Origin: Alphaproteobacteria bacterium
GTDB lineage: Bacteria > Pseudomonadota > Alphaproteobacteria > Rs-D84
Length of the DNA stretch: 37,651 bases
Direction of reading: 5' to 3'
Assembly: GCA_017436325.1 (NCBI GenBank)
Contig: JAFSDI010000035.1
Location: forward strand, 1 to 37,651
Positions within the stretch are counted from its first letter, which is position 1. Each line of letters begins with the position of its first letter. The translations under genes were made by a program, and so were the position numbers. Under the pieces are notes generated by a model. It had not been told where the DNA came from and ran no database searches. It saw only the letters and a list, made by a program, of their open reading frames with translations. Below, piece after piece: positions 1 through 37,651 of this stretch.

Positions 1-178
1 CAATTATCTTTGATATCGTGCTGCACGATGGCCAACGTGGTGTCCCATCTGCAAAAAATTGCTTACTTTTATTAAATGTTGTCGCATCCAGTCCGCTTAA
101 TTTCGCCAAGCCAGAACAAGATAAATTATTATCTTTGGCCAATCGCTCAATCGCATTCCATATAATTTTATGTTTCAT
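1..178 (-). CDS. HTH transcriptional regulator, N-terminal part (runs off window)
   Basis: The reverse strand reads an open frame from ATG at 178 to the window edge, 59 codons, preceded by a strong AGGAGAG ribosome site. The peptide contains SCSGLAKLSGL followed by TTFNKSK and PRWPS, a helix-turn-helix signature shared almost word for word with the gene at 19738-19971. In alphaproteobacteria this N-terminus usually belongs to S24/LexA-like or short HTH regulators. Whether a C-terminal S24 domain follows cannot be seen because the gene continues beyond base 1. It is divergent from the unknown gene at 554. Family membership is likely; the target is unknown. Confidence 0.75.
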   Translation of the reverse strand, partial: MKHKIIWNAIERLAKDNNLSCSGLAKLSGLDATTFNKSKQFFADGTPRWPSCSTISKII

Positions 179-301
179 TATATCTCTCCTGTATAACAAA
201 AAAAATAAAACAAAGGAATTATTCCAGATTCAAGGAACAAAATCAAGCAAAAAGATAAAGCGTGACGCGGTTCAACCTGCGGTTGTGACGAATGGTCAGG
301 A

Positions 302-323
302 AAAGCCGCCTTGGGGCGGTTTT
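302..323 (+). terminator. Rho-independent terminator-like hairpin
   Basis: AAAGCCGCC, loop TTGG and GGCGGTTTT form a 5-bp GC stem extended by A-T pairs, followed by TTTTATTATA. It lies in the 375-base gap between the HTH regulator and the 394-aa gene, with no plus-strand gene upstream. It may end a short transcript: a small CAACC-TGC-GGTTG hairpin lies just before it around 270-285. I see no convincing protein gene in 179-553. Confidence 0.6.
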
Positions 324-505
324 ATTATATTTGATTTTTTATCGTTGGTTTTGTTTAACATACTCTGTGGCACGTTTGCGTTGGGTTATGTTATCAAACA
401 CAGCCACATTCTTTGCTGGATTTTATCTGTTTGGCACAATAAACAGAAACTGCCCTAAAGGCAGATGTATGTAAATTTATGATTAAGCATATTTGGCCAT
501 ATATG

Positions 506-533
506 TTGTATTTTTGACAGACCTTGATATAAT
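506..533 (+). promoter_or_regulatory. Putative promoter of the 394-aa gene
   Basis: TTGTAT at 506-511 and TATAAT at 528-533 are separated by 16 bp. A better -35 match, TTGACA at 514-519, is too close to this -10 (8 bp), so it was not used. The start codon at 554 is preceded by AAAGGGG (541-547), a good ribosome site. Confidence 0.5.
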
Positions 534-553
534 ATGCGTCAAAGGGGTATAAT

Positions 554-1738
554 ATGCAACAAAGACAGCTAGAAAAATTAAGCCAAATGACGGGTGTCGA
601 TTTTAACTTTGTTCCTGCAAATAAAAATCAGTTCGGGGTAAAGTATTACGAGCACAGATGTTTAAATGATGATGAATATTTCAAAATTGCTGGCGATTTA
701 AATCAGTATGAAAATGTTATTTATACGTGTTTAGAGTATCCTGATGGTACATCTTCTATTGTTGTATTGCAAAATAATTTGGATAAAAAACGTCTTGAAA
801 ACATTTTATGGGGGCGGGTTGGTGATTTAGAGCAAACAAAACCAATTGGCAAAATTCATGGCAATGATGTTTTTCTAGATTTGATTAAGACACAGACGAA
901 CCAATGCGCCACTATTGTAAGCCACAGTAATCGTGCGGTTGCAGTCGTGGTTATTAATGGCCATCGTTTGCCTTTTTATGTATCTTCTGGCATTTCTGGC
1001 AAGGATACAGAATATGGCATTCCATCTGGCAAATGGTATCCATTACAAGGGATTTCACGGGCAGGCTGGCTTAACAAAATGCCGGAAATGAATAAAAGTA
1101 CATATCAAGAACTGGATCAAATTTGTGAAATGCTGGAACAGAAATTCCCTGCAAAAATATTTAAACAGCGCGCATTGAATGGTGATATTCCTGTTGCAGA
1201 TAATACGGCCTTATTGGAATCTGCCAACAACGATTTTATAGAAGGTACCCCATTAAACGAGCTTATCTCGTATCAGTATTACAGGAATCATATAATATAT
1301 CTGCCGGCAATTATTGAAGAATGGTGTTCTGCCCCAAAAGATTTTCTAGAAATTACAAATGGTGCATTGCAGATTTATGAACTTAACATATTGGAAAAGA
1401 TACGTAAAACCAATATAATGGCTAATTCAGTGCTAAATGGTGATGTTATTTGGTTCAAACCCGTTCCCAACCAACTAGAAACAGATGCAGAAACAATCCA
1501 AGGGATACAAGAACAATTGGACAGACTTAATGTGTCGTCAGTGTATGTTTCTTCGGATAAGTACATTGGTATCGGTGTCCCTGTTGATAAATTGGACAAT
1601 TTTCTTCATAATAAACAAACACAAAAAGATTTTACAACGGCTGCCAAAAAACTAGAAGAATTACCGCACAAACAAGACAAGGAAAAATCTTTTATGAAAA
1701 TGTTTATTGATAAAGTGAAAAATATTATTGAAAGTTAA
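554..1738 (+). CDS. Hypothetical protein, 394 aa
   Basis: I do not recognise this protein. It has a complete frame with an AAAGGGG ribosome site 6 bases before ATG. There is no signal peptide, no membrane segment and no classic catalytic motif. The central part holds a glycine-, proline- and tryptophan-rich stretch (GIPSGKWYPLQGISRAGW) around residues 155-172. The C-terminus is lysine-rich and probably helical. It appears soluble and cytoplasmic. Its neighbours, an HTH regulator upstream and a dead Nudix gene downstream, do not indicate a function. Base composition matches the AT-rich surroundings. The call as a real gene rests on length, ribosome site and codon-like composition. Confidence 0.8.
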   Translation: MQQRQLEKLSQMTGVDFNFVPANKNQFGVKYYEHRCLNDDEYFKIAGDLNQYENVIYTCLEYPDGTSSIVVLQNNLDKKRLENILWGRVGDLEQTKPIGKIHGNDVFLDLIKTQTNQCATIVSHSNRAVAVVVINGHRLPFYVSSGISGKDTEYGIPSGKWYPLQGISRAGWLNKMPEMNKSTYQELDQICEMLEQKFPAKIFKQRALNGDIPVADNTALLESANNDFIEGTPLNELISYQYYRNHIIYLPAIIEEWCSAPKDFLEITNGALQIYELNILEKIRKTNIMANSVLNGDVIWFKPVPNQLETDAETIQGIQEQLDRLNVSSVYVSSDKYIGIGVPVDKLDNFLHNKQTQKDFTTAAKKLEELPHKQDKEKSFMKMFIDKVKNIIES

Positions 1739-1878
1739 ACATAATCATATGCTATAACGTAACAATGCCTGTTTGCTTTTTTAGATATAGTTCGGTTGCT
1801 GGGAATGGTATCTTCAAGATGCTCGGTAAATAGGGCGATACGTCATAGGCTTAGATTTAAAGTAGCAAAGGATACAAA

Positions 1879-2063
1879 ATGATAAAAGACATCAGTTATT
1901 CTGCATATATTTTGCCTGTGCGTGATGGACGGGTTGCCTTGCTGAAATACGGTGAAAACGGATACGGACCAATCGGTGGATGAAAATGGGAATAACCCTT
2001 GATACAAAAGAATCTTTAAAACAAGCAATAGAGAAAATGGAGAGTATAAATGAAAGAAATTGA
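1879..2063 (+). pseudogene. Nudix hydrolase remnant
   Basis: The first frame starts at ATG 1879 and gives 34 residues ending in KYGENGYGPIGG, the lead-in to a Nudix box, then a stop at 1981-1983. After a frame change a second piece (ITLDTKESLKQAIEKMES) resembles the rest of a Nudix helix, but the REUXEE catalytic residues are missing. The remainder is absent because the CYTH gene begins at 2050. The simplest reading is a frameshift plus a 3' deletion. Reading UGA as tryptophan does not rescue it, because a TAA follows three codons later. Confidence 0.65.
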
Positions 2064-2616
2064 AATCTTGGTTCAGGTTTTCGCAGACGAAGCAGATGTT
2101 CTGCGTAAATTATCTGAATTTGACTTCTTGGGCGATAAACGTACGGTGGATACATACTATTACGACCCATTGCGCCCAGATTTACAACCCGACAGCAATG
2201 GCCGCTTGTATGCATGCTGTCGCACACGTGCAAAAGACGGCACAAATTATATCACGTACAAGTACGACCATTTTGACGGTGACACATGGTTGTATTCTGA
2301 TGAATCCGAAACAACCGTTGCTGATATGTCAACTTTGTGCGATATTATGAATGCGCTGGGGTTGCGTGAATTGATACGGATTGACAACCTGAAACGCACA
2401 TACCGTGCGGGCGATTATACAATTGAATTTGAAACTGTGGCAGATCTGGGGCTGTTTTTAGAGGTGGAATATTGCACCGCCGATGATGTGGATGTGGCGC
2501 AAGTGAAATCTCAGATTCAATCATTCATAGACGGATTGGGTTTTGCAGTGTCGCCAGAATTAAATGCTGGCAAACCAGAATTAATGTTGCGCAAGAAACA
2601 ACAGGACGCAGAATAA
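2050..2616 (+). CDS. CYTH-domain protein (CyaB / triphosphatase-like)
   Basis: A protein of 188 aa starts MKEIEILVQV, the opening strand of a CYTH domain, where the family normally has an ExExK motif. Here the lysine is replaced (EIEILVQ), so activity is uncertain. Charged strands follow that are typical of the tunnel fold: TYYYDP at about residues 36-41, CRTR about 57-60, TYKYDHFDGD about 69-78, YTIEFETV about 118-125 and LFLEVEY about 130-136. CYTH proteins bind triphosphates such as ATP, thiamine triphosphate or polyphosphate with divalent metal. GGAGAG precedes the start. It sits directly on the end of the broken Nudix gene. Confidence 0.75.
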   Translation: MKEIEILVQVFADEADVLRKLSEFDFLGDKRTVDTYYYDPLRPDLQPDSNGRLYACCRTRAKDGTNYITYKYDHFDGDTWLYSDESETTVADMSTLCDIMNALGLRELIRIDNLKRTYRAGDYTIEFETVADLGLFLEVEYCTADDVDVAQVKSQIQSFIDGLGFAVSPELNAGKPELMLRKKQQDAE

Positions 2617-2683
2617 TTGTGAAAATATTTAACAAGATAAACCCGCCCCCACATGGACGGTTTTCTTATCCATACAATCCTTT

Positions 2684-2711
2684 TTGACATCCTATGAATT
2701 CGGTTTATACT
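2684..2711 (+). promoter_or_regulatory. Promoter of the Y-family polymerase gene
   Basis: TTGACA at 2684-2689, a 16-bp spacer, then TATACT at 2706-2711. The ATG is at 2722, 10 bases past the -10, so the transcript would have at most about 4 leader bases. No clear LexA box of the alphaproteobacterial GTTC-N7-GTTC type is seen. Confidence 0.65.
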
Positions 2712-2721
2712 GAATCCTGAA

Positions 2722-3984
2722 ATGGCGGAAAGGTTTTATCTTTGCATTGATTTAAAGAGTTTCTTTGCCTCGGTCGAAGCGGTTGACCGTGGCCTGGACC
2801 CATTTACAACAAACCTGGTGGTGGCGGACCCGTCACGGGGGCGGGGGTCGGTCTGTCTGGCGATAACGCCGGCGATGAAGGCGTTGGGGATTCGTAATCG
2901 TTGCCGGGTCTTTGAAATCCCGCGTGGGGTCGAATACATCACCGCCATGCCCCGCATGAAAAAGTATATGAAAGTGTCCGCCCAGATTTACGGGATTTAC
3001 CTACGCTATATTTCGCCCGAAGACATCCATGTCTATTCCATTGACGAATGCTTTATCGATATCACACCTTACTTGAAAATGTATAAACGGTCTCCCAAAG
3101 AAATGGCGATAATGCTGATGGATGCGGTGCGGGATGAAACGGGCATATGCGCCACCGCCGGCATTGGTACGAACTTGTTCTTGGCCAAGGTTGCGCTGGA
3201 CATCACGGCCAAGAAAGTCCCCGACCATATCGGGTACCTGGATGCGGAATCGTTCCGGGAACACTTATGGCACCATCGGCCGATAACAGACATCTGGAAC
3301 ATCGGGGCGGGCATTGCACGGCGACTGGAAAAGTACGGTGTTTATGACCTGTATGGGGTTACACAGTTGCCAGCAGACACCCTGTATCGTGAGTTCGGCA
3401 CAAATGCAGAATACCTGATTGACCATGCCAATGGCATCGAGCCATGTACGATTGCCGATATTCACAATTATCAGGCGAAATCACATTCCCTGTCCAACGG
3501 CCAGATTCTGTTCGAAGACTATAACTTTGACGACGCACAGATTGTGATGCAGGAAATGGTGGATAACCTGGTCTTGGAATTGGTGGAAAAGAACCTGGTG
3601 GCGGATGAAATATCGCTGGCTGTGGGGTATTCACGTGATGTGCGGCGCCCAACCGGGGGCAGTCGTAAATTGCCAGCGCACACATCGTCTTATAAATCAT
3701 TGGTGGCGGAATTTGTGCGCCTGTATCGGGAAACAACCGACAAACGCACGCCGATACATAAATTGACGGTTGGGCTGGGGAACCTGGTCGATGCGGATAC
3801 GGTGCATCTGCAACTGGATTTATTTGCGGACACAAGGGCGGACGAACGCGAAAGCAAACTGCAACACGCGCTGCTGGATATCAAGGGCAAATTTGGCAAG
3901 AATGCCGTCTTGCGTGGCATAAATTATCACGAGAAATCCACCGGTCGCAAACGTAATACTTTGGTTGGGGGGCACAATGGCTGA
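2722..3984 (+). CDS. Y-family DNA polymerase (UvrX/DinB-like)
   Basis: This 420-aa protein is a translesion DNA polymerase. The first metal-binding motif CIDLKSFFASVE has Asp10; the second, YSIDECFID, has Asp108-Glu109. A thumb with a helix-hairpin-helix (WNIGAGIARRLEKYGV, about residues 192-207) and a little-finger domain with a C-terminal QLDLF segment follow. QLDLF resembles a beta-clamp binding motif. It is closer in wording to the Firmicutes UvrX/YqjW group than to E. coli DinB, for example DPFTTNLVVADPSRG near residue 30. It overlaps a YolD-like gene by 8 bases, an arrangement characteristic of Firmicutes mobile elements. The pair is visibly GC-richer than its flanks, which suggests horizontal gain. 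Confidence 0.92.
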   Translation: MAERFYLCIDLKSFFASVEAVDRGLDPFTTNLVVADPSRGRGSVCLAITPAMKALGIRNRCRVFEIPRGVEYITAMPRMKKYMKVSAQIYGIYLRYISPEDIHVYSIDECFIDITPYLKMYKRSPKEMAIMLMDAVRDETGICATAGIGTNLFLAKVALDITAKKVPDHIGYLDAESFREHLWHHRPITDIWNIGAGIARRLEKYGVYDLYGVTQLPADTLYREFGTNAEYLIDHANGIEPCTIADIHNYQAKSHSLSNGQILFEDYNFDDAQIVMQEMVDNLVLELVEKNLVADEISLAVGYSRDVRRPTGGSRKLPAHTSSYKSLVAEFVRLYRETTDKRTPIHKLTVGLGNLVDADTVHLQLDLFADTRADERESKLQHALLDIKGKFGKNAVLRGINYHEKSTGRKRNTLVGGHNG

Positions 3985-4306
3985 TAATACCGCACGTGCA
4001 AAACAGTTTATGCCTTTTGCGGCCCTGCGTGGCTACTATGCGATGGTGCTGGCTAAAAATCGGGTGGTTGAGCCCAGACGGGAATTGATTGGTGATGCCG
4101 CAGAACGACTATCACGGAAACTTGCGCTGGTTAAAAAAGGCATGATGGTAACAGTGCGCTTTTACCGGACCGATGCCTATGACACCATAACGGGCCTGGT
4201 CACCCGCATAGACCCCGAATACCGATACATCACCATAGTCAAAACCAAAATCCCCTTTGATGATATTACCGAAGTATCCAGCCCCGAAATCCCAGATGGG
4301 GAATGA
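3977..4306 (+). CDS. YolD-like protein
   Basis: Starting at the ATG that overlaps the polymerase stop (GGGGGG lies just before it), the protein has 109 aa. It contains ARAKQFMPFAALRGYY, the typical YolD opening, and a beta-rich C-terminal half ending in a strand with IPFDDITEV. YolD-like proteins are small partners encoded next to Y-family polymerases in Firmicutes and their plasmids; their exact role is not settled. Co-transcription and probably translational coupling with the polymerase follow from the overlap. An in-frame ATG four codons upstream (3965) is a less likely start. Confidence 0.85.
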   Translation: MADNTARAKQFMPFAALRGYYAMVLAKNRVVEPRRELIGDAAERLSRKLALVKKGMMVTVRFYRTDAYDTITGLVTRIDPEYRYITIVKTKIPFDDITEVSSPEIPDGE

Positions 4307-4337
4307 AAAACTAGCGATATAAGTGTTTGTTCTTTAA

Positions 4338-4365
4338 TTGATTATTTGGACATATTATCTATAAT
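4338..4365 (+). promoter_or_regulatory. Promoter giving a leaderless mRNA for the zinc-ribbon gene
   Basis: TTGATT at 4338-4343 and TATAAT at 4360-4365 are 16 bp apart. The ATG at 4372 is only 6 bases after the -10 and no Shine-Dalgarno sequence is possible, so transcription should start at or next to the start codon. Confidence 0.6.
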
Positions 4366-4371
4366 GGTCAT

Positions 4372-6096
4372 ATGAAGCCTAAATCATACATTGTTGAAAA
4401 TGCAGAACTCATGTCTGAATGGGACTGGGATGCTAATGCTGATTTAGATCCAAATAAATTGACACCGGGTTCAAATAAGAAAGCCTGGTGGAAATGTTCC
4501 AAATGTGACCATGAATGGCAAACAGCTATTCATCATAGGGTTATTGGGAAACAAGATTGCCCAAAATGTAGATATTTATTAAAAAAACACATTTCGTCTA
4601 ATTTGGTAGAGACACATCAAAACCGTCTTAAATACTGGGATTTTTCTAAAAATAAATTATTAAAACCTGAAATAGTAAGTAAGTACTCGCGTAACAAAGT
4701 TTGGTGGAAGTGTCCTGACTGTAATCATGAGTGGGAGGCAACAATAAAAAGCCAGATAAAAAAACAAATAATGTGTCCACAGTGTAAAAAAGGAATAAAA
4801 GACCTGGCTTCCATGAGACCAGAACTTTTAAAAGAATGGGATATGACTAAAAATGCCGCAAATCCAAGATATACAGCGTACGCTTCTAACAAATATGCTT
4901 GGTGGAAATGTTCAAAATGTGGTTATGAATGGAAAGCGAAAGTATCTAATCGTGTGTTGTTAAAACGGGGGTGTCCATGTTGTTCTGGTAGTGTTGTTGT
5001 GCCAGGAATAAACGATTTAAAAACGAAATTCCCTCATATAGCCAAAGAGTGGCACCCAACTAAAAATGGCGATTGGTTACCAGAGAATTTTGCTGGTGGT
5101 GCAAGCAAAAAGGTTTGGTGGCAATGTCCATTGGGACACGAATATCAAGCGACGATAGGCCACAGAACAGCGCCGAATGGCACAGGTTGTCCGATATGTT
5201 ATTCTGGACGGCAAACTTCATTCGCAGAACAAGCAGTATTCTTTTATGTTAAACAATTGTATCCTGATGCTATAAGCAGGCATAAATCTGATTTTCTGGG
5301 CAAGTTTGAATTGGATGTTTATATTCCATCTATCAAATATGCGATAGAATACGATGGCGAAGCGTGGCATAAGCAAAATAAAATAGAAAGAGAAAAGCGA
5401 AAATATCAAATATGTAAAGAACATGGTATAACTCTGATTAGAATGCGAGAACAAATGCCGGAGTCGGGCGAAGAAGTTGCAGATCGTATAGTTGGTATGA
5501 AAAATCTGTACGAGCATAAGAATCTGGAATTTGCCTTAAGACAATTGTTAATGCTTTTAAATTTGTATAAACCAATACCAGATAATTTAATAAATTTAAA
5601 AAGAGACAGATTTAAAATATTAGAATATAAAAAATCAGAGATATGCAACTCTCTTGTTTCTGTTCGGCCAGATATCGCAATGGAATGGCATCCAACTAAA
5701 AATGGCAATTTGCAACCAAGTATGTTTAGTTGTGGTTCTGACCATAAAGTATGGTGGGTATGTCCAAAATGTGCTTATGAGTATCAGTCAACAATCAGTC
5801 ATAGAACGAGCAAAAAAATCCCAACAGGATGCCCTATATGTGGCAAGGAACGTAGCGATCTAGCAAAAAGCGTTGCGGTAAACATGATAGATCTTAAAAC
5901 AGGCGACATAATAAAAACTTTTAAGTCCATATCGGATGCTGGCAGACAGATGAAAATAAGTTCGGGAAATATAGGCATGGTATGCAGGGGGCATAGACCT
6001 TATGCTGGCGGATACAAATGGGAATATGCTGATGAGAAAATTTCAAAAAAGTATAAAAAATTGAATAAACAATTAGATTTGGGTTTGGCCGAATAG
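4372..6096 (+). CDS. Zinc-ribbon repeat endonuclease (DUF4379-like) with NUMOD1-like tail
   Basis: The 574-aa protein has five zinc-ribbon units, each with WW-x-C near the start and two CxxC-type pairs, as in WWKCSKCDHEW with DCPKCR. Four lie in about residues 40-285 and one at about 460-495; the fourth has CPLGH in place of a CxxC pair. Between units four and five is a PD-(D/E)XK/Vsr-like nuclease core: LGKFELDVYIPSIKYAIEYDGE followed by WH and a later ITLIRMRE. The C-terminus (about 505-560) reads like a NUMOD1 DNA-binding module (FKSISDAGRQMKISSGNI, GGYKWEY). Such proteins occur in phages, large viruses and bacterial accessory regions and resemble homing endonucleases. Substrate and target are unknown. 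It converges with the helicase gene. Confidence 0.82.
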   Translation: MKPKSYIVENAELMSEWDWDANADLDPNKLTPGSNKKAWWKCSKCDHEWQTAIHHRVIGKQDCPKCRYLLKKHISSNLVETHQNRLKYWDFSKNKLLKPEIVSKYSRNKVWWKCPDCNHEWEATIKSQIKKQIMCPQCKKGIKDLASMRPELLKEWDMTKNAANPRYTAYASNKYAWWKCSKCGYEWKAKVSNRVLLKRGCPCCSGSVVVPGINDLKTKFPHIAKEWHPTKNGDWLPENFAGGASKKVWWQCPLGHEYQATIGHRTAPNGTGCPICYSGRQTSFAEQAVFFYVKQLYPDAISRHKSDFLGKFELDVYIPSIKYAIEYDGEAWHKQNKIEREKRKYQICKEHGITLIRMREQMPESGEEVADRIVGMKNLYEHKNLEFALRQLLMLLNLYKPIPDNLINLKRDRFKILEYKKSEICNSLVSVRPDIAMEWHPTKNGNLQPSMFSCGSDHKVWWVCPKCAYEYQSTISHRTSKKIPTGCPICGKERSDLAKSVAVNMIDLKTGDIIKTFKSISDAGRQMKISSGNIGMVCRGHRPYAGGYKWEYADEKISKKYKKLNKQLDLGLAE

Positions 6097-6148
6097 GCAA
6101 AGTGTACCCAAATTAAGAAAAAAAGGACAGATTTCTAGCCTCTTTTAT

Positions 6149-6204
6149 GTAGTTCGATAATGCCAGAAAAATAGCCCGTTTCACAATTGACACTACCGAA
6201 CTAC
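6149..6204. repeat. Inverted repeat in the convergent intergenic region
   Basis: GTAGTTCG at 6149-6156 pairs exactly with CGAACTAC at 6197-6204 around a 40-base loop. A second nested or overlapping pairing is possible between TAGCCC near 6172 and GGGCTA near 6232. It lies between two convergent genes. No T-run follows in either direction at a position fitting a normal terminator. It may be a structural element or a relic; the function is unknown. Confidence 0.45.
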
Positions 6205-6283
6205 AAAAAAACGACCGATGTTACAATCCTGGGCTAGACGTTGCGAAACCTTGCTGCGTGATTGTCGGGAATCTTTTGATATG

Positions 6284-8800
6284 TTACCTACCAACAATGT
6301 TTGATAAGGCCTGAATAAGTTTCGCTTTTTCTTGGCTGCCATCGGTTCTAAAGCGAATAAGCGGGATGTTATAGGTGGCAAAAATACTGTCTTTCATTCT
6401 ATCGCGTTCATATTGTTTGGTGTTTTCGTGGTGGTATTTGGTGCCGTCAACCTCTATCCCTAATACAGGCTTTTTAGTAACGCGATCAAATATCAGAAAA
6501 TCGCAATGTGTCATGATATTGTTTGCATAACTGTATTCTTCGTTGGTTAGTTTTGATAAATCGTTGAAAATTGATTTTAAAGGTACGTGCAACGCAACAT
6601 CAAAGATATTAAATTGTTCTGTTTTTAATACTTCTGTAATTAAATCGTACATAGCATTTTCGCTGTCAAATTCTGAAACACTGGACTTTATCATTTGTCT
6701 GCGTTTTTCTGCATAGCACTTGTATAAACAATCAAAGACTGAACTTATATCACTTTGCACAACGGTCAGGTTATTATAGTTAATATAGTCAATCAGGGCG
6801 CCAATATTTGTGTCTTTTTCTTCTTCGTTACCATTGGTTACAACGATTAGTTGGTCTATGGCACGTGATATGGCCACGTTTAGTCGATTGGGCTGATCCG
6901 CAAATTCTGAAATTTGATTATCAACCATAGATAGAATGATTATGTTTTTCTCACGTCCTTGGAATTTATCAACCGTATCGGCCTGAACCTTTGTATCCTT
7001 GAATATGTTTTGCAGGGCGGTAACCTGATTCCTGTATGGTGTCACAATGCCCAGACTGTCATCGTTTACATTTAATTTTTGCTGCGGAATAATCTCGTCA
7101 ACAATAACGTCAATTTGTCTGTGGTTGGTATGGTTTCGGGCGTGATTGCCGATTTTCGTTTTATATACAACCAAGGGCGTACGGTCGGTATTTGGCCTGG
7201 ACAGGGATATAAGCTGCCCACCATAGAAGCGTTGGTTGCAAAATTCAATAATCTTTGGGTGACATCTATAGTGTTCCCGTAACATAACAGATGGTATATC
7301 TTTGAACAGTTTTGTCACGGTCGACAGCAAGCTGTGATTTTTATACCTGTAAACCTCTGGGATTTCAAATTTATCAAAAATCGCATCGGTTGTTTTTGCG
7401 TTTTCTGTGTCCACAACGTTGGGCAGTTGTTTTAAGTCGCCGACAATTACTGCGTTCTGTGCGCACCCCAATGCCAGCGCACCAGTAACTAAATCAACCT
7501 GGGATGCCTCGTCAATTATCACATAGTCAAAAATCCCATCAAATAGGCAATTTGAAAGGGAATATGTCGTACTAAGAATTACGGGGTATGATTTCAGAAA
7601 ATCTTTATCGGCCGGATTTGTGGCCCGTTCCAACTTTTTGTATTTTTTTGCCAGATTATCTTTGACCAACTGCATTGACCAGTCAGTATATTGTTTGATT
7701 TTTTCTGAAAAATTAAATTTTGCAAGTTTCTTTTCTGACTGCTCGATGTCTTGGGACAGGGTTGCTATACGCTTTGTATACCAAGCCTGTTGACAGGTTT
7801 TTATCACCGTTTCAACATCGCTGTGAAAGAATTGTTTATCCTTTATCTTGTATCTATAACGAAATATTATACGTTCAATCAGGTTTGGGCGGCGATTGCG
7901 CTGGGCAAAACTCTCGTATGCCAGCCAAAGCCGCATCGCCTTGTCATCACTCAGGTGACTGATATTGGATTCATTTATATCTGGATTTTGCACACGAAAG
8001 TGCTGGTATTCGGTGTTCAGCGCATCAAATTCTTGTTTGTTTTTCGCCGTTCTGTTTTGTTCGGCCAGCATGGTCAGCAGTTTTTCATGCAGTGTTTTGA
8101 TTTTCTTTATGGTGGATTTTGCCCATTTGTTGCTTATATGCCAATCAGACATATCTGGTAATTTGTGATCTGTTTGGTTAAATGCGGCAATGTTTGAACT
8201 GCTGCCCAGAAAAGCCGCCATAAATCCCAAATCATATTTTTGCAGTTTTTCCAGCACATTGGCGGTCGCAGAATTGTTTGCAGAAACCACGGCAACTGTT
8301 TTCCCCGCCATTACAATATTTGCTATGATATTCAGTATAGTTTGCGTTTTTCCGGTCCCCGGCGGTCCTTCAATAATAGACAGCTGGTTGGTCATGGCAT
8401 TATCAACGGCCTGTTGTTGGCTAATATTAAATCCAAAGGGGTACAATGGCGTATCTGATATCTTGCTGTTATTGTCCCTGTATTCACCAGATAAAAAGTC
8501 ATATAAAACGGTTTCTTTGGATTTTTCGTTAATGCGATTAAGGTTTTTAAGCAAAATATTCTGACCATAATCGTTGTTCAAACCTACGGAATCCGCAATC
8601 GAACGCAAGTATGAAAATACTTTTTTTGCTCTTTGCTCATCCTGTTTTATTGGTTCTAATCTAATACTACTTCTGCTGTAAGAGTATGACCGACCGTTTT
8701 TAAACATGACATTTATTTTATTGCCATCGGGTTCTATCAGCAGAATATCTTTGGTCAGATCTTCGCCTTTAATAAAAATCTTATGTGTTTTTGTATCCAT
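6284..8800 (-). CDS. SF1 DNA/RNA helicase with C-terminal DUF2726-like nuclease domain
   Basis: The 838-aa protein has a full superfamily-1 (Upf1/Dna2-like) motor. Walker A GPPGTGKT is at residues 145-152, followed by Walker B VIIDEASQVD, motif III VGDLKQLPN, motif IV-like LREHYRCHP, motif V VDKFQGREK and motif VI LNVAISRA. A long charged helical insert lies between Walker A and B. The last 150 residues carry a PD-(D/E)XK-like core (HCDFLIFDRVTKKPVLGIEVDG, then YHH and IPLIRFRTD) typical of DUF2726. Such helicase-nuclease fusions are frequent in defence islands, but I cannot match it to one named system. No Shine-Dalgarno sequence is visible. It is a single gene without an obvious partner. 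Confidence 0.88.
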   Translation of the reverse strand: MDTKTHKIFIKGEDLTKDILLIEPDGNKINVMFKNGRSYSYSRSSIRLEPIKQDEQRAKKVFSYLRSIADSVGLNNDYGQNILLKNLNRINEKSKETVLYDFLSGEYRDNNSKISDTPLYPFGFNISQQQAVDNAMTNQLSIIEGPPGTGKTQTILNIIANIVMAGKTVAVVSANNSATANVLEKLQKYDLGFMAAFLGSSSNIAAFNQTDHKLPDMSDWHISNKWAKSTIKKIKTLHEKLLTMLAEQNRTAKNKQEFDALNTEYQHFRVQNPDINESNISHLSDDKAMRLWLAYESFAQRNRRPNLIERIIFRYRYKIKDKQFFHSDVETVIKTCQQAWYTKRIATLSQDIEQSEKKLAKFNFSEKIKQYTDWSMQLVKDNLAKKYKKLERATNPADKDFLKSYPVILSTTYSLSNCLFDGIFDYVIIDEASQVDLVTGALALGCAQNAVIVGDLKQLPNVVDTENAKTTDAIFDKFEIPEVYRYKNHSLLSTVTKLFKDIPSVMLREHYRCHPKIIEFCNQRFYGGQLISLSRPNTDRTPLVVYKTKIGNHARNHTNHRQIDVIVDEIIPQQKLNVNDDSLGIVTPYRNQVTALQNIFKDTKVQADTVDKFQGREKNIIILSMVDNQISEFADQPNRLNVAISRAIDQLIVVTNGNEEEKDTNIGALIDYINYNNLTVVQSDISSVFDCLYKCYAEKRRQMIKSSVSEFDSENAMYDLITEVLKTEQFNIFDVALHVPLKSIFNDLSKLTNEEYSYANNIMTHCDFLIFDRVTKKPVLGIEVDGTKYHHENTKQYERDRMKDSIFATYNIPLIRFRTDGSQEKAKLIQALSNIVGR

Positions 8801-8848
8801 GTTATATAGGAAAATATATCAAAATATACATGGGATTATCAATATATT

Positions 8849-9054
8849 TTAGGGGTGTTGATTCTCCAACCATATTACAATCTCCAACAAATCGTCAGGG
8901 ATATGGTTTTTTGCTTGATTAATTAGTTTTGTTGGGCTGTCAAGATGAATCCGAAATCCCAGATTTCCAATAGTTTCAGACAGTTAATTTGTTTGCCTGC
9001 ATCACACACCGCCTCACATAGCATTTTACACAGTTTTATTCTGTTTGTACGCAT
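8849..9054 (-). pseudogene. Small frameshifted gene containing repeat copy 1
   Basis: On the reverse strand ATG at 9054 opens MRTNRIKLCKMLCEAVCDAG and continues to GKQIN. About one base appears lost near 8982, after which another frame continues protein-like sequence (NLGFRIHLDSPTKLINQ, then IPDDLLEIVIWLENQHP) to a TAA at 8851-8849. Together this gives about 68 residues. I do not recognise the family. It is divergent from the radical SAM gene and shares its first half with the other two repeat copies. A sequencing error instead of a true frameshift cannot be excluded. Confidence 0.5.
8999..9046. repeat. 48-bp dispersed repeat, copy 1
   Basis: It begins GCATCACACACCGCCTCACA and continues TAGCATTTT, ending ATTCTGTTT. 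It matches copy 2 over the full 48 bp with a few changes and copy 3 over the first 35 bp. On the reverse strand all copies encode the peptide KML(C/Y)EA(V/M)CDA. It lies 141 bases before the radical SAM start codon, inside the small frameshifted gene. Confidence 0.85.
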
Positions 9055-9100
9055 CGTTATAGTTATTTAATGCGCCCAAGGGGCTGAGGTACAAAATCTA

Positions 9101-9129
9101 TTGACAAAAGTAAGGTTGGTACATATAAT
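9101..9129 (+). promoter_or_regulatory. Promoter of the radical SAM gene
   Basis: A textbook match: TTGACA at 9101-9106, 17 bp, TATAAT at 9124-9129. The ATG is at 9140, so the leader is about 4 bases or fewer. The longest open frame would start with TTG at 9101, which is the -35 box itself; that start was therefore rejected. Confidence 0.8.
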
Positions 9130-9139
9130 AATATTTGTT

Positions 9140-10309
9140 ATGACAGATAAAGATGAAGTATTTGTAATACCCCAGAATAACGGTCGCGATAATCGCAGCT
9201 TTTCGCAACGTTTTCGTGAACGATTGGTATATCCATTTCAAAAAAAGCATTTTTATGCCCAATGGGAAAATGCGCCAATGGATATGCGTTTTCGTCTGAC
9301 GAACAAGTGCGACGAAAATTGTGCACGCTGTTTTGAGTGTTCTGGGCCAAATAATCCATTGAATACGGTTCCTGTGGATGATGTTATTTTTTATGGTAAT
9401 CAGCGTGACAGCAATTTTACTAATATCTATATGACCGGTGGTGAATGGTCGTTGATATATGATATTCATCCACACTATATGCGTCATATATTTGAAAAAC
9501 TTGATTTATCAAAGTCAGATGAATATATTTTACAAACGAATGCGCGTTGGATAAACGGCCCGCATCGTGATGAAATTTTAGACGATATTAAACATATTCA
9601 GTCAGCGATTGGAAAACATAACGGTATATTAAAATTGGATATGTCTGTCGACAGATATCGCAGTGGACATAGTATTGATTGTGTTCGTGATGTTATTTGC
9701 GCGGTGGCATCTGACCCACAGTTTAAGCATACTAAAATTCGCCTGATGTCGTGTGCGTTGGATGCTAAAATGTCCAACGAACGTGTCTTGATGCCAAATT
9801 TTTTTGCCGAACGTGGCATAGAATTAAAATTTGAAAATCGTTCATGGTTTAATCCGTATTTCCAGGTTTGCTATGCCAATAACACACGTATTGTAATTCA
9901 CGAAGAAGGCCCAACAATGCGTATTGGTCGTGCCAAGCAAAATAACATAGGCTATAAAATCTATTATCCGCAATTACAATGTGGTGGTTTGCAACCCGAA
10001 CACACATTGATGGAATTGTCATTGCGTGAAGACGGTATGATAAAATGGCATAACTGGTACGACTGGGATATAATGGTGCCGTATAAAGACGCAGATGGGC
10101 AATATAAATCGTTGCCACAAATTCGCGCTGAATTGGTCGATATGGTGTGGCCACGTCTGTTGCGCCATAATATAAAAAATACTGTTTTGAATTTATTGCC
10201 AGTATACGGTGTTATTCGTCAAATATATATCAACAAGCAAATACAAAAAACGTACGAAGAAAACAGAAGGCAATTTACACACGTTGCACGCGTAATCAAA
10301 GAACTGTAG
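9140..10309 (+). CDS. Radical SAM domain protein
   Basis: The 389-aa protein has the radical SAM cluster motif KCDENCARC (CX3CX2C) at about residues 57-65, which would hold a [4Fe-4S] cluster to cleave S-adenosylmethionine. A GGE-type segment (YMTGGEW) about 45 residues later fits the SAM-binding strand. The C-terminal half contains further cysteines (around FQVCYANN and LQCGGLQPE) but no clear SPASM pattern. The C-terminus is basic and helical. The substrate is unknown. The gene is a single transcription unit with its own leaderless promoter, framed by repeat copies 1 and 2. Confidence 0.82.
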   Translation: MTDKDEVFVIPQNNGRDNRSFSQRFRERLVYPFQKKHFYAQWENAPMDMRFRLTNKCDENCARCFECSGPNNPLNTVPVDDVIFYGNQRDSNFTNIYMTGGEWSLIYDIHPHYMRHIFEKLDLSKSDEYILQTNARWINGPHRDEILDDIKHIQSAIGKHNGILKLDMSVDRYRSGHSIDCVRDVICAVASDPQFKHTKIRLMSCALDAKMSNERVLMPNFFAERGIELKFENRSWFNPYFQVCYANNTRIVIHEEGPTMRIGRAKQNNIGYKIYYPQLQCGGLQPEHTLMELSLREDGMIKWHNWYDWDIMVPYKDADGQYKSLPQIRAELVDMVWPRLLRHNIKNTVLNLLPVYGVIRQIYINKQIQKTYEENRRQFTHVARVIKEL

Positions 10310-10317
10310 TTATTCGT

Positions 10318-10365
10318 GCATCACACACCGCCTCACATAGCATTTTGGCAAGTCTAATTCTGTTT
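10318..10365. repeat. 48-bp dispersed repeat, copy 2
   Basis: GCATCACACACCGCCTCACA followed by TAGCATTTTGGCAAG and ending ATTCTGTTT. It starts 8 bases after the radical SAM stop codon and 146 bases before the HNH start codon, almost the same distance as copy 1 from its gene. On the reverse strand it encodes NRIRLAKMLCEAVCDA, but the frame has no good start and ends soon after. Confidence 0.85.
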
Positions 10366-10424
10366 AAATCTATTTTTCTAGTAATCTAAAGCCAAAAAGG
10401 GAAACCAAATATTTTATAAACGTG

Positions 10425-10453
10425 TTGACAAAAGAAAAACAGGTGTATATAGT
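10425..10453 (+). promoter_or_regulatory. Promoter of the HNH gene
   Basis: TTGACA at 10425-10430, 17 bp, TATAGT at 10448-10453, with the ATG 10 bases later at 10464. Spacing and wording (TTGACAAAAG at the start, TTTGTTATG at the end) parallel the radical SAM promoter, as if the two upstream regions were copies of each other. Confidence 0.75.
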
Positions 10454-10463
10454 AAGGTTTGTT

Positions 10464-11654
10464 ATGGCTCAAAGACAAAATTGTATTTATTGTAATCAAG
10501 AAATCGCGACACGCAGTAAGGAACATGTTATTCAAAATGCGTTGGGTGGATTGTATGAATCAGAAGACATTTGCTGTCCCGAATGTAATAATTTTATCAG
10601 CCGGCATATTGATGCGCCTTTTACTAAAATATTTAATCCGATAATTAGCAGAATAGACGATTTTTCAAAAACCAATCACACAAAGTCCATGCCGCCATGT
10701 ACAGGCACAGTTGTGTATAATGGCAAATCTTATAATGCCAATATAAAAGCGGGCAAGGTCGTGTCTTGCCCAGAATTAAGTCGCGAATTGCGTTGCGATA
10801 TATCAAAACTGCCGCTGCAAATTGTCAGTTATAATTTTGATTTAAAAAATTCTGCTTTCCAAACAGGGATTGCAAAAATCGCATTTAATTATGCGATAGC
10901 ACAAAATGTTGATTTTAAATATTTAGAACCTGGTTTGGTTGTAAATAAATCTGGCAATACAGTAAACAGTATAGAGTATAACTATAACATTATCCCGTTT
11001 TATCCATTAAATCCTGTTGACGTTAGTGTGGAACTGGATGGCGGTGCAACGGAACTCTTTCACAATATGATACTGTTTTCACAGCATAATGAGTTGTGGT
11101 GTTATGTCGATTTGTTTAATACTTTTCAGTATTATGTTCTGTTATCAGATAATCTTCCCGAAGATAAAAAAATATATGCAAATTACACGCAAACACTACA
11201 GAAAATTAATCACTCAGCACCTGTATTGCATAGTTTATATGATCCAAAAACAATAATGATTTATGCCCAGCAATATGGGGTTGAACCATGTATGGATCCA
11301 ACAGAATTTTCAAGGCGTGTAAATAATGCAGTTGCACGAAAATCGCAAAAAATATCTATGTCAAAAATATATTCTCCACGAATAGAGCGTATCCCAGTTG
11401 CACACTATATGTCTCGTATGGCGCAAAATTCGGAACATATGTATTTGTTCTATAATGCAATTCAGATGTATTATGCTGATGACGAATTTCAAGAAAAGAA
11501 TTTCAGAATACTGACCCCAAGATTGGACGGCGACACAGGTTTTTACCCGCATGAAGCATATAACATATGTTCCCGCAATCCGAAAATTCTAGAAGAATAT
11601 ACATATGCAAAATTTAATAAATTAAATCGATTCTTGTGCGGGTTCAGTCGTTAA
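10464..11654 (+). CDS. HNH_5-type endonuclease-like protein
   Basis: The 396-aa protein begins with CIYCNQEI, then KEHVIQNALGG at about residues 23-33 and CCPECNNF at about 43-50. This is the CxxC-(E)H-(N)ALGG-CxxCN layout of the HNH_5 zinc-finger nuclease family. The remaining 330 residues match nothing I recognise and may be a sensor or effector-specific domain. HNH_5 proteins are common in accessory and defence loci, but nuclease activity here is inference. The start at 10464 is chosen because the longer frame begins inside the promoter. Confidence 0.75.
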   Translation: MAQRQNCIYCNQEIATRSKEHVIQNALGGLYESEDICCPECNNFISRHIDAPFTKIFNPIISRIDDFSKTNHTKSMPPCTGTVVYNGKSYNANIKAGKVVSCPELSRELRCDISKLPLQIVSYNFDLKNSAFQTGIAKIAFNYAIAQNVDFKYLEPGLVVNKSGNTVNSIEYNYNIIPFYPLNPVDVSVELDGGATELFHNMILFSQHNELWCYVDLFNTFQYYVLLSDNLPEDKKIYANYTQTLQKINHSAPVLHSLYDPKTIMIYAQQYGVEPCMDPTEFSRRVNNAVARKSQKISMSKIYSPRIERIPVAHYMSRMAQNSEHMYLFYNAIQMYYADDEFQEKNFRILTPRLDGDTGFYPHEAYNICSRNPKILEEYTYAKFNKLNRFLCGFSR

Positions 11655-11677
11655 ATCATAGTTGTTATAGAATACAA

Positions 11678-11699
11678 AAACGCACCGTTTGGTGCGTTT
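11678..11699. terminator. Bidirectional terminator after the HNH gene
   Basis: AAACGCACC, loop GTTT and GGTGCGTTT form a 9-bp stem with T on both sides, serving the HNH gene and possibly the convergent small gene. It is nearly identical to the tRNA-Thr terminator at 12284-12305, with only the loop changed. Confidence 0.8.
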
Positions 11700-11722
11700 T
11701 CAGACATTTGATTACTCAGCCC

Positions 11723-11770
11723 GCATCACACATCGCCTCATATAGCATTTTGGCAAGTTGTTTACACATT
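11723..11770. repeat. 48-bp dispersed repeat, copy 3 (first 35 bp conserved)
   Basis: GCATCACACATCGCCTCATA followed by TAGCATTTTGGCAAG. The last 13 bases diverge from copies 1 and 2. It lies directly downstream of the 134-aa gene on the reverse strand, where a tiny frame reads MCKQLAKMLYEAMCDAG and stops. Confidence 0.75.
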
Positions 11771-11781
11771 GTAGTTGTTTT

Positions 11782-12186
11782 TTATCTTGAATGCCCAACA
11801 ATTTCAAACCATTGTGAATCCAGTTCTTTATTACCTGTTATTTTCGGTTCTATGATTACCCACGAGCACCAATTATCAAACAGTTTTTTTGCCATTTCTG
11901 TATGTTCTGGCGCTATATGTAATTCACCAACATGTGGATCTAGGTTTTTGTAATGTGTATAAAAACGCATCCCTAATAATTCTAACAGCTCGCACAACGA
12001 GGCACGTTGCTGTATAGACGAGAATTTAAAGCCGGCAACTTTTTTATTTTCTGGGCTAATTAAATTAGAAGAAAAATAAGCATCGTCATTACCCGATTGT
12101 TTTGCGATATTATTCAGTTGCGATATAACTTGACCATAGGTAATAACCTGTTTGGTGCCACGATTAAATGTTTCTTTTTTGTTCAT
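11782..12186 (-). CDS. Hypothetical protein, 134 aa
   Basis: Not recognised. ATG at 12186 is preceded by AAGGAG at good spacing. The protein is soluble and mixed alpha/beta, with a basic N-terminus, a central QQRASLCELLELLGMRF segment and a tryptophan pair near the end (NWCSWVIIEP, SQWFEIV). It is convergent with the HNH gene and sits between two near-identical terminators, next to repeat copy 3. It probably belongs to the accessory block. There is no evidence for a function. Confidence 0.7.
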   Translation of the reverse strand: MNKKETFNRGTKQVITYGQVISQLNNIAKQSGNDDAYFSSNLISPENKKVAGFKFSSIQQRASLCELLELLGMRFYTHYKNLDPHVGELHIAPEHTEMAKKLFDNWCSWVIIEPKITGNKELDSQWFEIVGHSR

Positions 12187-12280
12187 TGTATTAACTCCTT
12201 ATTATCCTTTATTTCCCACAGATTATACCACATTGCATCACGGTTTGCATCATTATTTTTGGCTGGGGGATGGGAGAAAC

Positions 12281-12305
12281 AAAAAACGCACCAAATGGTG
12301 CGTTT
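12281..12305 (-). terminator. Terminator of tRNA-Thr
   Basis: On the reverse strand AAACGCACC, loop ATTT and GGTGCGTTT are followed by a run of T (complement of 12281-12286). It lies 7 bases past the tRNA 3' end. Confidence 0.8.
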
Positions 12306-12311
12306 CTAAAC

Positions 12312-12387
12312 TGGTGCCGGTTGTCGGACTTGAACCAACGACCTACTGATTACAAATCAGCCGCTCTACCAGCTGAGCTAAACCGGC
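12312..12387 (-). tRNA. tRNA-Thr (TGT anticodon)
   Basis: The reverse strand folds as a complete 76-base tRNA including the encoded CCA. The acceptor GCCGGTT pairs with AACCGGC; the D arm contains TAGCTCAGCTGGTAGAG; the anticodon stem is GCTGA/TCAGT with loop TTTGTAA, giving anticodon TGT; the T arm contains GGTTCAAGTCC. It has its own promoter and terminator. Confidence 0.96.
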
Positions 12388-12398
12388 AATGCTCCACA

Positions 12399-12426
12399 AT
12401 TATACATATATGAAAACTAAACGCAA
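12399..12426 (-). promoter_or_regulatory. Promoter of tRNA-Thr
   Basis: On the reverse strand TTGCGT, 16 bp and TATAAT end 11 bases before the tRNA 5' end. Confidence 0.65.
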
Positions 12427-12528
12427 GTAAAAAAATCATATTTTGTGATTTGTATGATGTTTTGTGTATAATACTTAATTTTCTTAGTGAAGTTGATATG
12501 TTTACAGCTAACAGACAAAGGAGTACGA

Positions 12529-12618
12529 ATGTTATTCTTAAACAAGCAAATAAAAAATAGAAAGTCGTCAGATTTATATGCTGTTTATAAAATCAGACGT
12601 TATATAATCTGTTTTTGA
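12529..12618 (+). CDS. Possible small protein, 29 aa
   Basis: A short frame starting MLFLNKQIKNRKSSDLY follows an excellent ribosome site (AAAGGAG at 12517-12523, 5-base spacing) and a TATAAT at 12467-12472. The peptide is strongly basic, ending RRYIICF. Its 3' part overlaps the end of the opposite-strand 412-aa gene by 45 bases. A second overlapping frame starts at 12498 (20 aa). It could be a leader or toxin-like peptide; only the ribosome site argues for it. Confidence 0.35.
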   Translation: MLFLNKQIKNRKSSDLYAVYKIRRYIICF

Positions 12619-13812
12619 TTTAATTACCCCCAGAAAAGCACTTAACGGTTTGCCTTGTGATGGCAGTTTTAGCCAACCTGCTGGATGTTTTTCAAATTTT
12701 TTTGTCATTGTATTATATGAAATTAGTATTCCGCGAACATCGTATGCACAGTCCTGACAATTGTTTTTGGGCAGAATTGTTGGATTTTTTACAAAATACG
12801 AGGATTTTTCATATGGTACGGTCAAGACAAATGCAACTGCGGCCAGCTTTCGTCCCACATAGAATGGGGAAGATTCGATAATTTTTTTTATTTCACCATA
12901 ATCGTCAGAAAATTCACTTCTGTGATTATAGAAGTATATACCATTGAAATTATGTGAATCCACACCTAAAATTTCGCCTGCCAATTCTGATGTTAAATCT
13001 TGGAATTTAAAACACGGTTGCCCAGTGGTTGCTTTGGAATGTTTTTGTTTAGATATTTTTTTTGTTTGTAATGTTGGTAACATATTTTGTTCTGGTATTT
13101 TTTTTATTGGCGCAGTATATATGACATTCGATGTTTTATCTTTATAAACACCGGAACTGATTTCAGGAACTGAATTTATAAGTTTCCAAACAGCGCTAAA
13201 ATAGTTTTGTGGAAATTCCAACATAAAATCAAAACCATTTTTCACAATGTGTCGTTTTGTTTTATCATACTTAATAGTGCCAAATGTTATTTTATCCAAC
13301 AGATTGTTACTGCATATGCTGCGAAACAGATTATATGCATTTTGTGTCATATAGATATTACTTTTTTCTTGGTATTTGCTTGGTTTTTTTCGCATATCAT
13401 AAGTCAGGATTGATTTAGGTTGCTTAATTATATTAGGCTGATTATTTGGTGTGATTTCAACAACTGGTTCTTTAAGTTTTAACTTTTGATTTTCATTATG
13501 TGGTTCTGCTGTAGTAATAGCAGATTGTGTTTGTTCTTTTTCAGCTTCTTCAAAGAATACCCCTGCACAAATTTCAGGATTAGCATTTATAAAGTTCCAG
13601 ATGGCCACAGCATTATTTTTAGGAACCTCTAACATAAACTTGAACCCAAGATGCGCGATAGTTTGTTTTTCGTATGTGGATTTAAGCTCACTATATCTGA
13701 TATCAGACAAGGTTAATTTTTTAAACAGTCGGTCATCACACTTTGCGCGAAACAGATTATATGCATTTTGTGTCATATAGATTTCGATTTTGGGTTTATC
13801 ATAGTCTATCAT
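12574..13812 (-). CDS. Hypothetical protein with an internal domain duplication, 412 aa
   Basis: Not recognised, but its layout is clear. A unit of about 75-80 residues starting IYMTQNAYNLFR occurs twice, at about residues 10-90 and 152-222. Both copies share a central basic stretch, a GF(K/D)FMLE(V/F)P strand, an A(I/V)W(N/K)(F/L)IN helix and PEI(C/S)(A/S)GV. A low-complexity polar linker separates them. A third, different domain of about 140 residues (from about 272) has aromatic strands such as GIYFYNH and PFYVGRKLAAVAFVLTV. No signal peptide or membrane segment is seen. The duplicated unit could be a binding module. The gene may be lineage-specific. Confidence 0.75.
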   Translation of the reverse strand: MIDYDKPKIEIYMTQNAYNLFRAKCDDRLFKKLTLSDIRYSELKSTYEKQTIAHLGFKFMLEVPKNNAVAIWNFINANPEICAGVFFEEAEKEQTQSAITTAEPHNENQKLKLKEPVVEITPNNQPNIIKQPKSILTYDMRKKPSKYQEKSNIYMTQNAYNLFRSICSNNLLDKITFGTIKYDKTKRHIVKNGFDFMLEFPQNYFSAVWKLINSVPEISSGVYKDKTSNVIYTAPIKKIPEQNMLPTLQTKKISKQKHSKATTGQPCFKFQDLTSELAGEILGVDSHNFNGIYFYNHRSEFSDDYGEIKKIIESSPFYVGRKLAAVAFVLTVPYEKSSYFVKNPTILPKNNCQDCAYDVRGILISYNTMTKKFEKHPAGWLKLPSQGKPLSAFLGVIKSKTDYITSDFINSI

Positions 13813-13921
13813 TGTTGGGCCTTTGTAATTAGTGCATTTTTAACTTAGCACAAAATTGCTAATTTGCAAGAGTATAACAAAAATCCTTGCCTTTGAAAAT
13901 ATTTTGGGCAAAATATAGGTT

Positions 13922-15172
13922 ATGACAATGAAATTACCAGAACTTTTGGCGCCGGCGGGTACGCTTGACGCTTTTAAGACCGCCATTTTATATGGTGCAG
14001 ATGCTATTTATGCTGGGCTTCCTGGCTTTTCTATGCGTGCGCGCGCAAAAATCAATACTGATGAAGTAAAGCAGGGTATTGAACTGGCGCATGCTGCAGG
14101 TAAAAAAGTCTATCTTGCATTTAATCTTTTTGCACACGACCACGAATATGTAAATATGCCACGTGTGGCTGATGTTATACGATATCTGAACCCAGATGCC
14201 TTGATTGTGTCTGATCCTGGTATTGTGATGTGGGTTCGTGAAAATTTCCCTGATATGCCGATACACATATCGACTCAGGCGAATATCTGTTCGGCAAAAA
14301 CGGTTAAGTTTTGGCAAAATGCGGGTGCAAAATTATGTGTTCTCGCGCGTGAGGTTTCGCATAGCGAATTCAAAAACATTCGTGCAGAATGTCCAGATAT
14401 CGGTCTTGAAATATTTGTTCATGGTGCGATGTGTATGTCTTATTCAGGTCGTTGCTTATTATCAAATTTTATAACAGGCCGTCCTGCAAATCGTGGTGCG
14501 TGCGCGCAGCTATGTCGTTGGAAATATGATGTGATTTTGCGTGAACGTGATACTGGCATTGAAATGCCAATTGATGAAGACGAACGTGGCGCATATATTA
14601 TGAATTCCAGGGATTTATGTTTGATGCCACGTCTGGCAGAAGTAATTGAATCTAATCCAGACAGCCTGAAAATCGAAGGGCGCAATCGGTCTGAATACTA
14701 TGTTGGCAGTGTGGTTCATGCGTACCGTTGTGCGCTGGATGCGTATGCGCGCGATTCTGAAAATTTTGATTCTGCACCATTTATGGACGATTTAAACAGG
14801 CTGGAAACACGTGGCTATACAACTGCATTTTTCGATGGTCCCGTAACCCCAGATGCACATAACTATGAAACAACGCGCAGTACCTCAGAATATCATGCGG
14901 CCGGTGTGATTACAGCGACAGACGACAATAACATTACATTTGAATTACGAAATGAAACACGGGCAGGGGATGAAATAACCTTTATATTGCCAAATACCAT
15001 GGACAAAGTTTCTGTAGTATTGTCAGAATTAATCAACGCCAAGAACGGCGAACGCATAGAAAAGATGGCGGCGGGTATGGGCAACAGTATTTTAATTCCG
15101 CGCGTCTGGTTGGGTGATAAACATACGGAAAAATTTGTGCCATATGTTTTGGCCTATAAACATAAAAGATAG
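13922..15172 (+). CDS. Peptidase U32 family protein, TrhP (YegQ)-like
   Basis: The 416-aa protein starts with PELLAPAGTLDAFKTAILYG and continues GADAIYAG, the U32 N-terminal signature. It keeps the family core VHGAMCMSYSGRCLLSNF, then RGACAQLCRW, with conserved cysteines thought to bind an iron-sulphur cluster. Members such as TrhP install 5-hydroxyuridine on tRNA; others (RlhA, UbiU/UbiV) act on rRNA or in ubiquinone synthesis. Length and the single-domain plan fit TrhP best, which is inference. TATAGG ends two bases before the ATG at 13922, and a second in-frame ATG at 13928 is possible. A terminator follows. Confidence 0.88.
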   Translation: MTMKLPELLAPAGTLDAFKTAILYGADAIYAGLPGFSMRARAKINTDEVKQGIELAHAAGKKVYLAFNLFAHDHEYVNMPRVADVIRYLNPDALIVSDPGIVMWVRENFPDMPIHISTQANICSAKTVKFWQNAGAKLCVLAREVSHSEFKNIRAECPDIGLEIFVHGAMCMSYSGRCLLSNFITGRPANRGACAQLCRWKYDVILRERDTGIEMPIDEDERGAYIMNSRDLCLMPRLAEVIESNPDSLKIEGRNRSEYYVGSVVHAYRCALDAYARDSENFDSAPFMDDLNRLETRGYTTAFFDGPVTPDAHNYETTRSTSEYHAAGVITATDDNNITFELRNETRAGDEITFILPNTMDKVSVVLSELINAKNGERIEKMAAGMGNSILIPRVWLGDKHTEKFVPYVLAYKHKR

Positions 15173-15177
15173 AAAAT

Positions 15178-15200
15178 AATCCCTGTAATGGGATTTTTTT
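15178..15200 (+). terminator. Terminator after the U32 gene
   Basis: AATCCC, loop TGTAAT and GGGATT are followed by a seven-base T run. It abuts the convergent solenoid-repeat gene. Confidence 0.7.
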
Positions 15201-16587
15201 ATCTGACTTTTATGATATCTAAATACGGTGCAAGTATTTTGTTACCTGAAATTAATGTATTTTCATCGATGTGTATTTTGCCGTATGGATTTAGTTTGAT
15301 TTCAGGAACCTTTGATAGATTCACAGCATTCATATCTAAATTTTCTACATTTGAAAAATCTAGCATTTTATGTAAACCTGAAATAATTTTAAGGCTAATA
15401 GATTTTGCATTTGTATTAAATTTTAAATCATTACATTTTGAAAAATCACCAAAAAGTATTTCTAGATTATCCACCCCTGAAAAATCGAATAAGCCACACA
15501 TATTTTTTATTGCTGTGAAGTGCAACGAATTAACATATTTAAATTTCATTTGTGATACGTGATATAAATTCAAACCGTGAAAACAGATATTTTTTATATT
15601 ACAGAAATCGAAACTGCCAGACAAGTTTTGAAAATAACTTAATGTTAATTTTGGTGAATCTGAAATGTTCATCCAAACAATCTCGTCATTTAAGACCGTT
15701 AAAATATGCTTTTTATTTACATAAAAATAACGCAGTCCATTTGGGTATTTTATTGAATTAATTTTTCCTGACTTAATTGCAGATTCCAATGCCGTCATTT
15801 CGTCTGTTGTCGATGCGACATTGGATACAGTGCGTTTTTTTAAGTTCAAAATCAATCCACGTCCCAACAAAAATTCATAGTCTTTATTAATTTTGACAAT
15901 TTCCTCATTTTTTATATAAAAACCATCGCCAAAATAAACCCCATTTATTTCATGGTTATATTTGCAAATATGTTTATCGACTAATTGATATCCGCTGGGC
16001 AATTCCTTCCACTTGCTTGAAAAATCGATGTTAAAGAAATTCATCAAAGATGCACTAAGTCCATTGATTATATTATCTGGATTAGAACAAAAAGTATTGT
16101 CAGAATTATTATATCTGTTTTTTATACTGATAATACCACCGGATCTTGATATTTGTATTGATATTACTGATGTTGCATATTCATCATCGCATTTTGGGTT
16201 TACAAAGTCAGCGCGCTTGTATTTATCGATATTTTTATGAACAGCATTTATTATGTAACAGGCCTTATATCGGTATGGGTCATCAAAAGTACACAGTTCT
16301 TCCCTTGGGGCAAAGTATTTTTTTATTGCATTTTGTTTTTCAAGACTATCCGCAACATATGCATCATATCCTGCTGCGTTTAACATTGTTATTGGGTCAG
16401 TATAGGTATTATGTTTTTCTATTTTTATACCGCGTAAAAAATTCAAATAATCCATAATTGGTTCTGCATCATTACCGGCGTATTTCAGAATTGTATCTAT
16501 GTTTGCAATATCAAAGACGGGGGCGTTGCATTTGCGTATTGTTTGTGCAAATCGTTCCCCGTTTTGTTTTTTTATAATATTATACAT
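15199..16587 (-). CDS. Solenoid (leucine-rich-like) repeat protein, about 462 aa
   Basis: The N-terminal 300 residues are not recognised. The C-terminal part has irregular units of the form LDFSNVENLDMNAVNLSKVP, with D-F/L-S-x-V-x-x-L spacing, probably an LRR-type beta solenoid. The same unit style makes up the whole protein at 36164-37099, so the two are paralogous in this domain. No signal peptide is evident. Start: the longest frame begins with TTG at 16599, but ATG at 16587 lies just after a promoter-like TTGACA/TGAATA pair and is preferred. TTGACA and TGTCAA form an inverted repeat in this promoter (16600-16621). The role is unknown; binding of protein ligands is a guess. Confidence 0.72.
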   Translation of the reverse strand: MYNIIKKQNGERFAQTIRKCNAPVFDIANIDTILKYAGNDAEPIMDYLNFLRGIKIEKHNTYTDPITMLNAAGYDAYVADSLEKQNAIKKYFAPREELCTFDDPYRYKACYIINAVHKNIDKYKRADFVNPKCDDEYATSVISIQISRSGGIISIKNRYNNSDNTFCSNPDNIINGLSASLMNFFNIDFSSKWKELPSGYQLVDKHICKYNHEINGVYFGDGFYIKNEEIVKINKDYEFLLGRGLILNLKKRTVSNVASTTDEMTALESAIKSGKINSIKYPNGLRYFYVNKKHILTVLNDEIVWMNISDSPKLTLSYFQNLSGSFDFCNIKNICFHGLNLYHVSQMKFKYVNSLHFTAIKNMCGLFDFSGVDNLEILFGDFSKCNDLKFNTNAKSISLKIISGLHKMLDFSNVENLDMNAVNLSKVPEIKLNPYGKIHIDENTLISGNKILAPYLDIIKVR

Positions 16588-16599
16588 TGTATTATTCAA

Positions 16600-16621
16600 T
16601 TGACAATTCTATTTTTGTCAA
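16600..16621 (-). promoter_or_regulatory. Inverted repeat overlapping a promoter (TTGACA-N10-TGTCAA)
   Basis: Six-base arms at 16600-16605 and 16616-16621 overlap the -35 of the solenoid-repeat gene. A very similar site, TTGAC-N9-GTCAA, lies in the promoter of the double-HTH gene at 30034-30052. This suggests, without proof, a common regulator. Confidence 0.4.
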
Positions 16622-16667
16622 GATATTATTATAATAAATATAAAAAATCAACTAAAATCAGCACAAA

Positions 16668-19286
16668 TTATTTTCTGTTTATAAATCGCCATATATAATT
16701 TATAGGAATAATTATGAATGCTAATCCCAGTATATACAGCCACTGCACAGGGCTAAGTGGTGTTAATTGTAATATTAACCCACCAAAAGTCACCGCAAAG
16801 ATTGTTGTCGATATGATACCCACAGCGACAATTATAAACATTGGGTTCTTATATAGTCCATCAAACAGGTTAAATTTATTAGTACGAACACAAAAACCAT
16901 TCATCACAGCCATAATCACCAGCAGTGCAAATCGTGCGGACATATAAACATCATCATTAAATATCGCATGATTGTGCAACTGTTGCAGTATTGCGAACAC
17001 ACCACAAAAACCAGCAGTTGTCCATATGATTTGTGCGATAATATCTTTGGACAGCAGTGGGGTGTTTTTTGTCTTTACTGTTTCTGACAGATATTCTTTG
17101 TGTGGTGGTTCGCCACCAAATGCCAATGAATTCAGGCTGTCCATAACGATATTAACGATAAGTATTTGTACTGCGGTAAAGGCATCGAATCCGAACATTA
17201 TTGGGAATACGATGCTTAATATAACCAATGTAAAGTTTATCGGCAATTGAAAGCGCAGGAAATTCACCACATTATGAACGAATGTCCGTCCCAGTAAAAT
17301 ACAATTTGCAACAGACAAGAAATTATTATCTGTAATGATTATATCGCTGGCTTCTTTACATACGTCTGTTCCATTGCCCATTGCAAAACCGACATCTGCA
17401 GACTTCAGTGCTGGCGCATCATTTGTACCATCGCCACACATACCAATTGACTTGTTCATTGATTGTGCCAATTGAACAACACGCAGTTTTGTTGTTGGTG
17501 TTGCACGTGCTATAACCTTAACATTATGCAAAGTTTTTTTAGCTTCATCATCTGATAAATTATCAAAATCAATGGCGTTGATTGCGATGTCATTTTTGCC
17601 AGATATTATACCACAGTCAATTGCGATTGCGCGTGCAGTATCCAAATTATCACCAGTTATCATCATAACTTGTACATTTGATTTATTAAGTGTTTTTATA
17701 ACATCATTTACACCGGTTCTGATTTCATCGCGCATTGCAACCACTGATATCAACACTAAATCATCAGGCAATTCATTATTATCATCGACCCAGCGTTTAC
17801 TATATGCTGTTGCGACCATTCGCATAGACTTTTGTGCGTTTTCTTTGATAAGTTTTTGGATTAATTTTTTATTTAATTTTTTTACTTTTCCATCTACATC
17901 GATAAATTCTTTGACTTTATCTAATATTATTTCCGGCGCCCCCAGATAATAGCATAATTTACCATCATCAAAAGTTTTTACTGCTGAAAATTTTTCCTTG
18001 CTATTAAAAGGTATTCTTTGTGCAGAAGAGTTTTCTTGTTGTATAATAGCCACTTCTGCTGCGATACTTTCCAGCGACAACAGCAGTGCGCGTCCTGTCA
18101 GGTTTCCGCCAACAACATTTCCCGCGCTGTCAAAAGCACAATCACATGTCATTACGACATTTTTTATAAATAATTCCTTTGCATAGCCACCATTTTTATC
18201 TGCGAAACCGATATCATTACCGTTTCCTGTAAAGTTATAAATTGCCTGCATAAATCCATATGTCAATGTTCCTGTTTTATCGGTACACAGCATTTGCAGA
18301 TTTCCGGCTTCTGGAATTTTAGCGGGTTTTTTTGCAAGTATATTTGATTTAATCATTCGATTAACGTTTTGACTGGTAATAATACCGATTATAAAAGGCA
18401 GTCCTTCTGGTACGGCTGCGACAAAAATAGTTAATGCAATGGTCAGATTACTAAAGATAACATAAATTAACGATGTATCCAATTGTGTGTCAGTATTATA
18501 AAAATGCACAAGCAACAATATGGTGAAAATCAGTGCTGCAGATATAGTTCCGATTTTGCTAATTAAATCCGCCAATTTATCCAGTTGTATTTGCAGATTT
18601 GTTTTTGTGTCATTTATTGTCCATAATGAAGACATAATTTTTGCATTTTCGGTGTTTGCACCAATTCGCGCAACGCGCATCAATCCATTTCCGCCAAGAA
18701 CGGTTGTACCTGCAAACAAACTATGTTTATCAGTATAAGAATCAGCAGTAATTTTTGTATGTTCATTATAAACAAAATTTTTATTTACAGGTGTTTTTTT
18801 ACTCTCTTTACTTTCGCCATTTAGAATTGCGTTGTTTATATCAAGTGCCCCAGCAACCAAATAACCATCGGCACAAATTTTTTCACCCGCCTGCAGTTTA
18901 ATAATATCGCCAATTACGACATCTGTGCTGTTGATTTGTTCAGTTTTTCCATTTCTAATAACATTAACATATTGCAAATTTGCACGTTGATAAAGGATTT
19001 CTGCGCTTTTTTGAGTTTTCATTTTTGTTGAAACAGTTGTTATGGCGACAACGATTAAAACGACACCGATACCAATGGCTTCATAAATACTGCCATATCC
19101 CGCAAAACTCAAAGCGATAAACATAATCATCATAAAAGACAGAATGATATTAAGCTTGTCTTGAAATACTTCCTTCAAGAAATCCCAGCTGGACCTTAAT
19201 TTTGGTCGTGGCATTTGGTTAACGCCATATTTATTTCTGCTGATTAAAACCTGTTTATCTGTCAAGCCTTGATAAATATCATCCAT
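16668..19286 (-). CDS. Cation-transporting P-type ATPase (calcium-type)
   Basis: A P2-type ion pump of about 872 aa in the inner membrane. It has the actuator loop NGESKESKK, the phosphorylation motif CTDKTGTLT, nucleotide-domain TGDN, hinge GDGTNDAPALKSADVGFAMG, and an intramembrane VPEGLPFIIGI like the Ca2+-ATPase PEGLP. About ten transmembrane segments are predicted in 4+6 order, and the N-terminal cation-ATPase domain (GLTDKQV, NKYGVNQMP) is present. The start is ATG 19286 (MDDIYQG) with AAAGGA before it; the ATG at 19313 lies inside the -10 box and cannot be used. Ion specificity is inferred from family resemblance to Ca2+ pumps. Confidence 0.9.
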   Translation of the reverse strand: MDDIYQGLTDKQVLISRNKYGVNQMPRPKLRSSWDFLKEVFQDKLNIILSFMMIMFIALSFAGYGSIYEAIGIGVVLIVVAITTVSTKMKTQKSAEILYQRANLQYVNVIRNGKTEQINSTDVVIGDIIKLQAGEKICADGYLVAGALDINNAILNGESKESKKTPVNKNFVYNEHTKITADSYTDKHSLFAGTTVLGGNGLMRVARIGANTENAKIMSSLWTINDTKTNLQIQLDKLADLISKIGTISAALIFTILLLVHFYNTDTQLDTSLIYVIFSNLTIALTIFVAAVPEGLPFIIGIITSQNVNRMIKSNILAKKPAKIPEAGNLQMLCTDKTGTLTYGFMQAIYNFTGNGNDIGFADKNGGYAKELFIKNVVMTCDCAFDSAGNVVGGNLTGRALLLSLESIAAEVAIIQQENSSAQRIPFNSKEKFSAVKTFDDGKLCYYLGAPEIILDKVKEFIDVDGKVKKLNKKLIQKLIKENAQKSMRMVATAYSKRWVDDNNELPDDLVLISVVAMRDEIRTGVNDVIKTLNKSNVQVMMITGDNLDTARAIAIDCGIISGKNDIAINAIDFDNLSDDEAKKTLHNVKVIARATPTTKLRVVQLAQSMNKSIGMCGDGTNDAPALKSADVGFAMGNGTDVCKEASDIIITDNNFLSVANCILLGRTFVHNVVNFLRFQLPINFTLVILSIVFPIMFGFDAFTAVQILIVNIVMDSLNSLAFGGEPPHKEYLSETVKTKNTPLLSKDIIAQIIWTTAGFCGVFAILQQLHNHAIFNDDVYMSARFALLVIMAVMNGFCVRTNKFNLFDGLYKNPMFIIVAVGIISTTIFAVTFGGLILQLTPLSPVQWLYILGLAFIIIPINYIWRFINRK

Positions 19287-19308
19287 TTTGAAAATCCTTT
19301 GTCCAGCT

Positions 19309-19338
19309 ATCATAGAAAATAAAGATAAAAAAAGTCAA
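19309..19338 (-). promoter_or_regulatory. Promoter of the P-type ATPase gene
   Basis: On the reverse strand TTGACT (19338-19333), 18 bp and TATGAT (19314-19309). It starts just beyond the T-run of the upstream ncRNA terminator, so the ATPase does not depend on read-through. Confidence 0.6.
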
Positions 19339-19344
19339 ATCATA

Positions 19345-19542
19345 AAAAATAAAAAACACCACCGTTTCCGGTGGTATTTCCGAGTGTCCCGAAAGGAAGG
19401 AAAGGAGAAAAAGAAATTGGACACTCTAAACTAAAGGTTTTGGGGCCCAGAGTCCAGAGGAGAGAGAATGTAGGAGGGAGTCTGAACCTCTGGTCCCCAC
19501 AGATGCTTTTGGCATCTATCATCGGGTTTAACCCCTTTGACG
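19345..19542 (-). ncRNA. Structured small RNA with pyrimidine-rich loops (novel candidate)
   Basis: A free-standing unit of about 198 bases on the reverse strand has its own promoter and a strong terminator. In order it can form a short GGG-TTAAA-CCC hairpin, then AGATGC/GCATCT, and a long hairpin GGGG-CCAGAG/CTCTGG-CCCC whose loop is rich in CTCC. Next comes an exact GAGTGTCC/GGACACTC hairpin with a C/T-only style loop containing CTCCTTTCCTTCC. Last is ACCACCG-GAAA-CGGTGGT followed by a T run. CU-rich loops of this kind resemble anti-Shine-Dalgarno seeds of trans-acting sRNAs. It does not look like 6S, SRP, tmRNA or RNase P RNA. There is no protein gene in 19314-19737. Confidence 0.72.
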
Positions 19543-19548
19543 ATTATT

Positions 19549-19577
19549 AATATAGTATACAAAAAACGATTCGTCAA
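19549..19577 (-). promoter_or_regulatory. Promoter of the small RNA
   Basis: On the reverse strand TTGACG (19577-19572), 17 bp, TATATT (19554-19549). The spacer end reads GTATAC, the same core that recurs near 19605 and in the palindrome at 19688-19720, so the regulator encoded at 19738 may act here (inference). Confidence 0.6.
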
Positions 19578-19687
19578 GTGTTTTGTCAAAAAAATTTTTA
19601 GTATACTTTTTGTGGTGTGTTTTTTTGTTATAATACCTAGGAAATGGTACTCATTGTTTCCGCAGTAAATATGGAATAAAATCACGG

Positions 19688-19720
19688 TATACTAGAACGC
19701 AAGGATAATATTCTAGTATA
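19688..19720. promoter_or_regulatory. Palindromic operator-like site before the HTH gene
   Basis: TATACTAGAA at 19688-19697 and TTCTAGTATA at 19711-19720 are perfect inverted arms around 13 bases. It lies 17 bases before the start of the small HTH gene. The GTATAC core recurs at about 19555 and 19605, which fits autoregulation and control of the divergent RNA. Confidence 0.6.
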
Positions 19721-19737
19721 AACATAGGGAGAAAAAG

Positions 19738-19971
19738 ATGACCCATGATGATGTGTGGCGTGCAATAGAACGCTTTGCAATAGAGCACGGAATGTCGTGT
19801 TCTGGTCTTGCGAAATGTAGCGGACTTGATCCGACCACATTTAACAAAAGTAAACGGTGGTCAAAGGAAGGACAACCTCGTTGGCCATCAACAAATAGTA
19901 TCTCGAAAATACTGGCATCGACAGGCTCTAAAATCCAAGATTTTACGAAGCATATCGATGCACCGGACTAA
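19738..19971 (+). CDS. Small HTH regulator, 77 aa
   Basis: The sequence reads ...SCSGLAKCSGLDPTTFNKSKR followed by PRWPSTNSISKILAS. It has the same helix-turn-helix module as the truncated gene at 1-178. The protein ends soon after the DNA-binding domain, so it lacks the S24-like C-terminal domain that often follows in this family. GGGAG lies before the ATG (spacing about 7). It is preceded by a palindrome and divergent from the small RNA. A natural short repressor or a truncated S24 regulator are both possible; the clean ribosome site and terminator favour a functional gene. Confidence 0.82.
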   Translation: MTHDDVWRAIERFAIEHGMSCSGLAKCSGLDPTTFNKSKRWSKEGQPRWPSTNSISKILASTGSKIQDFTKHIDAPD

Positions 19972-20018
19972 AGATACTATTCATTGTGACGCAAAAGAGC
20001 AGGTTTCGACAGCCCAAA

Positions 20019-20048
20019 AGCCACGGTATTTATATCGTGGCTTTTTTT
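20019..20048 (+). terminator. Terminator after the HTH gene
   Basis: AGCCACG at 20019-20025 pairs with CGTGGCT at 20036-20042, followed by a T run. Confidence 0.85.
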
Positions 20049-20085
20049 ATTGGACAAAGAATATTGTATATATTATGCTAAAAGT

Positions 20086-20505
20086 ATGTTGGCTGGCATT
20101 AGAATATATACATCAGATGGTGTTTGGCGACAAATTTTTTCTGATTTGAACGCAACTGTTCTTGACTCTCCTTTTTCGGCTGATTTAGATTTTGACAACA
20201 TTGCCCCGACCAAGGCTGTATCACCAATTGAATTAAAATCAATGATTTTGTCTGCGATTGACAATACTGGATTATTACGTGAAATATTTGGTTCTGATGT
20301 AACTCTTTCGCGTATTCAGGCACAGATAATTATTTTATTGCGTAAAAATGGCGGGCTTAGTGCATTACAGCTTAAACAGGCCTTGGGGTACCCCAGTGAC
20401 GTTGCTACACACAGTATTGACACCGCGATATATCAGCTTCGCAAGAAATATGGTCATTCATTCATAGAAAACAATGATGGGGTATATAAACTTGGCAAAA
20501 TATAA
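20086..20505 (+). CDS. Winged-helix (OmpR/PhoB C-terminal type) DNA-binding protein, 139 aa
   Basis: The C-terminal 70 residues read LSRIQAQIIILLRKNGGLSA, then SIDTAIYQLRKKYG and a final wing NNDGVYKLG. This is the Trans_reg_C winged-helix pattern of response regulators. The N-terminal half shows no receiver phosphorylation aspartate pattern and may be a shortened, phosphorylation-independent domain. The start at 20086 is chosen because TTGGAC (20050) and TATGCT (20074-20079) lie just upstream, giving a leaderless message; a longer frame starts at 20050. It overlaps birA by 32 bases, so the two are probably co-transcribed. Confidence 0.75.
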   Translation: MLAGIRIYTSDGVWRQIFSDLNATVLDSPFSADLDFDNIAPTKAVSPIELKSMILSAIDNTGLLREIFGSDVTLSRIQAQIIILLRKNGGLSALQLKQALGYPSDVATHSIDTAIYQLRKKYGHSFIENNDGVYKLGKI

Positions 20506-21157
20506 ATTATTATCCTTTGATAAAATCCCCAGTACTCAGGATTATGCGCACGAATTGATTATGTCGGGTCGCGCTTCAGATTGTACTGCGGTTCTGGCTG
20601 CGGCGCAATCTGCGGGTCGTGGGCGTTATCGGCGCAAATGGATATCTCATCACGGCAATTTGTATATCAGTTTTATATATTCATCGCCAGAACGTAATCC
20701 ACGTTTGTCTTATTCTGTTGCTGTTGCTGTTGCTGAAACTATTGCATCTTTTGGGCTGCATCCAAAAATAAAATGGCCGAATGATATTCTGGTTGATGGT
20801 ATGAAGATATCTGGTACATTGATTGAATATTCTGGCGATTATGTTATCATTGGAATTGGAATAAATGTCAATTCAAATCCAACTGTTGACCGGTACAAGA
20901 CCACCAAGATGGATAATTATTCTGAAATCCCAATGAATGAGTTATTGAATCGTTTAATGCGCAATATGGACTATTGGCTTTATGCGGACTTTCGCGCTGT
21001 ACGTGCGCGTTGGATGGATTTCGGTGCATGTATTAATCAGCCTGTAAAGTACCAAGGTGAACCGGCTATTTTGGTTGGTATAAATGAAAATGGTGCGTTG
21101 GTTTTACGGCGCGATACGCGTTATCTTCTTGTTTACGGGGACGAGATAGTGATATAA
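20474..21157 (+). CDS. birA: Biotin--[acetyl-CoA-carboxylase] ligase
   Basis: A 227-aa ligase without the N-terminal repressor HTH of E. coli BirA (class I form). The biotinyl-AMP loop GRGRYRRKW, the biotin-site segment KWPNDILVDGMKISGTLIE and GIGINVN are all present, followed by a small SH3-like C-terminal domain. It uses ATP to attach biotin to the carrier protein of acetyl-CoA carboxylase for fatty acid synthesis. The annotated start lies inside the preceding regulator gene, so coupling is likely. No terminator is seen after it. Confidence 0.93.
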   Translation: MMGYINLAKYKLLSFDKIPSTQDYAHELIMSGRASDCTAVLAAAQSAGRGRYRRKWISHHGNLYISFIYSSPERNPRLSYSVAVAVAETIASFGLHPKIKWPNDILVDGMKISGTLIEYSGDYVIIGIGINVNSNPTVDRYKTTKMDNYSEIPMNELLNRLMRNMDYWLYADFRAVRARWMDFGACINQPVKYQGEPAILVGINENGALVLRRDTRYLLVYGDEIVI

Positions 21158-21182
21158 AAAACACTGTGATAAAATTTTATTC

Positions 21183-21211
21183 TTGACTTTTATTTAAAAA
21201 TATGATAATAT
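21183..21211 (+). promoter_or_regulatory. Promoter of the virion gene cluster
   Basis: TTGACT at 21183-21188, 17 bp, TAATAT at 21206-21211, giving a leader of about 100 bases before the lysin gene. Confidence 0.65.
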
Positions 21212-21238
21212 ACAAAACATAACAAGCACATATTATGT

Positions 21239-21269
21239 CCGCAACAACAGTTGTGGGATTTTTTTTTTA
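21239..21269 (+). terminator. First terminator-like hairpin in the cluster leader
   Basis: CCGCAAC, loop AACA and GTTGTGG (one G-T pair) are followed by GA and ten T. It sits between the cluster promoter and the first gene, so it would attenuate transcription. A tiny frame MSATTVVGFFF starting at 21235 reads through it and could be a leader peptide, though this may be chance. Confidence 0.6.
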
Positions 21270-21271
21270 AG

Positions 21272-21300
21272 ATACGCACATTTATGTGCGTATTTTTTTT
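21272..21300 (+). terminator. Second terminator-like hairpin in the cluster leader
   Basis: ATACGCACA, loop TTTA and TGTGCGTAT form a perfect 9-bp stem followed by eight T. It is only 3 bases after the first hairpin's T-run region and 20 bases before the lysin ATG. Confidence 0.75.
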
Positions 21301-21319
21301 AACTCTCAGGAAGGTAAAA

Positions 21320-21733
21320 ATGCAAATGTCATTAGTTAAGAATCCAGATACGTCTACAGGCTTAGCATATCAAGTTGCACGTATTGTATATGCCCAAACA
21401 TCTGGTGGCACATCATTGCCATCGGTCGAGGCATTTACATCAATGATAAAGAATTTATCAGTCGCATCAGGAATTGATATTGGAAAATTAATCAAAGACA
21501 GAAGTTACTTTTCAGTGCTAAATCCTGACGATAAAAATTATTCTTTGCTAACAGTATCGGCTGACAATCCTGCGTATCAGATGTGTCTACGTACGGCGCA
21601 ACGAATGTTATCTGGTGGTTTGCCTGACTGTTGTTTTGGTGCGGTACGTTTTCATTATTCTGATTATATACCAGATTGGGCGCGTGCACGTGGTTATATT
21701 GCTGACATAGATGGGATATTATATTACAGATGA
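21320..21733 (+). CDS. Cell wall hydrolase (SleB/Hydrolase_2-like lysin)
   Basis: The 137-aa protein has AGGAAGG before ATG 21320. Its C-terminal half (SGGLPDCCFGAVRFHY, then IPDWARARGYIADIDGILYY) follows the cell-wall hydrolase SleB pattern, in which a His/Tyr-rich segment, a P-x-WA box and a G-x-H/D-x-FY end recur. The family cleaves peptidoglycan; in phages it serves as endolysin. The final segment has DIDG where family members often have a histidine, so activity is uncertain. There is no signal peptide. It overlaps the holin-like gene by 4 bases, which supports a lysis cassette. Confidence 0.65.
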   Translation: MQMSLVKNPDTSTGLAYQVARIVYAQTSGGTSLPSVEAFTSMIKNLSVASGIDIGKLIKDRSYFSVLNPDDKNYSLLTVSADNPAYQMCLRTAQRMLSGGLPDCCFGAVRFHYSDYIPDWARARGYIADIDGILYYR

Positions 21734-21945
21734 CTAAAATATGGAAAACAAAGATGAAATGCATAATTAATGGCGGTTGTCTATCTGGCTATCGTACATA
21801 TCTTATATCTGCATCTGGGATTGTTTCTGCAATTATTGCGTACTTGATTGGTGATACGGATATATTTGTAATGTTGCAATCTATATTTACTCTTGGTGGA
21901 ATATATTTTCTGCGCAGGTCGAATGAAAACAAAGGAAAAAAATAA
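21730..21945 (+). CDS. Holin-like small membrane protein, 71 aa
   Basis: A short basic N-terminus, two hydrophobic stretches (YLISASGIVSAIIAYLIG and IFVMLQSIFTLGGIYFL) and a charged RRSNENKGKK tail form a class II holin topology. It overlaps the lysin stop (ATGA) and its TAA overlaps the ATG of the scaffold gene, so the three genes are translationally coupled. Holin function is inferred from topology and position only. Confidence 0.6.
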   Translation: MTKIWKTKMKCIINGGCLSGYRTYLISASGIVSAIIAYLIGDTDIFVMLQSIFTLGGIYFLRRSNENKGKK

Positions 21946-22601
21946 TGGAAAAAATACCTGAAAAATTTTTAAACACTGACGGAACATTAAATTCAGACGC
22001 ATTACTAAAGTCATATACAGAACTTGAAAAAAAGATAGGTACAATGGTCAGTGTTCCTGATTCAGAATCGGATGAAAAGACACGCTTAAAATTTAATCGT
22101 GCAATTGGTGTTCCAGACACCGCATCTGAATATCCAAAAAATAGTTTATATGATGATCAGAATTTGCATCAGAAATTTTTTGAAATAGGTTTAACAAAAA
22201 CACAAGTTGAAAAAATTTATGAAATTGCGAATGAATTTTTAGCACCTGTTATATCAGAACTATTTTCTGTCAGTGATGAAAATAATGCACTTTCAGAACT
22301 GCGAACTTTTTTTGGTGGCACAGAAAAAATGACAGAAGCAATGCGTGCAATAAACACATTTGGCGAACGGTTTTTACCACGCGAAGCATTTGATGAATTA
22401 TGTTGTACCCCCCAAGGAATACAAAGCATTTACAAGATGATGCAATCGATGGAACCTGATGTAAAAACAGATAAAAATTCGATACAAAATTTAACAGATT
22501 CTGATTTGCGTAATATGATGCGTGATCCAAAATATTGGCGTGACAACGACAGTGAATATATCAGAAAAATAGAAAACGGTTTTAAAAAATTATATTCATA
22601 A
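21945..22601 (+). CDS. Capsid scaffolding protein
   Basis: The 218-aa acidic, mostly helical protein reads LNSDALLKSYTELEKKIG near residue 18, the usual scaffold opening (an aLakSYxeLEkk pattern). It ends with LRNMMRDPKYWRDND, then YIRKIENGFKKLY. This matches podoviral scaffold C-termini, where a basic helix binds the capsid. It acts inside the procapsid and is released on maturation. It is in the expected place upstream of the capsid gene, but here a histone-like gene lies between them. Confidence 0.72.
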   Translation: MEKIPEKFLNTDGTLNSDALLKSYTELEKKIGTMVSVPDSESDEKTRLKFNRAIGVPDTASEYPKNSLYDDQNLHQKFFEIGLTKTQVEKIYEIANEFLAPVISELFSVSDENNALSELRTFFGGTEKMTEAMRAINTFGERFLPREAFDELCCTPQGIQSIYKMMQSMEPDVKTDKNSIQNLTDSDLRNMMRDPKYWRDNDSEYIRKIENGFKKLYS

Positions 22602-22712
22602 TATAAAAAAATTAAAATCTTCTTTACTAAGTTTTATGATTTATGATAAAGTAAAAATCAGGAACAAAAAAATGTTTGTTCTATCCAAACTTAATATTAA
22701 AGGAGAGAAGAA

Positions 22713-23132
22713 GTGTCTTGGTTCAATATTTTTAGAAAAAAAACAACGGTAACAAAAGTTGCTGAAAAACCGGTTGCCAAGAAAGCACCTGCAAAAAAAG
22801 CATCTGCAAAGAAAACCGCAGTAAAGAAAGCGCCTGCCAAAAAAGCAGTTGCAACAAAACCGGTTGCCAAGAAAGCACCTGCAAAAAAAGCAGTTGCAGC
22901 AAAACCAGTTGCCAAGAAAGCACCTGCTAAAAAAGCAGTTGCAACAAAGCCAGTTGCCAAGAAAGCGCCTGCAAAAAAAGCAGTTGCAACAAAACCAGTT
23001 GCCAAGAAAGCACCTGTAAAAAAAGCAGTTGCAACAAAACCAGTTGCCAAGAAAGCACCTGTAAAAAAAGCAGTTGCAACAAAACCAGTTGCTAAGAAAG
23101 CACCTGCAAAAAAAGTTGCAAAGAAAAAATAA
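22713..23132 (+). CDS. Histone H1-like Lys/Ala/Pro repeat protein
   Basis: A GTG start follows a strong AAAGGAG site. After a short [10 protein letters not shown] lead the 139-aa protein is almost entirely K, A, P, V and T, with six 15-residue units of the type [15 protein letters not shown]. Such tails bind DNA like eukaryotic H1, Chlamydia Hc2 or AlgP and are intrinsically disordered. It has its own terminator and probably its own promoter in the 111-base gap upstream. Its position between scaffold and capsid genes is unusual. Condensing packaged DNA is an attractive but untested role; simple host nucleoid function is the alternative. The reverse-strand frame is a repeat artefact. Confidence 0.82.
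22848..23117 (+). repeat. Tandem 45-bp coding repeat, six copies
   Basis: Six in-frame 45-bp units, nearly identical, encode the [16 protein letters not shown] module. The high nucleotide identity suggests recent expansion or ongoing copy-number change. Confidence 0.9.
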
Positions 23133-23154
23133 AAAAACCTATACATAATTAAAG

Positions 23155-23179
23155 CCCGTGAAAAACTCACGGGTTTTTT
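23155..23179 (+). terminator. Terminator after the histone-like gene
   Basis: CCCGTGA, loop AAAAC and TCACGGG are followed by six T. Confidence 0.88.
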
Positions 23180-23184
23180 CTTAA

Positions 23185-23228
23185 AATATCAGTCAGTATT
23201 TGTGCACAGTCTGACTGATATTTTTTCT
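23185..23228. terminator. Second hairpin (bidirectional terminator-like)
   Basis: AATATCAGTCAG and CTGACTGATATT form a 12-bp stem around 14 bases, followed by T. It is the second terminator in a row before the capsid gene, separating capsid expression from upstream transcription. Confidence 0.7.
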
Positions 23229-23318
23229 TTGGATAATTCGTTTAAACAGCGAACCCGCTTTAAATTATTTTTTTGTTTTATGGCGCATTTATGCACAACC
23301 AAAAACATTAAATTTATC

Positions 23319-23343
23319 ACGATATTTATATCGTAATTATAAT
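23319..23343 (+). promoter_or_regulatory. Palindrome and -10 box upstream of the capsid gene
   Basis: ACGATATTTATATCGT (23319-23334) is a perfect 16-bp palindrome directly before TATAAT at 23338-23343. It sits where a -35 would be, so it may be an operator or activator site. AAAGG precedes the capsid ATG at 23365. Confidence 0.5.
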
Positions 23344-23364
23344 TTTAAACCAAAGGATTTTTTT

Positions 23365-24192
23365 ATGTCAGTTTCCATAGATAATGTATTTGTGAAACAA
23401 TTCGAAGCCGATGTTCATCTGGCATATCAACAGATGGGCACAAAATTGCGTTCTACTGTTCGCAGCAAAAGTGGGGTTGTTGGTGCATCTACTGTTTTTC
23501 AAAAAGTAGGTCGCGGTACAGCCAGTACAAAATCACGTCACGGTATTGTTCCAGTGATGAATTTAAATCATGAACCTGTTGAATGTCTGTTGCAAGATTA
23601 CTATGCGGGTGATTGGGTTGACAGTCTTGATGAATTAAAGACTAATATTGATGAACGTCGTGTTGTTGCCTCTGCGGGTGCATATGCACTGGGGCGCAAA
23701 ACAGATGAATTGATAATTAATGCGATGAATAATTCTACGGCATCTGTTGGTGATTATTCAACAGGTCTGACCAAGGACATAGTATTATCTGCACTGGAAG
23801 TTTTGAATACAAATGATGTACCAGATGATGGTCGTCGTTTTGCGGTTGTTGGTGTTCATCAGTGGAATGAATTATTGTCAATGGAAGAATTTGTTTCTGC
23901 AGATTATGTTGGTACTAACACACCGTTATTAAATGGTGCCGAAGCACGCAAATGGTTGGGTATTACATGGGTTTTGCATAATGGTCTGCCATTGTCAGGC
24001 ACTGATCGCGATTGCTTTATTTATCATTCATCCAGCATTGGTCACGCCTGTGGTCAAGAAGTCAAGACAGACATTTCGTGGCATGGTGAACGTGCTGCAA
24101 ACTTTATCAGTAACAGTATGTCCCAAGGTGCTGTTTTGATTGATGCAGATGGTATTGTTCGTGTCAAGTGTTCTGACGTTGCGAACGCATAA
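23365..24192 (+). CDS. Major capsid protein (podovirus type)
   Basis: The 275-aa protein opens with VFVKQFEADVHLAYQQMGTK, followed by LRSTVRSKSGVVGASTVFQK. This is the N-terminal arm of capsid proteins from T7-like phages with short genomes (HK97 fold). The middle has LQDYYAGDWVDSLDELKTNIDE and GAYALGRKTDELIINAM, both characteristic of the group, and the end has an A-domain-like NFISNSMSQGAVLIDADGIV. It forms the icosahedral shell. It is strongly supported by its position after the scaffold and before the head-tail genes. It is not truncated. Confidence 0.85.
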   Translation: MSVSIDNVFVKQFEADVHLAYQQMGTKLRSTVRSKSGVVGASTVFQKVGRGTASTKSRHGIVPVMNLNHEPVECLLQDYYAGDWVDSLDELKTNIDERRVVASAGAYALGRKTDELIINAMNNSTASVGDYSTGLTKDIVLSALEVLNTNDVPDDGRRFAVVGVHQWNELLSMEEFVSADYVGTNTPLLNGAEARKWLGITWVLHNGLPLSGTDRDCFIYHSSSIGHACGQEVKTDISWHGERAANFISNSMSQGAVLIDADGIVRVKCSDVANA

Positions 24193-24233
24193 AGATTTTC
24201 ACAATATAAACGATAACCAAAAGGAAAAAACAC

Positions 24234-24467
24234 ATGGCATTTCAGAATAAAAATTTATCTGTGATTGCGTATGCAAACGGCTTTACATTGTGGCATTACA
24301 GCAGTGCATCAGAAACATTATCTACAATAACTGCGAATGGTTATTTCAACAGTGTAAAGACATTGATGAACGTTGGTGACATAATTATTATTAATTCGTC
24401 AGACAACACTGCGATTAAGAAAATCAATGTAACAGAATTAAATGTTACGACTGTTGCGTTGGCATAG
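24234..24467 (+). CDS. Small virion-associated protein, 77 aa
   Basis: Not recognised by name. The protein is all-beta in appearance: SVIAYANGFTLWHY, then ITANGYFNSVKTLMNVGDII and ATNVT-like strands to the end. Proteins of this size and composition commonly follow the capsid gene in podoviruses as head decoration or fibre-like proteins. AAAGGA precedes the ATG. A GC hairpin (TGCCGG/CCGGCA near 24494-24519) follows and may reduce read-through to the tail genes. Confidence 0.6.
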   Translation: MAFQNKNLSVIAYANGFTLWHYSSASETLSTITANGYFNSVKTLMNVGDIIIINSSDNTAIKKINVTELNVTTVALA

Positions 24468-24555
24468 TTATTATTTTTTATCCAGATATTTATTGCCGGT
24501 CAACATCAGATTGGCCGGCATTAGTTTTATTTATAAAAACAATAAGGGTTAGAAG

Positions 24556-25074
24556 ATGCTTACAAAAATAGACTTATGTTCTATGGCATTATTGAAGTTA
24601 GGTGAAAATCCGATACAGTCTTTACAAGATGACAGTGTATCTGCAAAGTTATCACGCACCTTGTATGAACCTGTGATTGATGCTTTGTTGGCGATGCATC
24701 CGTGGCATTTTGCTATGTCGGAATTATCTTTGACCAAGAATACAGACGGACAATTTTTATTACCATCCGAAGTACTGCGTGTATTAAAATCAAGCGGTCA
24801 AATTATTGGTGACAAGATTTATTCTGATGCTGACAATATAACTATTTCAGCGATTGTACGCATATTACCTGAAAAGTTCCCCAGTTATTTTGTATCGCTT
24901 GCTGCCACGCGTTTAGCAATGGAATTTTGCGTACCACTACTTGGTGATCAGACAATATTCAGAATGTTGGTTGCATTGTATGAAAGCGAATTACAAACTG
25001 CGAAATTTATAGACAGTACAATATCTACTTCATCATCTATGGAAAACTTTTCATTAATAAACACGCGTTTTTAA
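24556..25074 (+). CDS. Tail tubular protein A-like (head-tail adaptor)
   Basis: The 172-aa protein opens IDLCSMALLKLGENPIQSL and has LYEPVIDALLAMHPWHFA, the hallmark of T7 gp11-like gatekeeper proteins in which a helical bundle docks onto the portal. The ends contain ALYESELQTAKF. It connects portal and tail nozzle. It is slightly short relative to typical 190-200 aa members but complete at both ends. Directly followed by the nozzle gene. Confidence 0.8.
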   Translation: MLTKIDLCSMALLKLGENPIQSLQDDSVSAKLSRTLYEPVIDALLAMHPWHFAMSELSLTKNTDGQFLLPSEVLRVLKSSGQIIGDKIYSDADNITISAIVRILPEKFPSYFVSLAATRLAMEFCVPLLGDQTIFRMLVALYESELQTAKFIDSTISTSSSMENFSLINTRF

Positions 25075-25091
25075 ATATGGGGGGATGAATA

Positions 25092-26807
25092 ATGGCAGAT
25101 TTTATAAAAACACAAAACAGTTTTGCAAATGGTGCGGTCGCTCCTGAATTTTATGCGAATGATAACATTAATGGTTTATCGTGTTTACAGAATATGGATG
25201 TATTATCTGGTGGTGGGATTTCTCGTCGTGCTGGTTTAGTCAGTGTTGACAAATTATCCGGTCGCGCGCGTCTGTTTTCATTTTCTGTATCATCTGATGA
25301 TGAATACTTGATAGTTTTAACTGATTATCATATGGACATATATCTAAACGAAAGACTAATTTCAGATATTGATACGCCGTGGTCGTATTCAGACTTGTCG
25401 CACATTCAATGTGCCCAACGATTTGACACGATGATATTTGTACATCCTGATTATCCACCACAAACACTGCAAAAAAATTCAAGTGGCTTTGCATTAAGTG
25501 AATTTTCATTTTCCAGAAATGAATCAGATTTAACAACAAATGCGCCATTTGTTCGCTTTGATGACACAATTGGTATAACAATTAAAGTTGATGCATATGA
25601 ATCTGTAACCAATGCAGCAAAGTTCACCACGAATCAAGATTTTTGGACACCCGATAATATTCTTGGAATATTTACATTGTTGGGACATCAGTGGGTAATA
25701 TCTGAATATATCAGTCCCAGACAGGTTATTGCGACAACTAATAGTGTTTATTCTTTGCCATCGTCACCTGTATCTGACTGGCAAGAGATAGCATTCAGTC
25801 GTACCCGTGGCTGGCCATGCAGTATCACATTTCATCAAGACAGATTAGTCTTTGGTGGTACGCGCAGTTGGGCTGGTGGTATATGGTTATCTCAGGTTGG
25901 TCGACATAATAACTTTAATTCCGGCACAGGTCTAGATGACGAGGCTATTTTTATCTCTCTACAGTCGCAGCAACGTCAGCAGATATGTACAGTTGTCAGT
26001 GCTGACAATCTGCAAATATTAACAACTACGGGTGAATGGGCGATATCGTGCAAACCATTAACACCATCGTCTGTTGATATTCAGCAACATACATCAGTTG
26101 GATCGTATACTGCGTGTTGTTTATCGCCACAACAGATAGAAGGCACAACGATATTTGTTGCTGGGAACGGTTGTGATATACGTGAATTAAGTCTTGATAA
26201 TTTATCAGAAACATACAGTGCGAATGACTTATGTGCTTTATCAAAGCATTTAATTTCATCGCCAACAGACATTTCATACAATGCATCATTACGTCGTTTA
26301 TATATTGTAAACCAAGACGGTTCAATGGCAGTATTAAATAAAAATACATCACTTGGTATTTCTGCGTGGGGAACATACCAGACAAAAGGTTCATTCTTAT
26401 CTGTTTGTGTTTGTGGTACCAAGACATATGTAATAGTTTTACGTGGCACAGATGTATGTCTTGAATATTTTGATTCTTCTGCTATGCAGGATGCGGATGA
26501 ATACAGTTTTTCATTTATGGCATCAGGTTTACCAATTCGTGCATCGGGTCATAACGTGTCGCGCCTAAGATTACGCAAGATAAGTTCACGTGTATTAGAC
26601 ACCAAATCAATATGCATAAACAATCATCGTATCGCATTACCTAATGAAATTTACAATACTGGTACATCTGGTTATTCTGGTGATGTATCTGTAAATTTAT
26701 TGGGTACATCGTCTGAAACTATGAAGTCTGTATGGTCGATTCATGGCAATGAACCGTACCCTGCAACGATTTTATCAATCACATTGTATGGTTGGTATAC
26801 GGTATAA
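25092..26807 (+). CDS. Tail tubular protein B-like (tail nozzle)
   Basis: The 571-aa protein starts IKTQNSFANGAVAPEFYAND, then NGLSCLQNMDVLSGGGISRRAG, the standard nozzle opening of T7 gp12-like proteins. Further typical segments are TRGWPCSITFHQDRLVFGGT and ISLQSQQRQQICTVVSADNLQILTTTGEW, parts of the beta-propeller-like body. It is shorter than T7 gp12 (about 790 aa) but similar to nozzle proteins of small podoviruses and has no internal break. It is required for DNA delivery through the short tail. AGGGGG-like GGGGGG lies before the start. Confidence 0.85.
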   Translation: MADFIKTQNSFANGAVAPEFYANDNINGLSCLQNMDVLSGGGISRRAGLVSVDKLSGRARLFSFSVSSDDEYLIVLTDYHMDIYLNERLISDIDTPWSYSDLSHIQCAQRFDTMIFVHPDYPPQTLQKNSSGFALSEFSFSRNESDLTTNAPFVRFDDTIGITIKVDAYESVTNAAKFTTNQDFWTPDNILGIFTLLGHQWVISEYISPRQVIATTNSVYSLPSSPVSDWQEIAFSRTRGWPCSITFHQDRLVFGGTRSWAGGIWLSQVGRHNNFNSGTGLDDEAIFISLQSQQRQQICTVVSADNLQILTTTGEWAISCKPLTPSSVDIQQHTSVGSYTACCLSPQQIEGTTIFVAGNGCDIRELSLDNLSETYSANDLCALSKHLISSPTDISYNASLRRLYIVNQDGSMAVLNKNTSLGISAWGTYQTKGSFLSVCVCGTKTYVIVLRGTDVCLEYFDSSAMQDADEYSFSFMASGLPIRASGHNVSRLRLRKISSRVLDTKSICINNHRIALPNEIYNTGTSGYSGDVSVNLLGTSSETMKSVWSIHGNEPYPATILSITLYGWYTV

Positions 26808-26836
26808 AAATTCACATAAAACAAAGGAAATAAAAA

Positions 26837-27184
26837 ATGGGACAACTTGTATCTGATATAACAGAAATCTTGGATTACAAAGATGCCAAGAAATCAACAG
26901 AAAAACAGCGCCAAGAAATCTTAGCGCAAATGGCGGCAGATAAAACAGAAAAAACAAACCTTGTAAAAAAAACATTGGCTGCCCAACGTGCAAAGTATGG
27001 TGCATCTGGTCGTTCATCTAATGGTATAACCGAAGGAAAAGTATTGCAACGTTTGCGTGATGAAACATCTGCACCATATATGGAAAAGCGTCGTGCAAAT
27101 CTTGAAAAATTAAAAAAAGCACAAACCAAGAAACCAAATTTATTAAAATCTATTTTATCCAGATTTGATGATATTGTTGGCTAA
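26837..27184 (+). CDS. Hypothetical virion-region protein, 115 aa
   Basis: A highly charged, helical protein (KSTEKQRQEILAQMAADKTE, then AAQRAKYGASGRSSNGITEG). The central glycine/serine linker separates two helices. Proteins like this are often found after the nozzle gene in alphaproteobacterial podovirus-like elements, but I cannot name the family. An internal virion or assembly protein is plausible by position only. AAAGGAA lies before the ATG. Confidence 0.6.
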   Translation: MGQLVSDITEILDYKDAKKSTEKQRQEILAQMAADKTEKTNLVKKTLAAQRAKYGASGRSSNGITEGKVLQRLRDETSAPYMEKRRANLEKLKKAQTKKPNLLKSILSRFDDIVG

Positions 27185-27198
27185 GAACGGGGTAGATT

Positions 27199-27750
27199 AT
27201 GTATAAAGTTTCATATATTGCTGATGGTACAACGACTGAATTTATATTCAGTTTCCCATTCTTTCAAACTGCTGATATTCGTGTTGCGATAAACGGTGTT
27301 GTATCGCATTCTGATTTTAGTTATTCTGTTATACCCAATGATGACTTCAGTGGTGGCAACATAGTATTTGATATTGCGCCAGAAAATGGTATTTGCATTG
27401 ACATATTTCGTCAAATATCATTGTCACGCATAATCGACTATCAGCCAACTGGCAGAATAGACCCAGAAGATTTGAATACAGATTTCAATTTTCTGCTTGC
27501 AGCCTTTCAAGATTTGCGTTCTGTTGAGGTTGATTTAGATGAATGGGTGAACAGGCACGATGAAATAAAATCATTAATAGATTATACAAATAACTTGATT
27601 AATGACAAATTATCAGGTGGCGCAGTTCTGGGGTTATACAGGAATTTATTAACCGTCTTAGAAAACGCGTTGCCAAAGCTAATAAATGATTATGGTTTAA
27701 TAACACAAGTCGCGCCGAACGAAAACCTAGATGATTACGGAATTTTATAA
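27199..27750 (+). CDS. Tail fibre protein, T7 fibre N-terminal type
   Basis: The 183-aa protein reads YKVSYIADGTTTEFIFSFPF and then FQTADIRVAINGVV, FDIAPENG and IDIFRQ, the pattern of the phage T7 tail-fibre N-terminal domain that anchors the fibre to the tail. After it comes DPEDLNTDFNFLLAAFQDL and a coiled region, but no receptor-binding tip, so the fibre is a bare anchor or needs a separate tip protein. It overlaps the start of the terminase fragment by 20 bases, indicating coupling. Confidence 0.78.
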   Translation: MYKVSYIADGTTTEFIFSFPFFQTADIRVAINGVVSHSDFSYSVIPNDDFSGGNIVFDIAPENGICIDIFRQISLSRIIDYQPTGRIDPEDLNTDFNFLLAAFQDLRSVEVDLDEWVNRHDEIKSLIDYTNNLINDKLSGGAVLGLYRNLLTVLENALPKLINDYGLITQVAPNENLDDYGIL

Positions 27751-28327
27751 GTTTTTTGATATCTGGAATAATATTCTTGGGTTTCAAACACCTGCGCATC
27801 ATCGGCAAATAATAGAATTTTTGTATTCTGTGCTATCAGAAGCACCACATCGTGGATTATTAATGGCATTTCGTCATTCTGGTAAATCAACAGTTGTTGG
27901 GATTTTTGTCGCCTGTGTATTATATCTTCGTCCACAGTCACGTATTCTAGTTTTGTCTGCAGAATCATCATTGGCATCGCGTATGGTATCGCATATTCGT
28001 CATATTTTGGAAAACCATCCATGGTGTTCGGACTTAGTCCCAGCAAATCGTCGTGAATGGTCATCTGGTCGCATAACTGTAAATCGGCCACTTGGGATAC
28101 GCGAACCGTCTGTAATATGTCAGGGGATTCATGGTAATATAACAGGTATGCGTGCAGATTTGATTATCTGCGATGATATAGAGGTTCCAAATACATCAAA
28201 TACACCACAAAAGCGCGAATTTTTACGAGAAAGATTGCGTGAACTAGATTTTATCTTGTCGCCGAATGGTGCGATTGTATACATTGGTACCCCGCATACA
28301 TATGACACAATTTATCGCACAGATTAG
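27731..28327 (+). CDS. Terminase large subunit, N-terminal ATPase part (split gene)
   Basis: A 198-aa fragment holds the whole packaging motor domain: Walker A-like AFRHSGKST (residues 46-54), Walker B DLIICDDIE (143-151) and the coupling motif GTP (186-188). It then stops after DTIYRTD. A normal terminase continues here into a nuclease domain, which is encoded 3.3 kb away at 31648. The frame is clean, so it may still yield a motor protein. The TAG stop shares bases with the stop of the opposite-strand 212-aa gene, marking the insertion border exactly at this spot. Confidence 0.88.
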   Translation: MITEFYKFFDIWNNILGFQTPAHHRQIIEFLYSVLSEAPHRGLLMAFRHSGKSTVVGIFVACVLYLRPQSRILVLSAESSLASRMVSHIRHILENHPWCSDLVPANRREWSSGRITVNRPLGIREPSVICQGIHGNITGMRADLIICDDIEVPNTSNTPQKREFLRERLRELDFILSPNGAIVYIGTPHTYDTIYRTD

Positions 28328-28962
28328 TTTATTGAGCTGATAAATTTACGCAGCTTATCCAGTAATTCAGTTCCTGCATTTCCGAATAACGGCAAATATG
28401 TTTCATATTCTGGCATATCGGCTTGGACTTGTGCACGAACACGGTCTGTCAGTGGTGTATTGATAATTTCACTTGCGGTATTCCAGAATTTGTATGCGTT
28501 ATATGTTTTTAAAATAGATTCAAATTTTGGCAGCAAATTTGGTCGTTGTGATAATGCGGTACGAATTGCAACGGGCCATTCATTACCAAAGTTTTGCACA
28601 ACCCCCGTCCCCAGAAACATATCCAGTCCGGTTTGATCTGGTGTAAAGCGCAATATTGCATCTTCCAGTTCTGTCCATTGGTCGTGTGTCAACATTATTG
28701 GTGCGATTGATTCCATCATTTGTCCCCCATAAGGTAACAATTCAGAATCGATTGAATCCATTTTGGTTTTTCCTCTGCGCAGATTTTCTATGTGTCGAAC
28801 AAGCATTTTTCCTGTTGGCATTTCACGCAGCTCTTTGATAACATCGTCGGTTGCTTCGTTGACAAAGACCGTATTAACAGCGGCCCAACCACCAATAATG
28901 ACATGTTCTTGGCGATAAAGATTTAACAACTTTAATGCAATTGCATTTGTTTTGGTATTCAT
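28324..28962 (-). CDS. Hypothetical protein, 212 aa
   Basis: Not recognised. It is mostly helical, with no signal peptide or catalytic signature. Segments such as IIGGWAAVNTVFVNEAT and RFTPDQTGLDMFLGTGVV stand out. AAAGGAGAGAG precedes the ATG at 28962. It is downstream of the HTH gene on the same strand with a 37-base gap, so the two probably form an operon. Its stop codon overlaps the terminase fragment's stop codon. Confidence 0.72.
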   Translation of the reverse strand: MNTKTNAIALKLLNLYRQEHVIIGGWAAVNTVFVNEATDDVIKELREMPTGKMLVRHIENLRRGKTKMDSIDSELLPYGGQMMESIAPIMLTHDQWTELEDAILRFTPDQTGLDMFLGTGVVQNFGNEWPVAIRTALSQRPNLLPKFESILKTYNAYKFWNTASEIINTPLTDRVRAQVQADMPEYETYLPLFGNAGTELLDKLRKFISSIN

Positions 28963-28999
28963 TGGGCTCTCTCCTTTGGTGTGTTATTGGCTTGTTGTA

Positions 29000-30007
29000 T
29001 TATTCCATAACAATCATAACAACCTTGTGCATAGTTTGTGCTGTAATTTTTTCTTCGGGCGAAGACAACTGTCCATAAATCTTGCCTTTTGAATCTTGTT
29101 TTACGACTGCGATATGTGCATTAACTTGTGTTTCTGCATCTAAAACATCAAAGTCTGTATCAATAAAGACAGCCAAGTCACCAACATTAACAGCCTCTGT
29201 TGTATTTGCGAATAAATGAGATTTTTCAGGAATAATCCCCCCCAGTCGTTTAGAATTTGGGACAACTGCATATATGCCTTGTTTACCTTCTAAATCCAAT
29301 GGGGCAACAATCATATTTTTATCAGATTTTTTCAATGCGATTACCTTACCTGATGGCATACCGAACACTGGCACCAATTTTTTACGTGCGCTGTCATACA
29401 ATTTTGCGCCATACAAATTGCTGTGCATATTTATTCCTGACATTGGGTTTCCTGGTTCCAGGACAGATTTTACACGTTCTTTAACCTTGTTAATATGCTT
29501 TGCCAGTTCGCCAGATTTATACAATTCAGCGATTTTATCAAACATTGCCTCTGCATTTAGTGCAAAAGACTTTGCCAATGGTTCTATTTCATTTACATAA
29601 ATTTCACGTTGTCCGACCTCTATCTTATGATAAACAGACAATGTCATACCTGCATCTTTTGCGGCTTGTGCAATAGTTTTACCATTTTGTTGGCGAATTT
29701 TACGCAGTCCACTGCCGAATATTTTCAGACCGCTATTTTCATTATCATTCAATCTGCGTTTAATTTCATTTTGCCATTGGTCGGCAACATCATCTGATTC
29801 CTTGATAAATATATCAGACAGTTTACATCCCAGTATATTACAGATGTTTAAAAGTTGCTTTTGATTTAATCTGCGCACACCTTTCTCGATTTTTGACACT
29901 GCCGACAAAGACAGACCTGTCTTACGTGCCAGTTCAGTCATTTTCATTCCGGTTGCTAAACGAATATTTCGTATATTATTTGGAAAGATGATTTCTTCTT
30001 GTGCCAT
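29000..30007 (-). CDS. Double XRE-family HTH regulator with S24-like C-terminal half
   Basis: The 335-aa protein has two XRE helix-turn-helix domains: MTELARKTGLSLSAVSKIEKG at residues about 20-40, and TIAQAAKDAGMTLSVYHKIE at about 115-135. The C-terminal part (GIYAVVPNSKRLGGIIPEKS, later NVGDLAVFID and AHIAVVKQD) has the strand order of LexA/S24 folds, although the catalytic Ser/Lys pair is not certain. This resembles phage CI-like repressors. The start 30007 is chosen for its AGGAG site; upstream ATGs lie in the promoter. The promoter carries a TTGAC/GTCAA inverted repeat, fitting autorepression. Confidence 0.82.
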   Translation of the reverse strand: MAQEEIIFPNNIRNIRLATGMKMTELARKTGLSLSAVSKIEKGVRRLNQKQLLNICNILGCKLSDIFIKESDDVADQWQNEIKRRLNDNENSGLKIFGSGLRKIRQQNGKTIAQAAKDAGMTLSVYHKIEVGQREIYVNEIEPLAKSFALNAEAMFDKIAELYKSGELAKHINKVKERVKSVLEPGNPMSGINMHSNLYGAKLYDSARKKLVPVFGMPSGKVIALKKSDKNMIVAPLDLEGKQGIYAVVPNSKRLGGIIPEKSHLFANTTEAVNVGDLAVFIDTDFDVLDAETQVNAHIAVVKQDSKGKIYGQLSSPEEKITAQTMHKVVMIVME

Positions 30008-30022
30008 GGCAAAACTCCTGAC

Positions 30023-30052
30023 TATATAATTACTTGACAAAATAATAGTCAA
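30023..30052 (-). promoter_or_regulatory. Promoter and operator-like repeat of the HTH gene
   Basis: On the reverse strand TTGACT, 18 bp, TATATA. Inverted arms TTGAC (30034-30038) and GTCAA (30048-30052), 9 bases apart, overlap the -35. Confidence 0.6.
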
Positions 30053-30083
30053 AATTTACAGACAGTGCAAGCAAAATAATTAA

Positions 30084-31649
30084 TTACAACGGCATATCAT
30101 CTGGTATTGCATCAGGGTCGATTGCATTTGGCATCATATCAGAATTATCGTTCAGCTGTGATGCAGAAATTATTGGTGCGGGTTGTGCAAACTCATTATC
30201 GTCTATTGATTCAAATTCATCCAGATTGTCGAACAAGCTATAGTCCCCAAAGAATGCGGTTCTGACAGTTTCTGGTCGTCCGTGACGGTTTTTTCCGATA
30301 ATGATATCCGCCTTTCCGCGTGCGCGTTCCAATCTTTTTTGCCACGATTCAACCATTGTATTATTGGTTGTATTAGACAATCTTTCAGATGGGTCACGAT
30401 TTTGCAGATAGTATTCTTCACGATATGTAAACATAACGATGTCTGCGTCTTGTTCAATTGAACCAGATTCACGCAAGTCTGCCAATTGCGGACGTTTATC
30501 ATCACGTTGTTCCACACTACGTGACAGCTGGGACAGCGCGATAAGTGGTACATCTAATTCCTTGGCCAGCATTTTAAGGCCACGTGTAATTTCTGAAATT
30601 TCCTGTACACGGTTATCGCTACGTTTACCACCAGGGGCGGTCATCAATTGTAAATAGTCAATAACAATCAGCGCGATTCCGCCATGTTTTCTGGCCAATC
30701 GTCGTGCACGTGTACGCATCATTGGCACAGACATACCTGGTGTATCGTCAATAAACAAAGGAACCTTACCGATTGCTGCGGAATATTGCGACATTTTTAA
30801 AAAGTCCTCGTCTGTCAGTGTTCCTTCGCGCATTGCAGTTGCAGGAATTTTAGATTGTGATGACAAAACACGTGCAGCTAATTGTGATGCAGACATTTCT
30901 AAGCTAAAGAATACAACTGCGCCCTTATAGTTTTTATTTGCGCGACCATACGCAATGGCATTTGCGGCATTAAAAGCAATATTCATCGCCAGTGTGGTTT
31001 TTCCCATTGCAGGACGTCCTGCGATAATAATTAAATCGGAATGGTGCAGTCCGCTTATTGATTTGTCCAATGTGTTTAATCCCGTGGTCAGGCCAGACAA
31101 TTGTCCATCTGCCTTATATGCGATTTCTGCTTCTGCCAATGCGGATTGCAAGGCCGTTGAAATTGATGTTATTTCACGTTCTGATGAACCTGCAGTTGCC
31201 ATATCGAACAACTTTTGTTCTGCTATTTCAATTTGTCTTGTCACGGGTGTATCAATATCTTCGACAAATGCTTTATCTGTGATTTCTTGCCCCAGTGCGA
31301 TTAAGTCGCGTCGCAATGCGTGTTCATATACAATACGTCCGTATTGCTCAACATTTACAACGGTTGCGCCTGCGCTGGCCAGTTTACTAAGATAGTCTAC
31401 ACCGCCAACACTTTCCAGCACCCCCTGTTGGTCCAGATAGTTTTTTGCTGTGATAATATCAAAAGGGATTCCAGCACTAAACTGTTTCTCTGCCAGCTTG
31501 TATATTTCCTGATGTGCGGGGTGATAAAAGTGTTTTGCATTCAAGAATTCGCCCACACGTTCCAGTGCACGATTATCCATCAATACTGCGGCCAGAACAG
31601 CCATTTCTGCTTCTAAATTTGTTGGTAATGTTTTAGGGGTAAAATCCAT
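30084..31649 (-). CDS. dnaB: Replicative DNA helicase
   Basis: The 521-aa protein is a full hexameric DnaB. Its N-terminal domain (LPTNLEAEMAVLAAVLMDN) is followed by a linker and a RecA-like motor with Walker A GRPAMGKTT (211-219), Walker B LIVIDYLQLM and a DnaB-specific NRVQEISEITRGLKMLAKEL region. The chain ends with IIIGKNRHG preceded by the long insert common in alphaproteobacterial DnaB. It unwinds DNA at replication forks. Because the sequence is chromosomal in type, it is probably the host helicase and not a phage one. The start at 31649 has AAGGAAG upstream; a longer frame from 31796 lies over the terminase and is rejected. Confidence 0.93.
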   Translation of the reverse strand: MDFTPKTLPTNLEAEMAVLAAVLMDNRALERVGEFLNAKHFYHPAHQEIYKLAEKQFSAGIPFDIITAKNYLDQQGVLESVGGVDYLSKLASAGATVVNVEQYGRIVYEHALRRDLIALGQEITDKAFVEDIDTPVTRQIEIAEQKLFDMATAGSSEREITSISTALQSALAEAEIAYKADGQLSGLTTGLNTLDKSISGLHHSDLIIIAGRPAMGKTTLAMNIAFNAANAIAYGRANKNYKGAVVFFSLEMSASQLAARVLSSQSKIPATAMREGTLTDEDFLKMSQYSAAIGKVPLFIDDTPGMSVPMMRTRARRLARKHGGIALIVIDYLQLMTAPGGKRSDNRVQEISEITRGLKMLAKELDVPLIALSQLSRSVEQRDDKRPQLADLRESGSIEQDADIVMFTYREEYYLQNRDPSERLSNTTNNTMVESWQKRLERARGKADIIIGKNRHGRPETVRTAFFGDYSLFDNLDEFESIDDNEFAQPAPIISASQLNDNSDMMPNAIDPDAIPDDMPL

Positions 31650-32517
31650 GACGACTTCCTTTACTTCTATGCCCATAGTATATGAAAAAAATGCATTTTC
31701 AATGCCTTTTTTACGTGGGTATAAATTGCTGAAAATACCGATACTTAATTCCAATGGTGAATCTGCATGGCCTGAATTATTCTCTCTGCAGCGCATAAAT
31801 CAATTGCAAGAAACTGTTGGTATGCGACATTTTTCAGCCCAGATGTTATTACAGTTTGTTCCACCGGACAGGGTTCGTCTTGATCCTGGTGGGTTACAAT
31901 TTTACGATTGCGAATTTGACGTTCATACTGCGCGATTGTGTGATTGTGTTATCACAGGATTTGTATTGTATTGGGATCCATCGACTGGTCGCCGCAATCG
32001 TGACAGCAGTGCGTGTGTATTGTTATATCGTGATGACAAGTCGCGTAAGTTATTTATACATGACATTTTATATTTAACTGTTTCAGACACAGAACAATTT
32101 CCGTTGTCTAATCAGTGTGAACAAGTCTTAGACTTTATGCGCCTAAGAAAGATAAATCGTATATCGATTGAAACGAATGGTATTGGTGGTGGTCTGCCAG
32201 AGATTATTCGTGATTGTGCATTACGGCGTGGTGCAAATATAAACGTTTCACGGGTTCAAAACAGCACTCCAAAAGCCGACAGAATACTTTCTGCAATCGA
32301 ACCAGCGTTATCCACAGGGCGCTTATACGCGCACAGTCGTGTACGCAACACACCATTATTATTAGAAATGATGGGTTGGTCGCCGATGGGGCGGGGTGGT
32401 GTTCACGATGATGGTCTTGATGCGGTATCTGGCGCTATTTTAGGCACATCGATACCTGTACGTCCATTAGGTGCGCACATTCAAACATTTTCTGCAAACA
32501 CAAATTTCAAGATTTAA
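31648..32517 (+). CDS. Terminase large subunit, C-terminal nuclease part (split gene)
   Basis: The 289-residue open frame carries the RNase H-like packaging nuclease: VLYWDPSTG with Asp110, SIETNGIGG with Glu175, and HDDGLDAVSGAI with Asp254, Asp255 and Asp258. Residues 12-45 (YEKNAFSMPFLRGYKLLKIP, then AWPELFS) are the linker strand that normally follows the ATPase. The first 10 or so residues come from inserted sequence and make a new start ATG at 31648; AGGGG lies about 10 bases before it. Its ATG overlaps the dnaB start codon on the other strand (CATG). No stop or frameshift is present. Confidence 0.85.
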   Translation: MTTSFTSMPIVYEKNAFSMPFLRGYKLLKIPILNSNGESAWPELFSLQRINQLQETVGMRHFSAQMLLQFVPPDRVRLDPGGLQFYDCEFDVHTARLCDCVITGFVLYWDPSTGRRNRDSSACVLLYRDDKSRKLFIHDILYLTVSDTEQFPLSNQCEQVLDFMRLRKINRISIETNGIGGGLPEIIRDCALRRGANINVSRVQNSTPKADRILSAIEPALSTGRLYAHSRVRNTPLLLEMMGWSPMGRGGVHDDGLDAVSGAILGTSIPVRPLGAHIQTFSANTNFKI

Positions 32518-32548
32518 AAAACTAAAAAAAAGCCAAGGAGTTTTATTA

Positions 32549-33784
32549 ATGCAACAAAACCTACAAACCTTATATAAACGCGCCTTAGATATGCGCAGCG
32601 CATGGCAAAATCGCTGGGATGATGCGCGCAGATACACCATACCTGCATCTGATAGCGATATTGCGACATTGTATGATTCAACCGCATCAGACGCAGTTGA
32701 TAATCTGGCTGCATCGATATATACACTATTAACGCCACCAGAATCGATGTGGCTTGATTTAGTTGCCGAAAGCGACCTATCGCCTGATGCAGAATTTGCG
32801 ACACACGTATTGCGTACAAATTTAAATGATTCAAATTTTTATACAACTATACATCAGTGTTATTTGGATTTAGTAATATATGGCACTGCGTGTTTGTTTA
32901 TGGCGCAATCACCGATGGGTTCATCGTCTGCATTTACATTTACTGCGATACCTGTGTCTGATATTGCGATATTACCTGATGCAGTTTTTCATACTACATC
33001 AATGGCGGCGCGTGATATTCTTGCACAGTATCCACAATGGACACCGCCATCAGATTTGCGTGATGCTATTACCAAAAATCCAGAAATGCCACTAAAAATA
33101 GTTCAAAGTATAATCGGCACAGAATTTACCGCATGGCTTGATGTTGGTGGTGACTTAGAAAATAATATTATATCCCGTGGAACATTTGAAACGAATCCAT
33201 ACATTATCTTTCGTTGGTCTGTTGCCAGTGGTGAAATATACGGTCGCAGTCCGGTTTTACGTGCTTTGCCGGATATCAAGACAGCAAATAAAGTTGTAGA
33301 ACTTGTTCTAAAGAATGCAACGATTGCGGTCAGTGGCATTTGGCAGGCTGATGACGATGGTGTGATAAATCTAGGCAATATAAATTTGACTCCTGGTGCA
33401 ATAATACCAAAGGCAGTCGGTTCATCTGGTTTAACGCCATTGTCCAGTGGTGCAGATTTTGATGTTTCGCAATTGGTTTTAAAGGATTTACGCGAACGTA
33501 TTCGTCATGCGCTGTTGGCAGACAGGCTTGGTATGCTTAGTGAAAAAGAAATGACTGCCACAGAAATTCTTGCACGCAATGCAGATATGATGCGCATACT
33601 TGGTGCGACTTATGGTCGTTTATTGCACGAATTTATTCGTCCTTTATGCGATCGTGGTTTACAAATTTTATCAAATCGCGGTTTGATTCCAGCGATTAAG
33701 TTAAACAGTGATGCGGAATTGAAGTACATTGCGCCTATTGCGCGTACTGCGACATCAGAAAGCGTATTTGGGGGTGTTTTATGA
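32549..33784 (+). CDS. Portal protein (podoviral head-to-tail connector)
   Basis: The 411-aa protein opens LYKRALDMRSAWQNRWDDARRYTIP, here cited in pieces: LYKRALDMRSAWQNRW then DDARRYTIPAS. This is the signature of T7 gp8-like head-to-tail connecting proteins. Later IYGTACLFMAQSP, RWSVASGEIYGRSPVLRALP and MTATEILARNADMMRILGAT are all typical. Twelve copies form the DNA channel. AAGGAG precedes ATG 32549. It is somewhat shorter than T7 portal (536 aa) but within range for small podoviruses. It is directly downstream of the terminase, as usual. Confidence 0.87.
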   Translation: MQQNLQTLYKRALDMRSAWQNRWDDARRYTIPASDSDIATLYDSTASDAVDNLAASIYTLLTPPESMWLDLVAESDLSPDAEFATHVLRTNLNDSNFYTTIHQCYLDLVIYGTACLFMAQSPMGSSSAFTFTAIPVSDIAILPDAVFHTTSMAARDILAQYPQWTPPSDLRDAITKNPEMPLKIVQSIIGTEFTAWLDVGGDLENNIISRGTFETNPYIIFRWSVASGEIYGRSPVLRALPDIKTANKVVELVLKNATIAVSGIWQADDDGVINLGNINLTPGAIIPKAVGSSGLTPLSSGADFDVSQLVLKDLRERIRHALLADRLGMLSEKEMTATEILARNADMMRILGATYGRLLHEFIRPLCDRGLQILSNRGLIPAIKLNSDAELKYIAPIARTATSESVFGGVL

Positions 33785-33999
33785 TAAATTCTGACACAGA
33801 AAAGAATTATGCACGTTGTTTTTCAACACCATCGGGCATTGCGGTATTGTCGCACCTGCATCAAATAACGATTAATCGTATTCTTGGGCCAAACTGCAGT
33901 GATACAGAATTGCGCTGGCAAGAAGCCCAGCGTTCCTTGGTCAGATATATCGATACGCTTATATCGCGGGGCAGGGGGGACAGAAATGATAACCCTTGA
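33781..33999 (+). CDS. Small Bbp19-like phage protein, 72 aa
   Basis: The segment YARCFSTPSGIAVLSHLH followed by RYIDTLISRG resembles the short conserved Bbp19-like proteins encoded beside podoviral portal genes; their role is unknown. It overlaps the portal stop (ATGA) and the next gene's start, so it is in a tightly coupled run. Confidence rests on position and the F-x-T-P/S-x-G motif. Confidence 0.65.
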   Translation: MINSDTEKNYARCFSTPSGIAVLSHLHQITINRILGPNCSDTELRWQEAQRSLVRYIDTLISRGRGDRNDNP

Positions 34000-34222
34000 A
34001 TTCTTACGAAACAGCTGGTTTTTAATTGTTTTTATTGGTGGTCTAATATATTGGGGCGCGCGTCAAGATATGTCTATTGACAAGGTGACTCAGCTTGAAA
34101 CGCGCATAACATCACTTGAAAACAGAACGACAGTCTTAGAAACCGGAATTGGGCAAATACAAATAAAAATAGACGACATCAAAGAAGACTTAAACCTTAT
34201 CAAAGGCGCAGTTATAAAATAA
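33986..34222 (+). CDS. Membrane-anchored coiled-coil protein, 78 aa
   Basis: Starting at ATG 33986 behind a GGGGGGA ribosome site, the protein has one N-terminal membrane segment (SWFLIVFIGGLIYWGA) and then a heptad-rich coiled coil (LETRITSLENRTTVLETG, IDDIKEDLNLIKG). Such proteins appear in phages as spanin-like or holin-accessory proteins. The longer frame from 33884 overlaps the previous gene and lacks a ribosome site. The function is inferred only. Confidence 0.6.
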   Translation: MITLEFLRNSWFLIVFIGGLIYWGARQDMSIDKVTQLETRITSLENRTTVLETGIGQIQIKIDDIKEDLNLIKGAVIK

Positions 34223-34240
34223 GAAAAAAAAGGATAAAAT

Positions 34241-34807
34241 ATGACGCGTGTATTACAATTACGCCGTGGCAGCACCTCAGAAAATGATAACTTTACAGGA
34301 TTATTAGGCGAAATAACACTAGACACAGATATGATGACCATACGTGTTCATGATGGTAGAACCTTGGGTGGTTTTTCCTTGGCGCGCACAGACAGTGCAT
34401 CTATTGATGGTTTTGATATTAACAGTGTCCCCGATGAATTTTGGCAGTCTGTAATTTTACGTAACGCGCCACCGGCCTTAAATGTATCTGAAACGAATCC
34501 GATACCGATAATCAGTCAGGTAAATTATTTACATTACATTACAGACATAACAACACAGCCTAAGTTTATAGACACGGCCTTAATCTGTCAATCACCAGAA
34601 GCTGGCTATGCAATTGGTGATGTAGTGCATTCATTTGGTGTTGGAAATTTTGGTACACCAAGACCAAACTATCGGCTGGAATCAGGTATTTTAAATATAT
34701 ACTTTATGGTTGGTTTTCAATATTTTTGGGTAAATCATTTTGACACAGGTGCTGTTACACAGATATCAGACAATAACTGGAAAATTTTATTCCGCATTTA
34801 TTATTGA
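34241..34807 (+). CDS. Tail fibre / receptor-binding protein with head-binding N-terminus
   Basis: The N-terminus LQLRRGSTSENDNFTGLLGE continues with ITLDTDMMTIRVHDG, a widely used phage fibre adaptor motif (RRGT...GE...D...L.VHDG). The remaining 140 residues are beta-rich and aromatic (YFMVGFQYFWVNHFD near the end, final LFRIYY) and could be a small trimeric tip. With the bare anchor fibre at 27199 it may complete the host-binding apparatus. AAAAGG precedes the start. It is the last virion gene before acetate kinase. No reverse transcriptase or template repeat of a diversity-generating system is seen. Confidence 0.72.
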   Translation: MTRVLQLRRGSTSENDNFTGLLGEITLDTDMMTIRVHDGRTLGGFSLARTDSASIDGFDINSVPDEFWQSVILRNAPPALNVSETNPIPIISQVNYLHYITDITTQPKFIDTALICQSPEAGYAIGDVVHSFGVGNFGTPRPNYRLESGILNIYFMVGFQYFWVNHFDTGAVTQISDNNWKILFRIYY

Positions 34808-34862
34808 AAATAGTTTTTTCCTTTGCTATGCTTGCGGCCGAAGAAGAAAAAAAGGATAATAA

Positions 34863-36119
34863 ATGTACATACTTGCATTAAATTGTGGGTCTTCGTCCCT
34901 AAAGTATCAGGTTTATGATGCTAAATCGAAGTCAGTGGTTGTTGGCGGCAATGTTGAAAAGATTGGTTTGCCAGATTCATTTATAACTCAAAAATATCCT
35001 GACGGTACAAAACAGCGCAAAGACACGTCTATGAAGAATCATAACGAGGCTTTAAATGTCGTAATGTTTATGTTACGCGAAGCATCAATTGATATGAACG
35101 AGATTCACGGTGTTGGTCATCGTGTTGTATTGGGTGGCGAAAAGTTCAAATCATCGGTTGAGATTAACGATGAAGTCATCAAGGCGATTGATGAATTATC
35201 CGCGATTGCACCATTACATAATCCGGCTGCTTTGGTTGGTATTGTTGCGGCTAAACAGTTATTGCCAAACGCAAAGCAAGTTGCGGTTTTCGATACTGCA
35301 TTCCATCAGACGATGCCAGATTTTGCCTATGAATATGCAATTCCAAAATCATGGAAAACGGAACTGGGCGTTCGCCGTTATGGTTATCACGGCACCAGCC
35401 ATTTATATGTTTCCAAGGTTGCTGCAGATATGTTGGGTAAACCTGCCAGTGAATGCAATATGATAACATTGCACATTGGTTCTGGGGCATCTGCAACAGC
35501 GATAAAAAAAGGAAAATCTTTTGACACATCATTGGGAATGACCCCTGTTGCAGGGTTAACGATGGGGACACGCTGTGGTGATTTTGATGCGGGCGCTGTT
35601 ACGTATGTTATGCAACGTCTTGGGATAAGCGCAGATCAGATGCAAAAGCACCTGAACAAGGATTCTGGTATCCTTGGCGTAACAGAATGTTTTTCTGACC
35701 GCCGTGATGTTGTCAGCAATAAAGATACAAATGATGCGTGCCGTCTTGCGATAGATATGGAAGCGCACAACATCAAGAAATACATTGGTGGTTTAATGGC
35801 TGTGATTGGCGAAAAGATTGACGCAATTGTATTTACTGCGGGCGTTGGTGAAAATGATGATTTCCTGCGTGAAAAGTTCTGCAGTGGACTGGAACATCTT
35901 GGTATCAAGCTGGACAAGCAAAGAAACGCAGCTGCTGTTGCCCGCAAAGGGGTTGAACGTGCGGTTATCAGTACGGATGACAGTCCTGTAAAAATCTTTA
36001 TGATTGCGACTAATGAAGAATTGGTAATTGTCGAAGATACATTGGCGATTATGAATGGCACATATAATCCAAATCATTTATTGATGGATTACAGCTTTGC
36101 CCGTCAAAAGCAAAAATAA
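34863..36119 (+). CDS. ackA: Acetate kinase
   Basis: The 418-aa enzyme interconverts acetyl phosphate and ADP with acetate and ATP. The N-terminal ASKHA signature LALNCGSSSLKYQVYD and the second signature GVGHRVVLGGEKF are present, with PLHNPAALVGI, FDTAFHQTMP and RYGYHGTSH. GSGASATAIKKGKSFDTSLG, MGTRCGDFDAG and FTAGVGEND complete the active site. AAAGGA lies before the ATG. No phosphotransacetylase gene is in the window. It follows the phage cluster without a terminator but is probably a host gene. A strong terminator follows. Confidence 0.97.
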   Translation: MYILALNCGSSSLKYQVYDAKSKSVVVGGNVEKIGLPDSFITQKYPDGTKQRKDTSMKNHNEALNVVMFMLREASIDMNEIHGVGHRVVLGGEKFKSSVEINDEVIKAIDELSAIAPLHNPAALVGIVAAKQLLPNAKQVAVFDTAFHQTMPDFAYEYAIPKSWKTELGVRRYGYHGTSHLYVSKVAADMLGKPASECNMITLHIGSGASATAIKKGKSFDTSLGMTPVAGLTMGTRCGDFDAGAVTYVMQRLGISADQMQKHLNKDSGILGVTECFSDRRDVVSNKDTNDACRLAIDMEAHNIKKYIGGLMAVIGEKIDAIVFTAGVGENDDFLREKFCSGLEHLGIKLDKQRNAAAVARKGVERAVISTDDSPVKIFMIATNEELVIVEDTLAIMNGTYNPNHLLMDYSFARQKQK

Positions 36120-36133
36120 AGAAAAAACGAAAA

Positions 36134-36167
36134 AAAGCCTGCAAATTATTTGCAGGCTTTTTTTTAC
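36134..36167 (+). terminator. Terminator after ackA
   Basis: AAAGCCTGCAAA, loop TTA and TTTGCAGGCTTT are followed by further T. It also serves the convergent solenoid-repeat gene ending at 36164. Confidence 0.92.
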
Positions 36168-37099
36168 CGATGATGTTTATTTTGATTAATCATAAATAAT
36201 GGTAATCTTGAATCAGATATATTTAGCGCATTTATGTTTTTAGGCATTATTAAACTTTTTACCTGTGACAGGTCTGAATAAGATATTTTTACATCTTGAA
36301 CATTATACAGATTTAAATCACAAACTGGCATTTTAACATATTTTATACATATTCGTTTTGCGTTCGCAGGTAATATCAAGTTATTTATATGCGATAAATT
36401 TTCTCTTGCCATTTTTAATCTTTCTACACCGCTCAGGTCCATATCAAATACAGGCAGTTTTGTATGTCTAAGCTCTAATTTTTTTGCATTTCGTGGCAGT
36501 TTCAGATTTATTACCTGTGACAAATCTGCTTCGGTCAGATTTAAATCTTCGACTTCGCTTAAGTCCAGTTCGCACTTTGGTAATATTGCATAACTTAAAT
36601 CTATTTTTTTTGCGTTATGCGGTATGTATAAAGTATCCAATTTTGACAAATCTGCAAATTTTAAATCCAATTGCATATGTCCACCCAGATACAGATTTTT
36701 CACATCAGAAAAATCAACTTGTTTTAAAATCAATTTTTGAACATATTCCAGATTTACATCAGGGCTATCTATTTTATGTCCGCTATAATCGAACAGGGTC
36801 ATTCCATATCTGAAACGCAGATTATGTTTTTCTAGTGATGTTGTGTATGGTAAAAGAACCTCTTGTACATCTGAAAAATCAATATCGCATTTTGGCAGTG
36901 TCGCATATGTAAAATCCACGTGTTTTACATTTTTGCCAAATTTCAATGATTTAACTTTTGATAAATCTGCTTTTTTAAATCTCAGGAATATTTCTGCATC
37001 AGGGTCTAAGCCCAAATTTTCTGCAGAAAAATCAAGTTCTTCTGTTTCCAATATTTTACTTATAAAACTGTATTTAAATAATTTATTATCAGCAGTCAT
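36164..37099 (-). CDS. Solenoid (leucine-rich-like) repeat protein, 311 aa
   Basis: Almost the whole protein is repeats of a double unit of about 45 residues. The first half reads like DLSKVKSLKFGKNVKHVDFT, the second like LPKCDIDFSDVQEVLLP. Key positions are D-L/F-S-x-V-x-x-L-x-L and P-x-N-A-K-x-I-x-L. This predicts a regular beta solenoid. The paralogous repeat at 15199-16587 is the tail of a larger protein. No signal peptide is found. GAAGGTG precedes ATG 37099. Function unknown; ligand binding or effector roles are speculative. Confidence 0.75.
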   Translation of the reverse strand: MTADNKLFKYSFISKILETEELDFSAENLGLDPDAEIFLRFKKADLSKVKSLKFGKNVKHVDFTYATLPKCDIDFSDVQEVLLPYTTSLEKHNLRFRYGMTLFDYSGHKIDSPDVNLEYVQKLILKQVDFSDVKNLYLGGHMQLDLKFADLSKLDTLYIPHNAKKIDLSYAILPKCELDLSEVEDLNLTEADLSQVINLKLPRNAKKLELRHTKLPVFDMDLSGVERLKMARENLSHINNLILPANAKRICIKYVKMPVCDLNLYNVQDVKISYSDLSQVKSLIMPKNINALNISDSRLPLFMINQNKHHR

Positions 37100-37199
37100 A
37101 ATTAATCACCTTCTTACTATCTATAAAAATAACACATAATACGCGTTTGTCAATATTTTTTGCGGGTATTATTATATGGTTTCAAAATAAAAAAACTGC

Positions 37200-37227
37200 T
37201 TGCACAAAGAAAAAAAATATATATAAT
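37200..37227 (+). promoter_or_regulatory. Promoter of tRNA-Met
   Basis: TTGCAC, 16 bp, TATAAT at 37222-37227, 9 bases before the tRNA 5' end. Confidence 0.65.
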
Positions 37228-37236
37228 ACAATTCGT

Positions 37237-37312
37237 GGGTTAGTAGCTCAGTGGTTAGAGCGGAGCGCTCATAACGCTTTGGTCGTGGGTTCGAGTCCTA
37301 CCTAACCCACCA
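37237..37312 (+). tRNA. tRNA-Met (CAT anticodon, probably elongator)
   Basis: A complete 76-base tRNA with encoded CCA. The acceptor GGGTTAG pairs with CTAACCC; the D arm is TAGCTCAGTGGTTAGAGC; the anticodon stem GAGCG/CGCTT holds loop CTCATAA, anticodon CAT; the T arm has GGTTCGAGTCC. The fully paired acceptor end excludes initiator tRNA. A tRNA-Ile with lysidine-modified CAT cannot be ruled out. Confidence 0.93.
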
Positions 37313-37321
37313 AGAAAAATT

Positions 37322-37343
37322 CCGGCATCGCCGGTTTTTTTTT
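37322..37343 (+). terminator. Terminator of tRNA-Met
   Basis: CCGGC, loop ATC and GCCGG are followed by nine T. Confidence 0.85.
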
Positions 37344-37362
37344 ATTTCATAACATTTTTATT

Positions 37363-37393
37363 TTAAAAAAAGACCGCATTAAAAAATGTGGTC
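37363..37393 (-). terminator. Terminator on the reverse strand
   Basis: GACCACAT/ATGCGGTC (one G-T pair) is followed on the reverse strand by seven T. It implies a leftward transcript from the 37400-37560 region. Confidence 0.65.
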
Positions 37394-37400
37394 GGGACAG

Positions 37401-37496
37401 TTAGTAAATCATAAAGACAAATGACTCTGTCGGTCTTTCGGTTGCCCGTATTGTATAACCAACAGCCGCCCGACCAAGTATACCTTGTCGTGCCAT
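37401..37496 (-). CDS. Possible small protein, 31 aa
   Basis: The reverse strand reads MARQGILGRAAVGYTIRATE and continues to a stop 8 bases before a terminator hairpin. The amino acid use is protein-like and basic. There is no Shine-Dalgarno site; TATATT touches the ATG. A short peptide gene or part of an ncRNA are both possible. The remaining gap 37497-37597 shows nothing I can name. Confidence 0.3.
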   Translation of the reverse strand: MARQGILGRAAVGYTIRATERPTESFVFMIY

Positions 37497-37597
37497 AATA
37501 TAGTTTGGATTCAATTTTGATTGTACACTATAAAAATCTATTTTTCAAATGATATAAAAGTTTAACGTATCTTAGCTGTTTTGTTCTGAATAAACAA

Positions 37598-37651
37598 TTA
37601 ATCATCATCACCAAGCACTGGGCTTGTTGTATTTGTGTCATCGGAATCATA
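37598..37651 (-). CDS. C-terminal end of an unknown gene (runs off window)
   Basis: The reverse strand reads an acidic tail YDSDDTNTTSPVLGDDD and a TAA at 37600-37598. The composition is typical of an exposed acidic C-terminus. Only 17 codons are inside the window, so identity cannot be given. Confidence 0.4.
   Translation of the reverse strand, partial: YDSDDTNTTSPVLGDDD

Follow-up and report, generated by a model that had tools for sequence, protein, structure and literature searches.

Enterobacterial sRNAs that control the envelope, such as MicA, RybB and OmrA/B, need Hfq and use seeds at their 5′ ends. In Sinorhizobium, NfeR1 (alpha-r14) consists of three hairpins with differing stems and an ultraconserved anti-Shine-Dalgarno motif, CCUCCUCCC, and acts independently of Hfq (PMC10746234). 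NfeR1 and CcsR1-4 belong to the cuckoo RNAs, in which CCUCCUCCC stands in hairpin loops (PMC10746234, PMC10253847); in the cuckoo RNA/CcsR case (CIN1 locus), a small DUF1127 protein is co-transcribed. The GTDB order Rs-D84, in which Enterousia has been placed, consists of uncultured bacteria from the gut of farm animals; their genomes measure about 1 Mb, and they have so far been described mainly via their metabolism (2025 paper, PMC12306168).

Here, we describe a small RNA gene in an Rs-D84 contig of 37,651 nt (JAFSDI010000035.1; hereafter the window). Like the cuckoo RNAs, it has several hairpins with ultraconserved C/U loops on changeable stems, and it comes from the same bacterial class. 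In contrast to them, it carries CUCCCUCCUACAUUCUCUCUCC and UUUCUUUUUCUCCUUUCCUUCCUUUC and no CCUCCUCCC, its two loops differ from each other and are much longer (22 and about 26 nt), it is restricted to the order Rs-D84 as far as sampled, it has no Rfam match, and its neighbour is a divergent Cro/C1-type helix-turn-helix (HTH) gene instead of a DUF1127 gene. Most likely the RNA works like the cuckoo anti-Shine-Dalgarno RNAs, yet we do not file it as a member because the CCUCCUCCC motif and the DUF1127 link are both absent.

Results

The RNA is a stand-alone gene

The features of the locus in the window are as follows.

19738..19971, plus strand: divergent gene for a highly conserved 77-aa Cro/C1-type HTH protein, adjoining the RNA in 90/109 loci
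19584..19589, minus strand: second TTGACA located 12 nt upstream of the −35 box; most relatives in the alignment have it
19549..19577, minus strand: sigma-70-type promoter TTGACG-17-TATATT, boxes and spacing both kept in aligned relatives
19345..19542, minus strand: small RNA gene, about 190-198 nt, with its own promoter, a fold and conservation across nearly the whole genus
19501..19541, minus strand: two short variable 5′ hairpins (helices 1 and 2), the second absent in some relatives (e.g. L013, L017)
19441..19499, minus strand: hairpin 1, with compensatory changes in its stem
19456..19483, minus strand: invariant 28-nt stretch AGACUCCCUCCUACAUUCUCUCUCCUCU, containing the 22-nt loop 1 (19459-19480)
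19382..19426, minus strand: hairpin 2, with double changes in 6/8 stem pairs
19391..19416, minus strand: pyrimidine-only core of loop 2, UUUCUUUUUCUCCUUUCCUUCCUUUC, nearly invariant within the genus, with C/U-only variants in other genera
19352..19381, minus strand: intrinsic terminator of 13 pairs with a GAAA loop and a U tract (helix 5 in the covariation analysis)

Promoter and GAAA-capped terminator are both present, as expected from the complete minus-strand transcription unit that the initial annotation had proposed. The 198-nt RNA has a predicted folding energy of −70.5 kcal/mol (z = −4.2), and none of 200 shuffled sequences folded as well. No Rfam 15 family reached its gathering threshold, and the permissive matches were unrelated and at chance level. 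The earlier description of an unannotated structured RNA, unlike common housekeeping RNAs, is thereby upheld. 6S RNA (RF00013) gave no covariance match in the window or in the genome it comes from; this RNA shares with 6S a length of about 190 nt and housekeeping-like conservation, but not the long single hairpin with a central bubble. A short protein encoded by the locus is disfavoured, since the invariant loops lack synonymous changes and indels break the frame.

In the window, the RNA lies directly upstream, on the same strand, of a P-type ATPase gene (identified by Pfam matches; no relatives were found among viral contigs), an arrangement that would suit a leader or riboswitch of the ATPase. 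Between the two lie the terminator and a separate promoter-like site, TTGACT-18-TATGAT (19338-19309), just 5′ of the probable ATPase start codon (19286; Shine-Dalgarno sequence AAAGGA), so the promoter previously assigned to the ATPase is in place. Moreover, the ATPase adjoins the RNA in just 2/113 loci. Synteny thus refutes a leader or riboswitch as a general explanation, to which we give hardly any credence, and the RNA is a previously uncatalogued stand-alone gene, independent of the ATPase.

Loops are invariant while their stems are rewritten

Loop 1, CUCCCUCCUACAUUCUCUCUCC, is C/U throughout its 22 nt save for a central ACA. Loop 2 spans 29 nt in the predicted fold, and its 26-nt core (TTTCTTTTTCTCCTTTCCTTCCTTTC) is wholly C/U, in line with the two pyrimidine-rich loops noted at the outset. 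The 28-nt stretch of hairpin 1 showed zero substitutions across 126 distinct loci in a scan that tolerated up to six, some of these loci having been gathered with models or patterns biased towards conserved copies. In 37 diverse sequences, 14/17 pairs of the hairpin 1 stem displayed double changes, with a covariation score of 0.47; shuffles gave 0.23 and slid controls no more than 0.25. The covariation check that the initial annotation had called for in related genomes therefore favours structured stems in both hairpins. Because stems and loops are conserved in more than 100 genomes, the pattern is far beyond chance. As the loops are invariant and the stems are rewritten with pairing kept, the loops appear to be the functional part, and the stems would matter by pairing alone.

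The RNA recurs across Rs-D84

When a genome collection was scanned with 18 bases from loop 2, the matches were mostly uncultured Alphaproteobacteria, several named Candidatus Enterousia. DNA searches found the RNA within the genus and none outside, and a class-wide search with a hairpin 1 model (385 genomes from 276 alphaproteobacterial genera, stricter filters) gave matches confined to this genus. With a core covariance model, the RNA was detected in 164 of the 190 Rs-D84 genomes, including most genera of the family. The counterpart in family f4 is a clean stem capped by the loop CAUUCCCUCCUUAUUUUCUCUCUCCUC, and similar hairpins occur in f2, f3 and f5; the loop versions of f2-f5 diverge from the 28-nt stretch by more than six substitutions. 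Some of these outgroup hairpins score weakly when taken alone (E 0.002 to 0.3), with one genome, a metagenome-assembled genome (MAG) like the other assemblies, sampled per outgroup family. The recurrence of the loop across genera makes a convincing case from sequence that other Rs-D84 families bear a diverged form. In the f4 version (L211, L213-L215, L217, L219, L220), the 5′ hairpin is a different one, capped by the C-rich loop CCGGGACGACCCCUCAUUUCGG; a partial second copy lies downstream in L211 and L213. No match was obtained in f6, where the genome was scanned whole with the R1 and R2 models and about a quarter was read locally. This f6 genome contains a strong hairpin (L319, ~2356-2422, plus strand) with a C/U loop, TTTCTTATCTCCTTCCCTTCCCT, and a T run behind it, which is a possible diverged analogue.

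The genes downstream of the RNA vary, with the convergent end of an RlmD-like methyltransferase gene in 48/113 loci. Upstream, the 77-aa HTH protein was seen as a neighbour in Enterousia and the closest genera alone; its likeness to Cro/C1 is weak (E = 0.0011, below the Pfam cut-off) and a PDB search gave no match. This protein may regulate the RNA. The 5′ region of its gene contains an inverted repeat of 10 bp, TATACTAGAA...TTCTAGTATA (19688-19720), which could serve as an operator or form a leader hairpin. A block at 19636-19648 (ACCATTTCCTAGG; CCTAGGAAATGGT on the plus strand), conserved near the RNA in many Enterousia, directly follows a plus-strand TATAAT and probably corresponds to the start of the HTH mRNA.

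A motif complementary to loop 1 is enriched before genes for exported proteins

The main Shine-Dalgarno sequence of start regions in the family is AAAGGA, and GAGAG and AGAGA are enriched as well. The 3′ half of loop 1 contains the complement of GAGAG, and the genes that have GAGAG often encode exported proteins. In an unbiased motif scan of translation initiation regions (TIRs; 966 genes, three genomes), with signal peptides called by a simple hydrophobicity rule and starts set at the longest ATG, GAGAG occurred in 25/210 signal-peptide genes and 21/756 others (P = 7e-7), ranking first of 584 5-mers for this association; AGAGAG ranked first of 476 6-mers. When homologues were collapsed, GAGAG still ranked first of about 543 (odds ratio 6.0, P about 3e-6). 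The association was seen in each genome (P = 0.015, 0.01 and 0.0006) and in f4 (P = 0.011), and an E. coli control gave an odds ratio of 1.07. GAGAG was found in 46 TIRs, compared with two for CTCTC, and this sense-strand excess points to a motif that acts at the RNA level. For one lipoprotein, the AAAGAGAGA site is retained in at least 12 Enterousia orthologues. A lipoprotein family of about 187 aa (DAPYNTTDFAQGGADAPLY; L061 860, L093 2925, L172 1094, all minus strand, and others) has a conserved AAAGAGAGA start region with no classical Shine-Dalgarno sequence.

By pairing energy, loop 1 set signal-peptide TIRs apart from the rest more strongly than any of 120 shuffled loops, which as pyrimidine sequences also separated the gene sets well (mean t −5.5, versus −6.9 for loop 1). 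Over all start regions, the loop energies did not beat reversed or shuffled loops, and the signal-peptide contrast alone exceeded them. Loop 2 gave a signal-peptide contrast no better than that of shuffled loops. No second extended complement of loop 1 was found in the genome: the only match was the RNA gene itself, which rejects a single long antisense target, and matches with three mismatches were at control level. Many short targets are thus likelier than one long one.

The association of GAGAG with signal peptides suggests an envelope or secretome regulon. The main caution comes from genome G039 of f6: searches there detected no such RNA, and AGAGA showed a similar signal-peptide bias (odds ratio 7, P = 0.002); the motif may exist for another reason.

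Discussion

We lean towards the view, built on loop conservation and motif statistics, that this is a trans-acting, Hfq-independent sRNA whose loop 1 would pair at start regions, mainly of mRNAs for exported and envelope proteins, in competition with the 30S subunit. A search for Hfq (PF17209) was negative in nine genomes of the family (G000, G067, G024, G028, G059, G062, G010, G071, G080), while E. coli and Caulobacter controls were positive. The RNA is probably abundant and constitutively transcribed, and would act without Hfq, its two C/U-rich loops being displayed by rigid hairpins. Through loop 1, chiefly the 3′ half UUCUCUCUCC, it is predicted to base-pair with (G)GAGAGAG near the starts of numerous mRNAs, with a preference for messages of exported and envelope proteins, where competition with 30S binding would lead to repression. 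The CCCUCCU half of loop 1, together with loop 2, might pair more generally with purine-rich ribosome sites, and an anti-Shine-Dalgarno reading is plausible, the motif association and pairing-energy contrast lending it indirect support in the case of loop 1. Given the invariant loop and its match to a motif at the starts of exported-protein mRNAs, the RNA is probably a cell-surface regulator. Predicted pairing at start regions of envelope-protein mRNAs is what it would have in common with MicA, RybB and OmrA/B.

The 28 invariant nucleotides exceed the requirement of a seed, which counts against a view based on pairing alone. CsrB titrates CsrA, and sponges of this type carry one short motif many times over. 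In a similar manner, the invariant C/U loops could titrate a pyrimidine-binding protein (a cold-shock protein, S1 or Rho), with GAGAG in mRNAs being unrelated. Such a sponge would account for 28 consecutive invariant positions, the non-C/U ACA among them, a stretch longer than seed pairing requires, and for a loop 2 without pairing specificity. We regard it as unlikely, though a serious contender: two different long loops are present here rather than one repeated short motif, and it leaves unexplained why the complement of loop 1 tops the signal-peptide list.

The remaining accounts seem improbable to us. In one, loop 1 would act as a mimic of the 16S 3′ tail (ACCUCCUUUAU) that targets mRNA Shine-Dalgarno sites or ribosome factors globally, with no envelope regulon. 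The loops CCCUCCUACAUU (f1) and CCCUCCUUAUUU (f4) do resemble the tail GGAUCACCUCCUUUAU, but the tail has no counterpart of the CUCUCUCC half, and AAAGGA, the common Shine-Dalgarno sequence here, is not the best match of loop 1. UCUCUC of loop 1 is complementary to GAGAGA whereas the 16S tail CACCUCCUUUAU is not, the 16S 3′ end being taken from a relative as the source MAG has no 16S. In the other account, which we rate about equally low, GAGAG before genes for exported proteins would be an older element of the order, translational or regulatory in role, and the loop match would stem partly from purine/pyrimidine richness. The bias in f6, where no RNA was detected, and the TTCTCTCTCCT matches there, which resemble reverse complements of start regions, agree with this. 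Against it, loop 1 outdoes every composition-matched shuffle, and an RNA in f6 may have diverged past the reach of the models.

Beyond the preferred reading of a start-region-pairing sRNA, we put forward, tentatively and with some doubt, that one order-wide, Hfq-free RNA sets the output of the exported and envelope proteome in a large lineage of gut Alphaproteobacteria with reduced genomes through a shared GAGAG 'address', with loop and address kept together over the Rs-D84 radiation. For a bacterial sRNA, it is unusual that 28 nt stay identical across many genera when the stem carrying them is rewritten. Should the pairing prove real, it would yield a regulon open to direct testing in bacteria that gave no Hfq match, and would show how sRNAs directed against ribosome sites arise in different alphaproteobacterial lines.
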